This document shows positions 1 through 64,000 of a stretch of DNA of 64,000 bases, piece after piece. Below the pieces are notes generated by a model. That model saw only the letters and a list, made by a program, of their open reading frames with translations, was not told the origin of the DNA and did not search any database. The stretch is from Deltaproteobacteria bacterium (GTDB lineage: Bacteria; Desulfobacterota; Syntrophia; Syntrophales; UBA5619). Both the position numbers and the translations under genes were made by a program. The stretch lies in NCBI GenBank assembly GCA_021372695.1, contig JAJFTY010000038.1, positions 61,946 through 125,945 of the forward strand. The letters are read 5' to 3'. Every line of letters starts with the position of its first letter. The stretch's first letter is position 1.

Positions 1-73
1 GGCAGGCGCCGGGAACCAGCGTTACACTGGACCCCGGCTTTTGCCGGGGTGACGACTCTTTACACAGGCATCA
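1..73. repeat. Right part of a GC-rich palindromic inverted-repeat element, cut by the window edge
   Basis: Bases 29-52 carry the palindromic half CTGGACCCCGGCTTTTGCCGG...GTGACGAC found in the complete element at 3015-3167. Bases 53-73 match the right terminal inverted repeat of that element at about 15 of 21 positions. The left end lies outside the window. The remaining stretch from 74 to 373 holds no convincing gene; it contains GC-rich sequence and the leader of the patatin-like gene. Confidence 0.6.
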
Positions 74-373
74 TTCCTCCCTGAGGCTGTTAAAAAAACG
101 GCTCCGGACTGAACTTTCAGGTCGAATCCCGCCATCTGCTCCGGCCCGCATCCCACATTGGCGTTGACATTACCGGCGGTATTCGGATAAAACCGCCCAT
201 CTGCCGGCCAGAGGGCGGCGATAATCTACAGGACGCCCCGGGCCGTGTCAAGGCCATTTGCCGGCAGATCATCGGACGTCTGCACGGATGAAGAGAGCGC
301 GGCGCCGCAGTTCCGGGCGGCCGCGCGGATCACGTGGGCGCTCCGCCGGAGACCGAAGGGGCCGAAAGGAAAA

Positions 374-1447
374 ATGAGCAGGGAGAACATCCGCGTCAAG
401 GCGGGGAAGCGGGCCTATGAGCTCATCCGGTCGGGCGGTTTCAGTCTGGACCGGATCTCGACCTATTTCGGGCCGGCCGGAGGCCCCAGGTGGCTTGCCG
501 CAAGCGGCTTCGATCTGACGCTCCTCCGGGAGGGGGTGCTCGGCCGACGTTACCCGGTATGGCTGGTCGGCGCCTCCGCCGGGGCGTGGCGTTTTGCGGC
601 CTGGCTGCAGCCGGAGCCTGAGAAGAGCTATCGGGCCCTGATGGACGCCTATGTCAGCGCCACCTACGGGCGCAAAGACACCCCGGCGACCATTCTGGAA
701 TCGCTCCGGGCGATCATCGACAGCTACATCGATGACGACGCCCTCTCCTTCGCGCTCAACTGCAAACCCTACAGGCTGGCGATCCTGACCGCCCGGGCTG
801 AACACCTCACCGCCTGCGAACCGCTCTGGGTGCAGAAACTGGGCTTCATCCTCACCTTTGTGGCCAACGCCCTGCATCCGGCGCTGCTGCACCGCTTTGC
901 CGAGCGGGTCGTTTTCTATTACGGCGCCCAGCCTCCCGATTTCTGCCTGAGGAAGGGGTTCCGCGGCCGCTATTTTCCTTTGAGCGAGGTCAACTTCAAA
1001 TCCGCGGTCATCGCCTCCGGCGCGATTCCCATTGCTGTCGACGGCGTGCGGGACATCTTCGGCGCCCCGGACGGTGTCTACCGCGACGGCGGGTTGACCG
1101 ATTATCACATCAACCAGGACTACCGGACCCGCAACGGCGGGCTGACCCTCTTTTTTCACCACCAGGAACGGATCATCCCGGGCTGGATGGACAAGAAGCT
1201 GAAGAAGCGCCGCCCGCCCGATGAGTTCCTCGACACGGTCCTGATGGTCTATCCGTCGGCGAGCTTTGTGGAGAGCCTCCCCGACGGCCGGATCCCGGAC
1301 CGGGGCGATTTCGAGACCTTCATCGACGATCCGGGGACGAGGATCGCGAACTGGCGCCGGACGATCGAGCTTTCGTCCCATCTGGGCGATGAGTTCCTGG
1401 AGATGGTCGTGAGCGGAAGGCTGGCGGACGCGGTGGAGCGGTTTTGA
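374..1447 (+). CDS. Patatin-like phospholipase family protein
   Basis: The 357-aa product has the two hallmarks of patatin-type serine acyl hydrolases: a nucleophile elbow G-A-S-A-G with Ser at about residue 68, and a D-G-G motif with Asp at about residue 238, which would form the Ser-Asp dyad. The usual oxyanion glycine motif is represented by FGPAGGPRW near residues 32-40. No signal peptide is evident, so a cytoplasmic or membrane-associated lipase or acyl hydrolase is expected; the substrate cannot be told. I place the start at the ATG at 374, preceded by AAAGGAAAA, because the longer upstream reading has no family similarity. The stop is 33 bp before the next gene's start, so the two may be co-transcribed. 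Confidence 0.82.
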   Translation: MSRENIRVKAGKRAYELIRSGGFSLDRISTYFGPAGGPRWLAASGFDLTLLREGVLGRRYPVWLVGASAGAWRFAAWLQPEPEKSYRALMDAYVSATYGRKDTPATILESLRAIIDSYIDDDALSFALNCKPYRLAILTARAEHLTACEPLWVQKLGFILTFVANALHPALLHRFAERVVFYYGAQPPDFCLRKGFRGRYFPLSEVNFKSAVIASGAIPIAVDGVRDIFGAPDGVYRDGGLTDYHINQDYRTRNGGLTLFFHHQERIIPGWMDKKLKKRRPPDEFLDTVLMVYPSASFVESLPDGRIPDRGDFETFIDDPGTRIANWRRTIELSSHLGDEFLEMVVSGRLADAVERF

Positions 1448-1479
1448 CGGTTCGGAGGGACAGGCAGAAGGGGGTGGCC

Positions 1480-2418
1480 ATGGGGAGCCCGGAGATCGCC
1501 CGCCGGATTGACTCTCTCAAGAGGATCCTGAGACGATGCGTCCTCTGCCCGCGGATGTGCCGGGTCGACCGGGAGGCCGGCGATCAGGGGTTCTGCCGCC
1601 TGGGCGCCGGGATGGTCATGAGTTCGGCGCTTCCCCACCATGGCGAGGAGCCGCCGCTCTCGGGAAGCCGCGGCGCGGGAACGATCTTCTTTTCCTCCTG
1701 CAACCTGAAGTGCATCTACTGCCAGAATTATCAGATCAGCCACTCGCCGGCGGGAAGGCCGGTCACGGCCGAAGAGATGGCCGGGATCATGCTGGAACTT
1801 GCGGCTGAAGGGTGCCACAACATCGAGCCGGTCACCCCGACCCCGCACCTGGCGGGGATCATGGAGGCGCTCGGGATCGCGCGGCAACGGGGACTGAGTG
1901 TTCCTTTCGTCTTCAACTGCGGCGGCTACGAACGGGTGGAGATCCTCCGGCTGATCGACGGGGCGGTCGAGATCTACCTGCCCGACTTCAAGTACGGCCT
2001 CGACGAGGCGGGGATGAGCTGCTCCGGCGTGCCCGACTATCCGAGGCGCGCCCAGGACGCTCTCAGGGAGATGGTGCGACAGGTCGGGGCGGCCCTCGAA
2101 GTCGCAGACGGCGTCGCCCGCCGGGGTCTCCTCGTCCGCCACCTGGTGTTGCCGGGCAGGATCGACAACAGCCTGGCTGCCCTCGACCTGATCCGGGAGG
2201 TCTCTCCGTCCATCCCGCTCAGCCTGATGTCCCAGTACACGCCGATTCCGGCCGTGCAGCACGACCCCCTCTTCGGTAGGAGGGTGACGCGGGCAGAGTA
2301 TGAAAGGGTGGTCGATGCGGCCCTGGACCTGGGCTTCGAAGAGATCTACACCCAGGAGGTCGACGATAGGGCGCTCAACCCGGACTTCGAGCGGGATAAG
2401 CCCTTCGACTGGGAATGA
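1480..2418 (+). CDS. Radical SAM protein, pyruvate formate-lyase activating enzyme-like
   Basis: The 312-aa product contains the radical SAM cluster motif C74-NLK-C78-IY-C81, typical of the COG1313 branch of PflA-like proteins. An additional N-terminal cysteine set (C20, C23, C27 and C39) precedes it, as is common in that branch. The protein would bind a [4Fe-4S] cluster and S-adenosylmethionine and generate a 5'-deoxyadenosyl radical. Its target is unknown: no glycyl-radical enzyme lies nearby. The ATG at 1480 is preceded by AAGGGGG at suitable spacing; an in-frame TTG at 1444 overlapping the upstream stop is less likely. It lies directly downstream of the patatin-like gene. Confidence 0.85.
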   Translation: MGSPEIARRIDSLKRILRRCVLCPRMCRVDREAGDQGFCRLGAGMVMSSALPHHGEEPPLSGSRGAGTIFFSSCNLKCIYCQNYQISHSPAGRPVTAEEMAGIMLELAAEGCHNIEPVTPTPHLAGIMEALGIARQRGLSVPFVFNCGGYERVEILRLIDGAVEIYLPDFKYGLDEAGMSCSGVPDYPRRAQDALREMVRQVGAALEVADGVARRGLLVRHLVLPGRIDNSLAALDLIREVSPSIPLSLMSQYTPIPAVQHDPLFGRRVTRAEYERVVDAALDLGFEEIYTQEVDDRALNPDFERDKPFDWE

Positions 2419-2483
2419 CCACTGGCAGGCTGTTGACCGGGGGCGCATTCCGTGATCGGCGCCTTGCCGGCGGGATTTGACCC

Positions 2484-2966
2484 CTAAGCCTCCGGAACGA
2501 GCATCATCAGTCCGACCTCGGGATCGTGCCTTCGGAACATGCACATCCCCGAGATTTCGGTGATGATCATTTCCGCGGTGACCAGAACGGGATTCCCTCC
2601 GGTCGAAAAATGGCCGGCGAGGCCCTTCCCGTCGGGGTCGCAGAAGGCTGCGTGAAAGTGGATCATCAGTTCCCCTTCCGGAGAACGGCAGATGACCCCC
2701 TGCCCGGCGATCAATTCGATCGGGCCGCCGACCTTGATCGGATCGCTGTACCGTATGCCCGACGCCGAGGACGCGTCCGGTACGGGAAGGGCGTACACCG
2801 CTTGCCTGAGGCTGCCGATCACGCAGCTGATGTACCCCTGCCGGATATCGTGCTTGTGGCAGACCGCTGCGATCCCGCCGATCAGGTCGGTACCGGGACG
2901 CAGCCTTGCCGCGATGACACGGTCGGTTCTCCCCTCTGCCGCCAGAAATCTCGTTTCACTGTCCAT
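2484..2966 (-). CDS. PPC domain (DUF296) protein
   Basis: The 160-aa protein matches the single-domain bacterial PPC/DUF296 family. Characteristic features are the segment IELIAGQGVI, the metal-site-like stretch IHFHAAFCDPDGKGLAGH with closely placed histidines, and the hydrophobic strand VTAEMIITEI. Bacterial members form trimers; DNA binding is known for the plant AT-hook versions but is unproven for stand-alone bacterial ones. The start at 2966 is supported by GGAGGA about ten bases upstream; a second ATG at 2984 overlaps that ribosome-binding site. The gene converges with the radical SAM gene. The inverted-repeat element at 3015-3167 sits just upstream of it. Confidence 0.8.
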   Translation of the reverse strand: MDSETRFLAAEGRTDRVIAARLRPGTDLIGGIAAVCHKHDIRQGYISCVIGSLRQAVYALPVPDASSASGIRYSDPIKVGGPIELIAGQGVICRSPEGELMIHFHAAFCDPDGKGLAGHFSTGGNPVLVTAEMIITEISGMCMFRRHDPEVGLMMLVPEA

Positions 2967-3014
2967 TGCCGATGATTCCTCCATTGAACTGTTCCAATGT
3001 GCGTGATTCAGAGT

Positions 3015-3167
3015 TGACGCCCTCGTAAAAAGTCGGAAATCAACTCCGGACGTCATGCCGGCGAAAGCCGGCATCCAGACGTCGTCCCGGCGAAAGCCGT
3101 GAAGCACGAATACAAAGAACTGGACCCCGGCTTTTCGCCGGGGTGACGACTTTTTACGAGGCCGTCA
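3015..3167. mobile_element. MITE-like element with 21-bp terminal inverted repeats and 4-bp target duplication
   Basis: The ends at 3015-3035 and 3147-3167 are inverted repeats of 21 bp with one mismatch; they begin TGACG(C/G)CCTCGT and end AAAAAGTCG. The direct flanks are GAGT (3011-3014) and GAGT (3168-3171), a probable 4-bp target-site duplication. The interior holds two GC-rich palindromes, around GCCGGCGAAAGCCGGC and around CCCCGGCTTTTCGCCGGGG. There is no coding capacity, so movement would depend on a transposase elsewhere. The gap 2967-3281 contains nothing else that I recognise. Confidence 0.75.
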
Positions 3168-3281
3168 GAGTTTGCAGGCCCCGATTCGGGAGACTCCAGA
3201 TACCAAAGATTCTCCTCGCCCTCAACCTAAAATGTTCGACGGGAGTTGTCAACGGCGAAGGCCGGCCGTCGGCAATCCCGG

Positions 3282-4496
3282 CTATTCTGCGATGCACGTC
3301 GCCGGAGGGGTCCCGGCCGCGCTGCGGGGCGGAGAGAGCGTCGTCGCCCAGCCGATTGCGGTCAGGCCGATGCCGGCGATCGCGAACATCATCTCGTAGA
3401 GCCCGGCGTCGACGAACCGACCGAAAAGGGCGCTGCCCGCACCGATTCCCGAAAAGAGCGTGAAAGCGAAAAGCGAGAAGGCCTTCCCGCGGGCGGCGGG
3501 GAGGATCTCGGTGCCGCGAAGCTGGAGCGTGGTGTGCAGGCTGACGTAACCGAGGCCCATGAGGAGCAGGGAGACGGCGAATACGGCCGGCGGCCATCGC
3601 GGGATGAGCGCGAGGTAGGTCCCGCCCATCAGCGTCCCCCCCAGCGCCGCGAGCGCATTCTCGGAGAGAAAGCTTCGGATCCGCCCCATCAGGAAGCCGC
3701 CGGTCATCATCCCGATGCCGAAGAGGGCCACCAGCAGGCCGACGGAGAACTGGTCGAGGCTGTATCGCGTGGCCGCAAAGGAGCCGAGATAGGTCATGCC
3801 GCCCCAGCAGAGGGTCCCTTCCAGGAACACGGCGATGTAGATGAACTGCGCCCGGCGGTCGCGCAGGATGTCGCCGAAGCCGGGGGTGGCTTCCGATGAG
3901 ACGCAGGGGCGAGGGGCCTTGATCCGCCACATCAGACCGATCGGGATCAACGCCAAGAGCCCGTATCCGATCAGCATGAAGCGCCACGACATGAAATGGG
4001 CGATCGTGCCGCCGATGGAGGCGGAAAAGGCGAGGGCGGACGAGGTGATCATCGAAAAGCGGCCGAGGACCGCCTGGCGCCGGTCGTATTCGACGGTGTC
4101 GCCGATGAAGACGAGGGTGAGCGGGATCACGGCGCCGGCAAAGGCCCCGACCAGCAGGCGGGCGCCGATGAACTGCCATGCCGACATCGTGAGGGCCGAG
4201 AGGATCGTGAAGACGCTGAATGCGATGCCTGCCGCCCTGACGACGGCGATGCGCCCCGCCCGGTCTGAGAGCGGGCCGAAGATGAGCTGCCCCAGGCCGT
4301 AGGCCAGGGAGTAGGTCGTCATCGCGAGGCCGACCGCGCCGGGAGAGGCGCCGAGCGAATCCGAGATGGAGGGCAGTACGGGCGTCAGGATCCGGACGTC
4401 GACAAACACCAGGAATGACATGATGAAGAGGAGGGAAAGAGGTTTCATGGTCTTTTGGTCCGGAATCCGTTCCGGATTGGAGTGCGGGGTTCCCAT
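3282..4496 (-). CDS. Major facilitator superfamily transporter
   Basis: The 404-aa protein is a hydrophobic carrier with about 12 predicted membrane segments. The MFS loop 2-3 signature appears as GPLSDRAGRIAVV, after a first helix containing PVLPSISDSLG. The overall style resembles the drug/proton antiporter-1 branch (Bcr/CflA-like exporters), but the substrate cannot be read from the sequence. Two starts are possible: 4496, or the ATG at 4448 (MKPLSLLFIMSFL), which starts directly at the first membrane helix. It stands alone on the minus strand, upstream of the PPC gene and separated from it by the MITE-like element. Confidence 0.85.
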   Translation of the reverse strand: MGTPHSNPERIPDQKTMKPLSLLFIMSFLVFVDVRILTPVLPSISDSLGASPGAVGLAMTTYSLAYGLGQLIFGPLSDRAGRIAVVRAAGIAFSVFTILSALTMSAWQFIGARLLVGAFAGAVIPLTLVFIGDTVEYDRRQAVLGRFSMITSSALAFSASIGGTIAHFMSWRFMLIGYGLLALIPIGLMWRIKAPRPCVSSEATPGFGDILRDRRAQFIYIAVFLEGTLCWGGMTYLGSFAATRYSLDQFSVGLLVALFGIGMMTGGFLMGRIRSFLSENALAALGGTLMGGTYLALIPRWPPAVFAVSLLLMGLGYVSLHTTLQLRGTEILPAARGKAFSLFAFTLFSGIGAGSALFGRFVDAGLYEMMFAIAGIGLTAIGWATTLSPPRSAAGTPPATCIAE

Positions 4497-4578
4497 GAGT
4501 TCGGCTTCATGAGTCCCGCTCCGGAGAGGGACCGAGTATATGTCTGCGAGACCGGCGAGTCAACGAAATCATCGCCGC

Positions 4579-5499
4579 TCAACGGGGAGGACGGGGGTGC
4601 TTGATGAACGTGCCGTTCCGGTACTCCTCGAAGGCAATCCGCAACTCTTCCTGGGTGTTCATGACGATGGGGCCGTACCAGGCAACCGGTTCGCCGATCG
4701 GCTTCCCGGAGATCAGGAGGAAGCGGACGGACTCCCGCTCCGTCGAAACGGCGACCTCCTTCCCGTCGGTAAACAGGACCAGGTCCCCGTCGACCGCGAA
4801 GGAGGTCCGCTCGATGTCGAAGTAGTTTTCTCCCTCGACCTCGTAGGAAAAGGGGTTCTTCTCTTTGCAGAAATGGCCCCGGCCGCCGATGACGAAGGCA
4901 AAAGCGGTGTGTCCGACCGGGGTCGGCTGGGTGAACTCGTTCCCCGCCGGAACTGTCACGTCGAGGTATCGCGGATCGGTCACGATATCGCGGACCGGTC
5001 CGCGGGTCCCTCCAATCTCGCCGCAGATGATCCGGACCGAGGCCCCCTCGGGAGTGCGCACCAACGGGATCTGGGAGGTTTTCACATCCCGGTATCGGGG
5101 GTCCATCATCTTGTGGGATGCGGGGAGATTGGCCCAGAGCTGAAATCCGCCCATCCTGCCCGTCGCATCGCCCTTCGGCATCTCCTGGTGGATGATGCCG
5201 CTGCCGGCCGTCATCCACTGGACCTCACCGGGGCGGATGACCCCCTGATTTCCCATGCTGTCGCCGTGGTCGACCCGCCCCTCCAGGATGTAGGTAATCG
5301 TCTCGATTCCCCGGTGCGGGTGCCAGGGGAACCCCTTGATGTAGTCCCGGGGATCGTCCGCGCGGAAGTCATCCAGAAGCAGGAACGGATCGAACTCCGT
5401 TCCGCGGTTGAAGCCGATCAGCCGTTTGAGGTGGACGCCTGCCCCCTCGAGAACGGGACGGCCCTTGATGACTTTTCTGATCTTTCGGGTCTCATCCAT
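4579..5499 (-). CDS. Pirin family protein (bicupin)
   Basis: The 306-aa protein has the pirin N-terminal cupin with the metal-binding pattern FPWHPHRGIETITYI...GRVDHGDSMGN and the following motif GEVQWMTAGSGIIHQEMP. A C-terminal pirin domain occupies the last third. Bacterial pirins are iron-binding proteins, some with quercetin 2,3-dioxygenase activity; the true role here is unknown. The ATG at 5499 follows AAGGAGTCCC, a good ribosome-binding site. A small possible gene lies 22 bp upstream on the same strand. Confidence 0.9.
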   Translation of the reverse strand: MDETRKIRKVIKGRPVLEGAGVHLKRLIGFNRGTEFDPFLLLDDFRADDPRDYIKGFPWHPHRGIETITYILEGRVDHGDSMGNQGVIRPGEVQWMTAGSGIIHQEMPKGDATGRMGGFQLWANLPASHKMMDPRYRDVKTSQIPLVRTPEGASVRIICGEIGGTRGPVRDIVTDPRYLDVTVPAGNEFTQPTPVGHTAFAFVIGGRGHFCKEKNPFSYEVEGENYFDIERTSFAVDGDLVLFTDGKEVAVSTERESVRFLLISGKPIGEPVAWYGPIVMNTQEELRIAFEEYRNGTFIKHPRPPR

Positions 5500-5521
5500 G
5501 AGGGACTCCTTACCGTTTCCG

Positions 5522-5776
5522 TCAGAATGCGTATGGGTGGAGCGGCTCTATCGGTGAGAAAGGGCATCGAAACGGTCCCCGCGCTTCCGCAACTCCCGTG
5601 GTTTCCCGATCCGGTTCGGGTGCGATCGATTGTCCATCTTCGGCTTCATGCTTCTCCTCCTGGCGGCTGAGAAGCGCTTTCTCCCTTTCCACCCTCTGAA
5701 CCTGGTCGAAAAAACCTTCGATATGAGCCTGAAGCTCCTGCCACCCCTGCTCCGGTGTTTGCCGATCCATGGTCAT
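5522..5776 (-). CDS. Small hypothetical protein upstream of pirin
   Basis: An 84-aa reading frame starts at the ATG at 5776 (a second ATG at 5770) with AGAGAGG upstream as a possible ribosome-binding site. The first 45 residues look like a charged amphipathic helix (GWQELQAHIEGFFDQVQRVE), while the C-terminal part is low-complexity and proline-rich. I recognise no family. The co-directional position before pirin and the site before the start favour a real gene, but the high-GC setting makes a chance frame possible. The stretch from 5777 to 6042 upstream holds no gene that I can support. Confidence 0.4.
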   Translation of the reverse strand: MTMDRQTPEQGWQELQAHIEGFFDQVQRVEREKALLSRQEEKHEAEDGQSIAPEPDRETTGVAEARGPFRCPFSPIEPLHPYAF

Positions 5777-6042
5777 GCCTCTCTTTCGCTAAACGGGCGC
5801 CGTCGCCTCTCCAATCGAAGCCTTCCGGGCGGGTCTCTTCGGCGCCGATGGCCATCCCGTCAATCGCGGCCAGTGGTTCCTACGGCCACACCGTAGGAAG
5901 TTCGGCAATATAATGCAATGATGATCGAACCCGGGGAAAGTGGTAGGGCCAAACACCGAATGGGATGGCGATTCAGGAGAGGAGCCGGTCGGTTCGCTCG
6001 ACCGCGGCTGGCCGATCCGGGAACGAATGGAGGCGCGCTCGG

Positions 6043-6846
6043 CTAGGCTTGTCCCGTGCAGGTCATCTTGCCCACGCGGCCGGCGGGGTCCTGGCGATAG
6101 TACTCTTTCAGGACGCGATAGAGGTCGGCAGACTGTTCCATCATCCGGAGGGGACGGTCGAAGAACTCTTCCGTAGCGACGGCAAAGAATTCCGCTTCAT
6201 TGACGGCTGCGTAGGCGTTGAGAAACGACTTCCTGCCCTTTTCGGCATCACGTTTGAGGCGGAGGTACTCGCGCGAACAGACCGCGACCCAGTCGCGGAA
6301 TTCATCGCGGTCCCGGAGCGGCGGTGTTCCGTCTACGGTGCCGTCGAGCATGTCGAGCTTGTGGGCGAATTCATGGTAGACGACGTTGTGGCCCTGCTCC
6401 GGGTGGCGGCTGCCGCCGAGGACGGCGTCCCAGATGATGATGACGGGGCCCTGCCGGAACGCCTGGCCGATGATGGGGTGGGCTGCTTCGACGGGGGCGA
6501 GCGCGATTTCGAAATGGCCGAGCTTCCGACTTGGGGGAACGACCGTGGAGGGGTAAACGAGGATGGTCAGGACGTTCCGGTAGAATTCGTGCGGCAGACC
6601 GAGGAGAAGGAGGCACGCCTGGGCGGAGATGGTTACCCGGATTTCGTCGGTCAGCTCCAGCCCGCCCACCCCCTCCCAGCTCTTTTCAGCGATGAATATC
6701 TGGACGAGGGCCTTCAGCTGGGCCTGCTCGGCGGCGTCGAGCATGCAATAGTGGGCGACGTTCCTCCGGACGATCCCTTCCCAGGCGGGAGGGAAGGGGG
6801 CCTCGGTGAGTTTCTTGCGCCGACGATCGGCAAGCCACTGAAACAT
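6043..6846 (-). CDS. mtfA: MtfA-like zinc-dependent peptidase
   Basis: The 267-aa protein matches the MtfA/YeeI (M90) family. The zinc-binding motif H158-E159-F-A-H162 is followed by KLDMLDGT, and the acidic residues of the downstream segment (NEAEFFAVATEEFFDRP) are the family's further conserved block. In E. coli MtfA binds the glucose-PTS repressor Mlc and has aminopeptidase activity. Whether an Mlc-like target exists here cannot be told, so only the peptidase fold is firm. The start at 6846 gives the usual family length. It lies 10 bp downstream of the AlkD-like gene, suggesting co-transcription. Confidence 0.88.
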   Translation of the reverse strand: MFQWLADRRRKKLTEAPFPPAWEGIVRRNVAHYCMLDAAEQAQLKALVQIFIAEKSWEGVGGLELTDEIRVTISAQACLLLLGLPHEFYRNVLTILVYPSTVVPPSRKLGHFEIALAPVEAAHPIIGQAFRQGPVIIIWDAVLGGSRHPEQGHNVVYHEFAHKLDMLDGTVDGTPPLRDRDEFRDWVAVCSREYLRLKRDAEKGRKSFLNAYAAVNEAEFFAVATEEFFDRPLRMMEQSADLYRVLKEYYRQDPAGRVGKMTCTGQA

Positions 6847-6856
6847 GGGTCTCCTG

Positions 6857-7552
6857 TTATGTCTCCTTCTTCCCGTCCTTCCGCCAGCGGTACCAGGATT
6901 TTTCGTCTGTCAGTTCGCGGATGGCGTCAGCGGCGCTCCAGCGGGCCGACCGGGAATCCATCGCCCCAATCGCCCGTGCGGTGCTGACGGCCAGAAGATT
7001 CAACGCCGGGTTCCGCTTGCCGATCTGGCGCAGGGCCCAGTTGACCGCCTTCTTCACGAAGTTGCGGTCGTCGCCGGACTCGCGGGCGATCAGGAGAAGA
7101 AACGAGGCGAAAACGGCGTCATCGGCCTTCCCGTCGTGGACGGCAAGAGAGGCCATCAGGACGAAACCCGCCCGTTTGACGAAGGTTTCGGACCGGCTGC
7201 TCCAGGCCGCGGCCTTTTCCCGCGCGAAGCCGGTCCTGGAGAAGAGGTTGTTACAGAGCTGGTCGCAGATGTCCCAGGAATCGATGTCGACCACCCACCG
7301 CTCCATCTGCTCATCCGTGACCTGCCGCGGATCGTCGATCAGTCCGGCGAGGATCCGGGCCTCGTGGACGCCCGATCGCCAGAGCCGGTCCGCCAGGTCA
7401 TGGCAATGGCCGATCTCCCTTGCCATCTGCCGCAGGACGGGCATGGGGACCCCGAGACACCCCTCAGTGCCGATCCCGTAGCGGGCCATTCCGGCGATGT
7501 TGTCCGGGTTGGCCAGGGCTTTGAGACGGTCGACGATCTGATCGCAGGTCAT
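6857..7552 (-). CDS. DNA alkylation repair protein, AlkD-like
   Basis: The 231-aa protein is all-helical in style and matches the AlkD family of HEAT-like-repeat DNA glycosylases. Recognisable segments are the IDSWDICDQLC block around the family's active-site Trp/Asp region, FVKRAGFVLMASLAVH and NFVKKAVNWALRQIGKRN. AlkD excises positively charged alkylated bases such as N3- and N7-alkylpurines. The ATG at 7552 is preceded by AAAGGAGAGGTC, a strong ribosome-binding site; reading further upstream runs into the hemolysin III gene. Neighbours on the same strand are the hemolysin III-like gene upstream and mtfA downstream. Confidence 0.88.
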   Translation of the reverse strand: MTCDQIVDRLKALANPDNIAGMARYGIGTEGCLGVPMPVLRQMAREIGHCHDLADRLWRSGVHEARILAGLIDDPRQVTDEQMERWVVDIDSWDICDQLCNNLFSRTGFAREKAAAWSSRSETFVKRAGFVLMASLAVHDGKADDAVFASFLLLIARESGDDRNFVKKAVNWALRQIGKRNPALNLLAVSTARAIGAMDSRSARWSAADAIRELTDEKSWYRWRKDGKKET

Positions 7553-7580
7553 GACCTCTCCTTTTACCGCTGCCCGGGCG

Positions 7581-8237
7581 CTAACGGGCAACCGGGATGA
7601 CATAGAGGAGAATGGCGAAGTAATGGAGGATGCTCCCGCCCAGGACAAAGAGATGCCAGATGGCGTGATGGTACGGCCGCCGCCAGGCGTAGAAGACGAT
7701 GCCCAAGGTGTAGCAAAGCCCGCCGGCCAGAAGAAGCGTGAATCCCGCCGGCGCCATGGCAGCGAGAAGCGGCCGGATCGCGACGATGATGACCCAGCCC
7801 ATCGCGATGTAGAGGCCGACGGAGGCGATCCTCCAGCGGCGCAGGAGCGTGACCTGGAAGGCAACGCCCAGAAGCGCGATCCCCCAGACGATGCCGAAGA
7901 GGGACCAGCCCCAGGGCCCCCGGAGATTGACCAGCGTGAAGGGGGTGTAGGTCCCGGCGATCAGGAAAAAGATGGCCGAGTGATCGATCACCCTCAGGAC
8001 GGTCTTGACCCCGGAGAGGGGGATGCTGTGGTAGAGGGTCGACGCGGTGTACATCAGGATGAGCGTGGCGCCGAACACGCTGCAACTGACGATGTGCCAG
8101 GCGTCGCCGAAACGGGCCGCGAAGGCGGCGAGAACCGCAAGCCCCCCGATCGACAGCAGGATGCCCACCCCGTGGGTGACGCTGTTGGCCACCTCCTCGC
8201 CGAGACTGTATCTCGGATCGTTCCCGTCTGAACCCAT
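7581..8237 (-). CDS. Hemolysin III family membrane protein (PAQR-like)
   Basis: The 218-aa protein has seven predicted membrane helices and the conserved elements of the hemolysin III/YqfA family: EEVANSVTHGVG near the N-terminus, YTASTLYHS, DHSAIFFLIAGTYTP and the C-terminal HHAIWHLFVLGGSILHY. These histidines and the Asp form the putative zinc site shared with PAQR receptors. The biological role in bacteria is unsettled; the name comes from a Bacillus cereus protein with haemolytic activity. It is the first gene of a probable three-gene minus-strand group with the AlkD-like gene (28 bp downstream) and mtfA. Confidence 0.88.
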   Translation of the reverse strand: MGSDGNDPRYSLGEEVANSVTHGVGILLSIGGLAVLAAFAARFGDAWHIVSCSVFGATLILMYTASTLYHSIPLSGVKTVLRVIDHSAIFFLIAGTYTPFTLVNLRGPWGWSLFGIVWGIALLGVAFQVTLLRRWRIASVGLYIAMGWVIIVAIRPLLAAMAPAGFTLLLAGGLCYTLGIVFYAWRRPYHHAIWHLFVLGGSILHYFAILLYVIPVAR

Positions 8238-8401
8238 ATCCCCTCCCGTCCCTCAATCACGGCTGTTTCGTGACGGGCAGGATATACGACAAGCTTCCCC
8301 GGGAATCAATAAAATAATGGCGCATGGCCGGGCGCCCCCGAACCCGATAAATGTGATCCGGTGTGGGAAGCCTTTTTGTGAAGCCGATATGTAAAATAAA
8401 C

Positions 8402-8430
8402 TTGACATAAAGTATAAGTTATTGTACAAG
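8402..8430 (+). promoter_or_regulatory. Predicted promoter of the XRE regulator gene
   Basis: TTGACA at 8402-8407 is followed after 17 bases by TACAAG, a weak -10 hexamer. The region is much more AT-rich than its surroundings. An inverted repeat AAACTT...AAGTTA overlaps the -35 region and could be an autoregulatory site for the XRE protein encoded just downstream. Confidence 0.45.
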
Positions 8431-8463
8431 GCATGCCGAAAATAAAACACGAGGATGCTTTCC

Positions 8464-8694
8464 ATGTCGAAATCCCAGATGCAACTCAAAATCGTCAGCC
8501 GTTTGCATGTGCTGCGGGCGGAACAGCGAATGACCCAGGAGCAGCTCGCAAAGGAGATCGGTGTCACCAGGGCCACCATCGCCGCAATCGAACGGGGTGA
8601 ATACAACCCCTCGCTGGAGCTGGCGTTTCGTCTGGCCCGTTTTTTCAAACAGGATATCAACGCGATCTTTTCAATTCAGGAGGAAAACCTATGA
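8464..8694 (+). CDS. XRE-family (Cro/CI-type) small transcriptional regulator
   Basis: The 76-aa protein is essentially one helix-turn-helix domain: VLRAEQRMTQEQLAKEIGV, then the recognition segment TRATIAAIERGEYNP, then SLELAFRLARFF. This is the single-domain YozG-like branch, usually found next to a small integral membrane protein. The ATG at 8464 has GAGG nine bases upstream; an ATG at 8455 abuts that site and is less likely. The stop overlaps the start of the downstream membrane-protein gene by 4 bp (ATGA), so the pair is translationally coupled. Confidence 0.85.
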   Translation: MSKSQMQLKIVSRLHVLRAEQRMTQEQLAKEIGVTRATIAAIERGEYNPSLELAFRLARFFKQDINAIFSIQEENL

Positions 8695-9287
8695 AGCGCT
8701 GTGATTCAATTTTGTTGAGGTTTTTTTTGTACGGTCTGCCTGTTGTCGCGGTCCTGGCCCTTTTGGCCAACCGTTATGATTGGATGAGCGCCGGGCCTGC
8801 CGCCGGCCATTTGAACATTCTCAACAATGCGTTCGGTCTGATGTTTGCGTCCTGGATGGGACTGGCCCTGTATCTCTGTTTCCGGCTCATGGTGTCAGCG
8901 TCATTCAGGGACCAGGTGCTGGCCAAGATCACCTTCATCCGGGAGCGCGACGAAAGGGAATCCCAATTGACCGGAAAGGCTGCGAAGACAACATTTCTGA
9001 TGTCCCTGGCTATCCTGATCTTCCTCCTGTGTCTCTCCTGCATCCAGGTGTCCGTCTACAGGGTGCCCGAGGACAAAGCCATTCACGGAAAGACGGGGAT
9101 GGTCACCCTGGGGCTGGGTTTCAATGTGTTCGAGGATGAGGGGAAGAAAGATCCATATCTCGCCGTACAGCGCCAGAATATCTTCTCCTACACGGGCCTG
9201 CCCATCTCCAGTTCAGCTGTGATCCTGCTGCTGATCGTCTGGCAGATCCTTTCCTACAACTGTTCGATGCGGCGGCTGATCCGGTGA
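8691..9287 (+). CDS. Membrane protein coupled to the XRE regulator
   Basis: The 198-aa protein has four predicted membrane segments: residues 8-26, 45-65, 103-125 and the C-terminal 172-190. A short cytoplasmic segment carries ERDERESQLTGKAA, resembling the ERDER motif of DUF2178-type membrane proteins that often sit beside XRE regulators. An extracytoplasmic loop lies between the third and fourth helices. The start overlaps the XRE stop codon. A role in modulating the regulator, or as its target, is inferred only from pairing; the family assignment is tentative. Confidence 0.7.
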   Translation: MKRCDSILLRFFLYGLPVVAVLALLANRYDWMSAGPAAGHLNILNNAFGLMFASWMGLALYLCFRLMVSASFRDQVLAKITFIRERDERESQLTGKAAKTTFLMSLAILIFLLCLSCIQVSVYRVPEDKAIHGKTGMVTLGLGFNVFEDEGKKDPYLAVQRQNIFSYTGLPISSSAVILLLIVWQILSYNCSMRRLIR

Positions 9288-9300
9288 AAAAGGGGGGCAA

Positions 9301-9324
9301 TGCGGAGTTGAGCGCAACTCCGCA
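9301..9324. terminator. Hairpin between convergent genes
   Basis: A perfect 10-bp stem TGCGGAGTTG / CAACTCCGCA encloses the tetraloop AGCG. It lies between the convergent membrane-protein gene and glycogen fusion gene. Read on the minus strand it is followed by ATTGCCCCCCTTTTT, so termination of the glycogen operon is plausible; on the plus strand no T-tract follows. Confidence 0.55.
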
Positions 9325-9362
9325 CCACACCCCGAGCGAAGCCAGTGGAATGAGAGGCTCAA

Positions 9363-12300
9363 TTACCCCCAGTAGACCAGCCCCGTCTCCTGCTTGACCG
9401 CGAGGTCGGGATGATACGGAAGCACCCGGATGCCGTAGGCGTAGGCGCCGTTCTTCCGGACCGTGTAGGTGCCGGAGTAGGTGAGGGCGCCGGCCGCATC
9501 CTTTCCGTCCGGACGGAGGGGGACGCTCTCCGGGGGGTCCTCGAAGCCGTTCCCGTCCTTCTTTCCGATCACCAGCTCCACGAGCACCTCGGATGGCTCC
9601 AGCTTCCCCGGATCGATCCGCACGGCGACGTTGAACGGCTGCTCCACGAGGATGGTATCGCCGCGGATCCCATCGATGCTTACGTCCAGGAGGCGCAGGG
9701 AGGAGAAGCGCATGGGGATCTTCCGCTTCCAGTCGGCGAGCTCCCGGGCCATCCGGAAGGAGCTCTTGTAGAGTTCGTGCTCCCTGAGCGCGGTCGGCAG
9801 GTAGAGGTCGCGGTAGTATTCGATCAGCATCCTCTGGGTGTTGAAACGGGGGACCAGGGTCTGCATGGAGCGCTTGATCATCGCGATCCACCGTTCGGGC
9901 AGCCCCGACATCTCGCGTTCGTAGAAGAGCGGGATGACGTGGTTCTCGAGGAGGTCGAACAGGGACTGGGCATCTTCCTCGTCGGCGTTGTCCGTCTCTT
10001 CCTGCACCCCTTTCACGACGGGGCCGATCGTCCAGCCGTTCGTGCCGTCATATCCCTCCACCCACCAGCCGTCCGAGACGCTGAGGTTCAGGACGCCGTT
10101 GGCGACCACCTTCTCGCCGCTCGTCCCGCTCGCCTCGAGCGGACGCCGGGGGGTGTTCAGCCAGACGTCCGAACCCTGGACGAGGTGGCGGGCGACCCGG
10201 ATGTTGTATCCCTCGACGAAGAAGATCTTCCCCCGGAACCGCTCGTCCTTGCAGACGGCGATGACCTTCTTGATCAGGTCCTTTCCCATGCTGTCGTTCG
10301 GGTGCGCCTTGCCGGCGAAGACGAGATGAACGGGGCGGGTGGGGTGGTTCAGGATCCGGTCGAGGCGGTTGAGATCGGAGAAGATCATGTCGGCGCGCTT
10401 GTAGGGGGCGAACCTGCGGGCGAAGCCGATCATCAACGCAGCCGGATTGATCTTGGCCAGGAGCTCTTCCCGCCAGGTTTTCGAGTAGCCGTACTTCATC
10501 CAGTTCCGGGAGAGATCGTCCCGCAGGAGGTCGATCAGCTTCTGCTTGAGGTCGTACCGCGTCCGCCAGAGGAGGTTGTCGGGGATGTCCTGGATGCGTG
10601 CCCACCGCTCGGGATCGCTGATGTGGCGGTCCCAGTCCATGCCGAGGTAGGAGTCCAGCAGGGATTTCATCCGCGGGGAGATGTAGGTGAGGATGTGGGC
10701 GCCGTTGGTGACGTGGCCGATCGGAATGTCCGATTCGTCGCACCCCTTCCAGACATCCTGCCACATCCGCCGGGAGACCTGACCGTGGAGGCGGCTCACG
10801 GCGTTGCTCTTGTGGGCCATCTTGAGGGCCAGGATCGTCATGAAGAAGGGTTTCCCCTCGCCGCTCTCCTTTCGTCCCAGCTCCCAGAATTGCGACCAGG
10901 AGATCCCGGTCCACTTGACGAAATTGGCGAAGTAGTGCTCGATCAGTTCGCTGCTGAACCGCTCGTTTCCCGCCTCCACCGGCGTATGGGTCGTAAAGAC
11001 GGTGCTTCCGCGTACGACCTCGCTCGCCTCGTCGAAGGAGAGCCCCTCCTCGGTGATCAGTGATCCGATCCGTTCGAAAAGAAGGAAGGCCGAGTGCCCC
11101 TCGTTGATGTGATAGACGCGGGGGCGGATGCCCAGCTTGCGGAGGAGCCGGACCCCGCCCATTCCGAGGAGGATCTCCTGCTCGATCCGGGTCCGGGGGT
11201 CGGCGGTGTAGAGACGCTCCGTGATCTTCCGGTCCTGGGGCGTGTTCCGCGGGACGTTGGTGTCCAGGAGGTAGAGAGAGACGCGGCCGACCCGGACCTC
11301 CCAGATGTTGGCGAAGAGCGTCCGGCCGGGCAGCTCCAGGGAGATCTGGACGGCGTCGCCGTGGTCGTCCTGGACGATCTGCAGCGGCATCCGTGAAAAA
11401 TCGTTTTCAGGGTACTCCTCCGCCTGGCCGCCGCTCCGGTCGATCACCTGTTTGAAGTACCCATGCTTGTAGAGAAGGCCGATGCCGAAGAGGGGGAGAT
11501 TCAGGTCGCTCGCGGTCTTCAGGTGGTCCCCGGAGAGGGTCCCGAGGCCGCCGGAGTAAATCGGCAGGCACTCGTGAAGGCCGTATTCCGTCGAGAAGTA
11601 GGCGATTGGCTGCGACCACTTGAGGCCCGTCAGCGGCCCGATCTGCGGGGAGGGGGCCTTGTCTCCCATGTAGGTGTCGAACTGCTGGAGGATCTGGCTG
11701 TAGAGGCTCAGGTAGCTGGCGTTTTCCGCCGCCTCCTGGAGGCGCTGGGGAGAGACCGTCTCCAGCATCCGCACCGGGTTGTTGCCCATGAGGTTCCAGA
11801 GCTTCGGGTCGATGGAAGAGAAGAGCTCGCGGGCGCGGGGATTCCAGGACCACCAGAGATTGTGGGCGAGCTCCCGCAGCCGGGAGATCTTCGACGGAAG
11901 GTTGGCGACGGCGGTGAAATTCCGGAAATGGGGCTGGACCGAGACAGTGCCGGCGAAGGTGCGTTTCAATTCCACCTGGAGGTCCTTGGCCGCGATCTGC
12001 TCCGTACGGCTTCCGGCGGCGGCGAGGGCGCGATCGTAGGCCTCCGCATAGCTCCGGTAGAAATCTTTCCAGTTCGCGCGGCTCGCGACCGTGCGGGCGT
12101 CGATCCGCTTGCACTGCATCTCCTCCTCGTTCAGGGCCAGGAACTCCCGGAAGATCCGGTGGAGATTGTCCGTGATCGCCTCGACGGACTGGCCCAGGTG
12201 CTTCAGAAGGATGATCCCTTGGCACTCTCCCGCAACCCGCTGCGCCCAGAGGCCGAAACCGGCCTGGTCGGTCGTGATTGTGGGGACGGCGTGGGCCGCG

Positions 12301-13616
12301 CTCTCCAGGGGGGTGTAGCCCCATGGCTCGTAATAGGATGGGAATACCCCGAGATCGCATCCGGCCAGCGCCTCGTAGTAGGTCATGTTGATCAGACCGT
12401 CATGGCCGTTGAGATAGGCGGGCACGAAGATCACCTGGACCCGGTTCTGGGGAAAGTTCCGGAGCCCCAGGCGGTCGCAGGCCCGCAGGATCGGATCGGA
12501 TGCCTCGTTCTGGAGGCGGTGGGTGGCGATGGGCGGGTTGGCCGGATCGGGGCGCGCCGTATCGCTCTGGAGGGAGGGGATCAGGTCCGTGTATCCTCCC
12601 AGGACGAAGAGAAGGGCGAGGACGGTCTCGCCCGATCCCTGCTCGCCGTTCAGGCGGCTCAGGGCCTCGAGAAAGACGTCGATTCCCTTGTTGTGGTATT
12701 CGTAGCGCCCCGATATGAGCATGATCCTTGTACTCGCAGGAAAATCGCGGCGCAGAAACCGAGCGGCCGCGGCCAGGAGCCTCTCCCGGGATTTCAGGGC
12801 CGCAGCGCGGTCGGTCGCGAGATCGGGGACGTTCTCCATGTCGAGGCCGTTCATGGTGATCACGTCGGGCGTCCGGCCGAGAAAATTCTTCGCCTCCGTG
12901 GCGGTGATCTCGCTGACCGTCGTGAAGCAGTCCGCTTCGCGGGCCGATGCCGTTTCCATCGAACACTTGGCGGTGATGTTGTGGGCGCTCGCCTCTCTCT
13001 GGGGGGAGATGTGGTCCATCGTCGTGTAGATGTCGATTCCCGAGCCGGCCAGGGTTCTGCCGAGCATGGTCGCATGCGTGGTGAAGACGGTGCCGATCTC
13101 CGGAACCCGCGTCTTGAGGCCCAGGAGCCCCGCCCCGCTCATCCATTCGTGAAACTGCGCAACGCTTCTCATCCCCCGGGGACGCACGTGGAGGTTGTGG
13201 ACCGTCTCGATCACCTCGCTGCAGGCATAGCTGAACATGACCGGCTCCAGGTAATCCCATCCGCCGGCGATCGAGTCGACGCCGTACTCCTCCCAGATCC
13301 TGAAGAGGAGCTGGTCCTTGTCGTATTTCTTCCCGAATCCCACCAGGATCGCCTTGGGTTCACCCGGAACCTTCCAGCGGCCGAAGCGGCAGGGGATCTC
13401 TTTGATCGCCACGCCTTCGCGGATCCGTTCCCATATCTCTTCCTCTGTCTCCTCGAAATCGATGTTCGTCTTGAGGTCCGGTCCGAGGACGAAATAATCC
13501 TCCCCGAAGGTCGACGTCGCCTCCGGCAACTTGCTCCGGATGACCGTGTAGATCCCTCCGACCTTGTTGCAAACCTCCCAACTGACCTCGAACAGGCAAC
13601 GGCTCGTCTCTGTCAT
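9363..13616 (-). CDS. Glycogen synthase (GT3-type) fused to alpha-glucan phosphorylase (GT35)
   Basis: This 1417-aa protein joins two opposing activities. Residues 1 to about 550 resemble the eukaryote-type GT3 glycogen synthase: it opens with LFEVSWEVCNKVGGIYTVI and carries the acceptor/nucleotide-site motif FPSYYEPWGYTPLES. From about residue 570 it is a glucan phosphorylase of the short bacterial type, with AYFSTEYGLHECLPIYSGGL and the pyridoxal-phosphate segment EASGTSGEKVVANG, whose Lys is about residue 1169. The first half would elongate alpha-1,4-glucan; the second would release glucose-1-phosphate from it. Start and stop are continuous in one frame. The ATG overlaps the stop of the GH57 gene by 4 bp, making it the last gene of the glycogen operon. 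Confidence 0.9.
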   Translation of the reverse strand: MTETSRCLFEVSWEVCNKVGGIYTVIRSKLPEATSTFGEDYFVLGPDLKTNIDFEETEEEIWERIREGVAIKEIPCRFGRWKVPGEPKAILVGFGKKYDKDQLLFRIWEEYGVDSIAGGWDYLEPVMFSYACSEVIETVHNLHVRPRGMRSVAQFHEWMSGAGLLGLKTRVPEIGTVFTTHATMLGRTLAGSGIDIYTTMDHISPQREASAHNITAKCSMETASAREADCFTTVSEITATEAKNFLGRTPDVITMNGLDMENVPDLATDRAAALKSRERLLAAAARFLRRDFPASTRIMLISGRYEYHNKGIDVFLEALSRLNGEQGSGETVLALLFVLGGYTDLIPSLQSDTARPDPANPPIATHRLQNEASDPILRACDRLGLRNFPQNRVQVIFVPAYLNGHDGLINMTYYEALAGCDLGVFPSYYEPWGYTPLESAAHAVPTITTDQAGFGLWAQRVAGECQGIILLKHLGQSVEAITDNLHRIFREFLALNEEEMQCKRIDARTVASRANWKDFYRSYAEAYDRALAAAGSRTEQIAAKDLQVELKRTFAGTVSVQPHFRNFTAVANLPSKISRLRELAHNLWWSWNPRARELFSSIDPKLWNLMGNNPVRMLETVSPQRLQEAAENASYLSLYSQILQQFDTYMGDKAPSPQIGPLTGLKWSQPIAYFSTEYGLHECLPIYSGGLGTLSGDHLKTASDLNLPLFGIGLLYKHGYFKQVIDRSGGQAEEYPENDFSRMPLQIVQDDHGDAVQISLELPGRTLFANIWEVRVGRVSLYLLDTNVPRNTPQDRKITERLYTADPRTRIEQEILLGMGGVRLLRKLGIRPRVYHINEGHSAFLLFERIGSLITEEGLSFDEASEVVRGSTVFTTHTPVEAGNERFSSELIEHYFANFVKWTGISWSQFWELGRKESGEGKPFFMTILALKMAHKSNAVSRLHGQVSRRMWQDVWKGCDESDIPIGHVTNGAHILTYISPRMKSLLDSYLGMDWDRHISDPERWARIQDIPDNLLWRTRYDLKQKLIDLLRDDLSRNWMKYGYSKTWREELLAKINPAALMIGFARRFAPYKRADMIFSDLNRLDRILNHPTRPVHLVFAGKAHPNDSMGKDLIKKVIAVCKDERFRGKIFFVEGYNIRVARHLVQGSDVWLNTPRRPLEASGTSGEKVVANGVLNLSVSDGWWVEGYDGTNGWTIGPVVKGVQEETDNADEEDAQSLFDLLENHVIPLFYEREMSGLPERWIAMIKRSMQTLVPRFNTQRMLIEYYRDLYLPTALREHELYKSSFRMARELADWKRKIPMRFSSLRLLDVSIDGIRGDTILVEQPFNVAVRIDPGKLEPSEVLVELVIGKKDGNGFEDPPESVPLRPDGKDAAGALTYSGTYTVRKNGAYAYGIRVLPYHPDLAVKQETGLVYWG

Positions 13617-14827
13617 CTCTTCTCTCCTGGGTGGGACTTCTTCAGGGTTCGCGAAAAATCGTCGAGGATGTTCATGAAGTTGATGTACGCCTCGTAGGGC
13701 GATTCATAGGGGTTGAAATAGCGGTGGACATCCCCGTCCGAAAACCATTTGGTGCACATATAGTAAAAATGGTCGGAGGTCTGGAGCATTCGCCAGACCC
13801 GAAGGGACCTTTCGTCCCCGCGGCTCCGGACAGCCGCCTCCAGGCCGTAGAGTTTGCCGGCGGCATCGCGCTGCATGGCATTTCCGAGCCACGCCGTCGT
13901 GTCCCGCTCCGCATCCGCCCAGGAGACGAAGTCGGGACAGTCGATCTCCCGGGCCTGATCCTCCTGCTCCCCCTCCCCGTTCACCGCCTCCGCCGGCGTC
14001 CGGAAGCGAAAATCGGGGTTGCGGAGGATCTCCCGGGGAAGGGCCTTCACGAAGTCGAAGATTCCCGTCTCCCGCCACTGGTGTTCGCCCAGGGTCTCGT
14101 AGTCCATGAAGAGGTTGATGACCGCCTCCTCCCGGCGGATGCGGTGGAGCCAGACCGCATATTTTGCGGCCGTGAGCGGGTAGCCGGTCCAGTTGCGGTC
14201 CGAGAAGCGGAAGGCCACATCATCGGAGAGCCGGTAGTTTCTGAGCAGCAGCTTCAGCGTCTTGCAGCCTGCCGGGCGGTATATCCCGTTCGGGCTCCGC
14301 CGGCCGAGGAGCTTTTCCGCCCCTTCTGCCAGGATTGCGCGGTAGCCCATCTTTTCGACGGCTCTTGCCAGGGCGTTGTTGTAAATCAACTCGGTGTGGC
14401 GGAAGGTCATCCCCTCCTGCCCGAAGAGGGAACGGATTCGCTCCCGGTGACGGAGCACCTGCGCCCGGAACTCCCGCGGCGAGAAGAGGAAGGCCAGGGA
14501 GTGGCTGTCGGTCTCGTTGAGGAACTCGACGCATCCTGTGGCGCCCAGGCGCTGGAACAGCTCCAAAGCATCGGGCCTGTGGCGTTCCAACTGGTCGAGG
14601 AGCACCCCGGAGAGGGAAAAGGCGACCCGGAAGGCGCCGTCCTGTTCCCGGATCAGATCGAGCAAAAGCGCGCCCGCGGGGAGATAGCATTTCTCGGCGA
14701 CGCGGTCCAGGATGCGCCGGTTTTCCGCCTCGTCTTCGTAGTCATGGACCTGTCCCACGTCGAAGAAGGAGTAGCGCCGCAGTCGGCAGGGCTGATGCAC
14801 TTGAAAGTAGAGGCAGACGCTCGGCAT
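13613..14827 (-). CDS. GH57 family glycoside hydrolase (alpha-amylase-type)
   Basis: The 404-aa protein has the GH57 signatures: HQP at residues 11-13, the nucleophile segment FRHTELIYNN with Glu at about 146, and the acid/base segment MDYETLGEHQW with Asp at about 242. GH57 includes alpha-amylases, 4-alpha-glucanotransferases and branching enzymes. At about 400 residues this corresponds to the short alpha-amylase-type subgroup, and the position in a glycogen operon fits alpha-glucan hydrolysis or transfer. It begins immediately after the GT4 gene's stop codon and overlaps the following fusion gene by 4 bp, so all are one transcript. Confidence 0.85.
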   Translation of the reverse strand: MPSVCLYFQVHQPCRLRRYSFFDVGQVHDYEDEAENRRILDRVAEKCYLPAGALLLDLIREQDGAFRVAFSLSGVLLDQLERHRPDALELFQRLGATGCVEFLNETDSHSLAFLFSPREFRAQVLRHRERIRSLFGQEGMTFRHTELIYNNALARAVEKMGYRAILAEGAEKLLGRRSPNGIYRPAGCKTLKLLLRNYRLSDDVAFRFSDRNWTGYPLTAAKYAVWLHRIRREEAVINLFMDYETLGEHQWRETGIFDFVKALPREILRNPDFRFRTPAEAVNGEGEQEDQAREIDCPDFVSWADAERDTTAWLGNAMQRDAAGKLYGLEAAVRSRGDERSLRVWRMLQTSDHFYYMCTKWFSDGDVHRYFNPYESPYEAYINFMNILDDFSRTLKKSHPGEKR

Positions 14828-16150
14828 TTACTTCTTCCCCGCGGGGAGAGATACCAGAAAGCCGCCCTCTCTTCTCGTTCCGGTTCCGTGGCAGGCGGAC
14901 TCATAGACGGCCGCGATCCGCTCCGCGGCCGCCTCCCAGCGGATCCTGCGAAGCTCCTCCCGGCCCTTTTCCGCCATCTCGCCGGCCAGGACCGGGTGCG
15001 TGAGAACCGCGATGATCTTGGAAGCGATCTCCTGGATGTCCCAGAAATCGACTTTCAGCGCATGCTTCAGGATTTCGGAGACGCCCGACTGCCGGGAGAG
15101 GATCACCGGGACATCGTACATCATCGCTTCGAGGGGGGAGATGCCGAAGGGTTCGGAAACGCTCGGCATGACGTAGAGGTCGCTGAGCGAGAAGATCCGC
15201 TCGATCTCCTCGCCCCAGAGGAATCCGGTAAAATGGAACCGGTCTCCGATTCCCAGCTCTCCCACGCGCTCGACCATCCTCTCCATCATATCGCCCGCTC
15301 CGGCCATGACGAAGGTGACGTCGGGGAGGACGCCAAGGACCCGGGCGGCCGCCTCGACAAAGTAGTCCGGACCTTTCTGGAAGGTGATCCGGCCGAGATA
15401 GAGGACGGTCTTCCTTTCGTTCGGCCTCCTCCGCCTTTCGGTGCGGTAGATCTGCTGTGCCTCCCGCTGCGAGACGGCGTTGTAGACGACGGAAATCTTG
15501 TCCGAAGGGATGGCGTAACGCTCCATGATCATCCGCCTCGTCCGGTGGCTGACGGCGATGATCCGGTCCGCCTTCTCCAGCCCTTCTCGCTCGATGTCGC
15601 GGATCCGGGCATTGGCATTCTCGCCGCTCCGGTCGTACTCGAGGGAGTGGATATGGAGAATGAACGGCCGGCCGCTGACCCGGCGCGCGATGAGGGCGGC
15701 GGGGATCGTCATCCAGTCATGGGCATGGATCACGTCGAAGGCGAGGGTGCGGGCCAGCGTTCCGCAGGCCCGGCCGTAGCGGGCCACCTCGGCGATCAGG
15801 TCGGGTCCGTAAATCGTGGCCGCGTCGAGCCCCCGCTGTTTCCGGGAGAGAAGGAGCGTGCGGTAGCGTTCTGGATCCAGATAGGGGTGAAGCGAAGAGG
15901 GAAGGGGATGGAGGGTCAGGCCGCTTGAAAGCAACTCCCCGTAATCTGTCCGGTCATTTCCGGAGGGAGGGAGATCGAAGGCGGAGAGCAGGTCCAGAAA
16001 GGGCGCTTCGCCGGCCTCTCCGCCCTGCGGCAGGACGAAGGTGATCCGGTGTCCGAGCGCGGCGAGGGCGGCCGTGATGCCGTAGCAGGCCGTCCCCAGA
16101 CCGCCGCTCACCCGGGGCGGAAATTCCCATCCGAACATCAGGATGCGCAT
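14828..16150 (-). CDS. GT4-type glycosyltransferase, glycogen synthase-like
   Basis: The 440-aa protein has a two-domain GT-B layout. The N-terminal domain opens with MRILMFGWEFPPRVSGGLG, the glycine-rich acceptor loop typical of bacterial glycogen synthase-like GT4/GT5 enzymes, and contains DVIHAHDWMT. The C-terminal domain has YLGRITFQKGPDYF and the E-x7-E region SEPFGISPLEAM. It most likely transfers glucose from ADP- or UDP-glucose to an alpha-glucan or to a sugar phosphate. AAGGAGGCGGTGAC directly before the ATG at 16150 fixes the start. The 194-bp gap to the upstream debranching gene holds nothing recognised; the downstream GH57 gene follows without a gap. Confidence 0.85.
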   Translation of the reverse strand: MRILMFGWEFPPRVSGGLGTACYGITAALAALGHRITFVLPQGGEAGEAPFLDLLSAFDLPPSGNDRTDYGELLSSGLTLHPLPSSLHPYLDPERYRTLLLSRKQRGLDAATIYGPDLIAEVARYGRACGTLARTLAFDVIHAHDWMTIPAALIARRVSGRPFILHIHSLEYDRSGENANARIRDIEREGLEKADRIIAVSHRTRRMIMERYAIPSDKISVVYNAVSQREAQQIYRTERRRRPNERKTVLYLGRITFQKGPDYFVEAAARVLGVLPDVTFVMAGAGDMMERMVERVGELGIGDRFHFTGFLWGEEIERIFSLSDLYVMPSVSEPFGISPLEAMMYDVPVILSRQSGVSEILKHALKVDFWDIQEIASKIIAVLTHPVLAGEMAEKGREELRRIRWEAAAERIAAVYESACHGTGTRREGGFLVSLPAGKK

Positions 16151-16344
16151 GTCACCGCCTCCTTGAGATGATTGAAAATCGTAGCCCTCATCGCGCCGGC
16201 CCTCGTTCGATCCCAAACGTGTGAAGCCAGCCGCCCATGGAGACGCGGAGGATGGGTCTCGGCCGCGCCGATGCCGCGGGGCGCGAAAGCACGATAACAC
16301 AATTGAATTTGAAAATAAACCGCCGAAGAGGACAAAGGGCCGGT

Positions 16345-18438
16345 CTATTTTCCGACTCTCCCGAGGAGTCTGTACAGGCGGATCAGTTCGGCGACACTCC
16401 AGGCCTGAGCGATGCAGCCGCCCGGTCTGTGGGGCGCATCCCCGTCGAAAACCTCCGAGACACTCCCGATTCCGGCCTCGACCAGGTGTCCCCGGAGGAA
16501 GGTCCGCAGGTGCCGCAGGAGATCTTCCCGCTCCTGCCCCGGATCCACGGCGACGCGGAGTGCAGCCTCGCCGAAGGCGCCCAGGAGCCACGGCCAGACG
16601 GTCCCCTGGTGGTAGGCGCCGTCCCGTTCGGCAGGATTTCCACGGTAGCGGCCCCGGTACGCAGGATCGCCGGGGGAGAGGGTGCGAAGGCCGCAGGGGG
16701 TGAGAAGCCGCTCCCGGACGGTCCGGACGACGGCGGCCTGCTCGGCGGGGTCGAGGGGAGAGTGGGGGAGCGAGACGGCGAAGATCTGGTTCGGCCGCAC
16801 GGCCCCATCCAGGATGCCGTCGCGGAAAACGTCACCGAGGCATCCCTCCGCCGCGTTCCAGAAGGTCTCGCGAAACGAACGGCGCAGAAGCGGGACGGGA
16901 TTGCGTCCGGGAAACGCCTCTTCACCGAATTCCACCGCAAGATCCCGGGTAAGGCAGAGGGCGTTGTACCAGAGGGCGTTGATCTCCACCGGAGCGCCGT
17001 GGCGCGGCGTGACGGGGATTCCCCCGACCGCGGCATCCATCCAGGTCAGGGCGGTGAGGCCATCCCCGGCGTGGAGGAGGCCCCGGCTGTCCATGCCGAT
17101 CCGGAATCGTGTTCCGCCCATGAATGCGTGGATGATCCGTTTCATGACGGGCCAGAAACGGGCGCGGATGAACTCCCGGTCGCCCGTGACCCGCAAAAGC
17201 TCCTGAACGGCCCGGAAATACCAGAGCGAGCTGTCCACGGTGTTGTAGGCCTCGGGGGTGCCGTCCGCGGAGAAGAAATTGGGCAGGAGGCCGTCCCGCT
17301 CGTGCCGGCCCACTTCCGTGAGGATTTCGATGCCCTCGGGGATGCGGCCGGATTCAAAGCATAACCCGGGGAGTGTGATCAGCGTGTCCCGCCCCCAGCT
17401 CTCGAACCAGGGGTAACCCGCGATGACGGCCGGCCTTCCCGACGGGGTCGTGATCAAAAACGCGCGTCCGGCGCTGAGCAGGGCAAGGAGGAACTCACGG
17501 TCTTCATCGCTGAAACCGGCGTCGCCGGCGATCCCCTCGGCTTGCCGCAGGCCCGGCGTACAGTGCAAAGAGGGCTCAACCTTCGGGTGGACCGGGGATG
17601 TCCCGCATCCTGGGGAGTCTTGCGAGCTATAAGCCACCCGCCTGTCTGCTGCCTGTTCCCGACCTCGCCTGATGACTTCGGTCTTCCACATCGCGACGGG
17701 ATCTCCCACCAGGGGACGGCAGGAGACGGAAAGGATGATCGTGCATCTCCTCTCGGCTGGAATTTCCAGAATTCCCGAAAGGAAGAGGTCCTCCTCCCAG
17801 TCGAAACCCCGCTCCCGTTCCTCCATGTATTGAAAGCGGTTGTACCAGACGGGGGAGGCGGTGAACCGCGACACCCGGGAGGTCTGGAAGAAAAGAGGCG
17901 GCATCCCTGCGTAGGGTTCGATCCGAAAACCGTTTTCGATCCCCTCCGTCCGGGTGCGCAGGAAGGGATTTTCGCGGGCGAGTTGATGAATCCCCCGGAA
18001 GGCGAGAAACGGTTTTACGCGGAGGAGGCTGCCCTTCGGGCACCGGTCCAGATCGTAACGGACGAGAAGAATCCCCTTCTGCCGGGGCATGAGGATCGAT
18101 TTTGTCACGCAGGCTCCACCTGCCCGATAGATGAAACGGGGATAGAGGTCGAGCAGGAACTCTCGGAGGAGCGGCGGCCCTGGGGGAAAGAGGAGACCGG
18201 GATAGCGGTGGGAGCTGAAGAAGTATTCCTTACCGTCTGCAAGAAGGGAGTCCTCCAGTTTGGAGAGCAGCAGATAGCGGCCCTGGGGCTTCCGGAGATT
18301 GGCCACGTGCAGGCCGTGATACCGCCGGGTATGACGATTCTCGATCGTGCTCGAGGCATACCCTCCCCAACCGTCGGTCTCCAGCCACTCCCGGTCGTCG
18401 TCCGGAGAGCCGGTTTCTTCCAGGTTGATTCGGATCAT
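16345..18438 (-). CDS. Glycogen debranching enzyme (GDE N-terminal domain plus GH133 amylo-1,6-glucosidase)
   Basis: The 697-aa protein starts with the bacterial/archaeal GDE N-terminal domain (WLETDGWGGYASSTIENRHTRRYHGL) and continues into the (alpha/alpha)6 catalytic domain with YPWFESWGRDTLITLPG and a C-terminal block NPAERDGAYHQGTVWPWLLG. Such enzymes hydrolyse alpha-1,6 branch points of glycogen. The ATG at 18438 is preceded by GGAGGGCCCTTC; upstream codons are discarded. It is the first gene of the minus-strand glycogen operon and so the promoter should lie between it and lolA. No ADP-glucose pyrophosphorylase or canonical GlgB is present in the operon. Confidence 0.9.
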   Translation of the reverse strand: MIRINLEETGSPDDDREWLETDGWGGYASSTIENRHTRRYHGLHVANLRKPQGRYLLLSKLEDSLLADGKEYFFSSHRYPGLLFPPGPPLLREFLLDLYPRFIYRAGGACVTKSILMPRQKGILLVRYDLDRCPKGSLLRVKPFLAFRGIHQLARENPFLRTRTEGIENGFRIEPYAGMPPLFFQTSRVSRFTASPVWYNRFQYMEERERGFDWEEDLFLSGILEIPAERRCTIILSVSCRPLVGDPVAMWKTEVIRRGREQAADRRVAYSSQDSPGCGTSPVHPKVEPSLHCTPGLRQAEGIAGDAGFSDEDREFLLALLSAGRAFLITTPSGRPAVIAGYPWFESWGRDTLITLPGLCFESGRIPEGIEILTEVGRHERDGLLPNFFSADGTPEAYNTVDSSLWYFRAVQELLRVTGDREFIRARFWPVMKRIIHAFMGGTRFRIGMDSRGLLHAGDGLTALTWMDAAVGGIPVTPRHGAPVEINALWYNALCLTRDLAVEFGEEAFPGRNPVPLLRRSFRETFWNAAEGCLGDVFRDGILDGAVRPNQIFAVSLPHSPLDPAEQAAVVRTVRERLLTPCGLRTLSPGDPAYRGRYRGNPAERDGAYHQGTVWPWLLGAFGEAALRVAVDPGQEREDLLRHLRTFLRGHLVEAGIGSVSEVFDGDAPHRPGGCIAQAWSVAELIRLYRLLGRVGK

Positions 18439-18453
18439 GAAGGGCCCTCCTAC

Positions 18454-18475
18454 CAGGCTGTTGACCGGGAGCGCA
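18454..18475. repeat. Short dispersed repeat, copy 2
   Basis: The 22-bp stretch beginning CAGGCTGTTGACCGGG and ending GCGCA occurs here and at 2426-2447 with one difference. Both copies are intergenic. Significance is unknown. Confidence 0.5.
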
Positions 18476-18564
18476 ACCTGCAATCCCCTCCTTGGGGGGC
18501 GGGGATCAGGGGCGCAATGAAAAGCGGTGGCTTCCTCGCCGGGAAGCCCCGCCTTTTCAGCACG

Positions 18565-19389
18565 CTACTGGGGCATATTGACGACTTCGACGCCGGCAGG
18601 CGGCTTGAAGGTGAAGAACTTGTCCGAAACCCCAGTGTTCGTCCGGATATCGCTGAAGCGGAGGCGCGTCGTATTGCCGTAGTCGTCGTTGAAGCGGCAC
18701 TGGATGATCTGGAAGGTCTTTGCGTCAATGGTCAGGTGAAGCCGGTCGATGCCGGTTCCCTTCTCTTTCGCCGTCAAGGTGAGCAGATAGTTTCCCTCTT
18801 CGTCCTGAGGGTTGTCGCGGGGAAAGCGGAGCTGAAAATCTTCGGCGAGTTTGCCGATGCCGGAGAGGAACTTGACGGCCATTCTGGACCGGTAGACGTC
18901 GTCCGCATTCTGGACGTAGACCATCCGGTCCTCGGCGACGTAAAGCCAGGCCGTCCTGGCGTTGATGACCAGTTTCTTCTCCTTCGGTTTCGTATAATCC
19001 CACAACATCATGTTTGGGTTCTTGATCCACACCGTGCCTTCTTCCCGCTCGGTCTTCTTCATCGACTTGATCGTCACCTCCTGGATGAACCGGCACTTCA
19101 GATCGGTCGTTTTTTCGTAGACCTCCTGCGTCTTTGCGGCCAGTTGCTCCAGGGAGAGAGTTTCGGCGCAGATCGCCGGGGCCGGAAAGGCAGAAATCGC
19201 CGTCCACAGGAGGATGGCGATGCCTGCTTTCCGGAGGGTGGAAATGCGACTCTGCCCGCCGGGAAAAAAGTGGTTCCGGCAGTGCGAAAGCGGCACATAT
19301 TTTGATGGCGGTTTATAACTCCGCAATAAGGGGCCGTAAATGGCCCCCGAAAGGCTATTATTTTGTAACATACTGGAATCACACAACAT
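18565..19389 (-). CDS. lolA: Outer-membrane lipoprotein carrier protein LolA
   Basis: The mature part matches LolA, the periplasmic chaperone that moves lipoproteins from LolCDE to the outer membrane. Typical segments are DLKCRFIQEVTIKSM, GTVWIKNPNMMLWDYTKPKEK, and the C-terminal block with TRLRFSDIRTNTGVSDKFFTFKPPAGVEVV. A Sec signal peptide core (AGIAILLWTAISAFPAPAICA) sits about 55 residues from the first ATG at 19389, which is too deep, so the true start is probably further in; GTG at 19296 is one option but has no clear ribosome-binding site. The usual neighbour ftsK is absent. The gene lies between the ilvE and glycogen genes on the same strand. Confidence 0.85.
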   Translation of the reverse strand: MLCDSSMLQNNSLSGAIYGPLLRSYKPPSKYVPLSHCRNHFFPGGQSRISTLRKAGIAILLWTAISAFPAPAICAETLSLEQLAAKTQEVYEKTTDLKCRFIQEVTIKSMKKTEREEGTVWIKNPNMMLWDYTKPKEKKLVINARTAWLYVAEDRMVYVQNADDVYRSRMAVKFLSGIGKLAEDFQLRFPRDNPQDEEGNYLLTLTAKEKGTGIDRLHLTIDAKTFQIIQCRFNDDYGNTTRLRFSDIRTNTGVSDKFFTFKPPAGVEVVNMPQ

Positions 19390-19451
19390 ATGTACTGCCT
19401 ACACCTTATGCAAATCGGTAGAAAATCGTGACATTTGAAGAGTTACGGAAG

Positions 19452-19496
19452 CTGTCCACAGCTTTGTCCACAGCTCTCTCCACATCTCTGTGGATT
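19452..19496. repeat. 12-bp tandem repeats resembling DnaA boxes
   Basis: Three head-to-tail 12-mers, CTGTCCACAGCT, TTGTCCACAGCT and CTCTCCACATCT, are followed in phase by CTGTGGATTCCC, which contains the same box inverted (AATCCACAG). Each repeat contains a sequence one or two bases from the DnaA consensus TTATCCACA. They lie in the 155-bp gap between ilvE and lolA. Confidence 0.6.
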
Positions 19497-19544
19497 CCCC
19501 TCTCAAGTTCCCGGATCAAGGGAAATATCGGATCGATCCCCCGA

Positions 19545-20621
19545 TCAATCCGAGATCTTCATGCTCCATCCGAAGGGGTCGTCCTTCATTCCGTACTGGA
19601 TCTGGAGGACCTCGTTGTAGAGCTGCTCCGTCAGTGCCCCGGTCTTCCCGCCATTGATGGCATGTTCCGCCCCGCGGTAGTAAATATGGCCAACCGGCGA
19701 GACGACGGCAGCCGTTCCCGAGGCGAAGGCCTCGCGCAGTGTGCCGGCAGCCATCGCATCCATCACCTCATCCATGGAGAGTTTTCGTTCCGAGACCTTG
19801 ACACCCCAGCTCTTGGCGAGTTGGATGACCGAGTCGCGCGTTATGCCGGGAAGGATCGTTCCGGTCAGGGGGGCGGTGATCAACTCGTCCCCGATCATGA
19901 AAAACATGTTGCTCGTCCCGACCTCTTCAACATATCTCCGTTCGATCGGATCGAGCCACAGGACCTGCGTATAGCCCATATTCTTCGCGATCTCACCCGC
20001 ATAGAGACTCGCTGCATAGTTGCCGCCGGCCTTGCAGTATCCGGTTCCGCCCGGGACGGACCGGCAGTATTCCTCGGTGACGTAGATCTTGGTCGGCGCA
20101 AATCCTTCGGGATAGTAGGCGCCGACCGGTCCCATGAGGATGAAGAAAAGGTACTGATTCGCCGGGTGCACGCCGAGGGCCGCTTCTGTGGCGATCATGG
20201 TCGGCCGGATGTAGGCGGATGTGCCGCTGCCGTGCGGGAGCCACTCCCTGTCGAGGAGGATCAGTTTCTTCAGCGCTTCGAGGAAGAACCCCTCGTCGAT
20301 CTGCGGCATGCAGAGCCGCTCCGCCGAGACGTTCATCCGCCGGATATTCTCCATGGGCCGGAACAGATAGATACCCCCGCCCTTTCCGCGGTAGGCCTTC
20401 ATCCCCTCGAAAATCTCCTGGGCGTAGTGAAGGCACATGGCCGTCGGGTCGAGTTGGAGCGCACGGTAGGGTTCGACCAGCGGGTCATGCCAGCCCCGGC
20501 CCTTATTGTAGGTCATGGTGAAGAAATGGTCGGTGAAGATCTTTCCAAAGCCCAGCTTCGATTCGTCGGTGGGTTTCGCCTTCCTTTTTTCAGGGGGAAC
20601 CTGAACAACCTTGATTTCCAT
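19545..20621 (-). CDS. ilvE: Branched-chain amino-acid aminotransferase
   Basis: The 358-aa protein is a fold-type IV PLP aminotransferase of the long (BCAT type II, mammalian-like) branch. Recognisable are YAQEIFEGMKAYRGKGG, RPMENIRRMNVSAERLCMP and the PLP-lysine segment GYCKAGGNYAASL, followed by QVLWLD and the phosphate-binding GTILPGITRDSVI. It transfers amino groups between glutamate and the keto acids of Val, Leu and Ile in the cytoplasm. AAGGAGAGACGAATT upstream of the ATG at 20621 supports the start. It is located 60 bp downstream of the ComM/YifB gene on the same strand. Confidence 0.93.
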   Translation of the reverse strand: MEIKVVQVPPEKRKAKPTDESKLGFGKIFTDHFFTMTYNKGRGWHDPLVEPYRALQLDPTAMCLHYAQEIFEGMKAYRGKGGGIYLFRPMENIRRMNVSAERLCMPQIDEGFFLEALKKLILLDREWLPHGSGTSAYIRPTMIATEAALGVHPANQYLFFILMGPVGAYYPEGFAPTKIYVTEEYCRSVPGGTGYCKAGGNYAASLYAGEIAKNMGYTQVLWLDPIERRYVEEVGTSNMFFMIGDELITAPLTGTILPGITRDSVIQLAKSWGVKVSERKLSMDEVMDAMAAGTLREAFASGTAAVVSPVGHIYYRGAEHAINGGKTGALTEQLYNEVLQIQYGMKDDPFGWSMKISD

Positions 20622-20680
20622 AATTCGTCTCTCCTTAAATGAAAATATCCCATGGGATAATGAGTAATGGCCGTTCCTTA

Positions 20681-22213
20681 TCACCAAATCAGCCGGCGAT
20701 CAAGGCTTCTGTACTGGATGGCTTCGGCCACGTGGGAGGAACGGAGCTCGGCGTCCCCTTCCAGGTCGGCGATGGTGCGCGCGACCTTCAGGATCCGGCT
20801 GTGGGCGCGGGCGGAGAGACCCAGCCGATCGACGGCCATTTCGATAAGCTGCCGGGAATCTTCGTCGATGGGGCAGGCGGTGCGGACCTGGCGGTCGGTC
20901 ATCCGGGCATTGAACAGGGTTTCGCTGTCCGGAAAGCGATGCTTCTGGATATCGCGGGCCTTTTCAATCCGGGCCCTGATCGTGGCGGAGCCTTCGGACG
21001 CCTCCGCGGCCGAGAGATCCCGGTAGCGGACCGAGGGCACCTCGACATGGATGTCGATGCGGTCCAGGAGAGGGCCGGAGATCCTTCCCTGGTACTGGCG
21101 GATCTGCTGGGGCGTGCAGCGGCAGGGATGGCGACTGTCGCCGAGGTAACCGCAGGGGCAGGGGTTCATGGCCGCAACGAGCATGAAGCGGGCGGGATAG
21201 GTGGCTGTCTGGGCAGAGCGGGTGATCGTGACCTTGCCGTCCTCGAGAGGCTGGCGCAGCGCCTCGATCACGTCCTTCCGGAACTCCGGAAGCTCGTCGA
21301 GAAAAAGGACCCCGTGATGGGCGAGGCTGATCTCGCCCGGCCGCGGGAGATGGCCGCCGCCGACCAGACCCGCGTCGGAAATCGTATGGTGCGGTGCGCG
21401 GAAGGGGCGGGTCCCCAGGAGCGCCTCCTTCCGGTCGAGCAGGCCGGCGACGGAATAGATCTTCGTCGTTTCGATGGCTTCCGGCAGGGAGAGGTCGGGG
21501 ATGATCGTCACGAGCCTCTGGGCGAGCATGGTCTTGCCGGAGCCCGGGGGGCCGATCATCAACACATTATGCGAACCGGCCACGGCGACTTCGAGGGCGC
21601 GTTTGGCCTGCTCCTGGCCGTGGATCTCACTGAAATCGAAAGGGTAGTCGCGGCTCCGGCGGAAAAGGTCCGCAAGATCGACGTGGAGAGGTGCGACCTC
21701 CATCCGCCCGCCGAGAAACTCCACAACCTCCGAGAGCGTGCCCACGGGGATGACGTCGATCCCCTCTACCATCGCCGCCTCGGCGCCGTTTTCCCGCGGA
21801 ACGATGATGCCCCGGATGCCCAGGGCTTTGGCCGCGAAGGCCGCGGGGAGGGTGCCGCGAATCCCCTTCACCGTGCCGTCCAGCGAAAGCTCGCCCAGGA
21901 TGAGATAATCGGCAAGCGGCCGGGAGGGCAGAAGGTCCTGGGCGGAGAGGAGCGCCACGGCGATGGGAAGGTCGAAGGCCGTGCCCTCCTTTTTAATGTC
22001 GGCGGGGGCCAGGTTCACGGTGACGTGGTGTCCGGGGAAGGGGTAGCCGGAGTTCTTGACGGCGGCTTTGATCCGGTCCTTGCTCTCCCGCACGGCGACG
22101 TCCGGCAGGCCCACCGTTGAAAAGAGGGGGAGACCGGCGGAAAGATCGACCTCAACGGTCACGGGATGGGAGTCGATGCCGACGACGGTGCTGCTGATGG
22201 CCTTGACGATCAA
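20681..22213 (-). CDS. comM: YifB/ComM family Mg-chelatase-like AAA+ ATPase
   Basis: The 510-aa protein has the full ComM architecture: a Lon-protease-like N-terminal fold (residues 1 to about 165), an AAA+ module with Walker A GPPGSGKTML and Walker B GVLFLDELPEF, a cysteine-rich insert NPCPCGYLGDSRHPCRC and a C-terminal Mg-chelatase-like helical domain. ComM is a hexameric helicase that promotes branch migration during natural transformation; many non-competent bacteria also carry it. I place the start at a TTG (22213), because AAAGGAGG lies at ideal spacing before it and the encoded MIVKAISSTVVGID is the normal family N-terminus; ATG starts upstream add unrelated sequence. Confidence 0.88.
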   Translation of the reverse strand: MIVKAISSTVVGIDSHPVTVEVDLSAGLPLFSTVGLPDVAVRESKDRIKAAVKNSGYPFPGHHVTVNLAPADIKKEGTAFDLPIAVALLSAQDLLPSRPLADYLILGELSLDGTVKGIRGTLPAAFAAKALGIRGIIVPRENGAEAAMVEGIDVIPVGTLSEVVEFLGGRMEVAPLHVDLADLFRRSRDYPFDFSEIHGQEQAKRALEVAVAGSHNVLMIGPPGSGKTMLAQRLVTIIPDLSLPEAIETTKIYSVAGLLDRKEALLGTRPFRAPHHTISDAGLVGGGHLPRPGEISLAHHGVLFLDELPEFRKDVIEALRQPLEDGKVTITRSAQTATYPARFMLVAAMNPCPCGYLGDSRHPCRCTPQQIRQYQGRISGPLLDRIDIHVEVPSVRYRDLSAAEASEGSATIRARIEKARDIQKHRFPDSETLFNARMTDRQVRTACPIDEDSRQLIEMAVDRLGLSARAHSRILKVARTIADLEGDAELRSSHVAEAIQYRSLDRRLIW

Positions 22214-22449
22214 GCGGATGCCTCCTTTGCGGCTATACCGTCTTGTGTGCAAAACCTTCATTCCTGCGGGAGCGGATGTGGGCAGACCGGGTTCGAAACC
22301 CGGGGTGATCATAAACAGGAACCCCTTTTCCCGCAAGCGATATTTCTCATTCCGAGGCCGTCCGGCTCCTCTGAAAGGGTACCCGTCTGAGCGGCGCTTG
22401 CCTTCGGCCGACGACGGGGCTACACATTGACTATTCCTATGAGCAGCTT

Positions 22450-22502
22450 TGACGACTTCGTCATCAGTCGAAAATCCACCCCGACCTTTCACGAAGCCGT
22501 CA
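22450..22502. mobile_element. Minimal (53-bp) copy of the inverted-repeat element family
   Basis: The ends 22450-22470 and 22482-22502 (inverted) match the terminal repeats of the element at 3015-3167 at roughly three quarters of positions or better (they begin TGACGACTTCGT and TGACGGCTTCGT). The flanks are GCTT (22446-22449) and GCTT (22503-22506), again a 4-bp duplication. The palindromic centre is missing. In the wider gap 22214-22670 there is also an isolated T-arm-like stem-loop at 22287-22303, but no gene that I can support. Confidence 0.6.
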
Positions 22503-22670
22503 GCTTTGGAGTTGCAAATTCAACGTGTCTGTTGTACAGAGCGCCATCCCGGAGAGCGACGACGCAAGCTCTTCGGATGGCAAGTGAAATTTCTGGATCG
22601 AATCACGCGAAAAAAACGGAGAAGGGGCGGGCGCGGCTGCTGCATCGGACGACGGGTGGAGGGAAGAGAG

Positions 22671-24020
22671 ATGGGTAAATTATTCGGTACGGACGGGGTT
22701 CGGGGTGTAGCGAACGAGCATCCCATGACGGCGGAGATGGCGATGAACATCGGTCGGGCGACAGCCCATCTTTTCAAGAGGAGGGGCCATCAGCCGAAGA
22801 TCATCATCGGCAAGGACACGCGGCTGTCGGGCTACATGCTGGAGAATGCGCTGGTGTCGGGGATCTGCTCCATGGGGGTGAACGCCATATTGGTGGGGGT
22901 GATTCCGACGCCGGGGATTGCCTATCTGACCGGCAGCATGAGGGCGGACGCGGGGATCGTGATTTCGGCCTCGCACAACCCGTTCCAGGACAATGGGATC
23001 AAGATCTTCGGCAGCGAGGGGTTCAAGCTTCCGGACGAGACGGAAGCTGCGATCGAGGAGCTGATCTTCGCCAACAACCTGCACACGCTCCACCCGTCGC
23101 CGACGGAGCTGGGGAAGGCCACGCGGATGGACGACGCCCGGGGCCGCTACATCGTCTTTTTGAAGCACACGTTTCCCAAGGAGTACTCGCTGGAGGGAAG
23201 CCGGATCGTCCTGGACTGCTCTCACGGGGCCACCTACCGGGTCGCCCCGGAGACATTCGCGGAGCTGGGGGCGGAGGTTTCGACCCTTTTCGACGAGCCG
23301 GACGGCCGGAACATCAACCTGAACTGCGGCTCTCAGCATCCGGAGGCGCTTGCGGAGGAGGTTCGCCGGACGCATGCGGACACAGGGTTCGCCTTCGACG
23401 GGGATGGGGACCGGCTGATCGCGGTGGATGAGACGGGGACGGTGCTGACCGGGGACCAGATCCTGGCCATCTGTGCGAACGTGATGAAGCAGGAGGGTCG
23501 GCTGTCGAGCAACCTGGTTGTCCGGACGGTGATGAGCAACATCGGGCTCTCCGTCGCTTTGCAGGCGCTCGGGATCGACTCGATCATGACGAAGGTGGGG
23601 GACCGGTATGTGCTCGAGGAGATGCAGGCGCGGGGAGCGGCGATCGGAGGCGAGGATTCGGGCCACCTGATCTTCCTGCAGCACCACACGACGGGGGACG
23701 GGATCATCACCGCCCTTCAGGTGGCCGCGGCGATGAAGAAGGCGGGGAAGCCGCTTTCGGAGCTGGCGAAGATCATGAAGGTCTTCCCCCAGGCGCTGAT
23801 CAACGTGAACGTGAAGTCGCGTCCGGAGATCGCGACGGTTCCCGAGATCGTGGCGGTGATCCGGGAGGTGGAGGGGAAACTGGGCGAGCAGGGGCGGGTT
23901 CTGGTCCGCTATTCGGGGACCCAGAACATGTGTCGGGTGATGGTGGAAGGACCCTCCCCGGAGACCACCGGCGGCTACTGCCGGCAGATCGCCGATATCG
24001 TCGAAAAAGCCCTGAATTGA
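22671..24020 (+). CDS. glmM: Phosphoglucosamine mutase
   Basis: The 449-aa protein converts glucosamine-6-phosphate to glucosamine-1-phosphate on the way to UDP-GlcNAc for peptidoglycan and LPS. It opens with GKLFGTDGVRGVAN; the phosphorylated serine is about Ser101 in ISASHNPFQDNGIKIFG, the metal loop is FAFDGDGDRLIAVD, the sugar-binding loop is GGEDSGHLIF, and the phosphate-binding loop near the end is VRYSGTQNMCRVM. These are all the domain landmarks of GlmM. The ATG at 22671 has GGAGGGAAGAG upstream. A NagB-like gene follows 73 bp downstream, so amino-sugar genes are clustered here. Confidence 0.95.
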   Translation: MGKLFGTDGVRGVANEHPMTAEMAMNIGRATAHLFKRRGHQPKIIIGKDTRLSGYMLENALVSGICSMGVNAILVGVIPTPGIAYLTGSMRADAGIVISASHNPFQDNGIKIFGSEGFKLPDETEAAIEELIFANNLHTLHPSPTELGKATRMDDARGRYIVFLKHTFPKEYSLEGSRIVLDCSHGATYRVAPETFAELGAEVSTLFDEPDGRNINLNCGSQHPEALAEEVRRTHADTGFAFDGDGDRLIAVDETGTVLTGDQILAICANVMKQEGRLSSNLVVRTVMSNIGLSVALQALGIDSIMTKVGDRYVLEEMQARGAAIGGEDSGHLIFLQHHTTGDGIITALQVAAAMKKAGKPLSELAKIMKVFPQALINVNVKSRPEIATVPEIVAVIREVEGKLGEQGRVLVRYSGTQNMCRVMVEGPSPETTGGYCRQIADIVEKALN

Positions 24021-24093
24021 AGATCCGGTAAACCCCCGGCATGTGCTCGTGGGCGGTTTGATGAAGAGAACCCTCGAAAATGGAGGAACGGAG

Positions 24094-25053
24094 ATGGCCT
24101 TTAGGATCATCGTTACCCGGAATTTCGAACAGATGAGCGAAGTCGCGGCAAAGGTTGTTCTGGATGGCATCACCGCCGGCCTGAATCGGAAGGAGGGCTT
24201 TACCCTGGGATTGGCCACGGGCAGCAGCCCGACGGGCCTCTATAAACACCTGGCCTCCGCGGCCAACGGCGGGATTTTCGACCCCGCGCGGGTCCGGAGT
24301 TTCAATCTCGACGAGTACGTCGGCCTTCCCGGCGAGAATGCCCAGCAGCGGGCCCTCCATCCGGAGAGTTACAGTTTCTTCATGATCCAGGAGCTTTTCG
24401 GGCTCCTGCGGAAAAAATTCCGGGAGGTGAACGTCCCGTGGGGGACGCTCATCGATCAGGCACGGCTCACCGCAGAGATGGAGAGCCATCCCGAGGATTG
24501 GAAGGCGGAGGGTGCGGACAAGGGGAAGTCGATCGTCATCCGGCCCGATGCCCGGTCGGAATACCTCGGCTGGGTCCGCCGGGAGATCCTGGATGCCTAT
24601 GGAGACAAGATCGGACGGACGGGCGGGATCGACCTCCAGGTGATCGGCGTCGGCGGCCGGGGCCACGTGGCGTTCCACGAATCGGGAATCCCCTTTGCGG
24701 GCAGCCGTGTGCTCCTGGTCCGTCTCGACGACAACACGGTTGGCAATGCCGTGACCGACGGCCACTTCGTGACCCGCGAGGAGAGCCCCCAATACGCCAT
24801 CTCCATGGGCGCCGAACTGGTCTATGGGGCGAAAACCGTTCTTCTGCTGGCCAGCGGCGGCCGGAAGACCGGCCCAATCGCCGAATCGATCCTCGGGGCT
24901 CCCTCTCCCATGGTCCCCATCTCCTACGGGCAGGTATACGCACAAAACGGCGGCCGGCTGATCTACGTGATCGATCGGGAAGCGGGGGCAGGCATCCTCG
25001 CGCAGGCGGACCAGGTCCGGCAAAAGGGAATCGAGATCGAGATCGTGGGATAA
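24094..25053 (+). CDS. Glucosamine-6-phosphate deaminase-like protein (NagB family)
   Basis: The 319-aa protein has NagB-type motifs: GLATGSSPTGLYKHL near residues 46-60, FNLDEYVGL near 70, and DLQVIGVGGRGHVAFHESG, equivalent to the GIGxDGHIAFNEP active-site loop. It would interconvert glucosamine-6-phosphate with fructose-6-phosphate and ammonia. It is about 50 residues longer than classical NagB, with an insert around WGTLIDQARLTAEME before the ribose-binding part, so substrate specificity is not certain. The start at 24094 is preceded by GGAGGAACGGAG; an ATG at 24061 is possible. Position after glmM fits amino-sugar metabolism. Confidence 0.8.
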   Translation: MAFRIIVTRNFEQMSEVAAKVVLDGITAGLNRKEGFTLGLATGSSPTGLYKHLASAANGGIFDPARVRSFNLDEYVGLPGENAQQRALHPESYSFFMIQELFGLLRKKFREVNVPWGTLIDQARLTAEMESHPEDWKAEGADKGKSIVIRPDARSEYLGWVRREILDAYGDKIGRTGGIDLQVIGVGGRGHVAFHESGIPFAGSRVLLVRLDDNTVGNAVTDGHFVTREESPQYAISMGAELVYGAKTVLLLASGGRKTGPIAESILGAPSPMVPISYGQVYAQNGGRLIYVIDREAGAGILAQADQVRQKGIEIEIVG

Positions 25054-25221
25054 GCTGTCCCGGATAGAAGTCCTCTCATGGTGTTGCAGGGGATCGGCGT
25101 CTCCGACCCCCTGCGGACATCCTGCCGCGGCCCTCGATGGTTGCGGGGAAGAGCGTCATTGCGGCCATGCTATGGCCGAACCGTCTGCCGGACCGCTCCG
25201 AATGAGACGGGGGTTTATCCC

Positions 25222-26091
25222 ATGTTGAAGCCGAAGCGCTACCCAGCCCTCCTCTGGCTCTGCATCCTCGTTTCCATTCTGCCCATGGGGTGCGCCCATG
25301 TCACGCAGACGCCTCCCTCAAAGGAACTGGGCTCGATCGCCCTCGTCCAGGGCCATTTCGCACCCGAAATGACGCTCGATCGGCCTGCCAAAGGATGGCT
25401 CGCCGGAGCGGGACGCGGTTCGGCCAACTGGGCGGGAAAAGTCATGGCCGCGCCCTGGACAGGCGGAGGCTGGGGAGGATGCAGCGGACAGGGTTGCGGC
25501 CTGGCCCTGGCGGTGATACTGGCGCTGACCACCGCCGCGGCTACGGTGGGAGGCGTCGCGGGTGCGGTCGTGGGCGCGGTGAAGGCGGAGCCGGCCGGGG
25601 AGGTCGCCTACGCCGAAAGCCTGATCAGGACCGCCGTAGCGGAGCTCAGGGTCCAGGACAGCTTGCGGGATCATGTGACCCGTGAGGCGCTGAAAGAGAG
25701 ACGCCGGAACTGGGCTTTTCTCGAAGGCGAGGGGCCCGCCTTGGCGGGCCAGAAGGTCTCCTACCGCCACCTTGCGGAGCGGGGTTTCGAAACCGTTCTC
25801 GAGATTTCGGTGCTCCGCTTCGGCCTCATCGGTCCCTGGGAGGTCAACCCGCCGCTTCGATTGGAGATGGACGCGCAGGTCAGGGTCGTTCGGACCGGCG
25901 AAGACAACGAAATATACTCGCGCACATTCAGATACGCCGGTGGAAGCAAAAAGCACTCCGAGTGGTGCGCGGACGACGCGCAGCCCTTGCAGAGTGAATT
26001 TGAAAGATGTTATGGCGGTCTCGCGGTCGATATCGTCTCCGGTCTGCTTTCCGGCCCTGTCCCGGAAGCCGCCGCGGGGTCGCCCGATTGA
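25222..26091 (+). CDS. Predicted lipoprotein with glycine-rich hydrophobic segment
   Basis: The 289-aa protein has a type II signal peptide with lipobox LPMGC, so Cys at about residue 23 would be lipidated. A glycine/alanine-rich hydrophobic stretch (GLALAVILALTTAAATVGG and following) at about residues 93-120 resembles a glycine-zipper membrane segment. The C-terminal half is a soluble domain with a final disulphide-capable pair (WCADD...FERCY). I recognise no family with certainty. The ATG at 25222 is chosen because it begins the signal peptide directly. It is 168 bp downstream of the NagB-like gene. Confidence 0.65.
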   Translation: MLKPKRYPALLWLCILVSILPMGCAHVTQTPPSKELGSIALVQGHFAPEMTLDRPAKGWLAGAGRGSANWAGKVMAAPWTGGGWGGCSGQGCGLALAVILALTTAAATVGGVAGAVVGAVKAEPAGEVAYAESLIRTAVAELRVQDSLRDHVTREALKERRRNWAFLEGEGPALAGQKVSYRHLAERGFETVLEISVLRFGLIGPWEVNPPLRLEMDAQVRVVRTGEDNEIYSRTFRYAGGSKKHSEWCADDAQPLQSEFERCYGGLAVDIVSGLLSGPVPEAAAGSPD

Positions 26092-26109
26092 AGCCGGCGC
26101 CGGCCGGGA

Positions 26110-26215
26110 CGAAGCAGCGGCCCATGCCGTAGCCATCCAGGATGACGGCAGGATCGTGGCCGTGGGGTTCAGCAACTTTCCCAAGAAATTTGCGGTCGGA
26201 CGATTCCTGCCGTGA
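26110..26215 (+). pseudogene. Remnant of a delta-60 repeat protein
   Basis: This intergenic stretch encodes HAVAIQDDGRIVAVGFSN followed by FAVGRFLP and a stop. It closely resembles the last unit of a delta-60 repeat (consensus around AIQPDGKIVVAG...FALARY) of large secreted proteins. No start codon or further repeats precede it in frame, because the lipoprotein gene occupies the upstream DNA in another frame. I read it as the 3' end of a deleted gene. Confidence 0.55.
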
Positions 26216-26299
26216 CGGTCTCAGACCCGATCGACTCCGCACCGGCATGCCGCAAGGCAGCAGAAAAAAAGATAGGGCAAATCCACCATCGCATCTCTC

Positions 26300-26328
26300 T
26301 TGACTGAGGCAAAGGGCTGTGCTAAGTT
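26300..26328 (+). promoter_or_regulatory. Predicted promoter of moaC
   Basis: TTGACT is followed after 17 bases by TAAGTT, about 45 bp before the moaC ATG. No operator-like symmetry was seen. Confidence 0.4.
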
Positions 26329-26372
26329 CGCCGCGGATTTTTACAGTCAACCCGATTCCGACACGGCAGGCC

Positions 26373-26861
26373 ATGAAAAAACTTTCCCATCTCAACGAAA
26401 AAGGCCAGGCGTGCATGGTCGATGTGACGGCCAAGGCGCCCACGCTCCGCCGGGCAATGGCCCGGGGCAGGGTCCGGATGCGTCCGGAGACCGCCGCTCT
26501 GATCCAGGAGGGGGGGATCCCGAAAGGGGATGTTTTCGCGACGGCGCGGATTGCCGGGATCATGGCGGCCAAGCAGACGGGCGGGCTCATTCCCCTCTGC
26601 CATCCGCTGGAATTGACGGGCATAGAGCTCCTCTTCACGTGCGATCCTGCGGCGGGCGAGGTCGAAATCGAGGCGCAGGTCCAAACAGTCGGCAGAACGG
26701 GTGTCGAGATGGAGGCCATGACGGCCGTCGGCGTCGCCGCTCTGACGATTTACGATATGTGCAAGGCGGTCGACCGGGAGATGGTCCTCACGGACATCCG
26801 GTTGATCCGCAAGGAGGGCGGCAAGAGCGGCGCCTTCGTCAGGCGGGAACCATCCGTTTGA
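26373..26861 (+). CDS. moaC: Cyclic pyranopterin monophosphate synthase MoaC
   Basis: The 162-aa protein performs the second half of the first step of molybdenum-cofactor synthesis, making cyclic pyranopterin monophosphate from the MoaA product. It carries the family signatures [33 protein letters not shown], the active-site [25 protein letters not shown] and the C-terminal KEGGKSG. Length is normal. MoaA is not nearby. The ATG at 26373 has only a weak ribosome-binding site (GCAGG), but the protein N-terminus fits. A membrane-protein gene follows after 30 bp and may be co-transcribed. Confidence 0.95.
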
Positions 26862-26891
26862 TGGACGGGTTCGTTCCCAGCGGGAGGTGAT

Positions 26892-27410
26892 ATGTCGCAG
26901 CGCGTCTACAGGATCAGAAGGGCGTTTCTCGTCCCCCTCGGCATCGATGCCCTTCTTCTGCTCTGCCTTCTGGCCATCTCGCTGCTGCCGAAGGGATCAA
27001 CGACGGAACGGCTCGTATTCGCGTTTTTTTTCTTTCCGTCCGCCTATCTCTTTCTTGAATGCATTTTCCGCCGGGTCACGGTGGACGACGCCGGGATTGC
27101 GCTCAGGAGGCTCTGGAAGGTAAAGCAGGTTTCCTGGGAGGGGGTCACCCATATCGGGGGGCTCAGTCTGCACAAGAAGGTTTATCTCCTGCTCACAACG
27201 GTCAGGGGTTTTTTTATCGTTTCGAACGCTTATGAGGGATTCTCGGAATTGACGGCGGAGATCGTTTCCCGCGTGGATCCTGCCAAGGTCGAGGAAGAGG
27301 CCCGGCAACTGGGAGGGCGCCCGCCGTCGGGGATCGCCCAGGTCGCGATGGCGTGGATCGCGGCCGTGTTCATGGCAGGCATCATCCTGATCAAGATGCT
27401 TTCAGTATGA
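26892..27410 (+). CDS. Membrane protein with PH-like (bPH) domain
   Basis: The 172-aa protein has two N-terminal hydrophobic segments (about residues 15-33 and 41-58), then a soluble block RRVTVDDAGIALRRLWKVKQVSWEGVTHI that resembles bacterial PH-type (bPH2/DUF304) domains, and a C-terminal membrane helix (VAMAWIAAVFMAGIILIKML). Function is unknown. GGGAGGTGAT before the ATG is a strong ribosome-binding site. It lies between moaC and a Fis-type HTH gene. Confidence 0.65.
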   Translation: MSQRVYRIRRAFLVPLGIDALLLLCLLAISLLPKGSTTERLVFAFFFFPSAYLFLECIFRRVTVDDAGIALRRLWKVKQVSWEGVTHIGGLSLHKKVYLLLTTVRGFFIVSNAYEGFSELTAEIVSRVDPAKVEEEARQLGGRPPSGIAQVAMAWIAAVFMAGIILIKMLSV

Positions 27411-27463
27411 CGGCCCGGTTTTTTGAACACCGCCTTCAAATCAAGAAAGGAATCGGCTGAGTC

Positions 27464-27772
27464 ATGGCGCTCAACAGGCAGCAGTCCGTTGTAGATATGG
27501 CGGCCCGGGAAAGAAGGTCGACACCGGCGGCCGTTGCGGAAGAGATCCTGGAAAAAAAGCTCGATGACATTGCCACCATCCTGTGCAAGACGGAGGCCGT
27601 CAAGAGCAGGGTCTACGAAGAGGTGATGGCGATGGTGGAGAGGAGTCTCGTCCGGATCGCCCTCCGGCGGTCGAATCAAGTGAAGAGCGCGGCAGCCGCC
27701 TACCTCGGGATCAACCGGAACACCTTTCAGAAAAAGATGGTCAGCCTCGGGATCGATCAGAGCCCGGAATGA
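27464..27772 (+). CDS. Fis-type helix-turn-helix protein
   Basis: The 102-aa protein ends in a Fis/NtrC-type DNA-binding domain: ALRRSNQVKSAAAAYLGINR followed by NTFQKKM, with the turn and recognition helix in LGINRNTFQKK. The N-terminal 45 residues are helical and charged (AEEILEKKLDDIATILCKTE). It lacks any sigma-54 AAA+ domain. It could be a nucleoid-associated Fis-like protein or a local regulator of the following hexosamine genes; neither is shown. AAGAAAGGA lies upstream of the ATG. Confidence 0.75.
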   Translation: MALNRQQSVVDMAARERRSTPAAVAEEILEKKLDDIATILCKTEAVKSRVYEEVMAMVERSLVRIALRRSNQVKSAAAAYLGINRNTFQKKMVSLGIDQSPE

Positions 27773-27863
27773 AGGTCGGCGGGGAAGATCGGAAGCTCAA
27801 CCCCTTTTCCTGCGGTCCGGCTGAGAGCAGGGAAACGGCGATGAGAGGAAAGGAAGAAGAAGC

Positions 27864-29132
27864 GTGTCCGAGATGAAACTTCCGGAATCCGTAGCGAAGC
27901 TTCTGGCCAGGGGGGTGAAGATACCGAACCCCTTTTCCGTCGATATCGGTGATGAGGTCGATCCCGAACGCATTTCGAAAAAAGGCGTCGTACTGTATGC
28001 GGGCACGAAGATCTACGGAGCGAAAACCCTGATCTCCTCGGGAACGAAGCTGGGCGGCGAGGCGCCCGTGACCGTTTCCGACTGCCGCCTCGGCCGGGGG
28101 GTGGATCTCAAGGGGGGATTCTTCAAGTCTTCGGTATTCCTGGATCAGGCGAATATGGGGTCGGGCGCCCAGGTCCGGGAGGGATGCATCCTCGAGGAGG
28201 AGGCGAACGGGAGCCATACCGTCGGTCTGAAACAGACCATCCTCTTCCCATTTGTCACCATGGGGAGCCTGATCAATTTCTGCGACGCCTTTCTCGCGGG
28301 AGGGACCAGCCGCAAGGACCACACCGAGGTCGGAAGCTCCTACATCCATTTCAACTATACCCCCAACCAGGACAAGGCCACGGCATCGCTCCTGGGCGAT
28401 GTTCCCCGCGGTGTGATGCTGAAGGAGCGACCGATCTTCCTCGGAGGGCAGGGGGGGCTGGTGGGGCCGGCCCGCATCGGTTTCGGGACGGTGATCGCGG
28501 CGGGAGAGGTCTGGCGGGGGGATTGCCCGGAGGGGGGAAAACTGCTCGGCGGGGGGGGACAGGCGCTCTCCGACAAGGCGTTTCACCCGGGCCTCTACGG
28601 CGACATCCGCCGCAGGGTCACCAACAACCTCCTCTATCTTGCGAATCTACTGGCGCTCAGACAGTGGTATCTCCACGTGCGCTGTTCGTTCCCGGGCGAT
28701 CCGGAGATGCCGGGGATGGGGGACGCGCTCTGGAGGGGGGCGCTGGAGACCCTGGAGGCGGCGATCGCGGAGCGGCTGGCGCGGTTCAAGGCTCTGGCGG
28801 ACAAGATGGGGAAGTCGCTTGAACTGTCGGAAAGGTTCCTTCCGGAAGCAAGCCGTGGGGACATCCTCCGGCAGCAGCGGGAGTTCCGGGAACGGTGGCC
28901 GGAGCTCGAGAGCGCTCTCACCGACCGCCGGGAGGCGGAGGCCGGCCGGGAGGAACGGGACGAATTCCTCGCCCGGCTCGTCCCCGTGCGGGCAGAGCAG
29001 GGTAATGACTATCTCCGTGTGATCCGTTCCCTGGACCGGGACCTCGCCGCTCTCGGGACGCTGTGGCTCCGTCGCGTCGTCGATAGCGCTGCGGAGGGGG
29101 CGTTTGCCGCCGTCCCCTCCTGCGCCCCATGA
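27864..29132 (+). CDS. Left-handed beta-helix protein, UDP-GlcNAc pyrophosphorylase-like
   Basis: The 422-aa protein has a left-handed beta-helix core (about residues 35-220) made of hexapeptide-type turns such as GAKTLISSGTKLGGEAPV and FLDQANMGSGAQVREG, with conserved loops GSLINFCDAFLAGGTSRKDH and ERPIFLGGQGGLVGPARIG. It is often annotated as UDP-N-acetylglucosamine pyrophosphorylase because the helix resembles the GlmU C-terminal half, but it lacks the GlmU nucleotidyltransferase domain. The C-terminal 180 residues are helical and charged. The start is GTG at 27864, or ATG at 27873, after AGGAAAGGAAG. The neighbouring GlmS-like and glmM genes suggest an amino-sugar role (inference). Confidence 0.7.
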   Translation: MSEMKLPESVAKLLARGVKIPNPFSVDIGDEVDPERISKKGVVLYAGTKIYGAKTLISSGTKLGGEAPVTVSDCRLGRGVDLKGGFFKSSVFLDQANMGSGAQVREGCILEEEANGSHTVGLKQTILFPFVTMGSLINFCDAFLAGGTSRKDHTEVGSSYIHFNYTPNQDKATASLLGDVPRGVMLKERPIFLGGQGGLVGPARIGFGTVIAAGEVWRGDCPEGGKLLGGGGQALSDKAFHPGLYGDIRRRVTNNLLYLANLLALRQWYLHVRCSFPGDPEMPGMGDALWRGALETLEAAIAERLARFKALADKMGKSLELSERFLPEASRGDILRQQREFRERWPELESALTDRREAEAGREERDEFLARLVPVRAEQGNDYLRVIRSLDRDLAALGTLWLRRVVDSAAEGAFAAVPSCAP

Positions 29133-29154
29133 TTTGAGTCTCACGCCCCTCCTT

Positions 29155-29194
29155 CCTTGCGCCTGGATCCCCGCCCGCAAGGCAGGGCTTTTTG
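29155..29194 (+). terminator. Predicted terminator hairpin
   Basis: A perfect 7-bp stem CCTTGCG / CGCAAGG with a 14-nt loop is followed by CAGGGCTTTTT, shortly after the stop of the beta-helix gene. This resembles a rho-independent terminator, though the loop is large. Confidence 0.5.
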
Positions 29195-29285
29195 TGGGTT
29201 GGGCTGTCGGGCATGGCGGAGCGCTGCGCCGAAATTCATTGCGGCACAGGGGCGGAGCCGAGGAGGCGTTGCGGTGCGGGGGAAA

Positions 29286-29345
29286 TGTCACAGATTTGTA
29301 CCGTTTTCGTGCTGAAAAGCATAAAAATGTCCCATATCTGCGCCG
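29286..29345 (+). promoter_or_regulatory. Tandem 18-bp direct repeats upstream of the GlmS-like gene
   Basis: Two copies of TGTCNCANATNTGNNCCG (29286-29303 and 29328-29345) lie 42 bp apart start to start, four helical turns. They sit about 80-135 bp before the GlmS-like start, as expected of an activator or repressor binding array. The remaining part of the gap 29133-29423 holds only the terminator-like hairpin. Confidence 0.45.
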
Positions 29346-29423
29346 TCCCCGACCGGATCTTTTTGATTTCTTCCCATAAATCAATGCCATGGAATTCACT
29401 GCTTATCGGGAACAATATTTGCT

Positions 29424-35652
<6,229 letters not shown>

Positions 35653-35673
35653 ACCGACAGCACAAAAAGCTTT

Positions 35674-38600
35674 TCAGTCAAATTCTATCCTGTAATAGAT
35701 ATCCCCGCCGCTCTCGCTTCCCGTCTGCGTTTCGATCTGCCATTGCCGGGAAAGATCGTAGCGGAGGCGGAACAGGTTGCCGCCGGTGAAGAGCGACCTC
35801 CCGTAGCTGAAATAGAGCTCGGGCGTCAGGTATTTGCCCACGGTCAGCACCGTCTGGGAGACGCTGCCCGATGTCGCGGCCGGAGCCACGCGGGCAGGGG
35901 CGGAGGGGATCTCCCTGTATCCCATGCGGGCGGCCTGCGTGCTGTCCGACTGGATCTCCAGGGTGCTGAGCCCCAGACGGTTCTTGATCTGCTCCTGCAG
36001 GGCGACGGACTGCCCCCTGGAAAGCAGGACGCTCGCGACCTGCGCCATCATGCCGGCCTGTTCCATGGTGGTGCTGCTGCTTCCGAGGGCACGGCCAAAT
36101 ACGATATAGGAAAGGATATCCACGTCCGGCATGGCCGGTTCCGAGTAGAGCTTGATCACCGGCGCCCGGATGATCCCCCCCGCCGTGACGCCCGCGCGCA
36201 CCTCGCCGGCGGTGCGAAGCGCCAGGATGTCCAGGGTCGGCTGGTTGATGGGGCCGCCCGCGTAGAAGAGCCTCCCGCGAACGATTTCCAGATCGACGCC
36301 GTAGGCCCTGTACCTCCCCTTGACCACCCGGATTTCGCCTCGGCTCGTGATCCGGTCGAGGTTCTGGAAGATCAGGTCGATCCCCCCGGACAGTTGAGCG
36401 TCGATTCCTTCCACCCGGGCCAGGACCCTCTCGCCGAGCGTCACAAGGACCTGGACATCCAAGGCCAGCGGAAAGCTCTTTCCGGTGGGTTTCGGTGCTC
36501 CCTCCACGATCACATCCCGGCTGGGCTGAACCACCGCCCGGGTCGGGGGGCCGGTGATGAGAAGCTCCGGCAGCCGCAACTCCCCCCGGACGGTGAGTTT
36601 TTCCGTCGTTCCCTCGAAGGTCAGGCGCGGCGATCCCTGGATCTGCAGTTCGGGGAAATAGACCAACTGAAACCGTTCTCCATTGATGTTCCCGCTGTAG
36701 CCGGCCACCTGCCATCCCCGGAGCCGGATCTGGGCGCTCCCCTCGACGTGGCCGGGGCCGGAGACGGCCCGGAAGGAGTAGATGCGGAGGAGTTCCTTTT
36801 CGATCCGCATCGCGAGCTCGAGATCGTGGACGTGGATCCCCGCCGTCGGCAAATAGGCTCCTGCCTTGGAAAGTTTCAGGTCTCCTCCGATGAGCGGTTC
36901 CGTCCAGCTCCCGTTGACCCGCAGTTCGCCGCGGACCTCCCCGCTGCTTTCGCGGATCAATCCCGGGAAGAGGGAGGTGAGGAACCCCGCCTCCCGGACC
37001 CGTATGGTGAGCGCGGCCAGCAGGGGCCCATTCCGGTCGACGGAGAGGGGGCGACGAGCCGGAATCGGCAGTTGGAAGCTGCCCCGGGCTTCCCCATGCT
37101 CCATCAGCGCCAGGGAAAGATCGCCGCGGAGGGCCTCCCCCTGCCACTCCCAGAGCACCGACGCGGAACGGAGGTTCAGGCGGACCTCCCCCTCCTGACC
37201 CGTCCGGGTGACCTTCCCCCCCATCCAGGAGAGGCTGCCCTTCAGGGAGAGCCTCTGTTCGGGCAGCAGGCTCCCGGCGGCACGGCCCGAGAGAAGTCCC
37301 TCCACGCGGATTTCGGGCGGGATCCAGGGGCGAAAGCGTGCCGGATCGATCCCCGACCACTCGAGGGTGACGTCGCCGGTCGCCGGCACCGCCGGGCGGG
37401 CCGGCGCAAGGGATGAGAAGAATCCCTTCACCGTTCCCCCGCCGGCCAGCGAACAGTCGGCGCGACCATTCCAGCCGCGTTCGCTCCCGTCGAGATGGAG
37501 CGACCCCTTCTCCACACCGATCCGTTGGCCCGCCATCGTGAGCGTGCCCGAGGCGGCGACCTGGCCCGAGAGGGCAAGCCGGCCTTCTGCGACCTCCGCG
37601 GCGGAGCCAGGCAGCGCCCCCTGCCAGCGCCCGGAAAAATCGGCCGACGCCAGAACCGCGTCGAGAGCGTCGCCTCGGTTGCTCCAGCGGACCCTGCCTT
37701 GAACCCAGGATGTTTGCCCTGAGACGTCCAACTGCTTCTGGGGTCGGATTTCCGCGGCGGCGCGGCCCGTGAGGCGTCCATCGAGCCGGAGGTCAGCCGA
37801 GAGCCAGGGGTTTACCCGGGCCAGATTCAGCCCGTCCCACGACGTCCGAAGGGAGCCACCCAGCGGTTCGAGCATCACTTCGCCGGAGATTTGCAGCCGC
37901 TCCGGTCGAACGCCCGCCAGGGCCAGGGGCGCAAGAGAGACTTTTCCGGCCGAAACGGTGAGAGCTGCGGGGGCCTCGAGTCTCCACGGTCCGACGCCGT
38001 CCCGGCCGTCGAGGCGGGTGATCTCCCCCCGCCAGGCGCCCCGGTCATAGCTCCCCCCGCAGGAGATCCGCGCCTCGGCGCCGGTCGTGATGAGCGACAC
38101 GCGCGCGGTGTGACGGAGGGCGGTCCCGGACGCGTCGATGGTTGCCGAATCGACGTGAAAATGGCCATAGGCTACCCCGCGCAGCCTTGCTGTGAGATTC
38201 AGGGGGTACCCCTCCGCTCGCCCAAGTTGGGCGTTGATCTCCGCCGCAGCAATCCGCAAGCCGTCCACGGCCCAGTTCACGCCCCGCCCCTGTGCGGCGC
38301 CGTCCCAGCGCCCGTCCCGCTGGCGCACCCACCCGTCGGCCTTAAGCTCTCCGGCCGTCTGGGGGAGGAGCCGGCCCAGGTCGCCCACCCGGGCGTTGAA
38401 CTCGAGCCGCCGGGTGAGGAGCCCCGCCGCCTGGATATCGAAACCCTTGCCCTGCAAGACCAGGCGCCGGATATCGAGGTCGCCGCCGGCGAATTCCGCC
38501 GCGAGTTCCCCGGTCAGGGGTCGGCCGTGGAGACGGCTTTCCAGAAGCCTTCCGTTCACCCGACCCCGGGGCGGAGCGTTTCCGCCGGGCCAGTCGACCT

Positions 38601-39828
38601 GCCCGGCCATATCGAAATTGACCATACCCGTCCAGTCCGGGGAGAGTCCTGCCGGGTCGAGATTCCGTCCGTGGAGTGTCCCTCCCATGGAGAGGCCCCG
38701 TTCCCAGCGGAGCTCCACGTTTCCCCGGACGGAACCGGCCAGGAGCGATCCGGTCAGGGGGGAGAGCTTTACCCCTGTGACGTCCCCCTGGTACGATCCG
38801 GAGAGGCGCGCCGTCCGCCACGCCTTCCCTTTGTTGGAGAGGGCGAATTCTCCGCGGTAGTGCTCTGGGGTTCCCGTGAACGTCAGCGTGCCGGAGAGGT
38901 CGGTCGGTGCACCCAGTTCCGGAGAAAGATCGATCCGGTCGGCCTTCAGGTCGAACGCCAGAAGCGGGGCCTGTGCGGAAAGAGTGACGCTCCCCGTGCC
39001 TGCAAGCGACCCGCGGCGGCCCGGTCCGGCCAGGCGAAGCCCGCGGAGGTTGAAGGCGTTCGGCGTCATTCCCGCCTCGCCGGAGAGTTCGAGAAAATTC
39101 GCCTTTCCCCTGGCGGCGGCCCAGGTGAATCGTCCGGCCAGCTGCTCACCCCCGCGGCCCGGAAGAAAACGGCCGCGCAGGGAAAACGCCTCCATCCGCG
39201 CCCAGGGCCGGGTCAGAGTCGCAGTCAGGTCGACCTGGAGATCGGGCCGGTCGAATCCGGCGGCGACCGTTCCCGAGAGGCGGCCCACGGGCGATGTGGC
39301 GGCAAGGCCGGAGAGGGAGAGGAGCCCTCTTTGCCAGGCCACGGAGGTGGAGAGGGAATCCAACCGGACGGGCTCTCCGTCGAGGCGGCGGTAGTCAGCG
39401 CTGCTCACGGAAAGGCGCTCGATCCGGCCGTCGAAAAAAGCCGCTGCCCGCGAAAGCTGGGGCCAGGTGAGATCGGTTGGGCTATCCGCGGGGGTGTCGT
39501 CCTGGATCCGCAGCCCGGTCAGGGCCAGCTCCCGGACGGAAATCCGGCGGGAGAGGAGCAGGAGCGGCTGCCAGGCGCAGTCGAGGCGGTCGATATCCAC
39601 CGTAAGCGGTGTAAGCGTGATGCGAACGCCGCCGAGTCGCAGCCCGTCGAGGAGCCTCCCCTCGACTTGGCGTGCGGAGATGGAGAGCGGGGTGCGGCGG
39701 GAGAGCTGGTCCATGATCCAGCGGGCGCCCGCAGCGGTTCCAAAGAGCCAGGCCGCGCCCCACACCGCCGCGCCGATGATCGCAGCCGCCAGAAGGGCGG
39801 CCCAAGTCTGTTTCGCCGCGCGCTTCAA
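35674..39828 (-). CDS. tamB: Translocation and assembly module protein TamB (DUF490)
   Basis: The 1384-aa protein has one N-terminal membrane anchor (TWAALLAAAIIGAAVWGAAW), a very long beta-rich middle with AsmA-like repeats, and the C-terminal TamB/DUF490 domain containing GEIRVVKGRYRAYGVDLEIVRG and VDILSYIVFGRAL. It ends in IEFD with the usual aromatic/acidic tail. TamB spans the periplasm and works with TamA in outer-membrane protein insertion, and AsmA-like proteins also carry phospholipids to the outer membrane. The start overlaps the tamA stop by 4 bp (ATGA), which supports functional pairing. Length is typical. Confidence 0.92.
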   Translation of the reverse strand: MKRAAKQTWAALLAAAIIGAAVWGAAWLFGTAAGARWIMDQLSRRTPLSISARQVEGRLLDGLRLGGVRITLTPLTVDIDRLDCAWQPLLLLSRRISVRELALTGLRIQDDTPADSPTDLTWPQLSRAAAFFDGRIERLSVSSADYRRLDGEPVRLDSLSTSVAWQRGLLSLSGLAATSPVGRLSGTVAAGFDRPDLQVDLTATLTRPWARMEAFSLRGRFLPGRGGEQLAGRFTWAAARGKANFLELSGEAGMTPNAFNLRGLRLAGPGRRGSLAGTGSVTLSAQAPLLAFDLKADRIDLSPELGAPTDLSGTLTFTGTPEHYRGEFALSNKGKAWRTARLSGSYQGDVTGVKLSPLTGSLLAGSVRGNVELRWERGLSMGGTLHGRNLDPAGLSPDWTGMVNFDMAGQVDWPGGNAPPRGRVNGRLLESRLHGRPLTGELAAEFAGGDLDIRRLVLQGKGFDIQAAGLLTRRLEFNARVGDLGRLLPQTAGELKADGWVRQRDGRWDGAAQGRGVNWAVDGLRIAAAEINAQLGRAEGYPLNLTARLRGVAYGHFHVDSATIDASGTALRHTARVSLITTGAEARISCGGSYDRGAWRGEITRLDGRDGVGPWRLEAPAALTVSAGKVSLAPLALAGVRPERLQISGEVMLEPLGGSLRTSWDGLNLARVNPWLSADLRLDGRLTGRAAAEIRPQKQLDVSGQTSWVQGRVRWSNRGDALDAVLASADFSGRWQGALPGSAAEVAEGRLALSGQVAASGTLTMAGQRIGVEKGSLHLDGSERGWNGRADCSLAGGGTVKGFFSSLAPARPAVPATGDVTLEWSGIDPARFRPWIPPEIRVEGLLSGRAAGSLLPEQRLSLKGSLSWMGGKVTRTGQEGEVRLNLRSASVLWEWQGEALRGDLSLALMEHGEARGSFQLPIPARRPLSVDRNGPLLAALTIRVREAGFLTSLFPGLIRESSGEVRGELRVNGSWTEPLIGGDLKLSKAGAYLPTAGIHVHDLELAMRIEKELLRIYSFRAVSGPGHVEGSAQIRLRGWQVAGYSGNINGERFQLVYFPELQIQGSPRLTFEGTTEKLTVRGELRLPELLITGPPTRAVVQPSRDVIVEGAPKPTGKSFPLALDVQVLVTLGERVLARVEGIDAQLSGGIDLIFQNLDRITSRGEIRVVKGRYRAYGVDLEIVRGRLFYAGGPINQPTLDILALRTAGEVRAGVTAGGIIRAPVIKLYSEPAMPDVDILSYIVFGRALGSSSTTMEQAGMMAQVASVLLSRGQSVALQEQIKNRLGLSTLEIQSDSTQAARMGYREIPSAPARVAPAATSGSVSQTVLTVGKYLTPELYFSYGRSLFTGGNLFRLRYDLSRQWQIETQTGSESGGDIYYRIEFD

Positions 39829-41708
39829 AATTCGAACCCCACCGTGAAATGGATGCGAAAGCCCGGGTCCTCGACGCCGATCTGCCGGGCGAGCGAAAGG
39901 TTCAGGGCGCCTACCGGGGTGTAGTAATGGAGACCGACGCCTGCCCCCTGGTAGAGGCTGACCGACGAGAAGGAGTCGAAGGCGTTGCCCGCGTCGTAGA
40001 ATGCCGAAACGCCCCAGTCCTCGTAGAGGGCCCTTTCCAGTTCGACGCTTCCGACGAGGAGGTGCTTGCCGCCCGCCACCTGGCCGGTGGCGTCGAGCGG
40101 GCCCAGGGACTGGTAGGCATAGCCGCGCACGCTTTGGTCTCCGCCGGCGAAGAAGCGCAGGGACGCCGGCAGATCGCTGAGCGGATCGCTCCAGAGCGTC
40201 AACCCGGCCCTGGCCCGGGTGTGGAGGGAGAGCCGCCCAGGCAGTGGCCAGAGGTGGCTCCCTTCCGAAATGAGCTGGAAAAGCTCCGTGTCCGAGCCGA
40301 TCGCCCGGTGCGTGCCGCGCAGATCGAAGGCGACACGGAATCCCCGGGTGGGGCGGGCCAGGTTGTCATAGAAATTTCCGGAATAGCGCAGGCCTGGGAG
40401 CACCAGGCGGTTGCCCGAATCCTGGGCGCCCACGGTAAACAACTCGCGCTGGAGGCGGATGTAGGCGGTCCCCATCTGCTGCTTGCCGAGGCTGCGGTTC
40501 CTGGCCAGCTCCAGGGCGGCCAATTTGCTCGTGTACGCGGAGGCCTCTTCCCGCTGCAGGTTGAGTTGAAGCGAGGTGGAACTCCGGATGTCCACGGCAT
40601 CCGGCCAGAGGTAACCGGTCGCCCATCCCTGGAGACGTTCGGAGATAAAGAGATTCGAATTGAATTCATGGCCGCGGGAGAGGACGTTCAGATCGCGGTA
40701 CCGGAGGCTCAGTCTACCCCCCGTGTCCGTGCCGTAGCCCACCCCCTGGCGCAGGCTCCTGCTGGGGCCGGGTTTCAGTTGTACGAGCACGGGAATATGG
40801 AAATCGGCGGACTTCGCCTTTTCCGGCGTGATGTTGACCTCCCGGAAGCGCTCGGAGTTCGTGAAGTTGAGCTGCGTCTCCCCGAGACCGGCATAGGAGA
40901 AAGCCTCACCGGGCCTGTATGCCAGATAGCGGCGGAGGAACGCCTCGGGGTAGCCGGGCGCCCCTTCGATCACCGTCCCGTCGAAAAAGTAGCGCCGGCC
41001 CGTCTCCAGTTCGAGGCGGATGCGTGCGGAAGAGGCGGGCTTCGCGATGCGGATTTCGTGGACCGAAAAATCGGCGTCCAGGTACCCGAGCTCCTGGGCC
41101 CGGGAGAGGAGCGCCCCCTTGGCCTCCTCGTATCGCTGTTGCAGGAGCACGTCGCCCGGCGCCAGGGGGAAGGCGGCGGCAAGCGCCTTCAGGGAGGCCT
41201 CCTCCGCGCCCGGACCATGAAGGGAGACCGCGGCTTCCGTCACGCGCACCGGCTCCCCCGGCTCCACCTGGACCCGCAGGCGAAGTTCGCCGGACTCCCC
41301 CGCCTCGACCGTTGCGGCGATCCGGGCATGGTAATAGCCGAAGGGTTCCAGGGCCGTCCGGACCGTTTCATCCGCCTGAAGCCGGAAACGTTCGAGCCAC
41401 AGCCGGTCCGCCTTTCCGTCCCGGACCAGCCCGGAGGGAAGGATCAGGGCCTCCTGGACGTTTTTGAGGGCATCCCCTGCGATTCCTTCCACGATGATGC
41501 TGACCGACTCGTCCGCCCGCAGGGGAGCGGCGAGGCAGATCAGCAGCAGGGCAAGAATCCAAGCGGCGCGGAGCGGTCTGACGCTCCGCGCCGGAAGAGC
41601 CCCCGGCTTCGGGAAGCGAAGGTTACAAGCCATGATCGGTATCCGAAAACGAGCCATACCCCAAAGTCTGCCGCGGGCGCCGGCCAACAGGGACGCAAGG
41701 ATCATCAA
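39825..41708 (-). CDS. tamA: TamA, Omp85-family outer-membrane assembly protein
   Basis: The protein has up to 627 aa. A signal peptide core (RAAWILALLLICLAAPLRA) is followed by about three POTRA-type domains (residues 70-300) and a 16-strand Omp85 barrel, with the conserved RFFAGGDQSVRGYAYQSLGP loop and a C-terminal Phe (FTVGFEF), the outer-membrane insertion signal. It acts in the outer membrane with TamB. The first ATG at 41708 has GAGG at proper distance but gives a long N-region; ATGs at 41657 and 41633 are alternatives that would place the signal peptide better. It follows purQ by 21 bp and so is probably in the same transcript. Confidence 0.92.
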   Translation of the reverse strand: MMILASLLAGARGRLWGMARFRIPIMACNLRFPKPGALPARSVRPLRAAWILALLLICLAAPLRADESVSIIVEGIAGDALKNVQEALILPSGLVRDGKADRLWLERFRLQADETVRTALEPFGYYHARIAATVEAGESGELRLRVQVEPGEPVRVTEAAVSLHGPGAEEASLKALAAAFPLAPGDVLLQQRYEEAKGALLSRAQELGYLDADFSVHEIRIAKPASSARIRLELETGRRYFFDGTVIEGAPGYPEAFLRRYLAYRPGEAFSYAGLGETQLNFTNSERFREVNITPEKAKSADFHIPVLVQLKPGPSRSLRQGVGYGTDTGGRLSLRYRDLNVLSRGHEFNSNLFISERLQGWATGYLWPDAVDIRSSTSLQLNLQREEASAYTSKLAALELARNRSLGKQQMGTAYIRLQRELFTVGAQDSGNRLVLPGLRYSGNFYDNLARPTRGFRVAFDLRGTHRAIGSDTELFQLISEGSHLWPLPGRLSLHTRARAGLTLWSDPLSDLPASLRFFAGGDQSVRGYAYQSLGPLDATGQVAGGKHLLVGSVELERALYEDWGVSAFYDAGNAFDSFSSVSLYQGAGVGLHYYTPVGALNLSLARQIGVEDPGFRIHFTVGFEF

Positions 41709-41729
41709 GAGGCCTCGCGACCGGCTCTT

Positions 41730-42557
41730 TCAGGGAGTCGCGGTCCGCAGAAAAGCGGCGGCATTCCGGAAGAGGGAGAGGCCCATTCCCTCCTCGGGGA
41801 GCTCCTCGCGCGTCCAGCGCGGATGGTTCGTCCGGTGGAGGTAGGCCTCGGGGTGGGGCATCAGGCCGAAGATGCGGCCCGTTTCGTTGCAGATCCCGGC
41901 GATCCCGTCGACAGCGCCGTTGGGGTTGGCGGGGTACTCCTGCGTGGCCTCTCCGGAGGGTTCATCGCTGTACTGGAGGGCGATCAGGTTTTGACGGTGG
42001 AGACGCGCCAGGATCTCTGGATCCTGTGGCACGAATTTCCCTTCGCCGTGGCGGACGGGAAGATAGATCTTCCCCAGCCCGCGGGTGAAGATGCAGGGAG
42101 AAACGGGATCGACGCGGAGATGGACCCATCGGTCTTCGAATCTCCCCGAGTCGTTGTAGGTGAGCGTGGCCGTCTGCCTGTTGTAGAGGCCGTCCAGGCC
42201 GGGAAGCATCCCCAGCTTGACGAGGAGCTGGAAGCCGTTGCAGACCCCCAGGATCAGTTTGCCCGCCGCGATGAAACGCAGAAACTGGTCGAAAAGCCGC
42301 TCCCGGCCGCCCGCGGCGGAGGCGTGGAGGATCCTGTTGGCGCCGGCCTTGGCCGAGCCGAGGTCGTCGCCGTCAAGGAATCCGCCGGGCAGGTTCAGGA
42401 AGTCGTAGTCATCCAGCCTCTTGGTTCCGCAGAGGAGTTCGCTGATATGGACGATCTCCACCGTGTCGAAGCCGGCGAGGCGGCAGGCGTGGGCCATCTC
42501 CATCTCGCAGTTCGTTCCGTTCCCCGTGATCACAATCGCTTTGATTCTCTGCGGCAT
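41730..42557 (-). CDS. purQ: Phosphoribosylformylglycinamidine synthase glutaminase subunit PurQ
   Basis: The 275-aa protein is the class I glutamine amidotransferase subunit that supplies ammonia to PurL in purine synthesis. The nucleophile is Cys106 in LILGVCNGFQLL; the early segment VITGNGTNCEMEMAHA and the C-terminal FGLMPHPEAYLHR (His/Glu) complete the active site. It is somewhat longer than Gram-positive PurQ. It lies 84 bp downstream of purSL on the same strand; together they form the complete FGAM synthase. The 21-bp gap to tamA suggests read-through into the envelope genes. Confidence 0.95.
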   Translation of the reverse strand: MPQRIKAIVITGNGTNCEMEMAHACRLAGFDTVEIVHISELLCGTKRLDDYDFLNLPGGFLDGDDLGSAKAGANRILHASAAGGRERLFDQFLRFIAAGKLILGVCNGFQLLVKLGMLPGLDGLYNRQTATLTYNDSGRFEDRWVHLRVDPVSPCIFTRGLGKIYLPVRHGEGKFVPQDPEILARLHRQNLIALQYSDEPSGEATQEYPANPNGAVDGIAGICNETGRIFGLMPHPEAYLHRTNHPRWTREELPEEGMGLSLFRNAAAFLRTATP

Positions 42558-42641
42558 CTTTTTCCACCTTGCAGGCCGCCGCGGCGCTCATCAGTTCTCT
42601 CGCGCAGCACAGCCCGCCCAATTTGATGTCCCTGCGACCGG

Positions 42642-45632
42642 TCAGAAGGCCAGGGGCTTCTGCCAGGCCGCCTTGAGGTCGGCCAGATCCGCCTCGACGA
42701 TCTTCGTTCCCGCGAGACCTTCGATCCGGAGGATCCCATCGGCGATCACCCGGCCGATGCAGGCATAGTCGCACCCCGCAAGATGTGCCTCGAAGGCTTC
42801 CCGCACGTCCGGATGGATCGTCGCGACGAAGCGGCTCTGCGATTCCGAAAAGAGAAGCTCGTCGTTTCTCCCGATCCCCTCGGCCGGAACGGCCCTCAGG
42901 TCGACCGCGAGGCCGAGCCCCCCGGCGAAGGCCGTTTCCGCGAGCGCTGCACCGAGCCCACCGTCCGAGCAGTCATGGCAGGAGGCGACTTCGCCTGACC
43001 GGATCGCCCGGCCGAGTGCTTCGTAGAGCGTTCTCGCCGTCCGGGGATGCACCCGGGGAACGCCGTTGCCGACCGCCCCGTTCTGCGCGTACCACTCCGA
43101 TCCGCCCAATTCGCGATGGGTTTTCCCCAGAACGTAGACGAGATCTCCGGGCTTCTTGGCATCCATTGTGACGGCCTTCCGGACATCCTCCATCTTGCCC
43201 AGGGTGGAGAAGAGGAGGGTGGGGGGGATCGAGATCTTGACCTCGCCGATCTGGTAGTCGTTCTTCATGCTGTCCTTCCCCGAGATGCAGGGGACGCCGT
43301 AGGCCGTGGTGAGGTCGTAAAGCGCCTCGTTCGCGCGGACGAGCTGGGCGAGCTTGTACTCCCCGTCGGGGTTCTTCGCCGATTGGACCGGGTCGCACCA
43401 GCAGAAGTTATCGAGCCCGGCCAGCCGGTCGAGGGGCGCCCCCACGGCGACGGCGTTTCGCACCGCTTCGTCGATGGCAGCGGCGGCCATGTCATAGGCG
43501 TCGATGTCGCTGTAGCGGGGGCAGATGCCGCTCGCGACCACGATTCCCTCGAAGGAGTCCAGGACCGGCCGGATCACGGCGGCATCGCTCGGGCCGTCGT
43601 TTTGGGCGCCGGTCAGGGGCTTGATCACGCTCCCCCCCTGGACCTCATGGTCATACTGGCGGACCACCGACTCCTTGCTGCAAACGTTGAGGCGCGAGAG
43701 GACCGCTTTCAGTGCACCCGCCAGGTCCGGCGGTTCCGGAAAATCGGGTTCCGCATGGCGCGGGGGCGCCCAGACGGCTTTGAGCTCCATCTGCGGGAGG
43801 CCCTCATGGAGGAAGGACATCTCGACCATGACCACGGTCTCTTCCCCGTAGCGGATGTGGAACCAGCCCGAATCGGTGTAGCGTCCGAGCACCGTGGCTT
43901 CGACATCCATCTTCCGGGCGAGGCAGAGGAATTCGTCGATTTTCGCCGGATCGACCGCGAGTGTCATCCGCTCCTGGGATTCGGAGATGAGAATCTCCCA
44001 GGGGTTCAGTCCCGGGTATTTCAGCGGCGCCGCCTTCAGGTCGAGCTCGCACCCTCCGGAGAGGGTCGCCGTCTCGCCCACGGAGGAGGAGAGGCCGCCC
44101 GCGCCGTTGTCGGTGATCGCCCGGTAGAGGCTTCGGTCCCGGGCGATGAGCAGGAAGTCGGTCATCTTCTTCTGGGTGATCGGGTCGCCGATCTGGACCG
44201 CCGTGACCGGTGAACCTTCGTGGAGCTCCTCGGAGGAGAAGGTGGCCCCGTGGATCCCGTCCTTCCCGATTCGTCCGCCGGTCATGACGATCAGGTCCCC
44301 GGGCCGGATCTCCTTCGTGTGGGTCGGTTCGCCCGCGATCCGGGCGGGCATGATCCCCCCGGTCCCGCAGTAAACGAGCGGTTTTCCGAGATAGCGCTCA
44401 TCGAAGACGAGGCAGCCGTTCACGGTCGGGATGCCGCTCTTGTTGCCCCCGTGTTCCACCCCCTCGCGGACCCCCTCGTAGATCCGTCGCGGGTGGAGGA
44501 TCCGCTTCGGCAGCGGCCTGTCGTAGTCGGGTGGCGCAAAGCAGAAGACGTCGGTATTGAAGATCAGCTTCGCCCCCTTGCCGCATCCGAAGGGGTCGCG
44601 GTTCACCCCGACGATGCCGGTCAGCGCCCCGCCGTAAGGGTCGAGCGCCGAGGGGGAGTTGTGGGTCTCCACCTTGAAGACGAGGTTCCAGTCGTCGTTG
44701 AACCGGATGATTCCCGCATTGTCGATGAAAACGGAAAGGCACCAGTCCGCCGCTCCCATCCGCGCCCTGATCTCGCGGGTCGATCGCTTGATGAAGGAGG
44801 AAAAGAGGGAGTCGATTTCCCGGATCTGACCCCGGCCGTCATCGTAGGCGATCCGGGCGTTGAAAATCTTGTGCTTGCAGTGCTCCGACCAGGTCTGGGC
44901 CAGGCATTCGAGCTCCGCGTCGGTCATTTTGGCCCCGAGGCCGACCTTCTGCCTGCGGGCGAGGATCTCCCCGTCTCTCAGGTAGTTCCTGAGGATCTGC
45001 ATTTCTTCGAGGGTCAGGGCCAGGACGCGCTCCTGGCTGATCCGGACGAGCTCCTCATCGGAAACGTCCAGGTCGATCTCTTCCGTCCGCGGACACTCCT
45101 CCCCGACCACGCGCGGCACGTAGGGTTTGACCCCGGTCGCCGGGTTCCACGTTTTCCCGTCGATGATGTCGTAGCGCTGGATGAGGTCGTTCGCCAGGAG
45201 CTCGGAGGCGATCCGCTCGGCATCCGCCCGGGTGAGGGTGTCCAGGTCGCACCGGCCGCGGATTGCATGGATCGCATACTGGCGTGACGTGTAGACCCGG
45301 ACGGCCTTGCCGGTCAGAAGCCTGATCGCCTCGCTGGCGGTCTTTCCCACATTGTCCGTGACACCAGGCCGGAACCCCACCTCGATCAGCCAGTCGAACC
45401 CGCAGGCGATCCCCCGGTCGATCGTGTAGTCCTGGATCACCGGATCGGAGAGGGGGCCGCGGGCCGCACACTCCAGGTCCGCCTCGTCGAGGGGGCCTTC
45501 GATGGTGTAGACCTCTACGGTCCGGACCGAATCCACGGGAATCCGAAGATGGTCGATGATCCGCCTTCTGATTTTTTCGCCGAGTGCGTCCCGGATTCCC
45601 TGGCTGAATCCGATCTCGATACGATGGTTCAT
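42642..45632 (-). CDS. purL: FGAM synthase with fused PurS-like domain and PurL (PurSL)
   Basis: The 996-aa protein begins with PurS-like ferredoxin-fold sequence (IEIGFSQGIRDALGEKIRRR and VRTVEVYTIEG; a second half starts near WLIEVGFRPGVTDNVGK). It continues into the PurL catalytic part with AQTWSEHCKHKIFNARI, FKVETHNSPSALDPYGG and FGCGKGAKLIFNTDVFC. PurL converts FGAR, ATP and ammonia to FGAM in purine synthesis; in Bacillus PurS is separate and in E. coli all domains including the glutaminase are one chain. Here PurS-like and PurL parts are fused while PurQ stays separate. The start at 45632 has GGAGGAACGGAG upstream. Confidence 0.93.
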   Translation of the reverse strand: MNHRIEIGFSQGIRDALGEKIRRRIIDHLRIPVDSVRTVEVYTIEGPLDEADLECAARGPLSDPVIQDYTIDRGIACGFDWLIEVGFRPGVTDNVGKTASEAIRLLTGKAVRVYTSRQYAIHAIRGRCDLDTLTRADAERIASELLANDLIQRYDIIDGKTWNPATGVKPYVPRVVGEECPRTEEIDLDVSDEELVRISQERVLALTLEEMQILRNYLRDGEILARRQKVGLGAKMTDAELECLAQTWSEHCKHKIFNARIAYDDGRGQIREIDSLFSSFIKRSTREIRARMGAADWCLSVFIDNAGIIRFNDDWNLVFKVETHNSPSALDPYGGALTGIVGVNRDPFGCGKGAKLIFNTDVFCFAPPDYDRPLPKRILHPRRIYEGVREGVEHGGNKSGIPTVNGCLVFDERYLGKPLVYCGTGGIMPARIAGEPTHTKEIRPGDLIVMTGGRIGKDGIHGATFSSEELHEGSPVTAVQIGDPITQKKMTDFLLIARDRSLYRAITDNGAGGLSSSVGETATLSGGCELDLKAAPLKYPGLNPWEILISESQERMTLAVDPAKIDEFLCLARKMDVEATVLGRYTDSGWFHIRYGEETVVMVEMSFLHEGLPQMELKAVWAPPRHAEPDFPEPPDLAGALKAVLSRLNVCSKESVVRQYDHEVQGGSVIKPLTGAQNDGPSDAAVIRPVLDSFEGIVVASGICPRYSDIDAYDMAAAAIDEAVRNAVAVGAPLDRLAGLDNFCWCDPVQSAKNPDGEYKLAQLVRANEALYDLTTAYGVPCISGKDSMKNDYQIGEVKISIPPTLLFSTLGKMEDVRKAVTMDAKKPGDLVYVLGKTHRELGGSEWYAQNGAVGNGVPRVHPRTARTLYEALGRAIRSGEVASCHDCSDGGLGAALAETAFAGGLGLAVDLRAVPAEGIGRNDELLFSESQSRFVATIHPDVREAFEAHLAGCDYACIGRVIADGILRIEGLAGTKIVEADLADLKAAWQKPLAF

Positions 45633-45673
45633 CTCTTTTGCTCCGTTCCTCCGGCTTCTCTGAAAGAGGGGTA

Positions 45674-45702
45674 TTTATAGCAGATGGCTGCGGAAAAAAC
45701 AA
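45674..45702 (-). promoter_or_regulatory. Predicted promoter of the purSL-purQ-tamAB unit
   Basis: On the minus strand, TTGTTT (45702-45697) is followed after 17 bases by TATAAA (45679-45674), about 40 bp before the purSL ATG. No purine riboswitch or PUR box was recognised in the 232-bp divergent gap. Confidence 0.5.
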
Positions 45703-45734
45703 CGAGCGGAGCGTGATACCAGTCGATTTCCATC

Positions 45735-45764
45735 TTGACAATCTCCCTGAATCCATCCTACCAT
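45735..45764 (+). promoter_or_regulatory. Predicted promoter of the CoA-transferase gene
   Basis: TTGACA at 45735-45740 is followed after 18 bases by TACCAT. The ATG of the gene lies about 100 bp downstream. The spacer lacks the palindrome seen at 48193-48206. Confidence 0.4.
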
Positions 45765-45864
45765 CCGCCCGCGATTTGAACGCCGGACGTAAACATGGGA
45801 AGGAATATCGAAGCGTTGCAGTGATGCGTTCTGTCGACTTTGCAGGAATCGAGGGAGTGAATTT

Positions 45865-47079
45865 ATGAAAGGTGCATTGGAAGGAATCCGGGTGATCGAC
45901 TTGAGCCATGTGCTCGCCGCGCCGACGACGACGATGTTTCTGGCCGATCTGGGCGCCGAGGTGATCCATCTGGAGCCCCCCCAGGGAGACGATGCGAGAG
46001 AATACGGCCCCTTTGTCGGGAAACCTGATAAGAACCGCAGCGGCTACTTCATCAGCCTGAACCGCAACAAGAAGAGCCTGGTCCTTAACCTGAAGCTGGC
46101 CCAGGGGAAGGAAATCCTGCGGGAGCTGATCAAGGTCTCCGACGTGATCGTCGAAAACTTCCGCCCCTCAACCATGAAGAAGATGGGCTTCGGCTGGGAG
46201 GAGATCCAGAAGATCAACCCCCGGATCATCTACGCGGCGATCTCGGGCTTCGGCCACGACAGCCCGCCGGAGTATGCCAAGCGCCCCTCCTACGACATGG
46301 TCGCCCAAGCCTACAGCGGCCTGATGAGCATCACCGGGCCCATCGGTGGCCCGCCCTGCCGCGTGGGCTCCTCAGTCGGCGACATCATCTCCGGACAGCA
46401 GGCGGTGATTGGTATCCTCGCCGCCCTGGCCCACCGGGAGAAGACCGGCCGCGGCCAGTTCTACGACGGTTCGATGGTGGACGGTCTCTTCGCCGTGCTG
46501 GAGAGTGCGGTCGCCCGCTATACGATGACGGGAAAGATCCCCGGACCGCTCGGCGGGGCGCACCCGTCGATCACCCCCTTCGAGGCCTTCCGGACGAAGG
46601 ACTCCTGGGTCATCGTGGCGGCGGGCAACGACAACCTCTGGGCCAAACTCTGCCAGATCCTGGAACGGGAGGACCTGATCCACGATCCCCGCTTCGACAA
46701 CAACCACCTCCGGACGGAGCATCAGCCGGAACTCTCCGCGATTCTGACCTCGGAGTGTGTCAAGAAGACGACGGCGGAGTGGATCGCGATCTTCGAGAAG
46801 GCGAACATCCCCTACTCCAAGATCAACAATATGAAGGAGATCTGCGAGGATCCGATCATCTGCCATCGGAAGATGCTGGTCACCGTGGATCAGCCGGAAG
46901 CCGGTCCGGTCCGGATTGCGGGTTCACCGATCCACCTCTCGGAGACCCCGGGGGTGGTGGAGAGCCCCGCTCCCCTGCTCGGCCAACACTCCGCAGAGGT
47001 CCTGCGGGAGGTTCTCGGGTACACGTCCGAGCGGATCGAAGCCCTGAAGGCGGATGGGGTGATCAACGCCGCTGTCTGA
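45865..47079 (+). CDS. Class III (CaiB/BaiF, formyl-CoA transferase-like) CoA-transferase
   Basis: The 404-aa protein matches the family III CoA-transferases, which form interlocked dimers and move CoA between carboxylates through an aspartyl-CoA intermediate. Landmarks are LEGIRVIDLSHVLAAPTTTM, HLEPPQGDDAREYGP, SLNRNKKSLVLNLK, VIVENFRPSTMKKMG and the catalytic Asp, likely Asp144 in RPSYDMVAQAYSGLM. The C-terminal small domain ends with LGYTSERIEALKADGVI. The substrate is unknown; it presumably activates the acid imported or produced by the surrounding catabolic genes. It is divergent from purSL and followed by the glutaredoxin-DinB gene after 85 bp. Confidence 0.9.
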   Translation: MKGALEGIRVIDLSHVLAAPTTTMFLADLGAEVIHLEPPQGDDAREYGPFVGKPDKNRSGYFISLNRNKKSLVLNLKLAQGKEILRELIKVSDVIVENFRPSTMKKMGFGWEEIQKINPRIIYAAISGFGHDSPPEYAKRPSYDMVAQAYSGLMSITGPIGGPPCRVGSSVGDIISGQQAVIGILAALAHREKTGRGQFYDGSMVDGLFAVLESAVARYTMTGKIPGPLGGAHPSITPFEAFRTKDSWVIVAAGNDNLWAKLCQILEREDLIHDPRFDNNHLRTEHQPELSAILTSECVKKTTAEWIAIFEKANIPYSKINNMKEICEDPIICHRKMLVTVDQPEAGPVRIAGSPIHLSETPGVVESPAPLLGQHSAEVLREVLGYTSERIEALKADGVINAAV

Positions 47080-47164
47080 ACGCCCGGCTCGGCTTGTCCG
47101 GGAAGGGAAGGGGGGGATGCGCGGGCGGCTATTGGGGCGGACGGGAGGAATAAAGGGAAAAACA

Positions 47165-47926
47165 ATGGTGAAGACTCCGGAATTGAGGCTGTACCACCGG
47201 CCGGGCTGAGCCTCCTGCGCCGCGGCGAAGGAGTTTCTTTCGCGGAATCGCATCGAATTCATCTCCCGGGACGTGTTTCTGGACCCGGCGGCCAAGGCCG
47301 AGGCCGAGGCTCTGGGGCTGGACGTCGTGCCCGTCGCCGTGCAGGGCGACCGCCGTCTGCTGATTCTGCATAACGATCAACTCAGGGAATTTCTCGGCCT
47401 TCCGGCTGACGCAATGCGGGCCTCGTACCGGGAGTGGGCCGAGGCCATGAACCGGGTCCTGGAGGCTGTCGAGGAGGCTGTGCACCCGGTCCCCTCTGAG
47501 ATGCTGTCGGCCCCGACGCCCAACCGGGGGCGGGACCTGCGGGAACTGGTCTTCAACATCCATGACCGCATCGCGCCCATGGTCGACGCCCTCTCTTCAG
47601 GCGCCTATCCCTGGGTCTCCGCCGATGAGTATGCGCTCAGCCGGCGCTTCCAAACCACGGAGGAACTGGTTTCGTACTGCCGGGAGATGAGGAGTGACTG
47701 GTTCGAAGGAACCTTGCGGGCGGACCCCGACCGGGTGGAAGACCACCCGGTCGAGACGAAGAAAGGGCCGGTCACGCAATTGCAGCTCCTGGAGTCGCGG
47801 GCCTTCCATTCGGCCCAGCACCTGAGGCAGATCTACGTTTTCCTCAAGCAAATCGGGATTGCGCCCGGCCGTGAGATGTCGGCGGAGGAGATGAAGCCGA
47901 TTGTCCTGGGCGATCAGGTGTTCTGA
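47165..47926 (+). CDS. Candidate selenoprotein: glutaredoxin-like UxxC domain fused to DinB-like domain (in-frame UGA at 47207)
   Basis: From the ATG at 47165 the frame reads MVKTPELRLYHRPG, then UGA (47207-47209), then ASCAAAKEFLSRNRIEF and on without a break to the stop at 47926 (253 residues with Sec). The N-terminal 80 residues are a glutaredoxin/thioredoxin fold whose CxxC would be U15-A-S-C18; VVPVAVQGDRRLLIL provides the cis-Pro strand. Residues about 85-250 look like a DinB-type four-helix bundle (WAEAMNRVLEAVEEA; ESRAFHSAQHLRQIYVFLKQ). AAAGGG and GGAGGAAT lie before the ATG. A bacterial SECIS-like hairpin follows the UGA. Without Sec, a GTG at 47273 would give a truncated protein lacking the redox motif and a ribosome-binding site. 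A nonsense-mutated pseudogene is the alternative. Confidence 0.72.
47225..47243 (+). promoter_or_regulatory. Putative bacterial SECIS hairpin
   Basis: GCGAAGG (47225-47231) pairs with CTTTCGC (47237-47243), 7 bp with one G-U, closing the loop AGTTT (47232-47236). The loop starts 22 nt after the UGA and has G as its second base, agreeing with the known bSECIS rules (short apical loop, G among its first two bases, about 16-37 nt from UGA). An alternative overlapping hairpin CTCCT...AGGAG starts 2 nt after the UGA. Confidence 0.6.
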
Positions 47927-47960
47927 AACCTTTGAATATTTATCGGCAACTGGTAAAACG

Positions 47961-48033
47961 TCATGCCGGCGAAAGCCGGCATCCAGTCTTTCCAAGACCT
48001 TCTGGACCCCGGCTTTCGCCGGGGTGACAACGG
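47961..48033. repeat. Paired palindromic repeat of the same family as 3015-3167 (core only)
   Basis: GTCATGCCGGCGAAAGCCGG...ATCCAG at the left and CTGGACCCCGGCTTTCGCCGG...GTGAC at the right are the same two half-palindromes seen inside the element at 3015-3167, here separated by a short spacer. The 21-bp terminal repeats are not recognisable. It lies in the 384-bp gap between the glutaredoxin-DinB and amidohydrolase genes. Confidence 0.7.
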
Positions 48034-48183
48034 AGGTAGATTTTTAAGCGTCTCGCTCCGCCGCCGGTTTCGACGCGCTCCCGGGATAGGATATCCAAAC
48101 CACAGGAACGACTTTTCTTTTTCCTTCCGGCAGACCCTCCGATGTGCCCCCACGATTCTCACCCACCGGGCCGCACTTTTTGC

Positions 48184-48212
48184 TTGACAAACGATTGTCG
48201 ACAATCTACGAT
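48184..48212 (+). promoter_or_regulatory. Promoter with GntR-type palindromic operator before the amidohydrolase
   Basis: TTGACA (48184-48189), 17-bp spacer, TACGAT (48207-48212). The spacer contains the perfect palindrome GATTGTCGACAATC (48193-48206), whose TGT-CG-ACA core fits the FadR-subfamily GntR operator pattern (TxGT-Nx-ACxA). Binding there would block RNA polymerase. The GntR gene is the second gene downstream, so autoregulation is likely. The same arrangement occurs at 63895-63923. Confidence 0.7.
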
Positions 48213-48310
48213 TTTTCCCCACGGCGGCCGATGCCGCCCGACCGGGGGGTGCGGAATGGATCCCTCCCGGTTCCCGAAGGTACCGGTCATTTTCAATGGA
48301 GGAAAAAGTC

Positions 48311-49480
48311 ATGCCCGATTTCACCCGCTGTCCCGTCGTGGACGACCATTGCCACGTCCTTGAACCCGAGAAGAAGACCATCGAACCGATCTGGCTGGCC
48401 CGGGAGCTATTCCACGGCATTGCCGACATCCCGGTTTCCGGTGTTGCCAAGAGTAAACTCTGGGGCGCCACGGACGAACTTCTCTTCCACTTCCCCCACA
48501 TGGGCGCTGTGCTGACCATGGTCTGCCAGCTTGCGAAACTTTTCGGGTGCGAGCCCACACTCGAAGCGGTCACCGCCGAGCGCAACCGCAGAACGGAAGC
48601 GGCGGGTCTGGCCGGTTATGCCAAGATGCTCTACGAGGACGCCGGGATCGTCTGCTCCGTGATGGATTCGAATCTTCCGATCAACGACCCCGTCCTCGAC
48701 CTCACGCCGGGTCCGAAAATCCGCCTCCTCCAGATGGACCCGCTTCTCCGGAAGCTCCTGGAATCGTCCGGTTCCTACGCCGAGCTGCTCAAGGCCTTCC
48801 AGACGGGCGTCGAGAAATCGATCCGCGGAGACGGGTTCGTCGGCATCAAGTCCCATCTGGGAGAACTGGTCGGCTTCGGTGCGGCCCCGGTGGAAGCGGA
48901 TGAGGCCGAGCGGAACTTCAAGGCGGCCGCGGCGCGCGATACCGAGGCCTTCAAGAAGATCTACATGGCGATCTGGCTCGCCACCCTGATCCAGGCGCAG
49001 GAGTTGAGGTTCCCTGTCCATATCCACACCGGCATCACGGGCGGACTCTGGAACGGCGCCGTGGCCAATTGCGACCCTTTCCTGCTCGTTCCCATCCTCC
49101 GTCAGAACCGGTTCCTCAAGACACGGGTTGTGCTCCTCCATGCGGGCCATCCCTGGACGCAGCATGCGAGCATGATGGCCCATACCTTCCCCCACGTCTG
49201 GATAGATATGGCCTGGACGACCCCCTGGACCGCCCAGCGGATCGTCGAGTTCTACCGCGACGTGATCGGCCTGGCACCGGTCTCCAAGATGATGGTTGGC
49301 AGTGGCGGCCACGGCTCTCCGGAAGTCTCCTGGCTTGCCGCGAAGACCGCGAAAATCGCCCTCGGTGCAGTGCTGACCGATTCGGTCCGCCTGGGGCTGA
49401 TGTGCGAAAAGGACGCGGAGAAGGCCGGCCGGATGATCCTCCACGACAACGCGGCCCGGATGTACGGCCTGAAATCGTAA
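48311..49480 (+). CDS. Amidohydrolase superfamily protein (amidohydrolase_2 type), altered metal site
   Basis: The 389-aa protein has the TIM-barrel amidohydrolase pattern: VVDDHCHVLEP near the N-terminus (HxH), HIHTGITGG in the middle, VVLLHAGHPW for the next strand and VWIDMAWTT. Near the end the usual SDxHGxPE motif reads SGGHGSPEVSW, with the catalytic metal-binding Asp replaced by Gly. The layout resembles the amidohydrolase modules related to glutamine synthetase-associated enzymes. It may therefore be a lyase or decarboxylase-like variant, or have lost activity. The ATG at 48311 is chosen because GGAGGAAAAAG precedes it. It is the first gene of the GntR-linked operon. Confidence 0.8.
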   Translation: MPDFTRCPVVDDHCHVLEPEKKTIEPIWLARELFHGIADIPVSGVAKSKLWGATDELLFHFPHMGAVLTMVCQLAKLFGCEPTLEAVTAERNRRTEAAGLAGYAKMLYEDAGIVCSVMDSNLPINDPVLDLTPGPKIRLLQMDPLLRKLLESSGSYAELLKAFQTGVEKSIRGDGFVGIKSHLGELVGFGAAPVEADEAERNFKAAAARDTEAFKKIYMAIWLATLIQAQELRFPVHIHTGITGGLWNGAVANCDPFLLVPILRQNRFLKTRVVLLHAGHPWTQHASMMAHTFPHVWIDMAWTTPWTAQRIVEFYRDVIGLAPVSKMMVGSGGHGSPEVSWLAAKTAKIALGAVLTDSVRLGLMCEKDAEKAGRMILHDNAARMYGLKS

Positions 49481-49545
49481 AGGCGGGGTGCCAACGTTCC
49501 GGTGGTTCCCCGGGCGAAGCGGGAGGCGGCGGAAGGGGGGGGGAC

Positions 49546-50211
49546 ATGGATGAGTTGATCAGGCAGAAGAGTCTGGCGGAACACATTGTCGATGACCTGG
49601 AGCGGAAGATCGTCGACCGGACGCTCAAGCCCGGACAGCGGATTGTGGAAGAGGGGCTCTGCCGGACTTTCGGAGTCAGCCGCTCCCCGGTGCGCGAGGC
49701 TTTCCAGATCCTGGAAAGCCGCGGGTTCGTGGTCCGCGAGCCGCGGAAGGGGATCTCGGTTGCCCGGATCACGCCGCAGGAGGCGGAGGACATCTACCGC
49801 ATCCGCGCGAGCCTCGACGGCCTTGCCACGTCGCTGGCCGTCCGGAAGCGGACGCCGGAGTTTGTCGCCAAGCTCAAGAAGATGCATGAGCAGATGATCC
49901 GTGCCGCGGAGAAGAAGAACGCGACATCCTATCAGAACCTGAATCAGAAATTCCATGAGTTGATCATCAACGCCAGCGGCAACGTCCGTCTGGTCCAACT
50001 GATCCGGAACTTTGACCGGCAGACCATGCGTTACCGCCTGACCGTGATGAGCGGTCCGGGGTGGATGGCCAACTCCACGAAGCTCCACGCGGCGATCGTC
50101 ACGGCGGTCGAAGCAGGGGACGCCGATGCAGCCGAGCGCATCCGGAAAGAGTCGATTCTCGGCCAGTTGGAGCGGTTCCCGGAAATATTCAAGAACGGCG
50201 GCAAAGAATAG
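49546..50211 (+). CDS. GntR-family transcriptional regulator, FadR subfamily (FCD domain)
   Basis: The 221-aa protein has an N-terminal winged HTH (RQKSLAEHIVDDLERKIVDR, then RTFGVSRSPVREAFQILESR and GFVVREPRKGISVARI) and a C-terminal all-helical FCD ligand domain (DIYRIRASLDGLATSLAVRK, FHELIINASGN, HAAIVTAVEAGDADAAERI). FCD regulators usually bind organic acids and repress their catabolic genes. The ATG at 49546 follows a G-rich site. It lies within the operon it probably controls; palindromes at 48193-48206 and 63906-63915 are its likely sites (inference). Confidence 0.9.
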   Translation: MDELIRQKSLAEHIVDDLERKIVDRTLKPGQRIVEEGLCRTFGVSRSPVREAFQILESRGFVVREPRKGISVARITPQEAEDIYRIRASLDGLATSLAVRKRTPEFVAKLKKMHEQMIRAAEKKNATSYQNLNQKFHELIINASGNVRLVQLIRNFDRQTMRYRLTVMSGPGWMANSTKLHAAIVTAVEAGDADAAERIRKESILGQLERFPEIFKNGGKE

Positions 50212-50243
50212 CGGTCGATGGGATCGACGGAAAGAGACGTAAG

Positions 50244-51230
50244 ATGGAAATCACGCGGATGGCCTATGCGGCCAACATCATGATCAATCAGGTTCTGGGC
50301 GTGAAGCGAGGTGAATCGGTGCTGATCGTGACCGACACCGACCGACCCCGGATCATCACCCAGGCCCTGGCCTACAGTGCCATCTCTGCCGGCGCCGAGG
50401 TGGTCGTGGCGACGATGGAGCCTCAGAAGATCGGGGGACAGGAGCCGCCGGCGGCCATCGCCGCAGCCATGACCGCCGTGCAGGTGGTCATCAATCAGTC
50501 CACCCAGAGCCTGACCCATACGGCATCGGTCAGGGAGGCCATCAGGCACGGCGCCCGGGTCGCCAACCTCCGCAATGTCACCGAGGAGATGATGGTGAGC
50601 GGCGGAATCACCGCGGATTATCATCGGGTGAAAAGGATGACCGAGCACCTGGCCCGGCTCCTGACCGACGCGGACGTGATCCGCATGACGACCCCCGAGG
50701 GCACGGATTTCACCATGAGGACCAAGGGAAGGAAGGCGATTTCCCAGTCCGGGTTCGTGACCCGGCCCGGAGAGCTCTCGGGACTGCCCGACGGCGAGGC
50801 GACTCTGGCCCCGCTGGAGGGCGTGACCGAGGGGGTGGTTGTCTCTCCCTACATCGCAGACCAGATCGGCGAGATCACCGAGCCTTTCCGGATGGAGATC
50901 ACCCGGGGAAGGATCGTCAAGATCGTCGGCGGCAAGCAGGCGATGGACTTGAAGGCCATCCTGGAGGCCCGGGACGAGGCGGGTTACAACGCCGCCTCCC
51001 AGTTCGCCCTCGGAACGAATCCCGAGTGCCTGGTCATTCCCAACACCCGGGAGGTGGCCAAGAAGTTGGGAACGGCGCACATCGCCATCGGCGACAACAT
51101 CAGCCTCGGGGGGAAGAGCAAGAGCACGTTCCATATCGACTTCGTGTTCCTCAACCCCTCCGTGTACCTGGACGGCCAATGCATCCTGAAGGACGGAAAG
51201 TACCAGATCGAGCTGGACAAAGAGCTTTAA
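50244..51230 (+). CDS. M29 aminopeptidase / NicX-like metalloenzyme
   Basis: The 328-aa protein resembles the COG2309 superfamily that contains thermophilic M29 aminopeptidases and 2,5-dihydroxypyridine 5,6-dioxygenase (NicX). The metal-ligand regions visible are RNVTEEMMVSGG, TRGRIVKIVGG, TAHIAIGDNISLGG and STFHIDFVF near the C-terminus. Which activity applies cannot be decided; a dioxygenase would be odd in an anaerobe, while cleavage of an amide-linked substrate would fit the neighbouring amidase and amidohydrolase. The start at 50244 follows AAAGAGACG. It is 32 bp downstream of the GntR gene. Confidence 0.75.
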   Translation: MEITRMAYAANIMINQVLGVKRGESVLIVTDTDRPRIITQALAYSAISAGAEVVVATMEPQKIGGQEPPAAIAAAMTAVQVVINQSTQSLTHTASVREAIRHGARVANLRNVTEEMMVSGGITADYHRVKRMTEHLARLLTDADVIRMTTPEGTDFTMRTKGRKAISQSGFVTRPGELSGLPDGEATLAPLEGVTEGVVVSPYIADQIGEITEPFRMEITRGRIVKIVGGKQAMDLKAILEARDEAGYNAASQFALGTNPECLVIPNTREVAKKLGTAHIAIGDNISLGGKSKSTFHIDFVFLNPSVYLDGQCILKDGKYQIELDKEL

Positions 51231-51361
51231 GCCATTTTCTTGAGCGGCGTGCACATCGGGAAAGGGGGTGAAGCGGGCGAAGCTTCAGAGAACAAGGGTT
51301 GCAGGATCGTTCTAATGGGAGGAGAGCTTGAAACCTCCGTCGTAAGGAAAAGGAGATTGCC

Positions 51362-52336
51362 ATGAGAAGAAAAGGTTTCTATTGTACGATCGTCGTCGTT
51401 CTATCGCTGTTTTGCATCGCCCCAGCCTTCGCCCCGCAGGCCCAGGCCGCCTATCCGGAGCCGGACAAGGTCATTGAGTTCCTGCACCACTCCTCGCCCG
51501 GCGGCGCTGCCGGCCTGTTTGTGCTGACCACCGGCGACATCCTCAACAAGACCGGGATCGTCAAGGCGAAGATCCAGACCCAGACCCGCCAGGGCGGTTC
51601 ATCGGCCGTGGCCCTCAACTACCTGAAATCGAAAGGCGGCGATCCCTACGTCGTGATGCACTGGACCACCGCCCAGCTCATGGCCATGCTTCGCGGCACG
51701 ACCCAGATGAAACTCGAAGAGTGCGTCTGGTTGAGCACGATGATCGAAGACGGGAACGTGATGATGGTTCCGGCTTCATCGCAGTTCAAGACGCTCAAGG
51801 AACTGATCGAGTACGCCAAGGCGAACCCCAAGAAGGTGAGCGTCGGGATCAACAGCATCGGCGGTTCGGAGCACGTCATGGCTGCCCGGATCGAGCGGGC
51901 CACCGGTGCGAAGTTCAACATCACCGCTTTCGATTTCAGCCCGACTCAGCTGATCGGCGGGCATATCGATGTGGCTTTCGGCTCCACCGCCGAGACGGCG
52001 GGCCACTACAAGGCGAAGAGAGTCCGGGTTCTGGCCAACATGGGCGAACGGCGCGTTCCCTACTACAAGGACATCCCCACGATGAAAGAGCAGGGGGTCC
52101 CCGTCTCCTTCACCCAGGTCCGCGGCTTTTTCGGCGGCCCGAACTATCCGACCGAGGCGTATAACTTCTGGCAGGATGCCTTTGCGAAGGTGATGAAGAC
52201 CATGCAGTACCAGGAGTTCATCAAAAAGTTCGACGTCGTCCCGGACTACATGAATGGCGCCGATACCAAGAAATGGCTCGTGGATTATGTGAAGGGTCTC
52301 CAGGAAGACCTCAAGTACATCGAGACGAACAAGTAA
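51362..52336 (+). CDS. Tripartite tricarboxylate transporter substrate-binding protein TctC (system 1)
   Basis: The 324-aa protein has a Sec signal peptide (IVVVLSLFCIAPAFAPQAQA, cleavage after AQA) and the Bug/TctC fold: VIEFLHHSSPGGAAGLF, then VGINSIGGSEHVMAARIERA, then GHIDVAFGSTAETAGH and RVRVLANMGERRVP. It binds an organic acid in the periplasm and hands it to the TctAB membrane pair. Family members most often bind carboxylates. AAGGAAAAGGAG precedes the ATG. The order C-B-A is complete and 48 and 23 bp separate the genes. It is a divergent paralogue of the protein at 62637-63617. Confidence 0.93.
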   Translation: MRRKGFYCTIVVVLSLFCIAPAFAPQAQAAYPEPDKVIEFLHHSSPGGAAGLFVLTTGDILNKTGIVKAKIQTQTRQGGSSAVALNYLKSKGGDPYVVMHWTTAQLMAMLRGTTQMKLEECVWLSTMIEDGNVMMVPASSQFKTLKELIEYAKANPKKVSVGINSIGGSEHVMAARIERATGAKFNITAFDFSPTQLIGGHIDVAFGSTAETAGHYKAKRVRVLANMGERRVPYYKDIPTMKEQGVPVSFTQVRGFFGGPNYPTEAYNFWQDAFAKVMKTMQYQEFIKKFDVVPDYMNGADTKKWLVDYVKGLQEDLKYIETNK

Positions 52337-52383
52337 AGAAGGTTTATTGAAAGCCGGGTGGCTCCCATTCAGGAGGGCAAATT

Positions 52384-52845
52384 ATGAGAAAAGCGGATCG
52401 CATCTTCGGGGTGATCGGACTGGGGTTCGCGCTCTGGTGCTACCTCGAATCCAAGAAATTCGATTACATGACAGAGTTTACCCCCGGTCCGGGTTTCTTG
52501 CCCTTCTGGGTGGGGGTCACCCTGGCCATTCTTTCCTGTTATCTCCTCTTCGACACATTCAGACGCAAGGGGGGCGCAAAGGACAGCGCGAAGCTCCTGC
52601 CGGAGAAACACGCCCTCTACCGTGTCGGGTTCATTCTCCTGATGCTATTCGTCGTCAAGTCAACCATGAACACCCTGGGGTTCCCCCTGACACTCTTCCT
52701 GTTTACGGTGGTGATCCTGAAGGTCCTGGAAAAATACAGCATCATCAAGAGTGTCGGCTACGGGATCGCCTATGCCGCGGTGACCTGGTTCGTCTTCGAA
52801 TATGTCCTGACGATGGGTTTCCCCAAGGGATTCCTGGGAATTTAG
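52384..52845 (+). CDS. Tripartite tricarboxylate transporter small membrane subunit TctB (system 1)
   Basis: The 153-aa protein has four predicted membrane helices: residues about 8-22, 40-57, 77-95 and 120-150. It matches TctB by the N-terminal KADRIFGVIGLGFALW and the loop FTPGPGFLPFWVGVTL. TctB associates with TctA in the inner membrane; its exact task is not known. GGAGGGCAAATT before the ATG gives a good start. It shares with the second TctB the phrases MTxxTPGPGFxPFW and FDTFRRKG, showing that the two systems derive from one. Confidence 0.92.
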   Translation: MRKADRIFGVIGLGFALWCYLESKKFDYMTEFTPGPGFLPFWVGVTLAILSCYLLFDTFRRKGGAKDSAKLLPEKHALYRVGFILLMLFVVKSTMNTLGFPLTLFLFTVVILKVLEKYSIIKSVGYGIAYAAVTWFVFEYVLTMGFPKGFLGI

Positions 52846-52867
52846 CGAAAGGAGAGAGATAGCCCCA

Positions 52868-54373
52868 ATGGATGTTCTCATGAATTTAATGGGCGGGTTC
52901 TCGACCTGCCTCACCCCATACAACATCGGAATGGCCGCCCTGGGCGCCTTCCTCGGAACCATGGTCGGAATCCTCCCGGGTTTGGGTCCATCGGCGACGA
53001 TGGCCATCATCCTGCCGATCACCTTCGGCATGGACGCGACTCCCGCCATGATCATGCTCTGCTCGCTCTACTACGGGGCGATGTACGGCGGCTCCACGAC
53101 GTCGATCCTCGTCAATGTTCCGGGAGAGGCCTCCTCCGTCATCACGGCGCTCGAAGGCCATAAACTCGCGAAGAAGGGGAAGGCGGGGACGGCCCTCGGC
53201 CTCTCGGCCATCGGCTCTTTCTTTGCCGGCCTGATCGGAACGATCTTCCTGGCCTTCACCGCATCGACTCTCGCCGAGTTCAGCCTGCGTTTTGGTCCGG
53301 CAGAGCTCTTCAGCCTCGTCCTCATGGGGATGTTCACGATCATCTTCGTGAGCGGCAAGGATATCGTCAAATCTCTGATGAGCATGGTGATCGGCCTTGG
53401 CCTCGGCTGTGTCGGGACCGACATCGTCGAGGGGAAGGACCGGTTCGTCTACGGGATTTCCGAACTTCTGGACGGCATCGACTTCGTCATCCTCGTCATG
53501 GGGACCTTCGGCATCGCCGAGGTGCTCGAATCCGCAGAGGAGTTCATGAAGATAACGCCGATGAAGGTCAAGTTCCGCGAACTCTTCCCCTCCCTTGCGG
53601 AGATCTGGTACTGCCGCTGGGCGATCCTCCGGGGCACCCTCGTCGGCTTCTTCATCTGCTGCATCCCGGGTTCCGGGCCGACGATCGCCTCCTTCCTCGC
53701 CTATGGTGTGGAAAAGAGCGTCTCCAAACATCCCGAGACGTTCGGCACCGGCGTTCTCGAAGGGGTGGCGGGTCCGGAGTCTTCCAACAATGCGGCCGTC
53801 TCCGGGGCCATGGTCCCGATGTTCTCCCTGGGCATCCCCGGTTCGGGGGCCACGGCGGTTCTGCTGGGAGGGATGATCCTCTACGGCCTCAAGCCCGGCC
53901 CGATGATTTTCGTCGAGAATGCCGATTTCGTCTGGGCCGTCATCGCCTCCATGTTCATCGGGAACTGCATCCTGATCGTCATGAACCTGCCGCTGGTGCC
54001 GCTCTTCGCTTCGCTGCTCCGGATCCCCTACGGCCTGATCTACCCGGCGATTCTGATCGTCTGCATCGTCGGCGCGTACGCGGTCGCCTCGGGGCTTTTC
54101 GAGGTGGGGCTGATGCTGATCTTCGCCATCGCCGGCTACTTCATGAAGAAGGGGGGAGTCCCGGCGGCACCGATGCTGATGGCGCTCCTGATGGGGCCGA
54201 TGCTGGAGAGGAATCTGTACCAGGCTTTGAACCTCGCGCACGGCAATGTCCTGGTGTTCGTCCAGCGGCCGATCTCGGCCACCCTGCTGTCGATCATCGT
54301 CCTGATGGGCGTCTACGTCGGGATCCGGTCGTTCCGGGGGAAGAAGGCCGCCATCGAGGAGGCCGAGGAATAG
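52868..54373 (+). CDS. Tripartite tricarboxylate transporter large permease TctA (system 1)
   Basis: The 501-aa protein has 10-12 membrane helices and the TctA signatures LGTMVGILPGLGPSATMAII near residue 37 and GFFICCIPGSGPTIASFLAY near 265, the two repeated GxGP-type loops thought to line the transport path; [15 protein letters not shown] follows. It is full length. It is the permease driven by the ion gradient and loaded by TctC. It is the same length as the second TctA (501 aa), and the two are close paralogues by inspection. Downstream is a 132-bp inverted repeat and then the amidase. Confidence 0.95.
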   Translation: MDVLMNLMGGFSTCLTPYNIGMAALGAFLGTMVGILPGLGPSATMAIILPITFGMDATPAMIMLCSLYYGAMYGGSTTSILVNVPGEASSVITALEGHKLAKKGKAGTALGLSAIGSFFAGLIGTIFLAFTASTLAEFSLRFGPAELFSLVLMGMFTIIFVSGKDIVKSLMSMVIGLGLGCVGTDIVEGKDRFVYGISELLDGIDFVILVMGTFGIAEVLESAEEFMKITPMKVKFRELFPSLAEIWYCRWAILRGTLVGFFICCIPGSGPTIASFLAYGVEKSVSKHPETFGTGVLEGVAGPESSNNAAVSGAMVPMFSLGIPGSGATAVLLGGMILYGLKPGPMIFVENADFVWAVIASMFIGNCILIVMNLPLVPLFASLLRIPYGLIYPAILIVCIVGAYAVASGLFEVGLMLIFAIAGYFMKKGGVPAAPMLMALLMGPMLERNLYQALNLAHGNVLVFVQRPISATLLSIIVLMGVYVGIRSFRGKKAAIEEAEE

Positions 54374-54397
54374 AGATGGAAATAGTGATCTCTCCGC

Positions 54398-54529
54398 GCG
54401 CTGGATATTTTTCGACCCTGCGACTCCTCGCTTCGCTGCAAAGACGAAACTCGCGCTTCGCGCTCAAACAATCGTCTTCGCGGGCGCTGCGCTGCGGAGG
54501 CAGGGTACCCCGAAAAATCTCCAATGCGC
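54398..54529. repeat. Long imperfect inverted repeat in tctA-amidase gap
   Basis: The left arm starts GCGCTGGATATTTTTCG and runs to AAAGACGA; the right arm in reverse complement reads GCGCATTGGAGATTTTTCG and on to GAAGACGA. The arms of about 50 bp match with a few gaps, leaving a central loop rich in GCG. The transcript would fold into one long hairpin. It may be a dispersed extragenic palindrome or an RNA-processing signal within the operon. Confidence 0.6.
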
Positions 54530-54596
54530 TTCCGGGATCCAATTTCCGGATTGCCGCGAGGTATTGAAACGTTATAGATGTCATTGGGAGGAAATG

Positions 54597-55943
54597 ATGC
54601 CAGAACCCAGGGAACTGACCATCCGGGAGGCCGGAAACGAGATGAAGGCCGGAAAGCTGACCGCGGAGCGGCTGGTGGAATCCTGCCTGGAGCGGATTCA
54701 CGCCCGCGACGGGGTCATCCACGCCTGGGTCGAGGTCTATGAACGGGAAGCCCTCGAAGAGGCGCGGCGCCGGGACCGGGAGTTCCAGGCGGGCGTCTGG
54801 TCGGGACCTCTCCACGGCATCCCGTTCGGCGTGAAGGACATCATCGACGTGAAGGGCCAGTGGACGCGCTGCGGCACGCCCGTCTATCCGGCGAACGTCC
54901 CCGATCAGGAGTGCCCAGCCGTGGCCCGGCTTCGCGCGGCCGGGGCGATCTTTCTGGGCAAGACTGAGACGACCCCGTTTGCCAACAACGATCCGACCAT
55001 CACCCGGAACCCTTGGAATCCCGAGCATACGCCGGGGGGGTCGAGCAGCGGCTCCGGCGCGGCCGTCGCGGACCGGATGTGTGCGGCGGCCCTGGGAACG
55101 CAAACCGGGGGGTCGCTGCTCCGACCCGCCGCCTACAACGGGATCGTCGGGTTCAAGGCGACCTACGGCCGGATCAGCACGGACGGGGTTCTCCCGAACT
55201 CCTGGAGCATCGACCATGTGGGGTTCCACTGCCGGACGGTCGGCGACGCCGCCCTCATCTGGCCCTGCATGCGGGAAGAGGATCCGCGCCCCTTTGCCCG
55301 GATGCCCGACCCTCCCTGCTGCTCGCGTCCCCGGAGCCCCGGGGAACCGCCCGTTCTGGGCCATATCCGGGAGTTCTTCGAAGAGGAGACCTCCGCCGAG
55401 GTGCTGGAGAATCTCGCTTCGGTCCGCGAGCGGCTCCTCCAGGCCGGGGCGGAGATCGTCGAGATCCCGCTGCCCCCTTCCTTCGCCTTCGTGATCCCCG
55501 GCTGGGAGATCGTCAAACAGGCGGAGCTCTACGCGTACCACCGGCCCCTCTTCGAGGCCTATCGGGAGAAGTACCCGCCGAAACTGAAGGTGCGCCTGGA
55601 AAAAGGGGCCCAGATCGCCGGCCACGAGTACGCCGAATACCTCCGGCACCGGATTCGGTTCCAGAAGGAGATGGTCCAGCGCATGGCCCGGGTGGACGCG
55701 GTGATCATGCCCGTCGCCTCGACCACGGCGCCCCGCGGGCTTTCCACCACCGGCTCCAGCGTCTTCAACCGCCCCTGGACCTTCTCCGGCTTCCCGGCGA
55801 TGTCCCTCCCGACGGGCCTCGACGCGAACGGCCTCCCCTTCGCCATGCAGATGGCGGCGCAGCCCTACTGCGAGGAGACGCTCCTGGACGTGGCCGCCTG
55901 GTGCGAAAGGGTGCTTGCGTTCACAGCAGCGCCGTCGGCGTGA
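54597..55943 (+). CDS. Amidase signature family protein
   Basis: The 448-aa protein carries the amidase-signature triad: Lys80 in PFGVKDIIDVKG, the cis-Ser about 149 in PGGSSSGSGAAVA and the nucleophile Ser173 in GTQTGGSLLRPAAYNG. Family members hydrolyse amides (GatA, acetamidase, aryl-acylamidases), so release of ammonia or an amine from an imported compound is plausible here. No GatB/GatC is nearby and the sequence is not GatA-specific. GGGAGGAA precedes two adjacent ATGs (54594 and 54597); the second has better spacing. It closes the plus-strand operon that begins at 48311. Confidence 0.9.
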   Translation: MPEPRELTIREAGNEMKAGKLTAERLVESCLERIHARDGVIHAWVEVYEREALEEARRRDREFQAGVWSGPLHGIPFGVKDIIDVKGQWTRCGTPVYPANVPDQECPAVARLRAAGAIFLGKTETTPFANNDPTITRNPWNPEHTPGGSSSGSGAAVADRMCAAALGTQTGGSLLRPAAYNGIVGFKATYGRISTDGVLPNSWSIDHVGFHCRTVGDAALIWPCMREEDPRPFARMPDPPCCSRPRSPGEPPVLGHIREFFEEETSAEVLENLASVRERLLQAGAEIVEIPLPPSFAFVIPGWEIVKQAELYAYHRPLFEAYREKYPPKLKVRLEKGAQIAGHEYAEYLRHRIRFQKEMVQRMARVDAVIMPVASTTAPRGLSTTGSSVFNRPWTFSGFPAMSLPTGLDANGLPFAMQMAAQPYCEETLLDVAAWCERVLAFTAAPSA

Positions 55944-56025
55944 CAGGCGTGAGGGACAGCGATTGTTCTTGACAGGGACTTTTATCCTGCTACCGTGGAC
56001 CAGGATAAAAGGACGGAACCCATCG

Positions 56026-56310
56026 ATGAACGCTTCGCCTCTTCAGAGGAGGACCCTTTATGGGGTCCTCTTTTTGATCGTTTTCACCGCCTTCATGGCG
56101 GACGTCGTCGATCTGCGCGAAGAGCTCCGGATTCTCCCCGGCCTCTATGCTGCCCTGGACAGCAGCATTGCGGATGGCGTGGCGAGCCGCCCCTCCGTCC
56201 AACCCGACCATTTTCTCCCACTGTTCCACCTTGCCGAGGAAACTTCAGTCGACGTCTCCTTCTGGCATCTGTTCCCCTATTCATTCAGGGCGCCTCCCTC
56301 CCAATCTTAA
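56026..56310 (+). CDS. Small membrane protein, unknown
   Basis: The 94-aa frame starts at an ATG preceded by AAAGGACGG and encodes a single N-terminal hydrophobic helix (TLYGVLFLIVFTAFMADVVD) and a hydrophilic C-terminal part of about 60 residues. It could be a signal-anchor or periplasmic protein. No family is recognised. The gene is isolated between the amidase and a glycosyltransferase and is followed by a terminator-like hairpin, both of which favour it being real. TTGACA lies at 55970-55975 but without a well-spaced -10. Confidence 0.5.
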   Translation: MNASPLQRRTLYGVLFLIVFTAFMADVVDLREELRILPGLYAALDSSIADGVASRPSVQPDHFLPLFHLAEETSVDVSFWHLFPYSFRAPPSQS

Positions 56311-56397
56311 GATTCCTCTTACGCTTACGCATTCCACTGGAGTCACACCAGCCAATCCCGGTGCTGCTGTGGTGGAGACGTGCACGAATCGTACAGC

Positions 56398-56427
56398 GCT
56401 GCGCGCTCGTCGCAGCACGGGTTTTTT
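56398..56427 (+). terminator. Predicted rho-independent terminator
   Basis: Stem GCTGCG / CGCAGC with a 7-nt loop, then ACGGG and TTTTTT. It lies 88 bp after the small membrane-protein gene and 45 bp before the glycosyltransferase. Confidence 0.55.
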
Positions 56428-56471
56428 GAAGGGCGCCCGATGGACAAACGGGCTCCCTCGAGGAACGAGAG

Positions 56472-57719
56472 ATGATCCTGAAAAATTTTGCACAGAAATT
56501 ATGGCACGGCGGGGGACGGAAGCTGCCGGTCGTCTGCATCTTCGGCTGCGGGAAAGTGGAGCTGTTCACACCCCGGGAGGAGACCTACGAGGAGAGGAGG
56601 CTGGACTGCCGATGCTATCCATCCGATTCCCACCTCGAATCCATCCTGGTCCGGGACAAGCCGGAGGTCCTGATCACGACCGGAAGCCGATCGCTCTATC
56701 CGAAACTTGCGAATGCGCCGCAGGAGGTCCGCAAGCGGTGGCTCCACTACGATGTCCTGCCGGACCTCGATCAGCTCGGCATCGCCGCTTACAACCATCA
56801 CCTGTCGATCCTGTTCGACGGAGGGGAGGCGGATGAAAAGCCGCTCGTCACCGTCTTTACCGCGGCGTGTCGAACGGGAAACAGAATCCGCCGTCCGTTC
56901 CGTTCCCTGCGGGAACAGACCTACAGCAATTGGGAATGGATCATCGTGGACGATTCCGATGACGACGGGAAGACCTTCAGGATGCTGAGCGGCCTCGCCC
57001 GGCAGGATCACCGAATCCAGGTCTTCAAGCCCGGGGAGCACTCCGGCGTCATCGGAAAGGTGAAGAATTGGGCGTGCAGTCTGGCCCGGGGGCAGTTTCT
57101 CGTCGAACTGGACCACGATGATGAGTTGACGGACTACGCTCTCGATCATGTCGTCAGAGGCTTCGAACAGTTTCCCGAGGCAGGGTTCCTCTACACGGAC
57201 AGCGCGGAGGTCTATGAAGACGGAACCAGCTACACCTACCGGGACGGCTGGGCTTTCGGGTACGGCTCCTATACCGATGCCGAATATCGCGGCAAGCACT
57301 ACAAGGCGGGAAGCGCCGGGAACATCAACGCCAAGACGATCCGGCACATCGTCTCCACGCCCAATCACATCCGGGCTTGGAGGAGCTCCTTTTACGAATC
57401 GATCGGAGGGCACAACAAGGAGCTTCCCGTTGCCGACGATTACGAAATCCTGGTCAGGACGTTTCTGAAGACCCGGATGATCCGGGTTCCGAAGCTCTGC
57501 TATCTACAGTATATCGGCGATACGGCCCAGCAGGCCCGAAACGCGGATATCCATCGGTATGTGAGATCGATCCGGACCCACTACGACCGAATGATCCACC
57601 AGAGACTCCTGGAGCTGGGGTGCGCAGATTTCGCCTGGGATGAAAAAAAAGAGTGTTCGGACTACCGCCTTCCGAACCCGGAGAAGGAGTCTCACGCCAC
57701 CCTGACGGCGGTTATCTGA
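56472..57719 (+). CDS. Glycosyltransferase family 2 protein
   Basis: The 415-aa protein has a GT-A domain of family 2 from about residue 123: LVTVFTAACRTGNRIRRPFR, NWEWIIVDDSDDDGKT, and the metal-binding DxD in LVELDHDDELTDYAL, then HIRAWRSSFYESIGGHNKELPVADDYE with the catalytic-type acidic residues. The first 120 residues form an extra domain (VVCIFGCGKVELFT...) that I do not recognise. It probably adds sugars to a surface glycan or other acceptor. The start has GAGGAACGAGAG upstream. Its last 8 bp overlap the convergent MmgE/PrpD gene. Confidence 0.85.
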   Translation: MILKNFAQKLWHGGGRKLPVVCIFGCGKVELFTPREETYEERRLDCRCYPSDSHLESILVRDKPEVLITTGSRSLYPKLANAPQEVRKRWLHYDVLPDLDQLGIAAYNHHLSILFDGGEADEKPLVTVFTAACRTGNRIRRPFRSLREQTYSNWEWIIVDDSDDDGKTFRMLSGLARQDHRIQVFKPGEHSGVIGKVKNWACSLARGQFLVELDHDDELTDYALDHVVRGFEQFPEAGFLYTDSAEVYEDGTSYTYRDGWAFGYGSYTDAEYRGKHYKAGSAGNINAKTIRHIVSTPNHIRAWRSSFYESIGGHNKELPVADDYEILVRTFLKTRMIRVPKLCYLQYIGDTAQQARNADIHRYVRSIRTHYDRMIHQRLLELGCADFAWDEKKECSDYRLPNPEKESHATLTAVI

Positions 57720-59094
57720 CGGGGAGGGAGAGCAGGGGGCCGAGCTCCCGCATGTTCCGGACCTTTTCCAGATTCCAGATCCGGTCGATCAAGCCTTCGG
57801 TGCGTTCCGGCCCCAGGACCGGCCGCATGAGATCGGTGCATTTCTGCTCGATCTCCGCATCCGACATGGGATTTGCCGGCCGGCCGCGGACCATTTCGAC
57901 CTGCTCCCGGAGCCTTGAACCATCTTTGGTCGCGATCTCCACGATCCCGCCGCGCTTGATCTTCGCCGTCCGGAGCGCCGGGTCGCCGATGAGCGTGATT
58001 CGTTCCCGGAGGGCGAGGACGGCCGGGTCCTTCATCCGTCCGTAGTCGTGGGAGGCTGCAAAGGTCATCCCACCGTCGATCAGGGCCACGGCCAGGACGT
58101 GCCGGAGATCGACGTCCGGCATCTCCCGGTCCCGGACGATGTTGACGCGGTCATCGGGAACGGAGACGGTGATGCTCTCCACATCGGCAGGGGAGAGTCC
58201 GTACCGCTCGCGGAGGATCAGCAAGGCGTCGAGTGGGGCCTGGATCGGCGCCCCCACGGAGTATTTCTTGATGTCGGTACGTTCGATCTCGTAGCGGTGG
58301 CCCAGCCCGTCGACGAGCAGCCCGGGATTCACACCCGGGCCGAAAGATTCGAAATAGTTGTTCTCTCCACTGAAGGCGTCGGCCACCCCGGTGAATCCCG
58401 ACCGGACCAGGAGCGCCGAGGTGACGCCGTTTCGCGCCCCCATGGCGGCAAAGACAAAGGCCTTCTCCACGTGGTCCCGGTCCCGCATCCAGTAGTACTT
58501 GCCCGAATCCTGCTGGCAGGAATAATCCCAGACGAAACGGAGTTCTTCCGCGCCTAGCCCCATGATGGACGCGGCGGCCGCGGCAGAGCCGAAATTGGTC
58601 CCGATGCCGTGCAGGGAGAGGGCGCGGGCACGGACGTTCTGGACTCCCAGGGCCTGCGTCATGCGGCAGCCGATGTCGTAGCCCGCGGCAACGCCCCGGA
58701 TGAACCTGGTGCCGTCGGCCTCTTCTCTCTGCGCGACGGCGAGAGCAGCCGGGACGATGGCACAGCCGGGGTGCATGCCCGCCCGTTCATGGGAGTCGTC
58801 CGTCTCATCGGAGTGGGCCATCATGGCCATGGCAAAGGCGGCGTTGACCGCCGTGGTGACGATCGGGGTGCCTGCACACCGGGCCTCCGGGGAGCCCGCC
58901 TGCTGGGCGGCAAATTTTGCGCCGAGGCGGCCCGGCTTGAGGTTCGAGCCGCAGAGGATGGCCCCCAGGGTGTCGAGGATATGGTGCTTGGCCTTGTGGA
59001 CGACCGCGGGAGGGAGCTCCCGTTCGCCGCTCGCGGCCACATAGGCACTCAGGCGGCAAATCAGCTCGCCGCTGTCTGGCTTCGCCTCGCTCAT
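57712..59094 (-). CDS. MmgE/PrpD family protein
   Basis: The 460-aa protein matches the MmgE/PrpD superfamily, which includes 2-methylcitrate dehydratase, cis-aconitate decarboxylase and iminodisuccinate epimerase. Visible landmarks are VHKAKHHILDTLGAILCGS, AFAMAMMAHSDETDDSHERA with the HxDEtDD active-site region, HPGCAIVPAALAVAQ, KKYSVGAPIQAPLDALL and the C-terminal helices. Its reaction is probably dehydration, decarboxylation or epimerisation of a polycarboxylate. The ATG overlaps the stop of the upstream 222-aa gene by 4 bp, so it ends the second TTT operon. The substrate may be the acid imported by that transporter. Confidence 0.9.
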   Translation of the reverse strand: MSEAKPDSGELICRLSAYVAASGERELPPAVVHKAKHHILDTLGAILCGSNLKPGRLGAKFAAQQAGSPEARCAGTPIVTTAVNAAFAMAMMAHSDETDDSHERAGMHPGCAIVPAALAVAQREEADGTRFIRGVAAGYDIGCRMTQALGVQNVRARALSLHGIGTNFGSAAAAASIMGLGAEELRFVWDYSCQQDSGKYYWMRDRDHVEKAFVFAAMGARNGVTSALLVRSGFTGVADAFSGENNYFESFGPGVNPGLLVDGLGHRYEIERTDIKKYSVGAPIQAPLDALLILRERYGLSPADVESITVSVPDDRVNIVRDREMPDVDLRHVLAVALIDGGMTFAASHDYGRMKDPAVLALRERITLIGDPALRTAKIKRGGIVEIATKDGSRLREQVEMVRGRPANPMSDAEIEQKCTDLMRPVLGPERTEGLIDRIWNLEKVRNMRELGPLLSLPVR

Positions 59095-59759
59095 TTCTTC
59101 TCCCCGGCCGCGGGAGCCTTCTTCGCGGCCATCGTCTTCAGGACCTCCACGGTCCGGGGAACGTTGAAGATCCCGCAGGGGCAGGAACAGGCCATCCGCC
59201 GGCCGGCCTCCTCCGGGGTGACCCGTCCCTTGCAGATCTCCTCAACGTAGTGGTCGATCATCGCAGGAGAGATCATGCTGTGGCCGCACAGGGTCGCGAT
59301 CTTCAGGTGATCGTCGCTGGGAAGGAGTTCCTTCTTCCCCCAGATCCCCAGGGAAAAGAGAACGGTGTGGGGTTTGAGACCGACCTCGCGGCAGATGCCG
59401 AAGAGCTCTTCCGTGAGCCCGCTCGCCACGACCGAGAGGCCGGCATCCTTCTCCTTGAATTCCCGGAGGATCGATTTGGCCTTCTCCCGATCGGTCACGA
59501 CGGACATGAAGCCGTTGAAGGTGACCCGCTCCATGATCTTGCCGTAATCGTCGCCCTGGGCCGTGGAGCCCGCACCGCTGCGGCCGATGTTCGCCGGCCC
59601 GTGCCTGTGCACGATGTCGGCCAGCTCCCGGGTCTTCTTCAGGGTCGCTTGCTTGGTTGCTTCGTCCACATCGTCGAAGCCGTGGGCGGGCCGGACGAAA
59701 ATCACGTAGTCGCGCTTCAGTTCTTCCGGTGTCGCAAACCGGTGGGCAGAATGACTCAT
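59091..59759 (-). CDS. Unrecognised 222-aa protein with CxCxC motif
   Basis: I do not recognise a family. The protein is soluble, without signal peptide or membrane segments. It contains the glycine-rich stretch NIGRSGAGSTAQGDDYGKI, a central region ADIVHRHG... and AKSILREFKEKDAGLSVV, and a cysteine cluster near the C-terminus, ACSCPCGIFN, which could bind a metal or iron-sulphur cluster. A low-complexity Ala/Lys tail closes it. It lies 13 bp after the ferredoxin-domain gene and overlaps the MmgE/PrpD start by 4 bp, so a shared pathway is likely. Confidence 0.6.
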   Translation of the reverse strand: MSHSAHRFATPEELKRDYVIFVRPAHGFDDVDEATKQATLKKTRELADIVHRHGPANIGRSGAGSTAQGDDYGKIMERVTFNGFMSVVTDREKAKSILREFKEKDAGLSVVASGLTEELFGICREVGLKPHTVLFSLGIWGKKELLPSDDHLKIATLCGHSMISPAMIDHYVEEICKGRVTPEEAGRRMACSCPCGIFNVPRTVEVLKTMAAKKAPAAGEKK

Positions 59760-59772
59760 GGGCTCCCTCCCG

Positions 59773-60504
59773 CTATGCTTCGCTGAGGGGTCTTCCGAGC
59801 CCCAGGTTCATCTTTGCGTTGGGCCGAACTTCGAGCCCCATCTTCTTCAGCACCGGTTCGATCGGGGAGGTGAAACCGTCCCCCTCCATCCTTGTCACCA
59901 GACCCAGGCTGAAGACCGTGTCGAGCTGCGGGGCGATCTCCCGGATCAGAGTCAGGGTCTTTTCCAGATCGCCCAGTTTGACCTTCGACTCCACGATGCA
60001 CGAAAGCACCCGTTCGGTTCCGAGACCCTCCTTGAGGAGCCCCTTTTGCCTGTCGCCGATCAGGGCCGTCATGGGGGAGTTCTCCGCCATCTCGGCCCCC
60101 GCCCGGATCAACGCCTGGATGATCAGCTCCGCGTTCCGCAGGGAGGTCCCGGTGTTGGGCCGGCCGAGCTCAACCATGACTCCGACCTCGCCGCGCCGGA
60201 ATTTTCCCGTCCGGTCATTCGTCTTGCACTCCTCGGTCCCCCGGCCGTATCCCAGGGTGTAGCGCATCTCTTCGGGCCACTTGCACTGGTTGTCGCTGAA
60301 GTACTTGCGGACGGATCGCGGCCAGGCAAGCTCGTCCTGTTGCAACGCGCCGGTCGGGCATCCCGCCACCCTGAGACAGTTGCCGCACTCGACGCAAGCC
60401 TCTCGGTCGATCTCCGCCTTATCGTCTGTTGGCGAAATTGCATTCACCGTGCAGGTGTATACGCATGCACCGCATCCGATGCACGTTTCTGGATCGATGA
60501 TCAT
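59773..60504 (-). CDS. Ferredoxin-domain protein with unknown C-terminal domain
   Basis: The 243-aa protein begins with a two-cluster ferredoxin: C8-IG-C11-GA-C14-VYT-C18 and C37-VE-C40-GN-C43-LRVAG-C49-P. In the second motif five residues instead of three separate the third and fourth cysteines. Residues about 80-240 form an unrecognised alpha/beta domain (GEVGVMVELGRPNTGTSL, DLEKTLTLIREIAPQLD). It may pass electrons to a partner in the same operon, perhaps the 222-aa protein. GAGGAGG lies 13 bases before the ATG. The upstream gap to tctA is 116 bp. Confidence 0.75.
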   Translation of the reverse strand: MIIDPETCIGCGACVYTCTVNAISPTDDKAEIDREACVECGNCLRVAGCPTGALQQDELAWPRSVRKYFSDNQCKWPEEMRYTLGYGRGTEECKTNDRTGKFRRGEVGVMVELGRPNTGTSLRNAELIIQALIRAGAEMAENSPMTALIGDRQKGLLKEGLGTERVLSCIVESKVKLGDLEKTLTLIREIAPQLDTVFSLGLVTRMEGDGFTSPIEPVLKKMGLEVRPNAKMNLGLGRPLSEA

Positions 60505-60620
60505 GGTTTGGTTCCAACCTCCTCGAGTCCATTTCATTCCTCTGATTGCATAAAAACAGGTCGGATCCGGCCTTGATATACCCTGTGGCCCGATCCGGCC
60601 TGCGGGGGGTGCCCTTGATG

Positions 60621-62126
60621 TTATCCCTCCTCGTCGGAGAGCTGCTTTCGCACCGTCCTCACCGCTTTCAACGAGACGAAGATCGACATCACCAGGGCGA
60701 TCGCCAGGAGCGTTGCCGAGATCGGGCGCTGGACGAAGACCAGAATGCTGCCGTGGGCCAGGGAGAGGGCCCGGTACAGCGACTGCTCCAGGATGGGGCC
60801 CAGGACCAGGCCGATGATCAGCGGTGCGCCCGAGATGTCGTATTTTTTCATGAAGTAGCCGATGATGCCGAAGAACCACATCATCCAGATGTCGAACATG
60901 CTGCTGTTGAGCGAATAGACCCCGATCATGCAGATCACGATGATGATGGGGTACAGGAGGCTGTAGGAAATGCGCAGGGTCAGGGCGAACAGGGGCACCA
61001 TGGGAAGGTTCATGATCAGGAGGATCACGTTTCCCACGAACATGCTGGCGATGAGCGCCCAGACGAAATCGGGGCTCGTCGTGAAGAGCATGGGGCCGGG
61101 CTTGAGGCCGTAGAGCATGAGCGCCCCCAGCATGACCGCCGTTGCCCCCGACCCCGGGATGCCCAGAGCCAGGAGCGGCGCCATCGCGCCGGAGCAGGCG
61201 GCGTTGTTGGCCGTCTCGGGTCCGGCGACCCCTTCGATCGCCCCCTTCCCGAACCGCTCCGGATGCTTCGAGGAGCTCTTCTCCACGCCGTAGGACATGA
61301 AAGAGGCGATCGTCGCCCCGGCGCCGGGCAGGGAGCCGATCACGAATCCGATGGCGGTGCCGCGGAGCATCGCCCATTTGGAATCGGTCAGGTCCTTCCA
61401 CGTGGGCCACAGTTTGCTGAAGGGGACCTTGATCGAGTCCATTTTCATGAACTCTTCGGCTGAAACGAGGACCTCGCCCATGCCGAAGATGCCCATGACG
61501 ACGACGACGAAGTCGATGCCGTCCATCAGCTCGGGGATGCCGAACACGAAGCGCGGCGCGCCCTGGACGATATCCGACCCCACGACCCCGAGCGAGATCC
61601 CGATGACGCCGCTCATCAGGGACTTGGTGATCGACTTCCCACCCACGAAAACGATCGTCAGCATGCCCATGATGATCAGGCTGAAATACTCGGCCGGGCC
61701 GAACCTCAGGCTGAATTCCGCCAGGGGTACGGCCACGAAGATCAACCCGAACGTCCCGAGGATCCCGCCGATGAAGGAGCCGATCGCCGCGACTCCGAGC
61801 GCTGAACCGGCGCGTCCCTGAAGGGCCATCTGGTAGCCATCGAAACAGGTCACGACCGAGGCGTTCTCACCGGGGATGTTGATCAGGATGGAGGTGATGG
61901 ATCCCCCGAATTTCGAACCGTAATAGAGGGAGGCGATCATGATCATGGCGGGCGTCGCGTTCATCCCGAAGGTGAAGGGGATCAGGAGCGCGATCGTCGC
62001 CGATGCCCCCAGGCCCGGCAGGACGCCCACCAGGGTGCAGAAGAAGCACCCCACCACAGCCATCCAGAGGTTGTTGGGGGTGAAGAAAATCGCAAAACCG
62101 TGCATCAGATGGTGGAAAATATCCAT
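60621..62126 (-). CDS. Tripartite tricarboxylate transporter large permease TctA (system 2)
   Basis: The 501-aa permease shows [20 protein letters not shown] near residue 33 and [20 protein letters not shown] near 260, and [16 protein letters not shown], the same motif set as system 1. About 10-12 membrane helices are predicted. GGGAGGAGC precedes the ATG at 62126. It follows tctB of the same operon by 15 bp. The high resemblance to the protein at 52868-54373, including identical length, points to duplication of the whole transporter. Confidence 0.95.
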
Positions 62127-62141
62127 GAATTGCTCCTCCCG

Positions 62142-62603
62142 CTAAAATCCGAACCACCCCCGGGGAAGGTCCACTTCCAGCCAGTAACGAAAAATCAAGA
62201 AGATGCCCGCGCTGAACGCGGCGCTGTAGAGGACGCTTTTAACGATTTTGAACTTCTCCAGGATGCCGAGCGTGAGCGCGATGAAGACGAAGGAGCTCAG
62301 CACGAATCCGAGCCGGGTCATCAGAAGCGCGAGCACCGCCGTGACCAGGAGGATCAGGCCGACGCGGATGAGCGCCTTCTTTCCCGGGAGCTGCGACTCC
62401 TGATCCTCTTTGACGCCCTTGCGCCGGAAGGTGTCGAAGATCAGGAAGAGGGACAAAAGGCCAAGGCAGATCCCCAGCCAGAAGGGATGGAAGCCGGGAC
62501 CGGGAGTGTACTTGGTCATGTAGTCGTACTTGAACGATTCCTGGATGAGCCAGCCGCTCAATCCCAGGCAGATGAGCGCAAAGATCCGGTCGGCTTTCTT
62601 CAT
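62142..62603 (-). CDS. Tripartite tricarboxylate transporter small membrane subunit TctB (system 2)
   Basis: The 153-aa protein has four membrane helices and begins MKKADRIFALICLG, close to the system 1 TctB; YTPGPGFHPFWLGIC and IFDTFRRKG are also shared, and both proteins end in a PxGxxGx tail. It pairs with TctA in the inner membrane. CAGGAGGAG precedes the ATG at 62603. The intergenic distances are 33 bp to tctC and 15 bp to tctA. Confidence 0.92.
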   Translation of the reverse strand: MKKADRIFALICLGLSGWLIQESFKYDYMTKYTPGPGFHPFWLGICLGLLSLFLIFDTFRRKGVKEDQESQLPGKKALIRVGLILLVTAVLALLMTRLGFVLSSFVFIALTLGILEKFKIVKSVLYSAAFSAGIFLIFRYWLEVDLPRGWFGF

Positions 62604-62636
62604 AAACTCCTCCTGGCTGGGGACAATGGTCTTGGA

Positions 62637-63617
62637 CTATTTCTTCTCCCGGTAGATCTCGAGGCTGTCGACGTCCTTCTGAAGCACCTCGGCATACCTC
62701 GTGATGTACTGCTTGAACTCCGCGTGCTTCCGGAACGACTCCACCGCCTGGTTGGACTTCAGGTATTCCTTGAAGGCCGGCACCTTCATCAATTTTTCGA
62801 AGACCTCTTCCCAGTATTTCACGGCATAGTCGGGGAAGCCCGGGGCCGCCCAGAATCCTCTGAATTGGGTGTAGACCGCGTTGATCCCCTCCTCCTTCAT
62901 CGTGGGGACGTTGGGCAGGAAGGGGAGACGCGCTTCGGTCATGGTCGCCAGCGCGCGGACTTTCTTCGCCTCGATCTGGCCCATCTGTTCCTGGATGTTC
63001 CCGAAGCTCAGATCCACGTGACCGCCGAGCAGAGCCGCCGCCGCCTCACCGCCGCCCTTGAAGGCCACGATGTTGAATTCCACGCCCGCCGCCTTGGCCA
63101 CCCTGTGGGCGCAGATGTGCTCGGAGCCGCCGATGGTGCCGATCGCGACATTCACCGTCTTGGGCGTTTTTTTCGCCGCTGCGATGACGTCCTTCATGCT
63201 CTTGTAAGGGGAGTTATAGCCGGTAAACGCCAGGTTGGGGTCCTCGGCCAGCATGGCGATGGGCACCAGCTCCTCGAACTTCAGCCGCGTTGCGCCGCGC
63301 AGGACCGTCGTGAGCGGGCCGGTGGTCGTGTTCATGAAAACGTAGGGATCGCCCTTTTTGCCGGCGATGTAGTTGACGGCCATGGTCGCGCCGCCGCCCG
63401 TCCGGTTGACCACCTGAAGCTTCTGCTTGATGAGGCCTTCCCGCTCCAGGATGTTGGCAATCTGCCGTGCGAACAGATCGCTGCCCCCGCCGGGCGATGA
63501 GTGGACGACGACCTCAACCGGGTTTTCGGGATAGGCAGCCTGGACATCCGACACCGCCACGCAGGTCACAACCGTCAAAAACAGCACCGCCGCGTACAGA
63601 CATACTCTCTTTGCCAT
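62637..63617 (-). CDS. Tripartite tricarboxylate transporter substrate-binding protein TctC (system 2)
   Basis: The 326-aa periplasmic protein begins with a signal peptide (AAVLFLTVVTCVAVSDVQA, cleavage after VQA) and has the Bug/TctC features PENPVEVVVHSSPGGGSDLF, VNVAIGTIGGSEHICAHRVA, GHVDLSFGNIQEQMGQ and KVRALATMTEARLPFLPNVP. The ligand-site loops differ from the system 1 paralogue (GGGSDLF versus GGAAGLF), so the two may prefer different acids. ATGGAGGATCACC precedes the ATG at 63617. It is the first gene of the minus-strand operon tctC-tctB-tctA-ferredoxin-222 aa-MmgE/PrpD. Confidence 0.93.
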   Translation of the reverse strand: MAKRVCLYAAVLFLTVVTCVAVSDVQAAYPENPVEVVVHSSPGGGSDLFARQIANILEREGLIKQKLQVVNRTGGGATMAVNYIAGKKGDPYVFMNTTTGPLTTVLRGATRLKFEELVPIAMLAEDPNLAFTGYNSPYKSMKDVIAAAKKTPKTVNVAIGTIGGSEHICAHRVAKAAGVEFNIVAFKGGGEAAAALLGGHVDLSFGNIQEQMGQIEAKKVRALATMTEARLPFLPNVPTMKEEGINAVYTQFRGFWAAPGFPDYAVKYWEEVFEKLMKVPAFKEYLKSNQAVESFRKHAEFKQYITRYAEVLQKDVDSLEIYREKK

Positions 63618-63751
63618 GGTGATCCTCCATTTTCACTTGTGAAATTTCCCTTGACGTGACTGCCGGTCAAAAAACGGGCGGAGACCTGTTGCAGAATCCC
63701 GTCGCTGACCTGTCCGGCTCCTGCCAATCCCGCGCGCCCGTATCCGGTGCA

Positions 63752-63780
63752 ACCATAGTAAAGTCATTTTTCGGTGTCAA
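63752..63780 (-). promoter_or_regulatory. Predicted promoter of the second TTT operon
   Basis: On the minus strand TTGACA (63780-63775) is followed after 17 bases by TATGGT (63757-63752), giving a leader of about 130 bp before tctC. No GTCGAC palindrome overlaps it, although one lies about 130 bp upstream. Confidence 0.5.
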
Positions 63781-63894
63781 GGAAATTTATTGTTTTTCGA
63801 CCGCCGAAATCGGGAAGAAAATTTCGATTTCAATCGTTAAAAAATGAGTAATATCATATTAATAAAAATTTTAACCTACGCGAAAATTTTGTCC

Positions 63895-63923
63895 TTGACA
63901 AAATATTGTCGACAAAATATTCT
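63895..63923 (+). promoter_or_regulatory. Promoter with GntR-type palindrome, directed out of the window
   Basis: TTGACA (63895-63900), 17-bp spacer, TATTCT (63918-63923). The palindrome TTGTCGACAA (63906-63915) is centred 10 bp after the -35 hexamer, exactly as in the promoter at 48184-48212. The 11-mer GACAAAATATT also occurs twice here (63897 and 63911). The driven gene would begin beyond base 64000. The rest of the 383-bp gap 63618-64000 is AT-rich and has no gene that I can support. Confidence 0.65.
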
Positions 63924-64000
63924 CCTGCAATGCAAAATCCGGACACAAAAACGGACAACCAACCGGTCGGCCGGACGGATGGGCGGATCAATCAACGAAG

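Follow-up and report, generated by a model that had tools for sequence, protein, structure and literature searches.

A probable selenoprotein family that joins a UxxC glutaredoxin to a DinB/YfiT-like helical bundle

Results

The stretch of deltaproteobacterial DNA analyzed here (64,000 nucleotides, referred to as the window) carries a gene that most likely represents a new selenoprotein family, in which a selenoglutaredoxin is joined to a thiol-transferase-like domain. We consider it highly probable that the in-frame UGA at codon 15 is read as selenocysteine (Sec), and very probable that the product is a selenoprotein in which a Sec-glutaredoxin precedes a DinB/YfiT domain. The features of the locus are as follows.

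47165..47926, + strand: proposed selenoprotein gene; 253 residues if UGA15 is Sec; final stop TGA
47180..47404, + strand: glutaredoxin/thioredoxin-fold domain, residues ~6–80
47207..47209, + strand: UGA predicted to encode Sec (U15) at the start of the active-site motif U-A-S-C; TGA in 10/10 relatives with DNA, Cys in the homologue P0073
47225..47243, + strand: bSECIS-like hairpin, GCGAAGG-AGTTT-CTTTCGC, 7 bp including one G-U; loop AGUUU (47232–47236) begins 22 nt after the UGA
47273..47926, + strand: 217-residue ORF with a GTG start, which remains if UGA15 is a stop; equivalent start in 11/66 homologues, 8 of these at 77–92% identity
47417..47890, + strand: DinB/YfiT (S-transferase-like) helical bundle, residues ~85–242
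47807..47821, + strand: H215-x3-H219, probable DinB metal-site pair; invariant in 79/79 sequences of alignment A4; presumed from their position to correspond to the YfiT/BstA ligands

UGA occupies the first active-site position of a glutaredoxin domain

Reading-frame analysis of positions 47165–47926 found a 254-codon frame whose sole interruption is the TGA at codon 15. The frame opens with ATG at 47165, and 238 sense codons separate TGA15 from the stop at 47924–47926. The preliminary description had placed a UGA at the first Cys of a CxxC motif within an otherwise intact frame, and this is what the sequence contains: TGA15 lies at the first Cys position of the glutaredoxin CxxC, giving the motif U15-A-S-C18. 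With Cys substituted at codon 15, the Pfam glutaredoxin model (PF00462) matched at 33.7 bits against a cut-off of 22.9, and the match spans the site. An AlphaFold model of the window protein (pLDDT 94.5) comprises a glutaredoxin domain and a DinB/YfiT bundle, and structure comparison showed that the predicted C-terminal fold agrees with DinB/YfiT structures. Pfam DinB_2 scored 15.2 bits in the window protein, under its cut-off of 24.8, and was matched at E ≤ 0.01 by 45 of 79 aligned members. Both domains proposed at the outset, a UxxC glutaredoxin and a DinB-like second domain, are supported by separate tests. Sequence searches of solved structures returned only weak glutaredoxin and chance-like matches.

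U15, C18, and P56 are conserved in the copies that cover them, the exception being an Arg in place of U15 in the homologue P0066; C18 is retained in every copy that spans it. P56 is probably the cis-Pro of the glutaredoxin site. The 14 codons upstream of the UGA form the first glutaredoxin strand in the model and lie partly within the Pfam match, so it is unlikely that they encode a leader peptide. General reassignment of UGA was rejected as well: the gene itself ends in TGA, as do L002 and L035, and most aligned homologues end at the same place, indicating that TGA is not decoded as an amino acid everywhere.

Two other features of the window were observed nearby. A long inverted repeat at 47962–48030 (CCGGCGAAAGCCGG ... 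CCCCGGCTTTCGCCGGGG), seen by eye between the proposed selenoprotein gene and a downstream amidohydrolase, looks like a REP-type element or a terminator. On the minus strand, 42642–45632 encodes a 996-residue protein in which PurS is fused to PurL-type FGAM synthase domains. Among named hits, the nearest to the window's PurL were from Deltaproteobacteria and Syntrophales, in keeping with the Desulfobacterota named in the preliminary description.

Most homologues are annotated from starts downstream of the UGA

Protein-level searches returned 66 homologues at first and 351 in an alignment-based search. With the latter represented by its 120 top-ranking matches, the two listings contain 142 distinct homologues. 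Nearly all of these (140/142) begin after codon 15, with M, V, or L in every case, although these are annotated starts only and do not reveal upstream stops. This count includes P0024 and P0027, which the aligner put at or before codon 15 and for which BLAST gave residue 37 as the start. One hit annotated from a downstream start is named Chloroflexota.

These annotations would fit a UGA that is a true stop, in which case the working protein would be a shorter DinB-type protein initiated at the GTG at 47273 and the 14 upstream codons would be a remnant or leader. According to the consulted sections of a study of DinB proteins, members of this superfamily can indeed function without a glutaredoxin domain (PMC5815605). 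We nevertheless regard termination at UGA15 as highly improbable. Many of the shortened forms would contain a partial thioredoxin fold that lacks both its first strand and its first active-site residue, and the annotated starts are scattered over positions 17–95, as expected if a gene caller must restart past a stop. Conservation of the upstream strand, the UGA, the second Cys, and the hairpin in diverged copies (described below) also argues against a stop. Finally, one of the 142 listed homologues, P0073, is open through the site and carries Cys opposite the UGA (RPGCASCAAAKEF).

P0066 is the only one of the 142 with Arg at the Sec position, and its frame is lost near residue 118, about 100 residues on. 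Eight database homologues with 77–92% identity retain the downstream frame over 215–217 residues, which argues against the pseudogene that the preliminary description had named as a way for the proposal to fail. Since the TGA is also common to ten other loci (two of which, L031 and L032, are 93% alike), we rejected both a pseudogene and a sequencing error.

The UGA is conserved in diverged relatives

Scanning genome contigs identified three loci, in metagenome-assembled genomes titled Actinobacteria, Propionibacteriales, and Actinomycetes, whose products show 29–31% identity; each of the three carries the TGA at the equivalent codon. Within the order of one of these loci, 8/129 genomes matched, each with a single internal stop that was always TGA. 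Eight genomes also matched in a class-level sample of 399, with one TGA each, and one of them (G878) was new. Sampling of 296 genomes across the phylum added no new full-length member to the single one it recovered, and produced short weak matches in 13 other genomes. Seven of these short loci were re-examined: six align at the site and all six have Cys there, and one gave no alignment. Five candidates (L017, L018, L019, L020, and L022) were not accepted as family members, as they have the look of ordinary glutaredoxins. Two further orders (245 sampled and 232 genomes) each yielded only the previously known member, and a search of viral contigs found nothing useful. At L028:1501–1614 we observed a weak relative (VFWKVGCASCATACSYA) with Cys at the site, in which the match reaches a stop ~15 residues on.

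Ten distinct relatives with DNA were obtained, all from Actinobacteria; one of them, L038, is a fragment at a contig edge. The nine that are long enough to compare are 26–33% identical to the window protein. Across the window and these ten relatives, TGA is found at the same codon in 11/11 loci, and the coding frame is conserved on both sides of it in all 11. This pattern, in which every relative with DNA has TGA and one of the 142 listed homologues has Cys, supports the earlier proposal of Sec at this codon and its expectation of Sec or Cys in homologues, with the frameshifted P0066 and its Arg as the discordant case.

A conserved hairpin follows the UGA

The hairpin that the preliminary description had reported, with 7 bp, the loop AGTTT, and a loop start 22 nt past the UGA, was located at 47225–47243. 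As set out in the consulted part of a 2026 review, the bSECIS model has a loop of 3–9 nt, a stem of 4–16 bp, and a G in the first two loop positions, 16–37 nt from the UGA (PMC13188914). The window hairpin fits this model, with its 7 bp, its loop AGUUU with G second, and its distance of 22 nt. In 11/11 loci the TGA is followed by a hairpin at this same spacing. Relatives have GCC(A/G)AGG-AGTT-CCTTGGC or a close form of it; the variants include L037, where the outer G-C becomes A-U, four copies with G-U for A-U, and L002, which lacks the outer pair. The window stem attains seven pairs with its 3′ arm slid by one base, and forms 5/7 pairs in the relatives' register. Pairing in the relatives' register extends to 95.7% of cells. 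Two pairs are changed on both sides, in one cell each, one of which is the window. The covariation score was reached by 3/500 shuffles, a result to be read with the caveat that related sequences can reach such scores without structure.

Folding predictions were mixed. The hairpin is the predicted fold of 27-nt and 60-nt stretches of the window; at 45 nt and 50 nt, however, another stem-loop wins. The best predicted fold of the 50-nt piece from L033 is likewise something other than the hairpin. Synonymous recoding gave 258 of 4000 recodings as stable as the window sequence. Tested copy by copy, the result was striking in 4/9 (36–89 of 4000 as stable) and not in the other five (window, 258; L031, 263; L032, 345; L039, 607; L002, 767).

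Codon usage within the hairpin was also examined. Its Leu codon is CTT in the window and in all eight diverged actinobacterial copies, whereas measurement of eight flanking regions put the share of CTT among Leu codons at 6–20% (15% for the window); ten other conserved Leu columns are mostly CTG or CTC. Mean codon identity was 0.95 for the five scored hairpin codons and 0.71 for 47 other conserved columns, six of which are also fully conserved. Nothing relevant in the window matched at Rfam gathering thresholds. Overall, the window hairpin alone is weak evidence, and it is conservation that carries weight.

Sec machinery in family-positive genomes

Ten family-positive genomes were examined for selA, selB, and tRNA-Sec. 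Both selA and selB were over the cut-off in 6/10. The Rfam cut-off for tRNA-Sec was passed by 7/10 and also by 5/14 control genomes, and we therefore relied on the ARAGORN calls, which gave six tRNA-SeC(tca) and one tRNA-Ser (G003). In the genome G001, the contig with the tRNA-Sec also carries a selB-type fragment scoring 50 bits, and in G878 tRNA-Sec, selA, and selB lie within 6 kb of one 5.95-Mb contig. At least one clear component (selA, selB, or tRNA-Sec) is present in 7/10. No Sec machinery was found in G378, G379, or G393, genomes that are in many contigs (the contig numbers reach 188, 281, and 55 or higher, respectively). Enrichment of selB in family-positive genomes was absent (4/8 versus 73/129 in the order); given how common Sec is in that order, we treat the machinery as a matter of consistency, not enrichment. 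No sel gene was found in the window itself, and tblastn with the relatives' sel genes returned nothing.

The lack of Sec machinery in G378, G379, and G393, together with the Arg in P0066, could be taken to suggest near-cognate decoding of the UGA, with Arg, Trp, or Cys inserted instead of Sec. The frame of P0066 is disrupted downstream, however, and the site corresponds to the catalytic Cys of a glutaredoxin, for which a Cys version exists in P0073. The fit of the hairpin to the bSECIS model, as given in the consulted part of PMC13188914, and the Sec genes in 7/10 relatives point the same way, and we judge insertion of another amino acid to be highly improbable. Decoding as Sec would involve SelB and tRNA-Sec acting at UGA15, directed by the hairpin 3′ of the codon.

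Histidines of the DinB domain and a possible mechanism

The consulted sections of PMC5815605 give H67, H160, and H164 as the metal ligands of YfiT/BstA, and describe eight B. subtilis DinB/STL proteins as metal-dependent bacillithiol transferases. HxxxH is invariant in the 79 members of alignment A4. A His that may be the first ligand occupies column 133 in 53/79 and column 134 in 8/79, and is missing from a third clade. This clade consists of L037 and the proteins P0076–P0148, one of which, P0082, is named Thermoleophilia. The active site of L037 is U-P-L-C. In the third-clade copies that were inspected, HxxxH is kept, but neither the NIH motif nor the first DinB His is present.

With Sec inserted, the product would present a U-x-x-C glutaredoxin-type redox centre ahead of a DinB/YfiT bundle. 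Its selenolate might attack disulfides or oxidised substrates such as selenenyl groups. The DinB domain, for its part, could hold a metal through its His site and activate a low-molecular-weight thiol. Supply of this activated thiol to resolve the selenium adduct would make the protein a self-contained, thiol-dependent selenoredoxin. We offer this thiol-coupled mechanism tentatively and put its chances slightly below even; cooperation of the two domains is something we infer, as is the label of thiol-transfer enzyme for a glutaredoxin-DinB protein. Against the mechanism stand the third clade, without the first DinB His, and the gene neighbours, which differ between genomes and show no shared theme.

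The gene could instead encode a selenoprotein that is GST-like or detoxifies metals or metalloids, with Sec binding a metal or electrophile and no thiol-disulfide cycling. Glutathione S-transferases have a similar layout: their N-domain has a thioredoxin fold, and their C-domain is entirely helical. However, the best matches of the C-domain are DinB bundles, and the Foldseek GST matches listed fit poorly (rmsd at least 11.6 Å). No metal-resistance family was detected in the 18 neighbouring ORFs scanned, six of which matched no Pfam family, and retention of Cys18 in every copy spanning it also speaks against this role, which we consider unlikely. Improbable, but specific in what it proposes, is a third arrangement: the selenolate may dock at or complete the metal site of the DinB domain, so that a metal-bound low-molecular-weight thiol is passed to selenium. 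The clade without the first His is where this would be most plausible.

Discussion

The glutaredoxin half of the protein resembles known Sec-glutaredoxins (PF00462, UxxC). It shares the fold of cGrx1 (PDB 7c10/7c12), which is 32% identical over 73–75 residues of the model and which we take to come from a Sec-containing clostridial glutaredoxin. Unlike the window protein, the cGrx1 chains have 84 residues and no DinB domain. Among NCBIfam models, the best match of the glutaredoxin part was to the UXX-star glutaredoxin-like (seleno)proteins (NF041212, NF041211, NF045501), at 37.5 bits (E 2e-9). Membership in UXX-star (NF041212) was rejected on this score, which is below the cut-off of 66 bits; moreover, the fusion listed for that group is HUGP/GUXX-star and not DinB.

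The C-terminal fold is shared with the DinB/YfiT or S-transferase-like superfamily (YfiT, 1rxq; mycothiol S-transferase, 8f5v; DR0053, 6iz2), as HxxxH, found in 79/79 members, probably is too. Two-domain DinB members appear in the consulted sections of PMC5815605, namely EgtB and a lincomycin enzyme, but their partners are different. We met no DinB/STL protein with a Sec-glutaredoxin partner in this analysis, and none of the NCBIfam models covers the fusion among the 79 members scanned. Table 1 of the 2026 review, which holds 119 selenoprotein families and subfamilies and is the part of that source considered here, lists Sec-glutaredoxin with UxxC and UXX-star and contains no DinB fusion (PMC13188914). 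A term search found no mention of DinB in the text of PMC13188914 or PMC12013277 that was covered, and a full-text literature search found no selenoprotein glutaredoxin-DinB fusion; priority is not certain.

If the selenolate does dock at the metal site, the protein would be a metal-assisted thiol transferase built on selenium, whose GST-like layout arose independently and which gene-caller truncation has kept hidden. The family would add a domain pairing that is absent from the review's table of 119 families. Its members occur in Actinobacteria and in this Desulfobacterota window, and thus in more than one major bacterial group. The placement of annotated starts past the predicted Sec residue in 140 of the 142 homologues listed suggests a systematic annotation error across the family.
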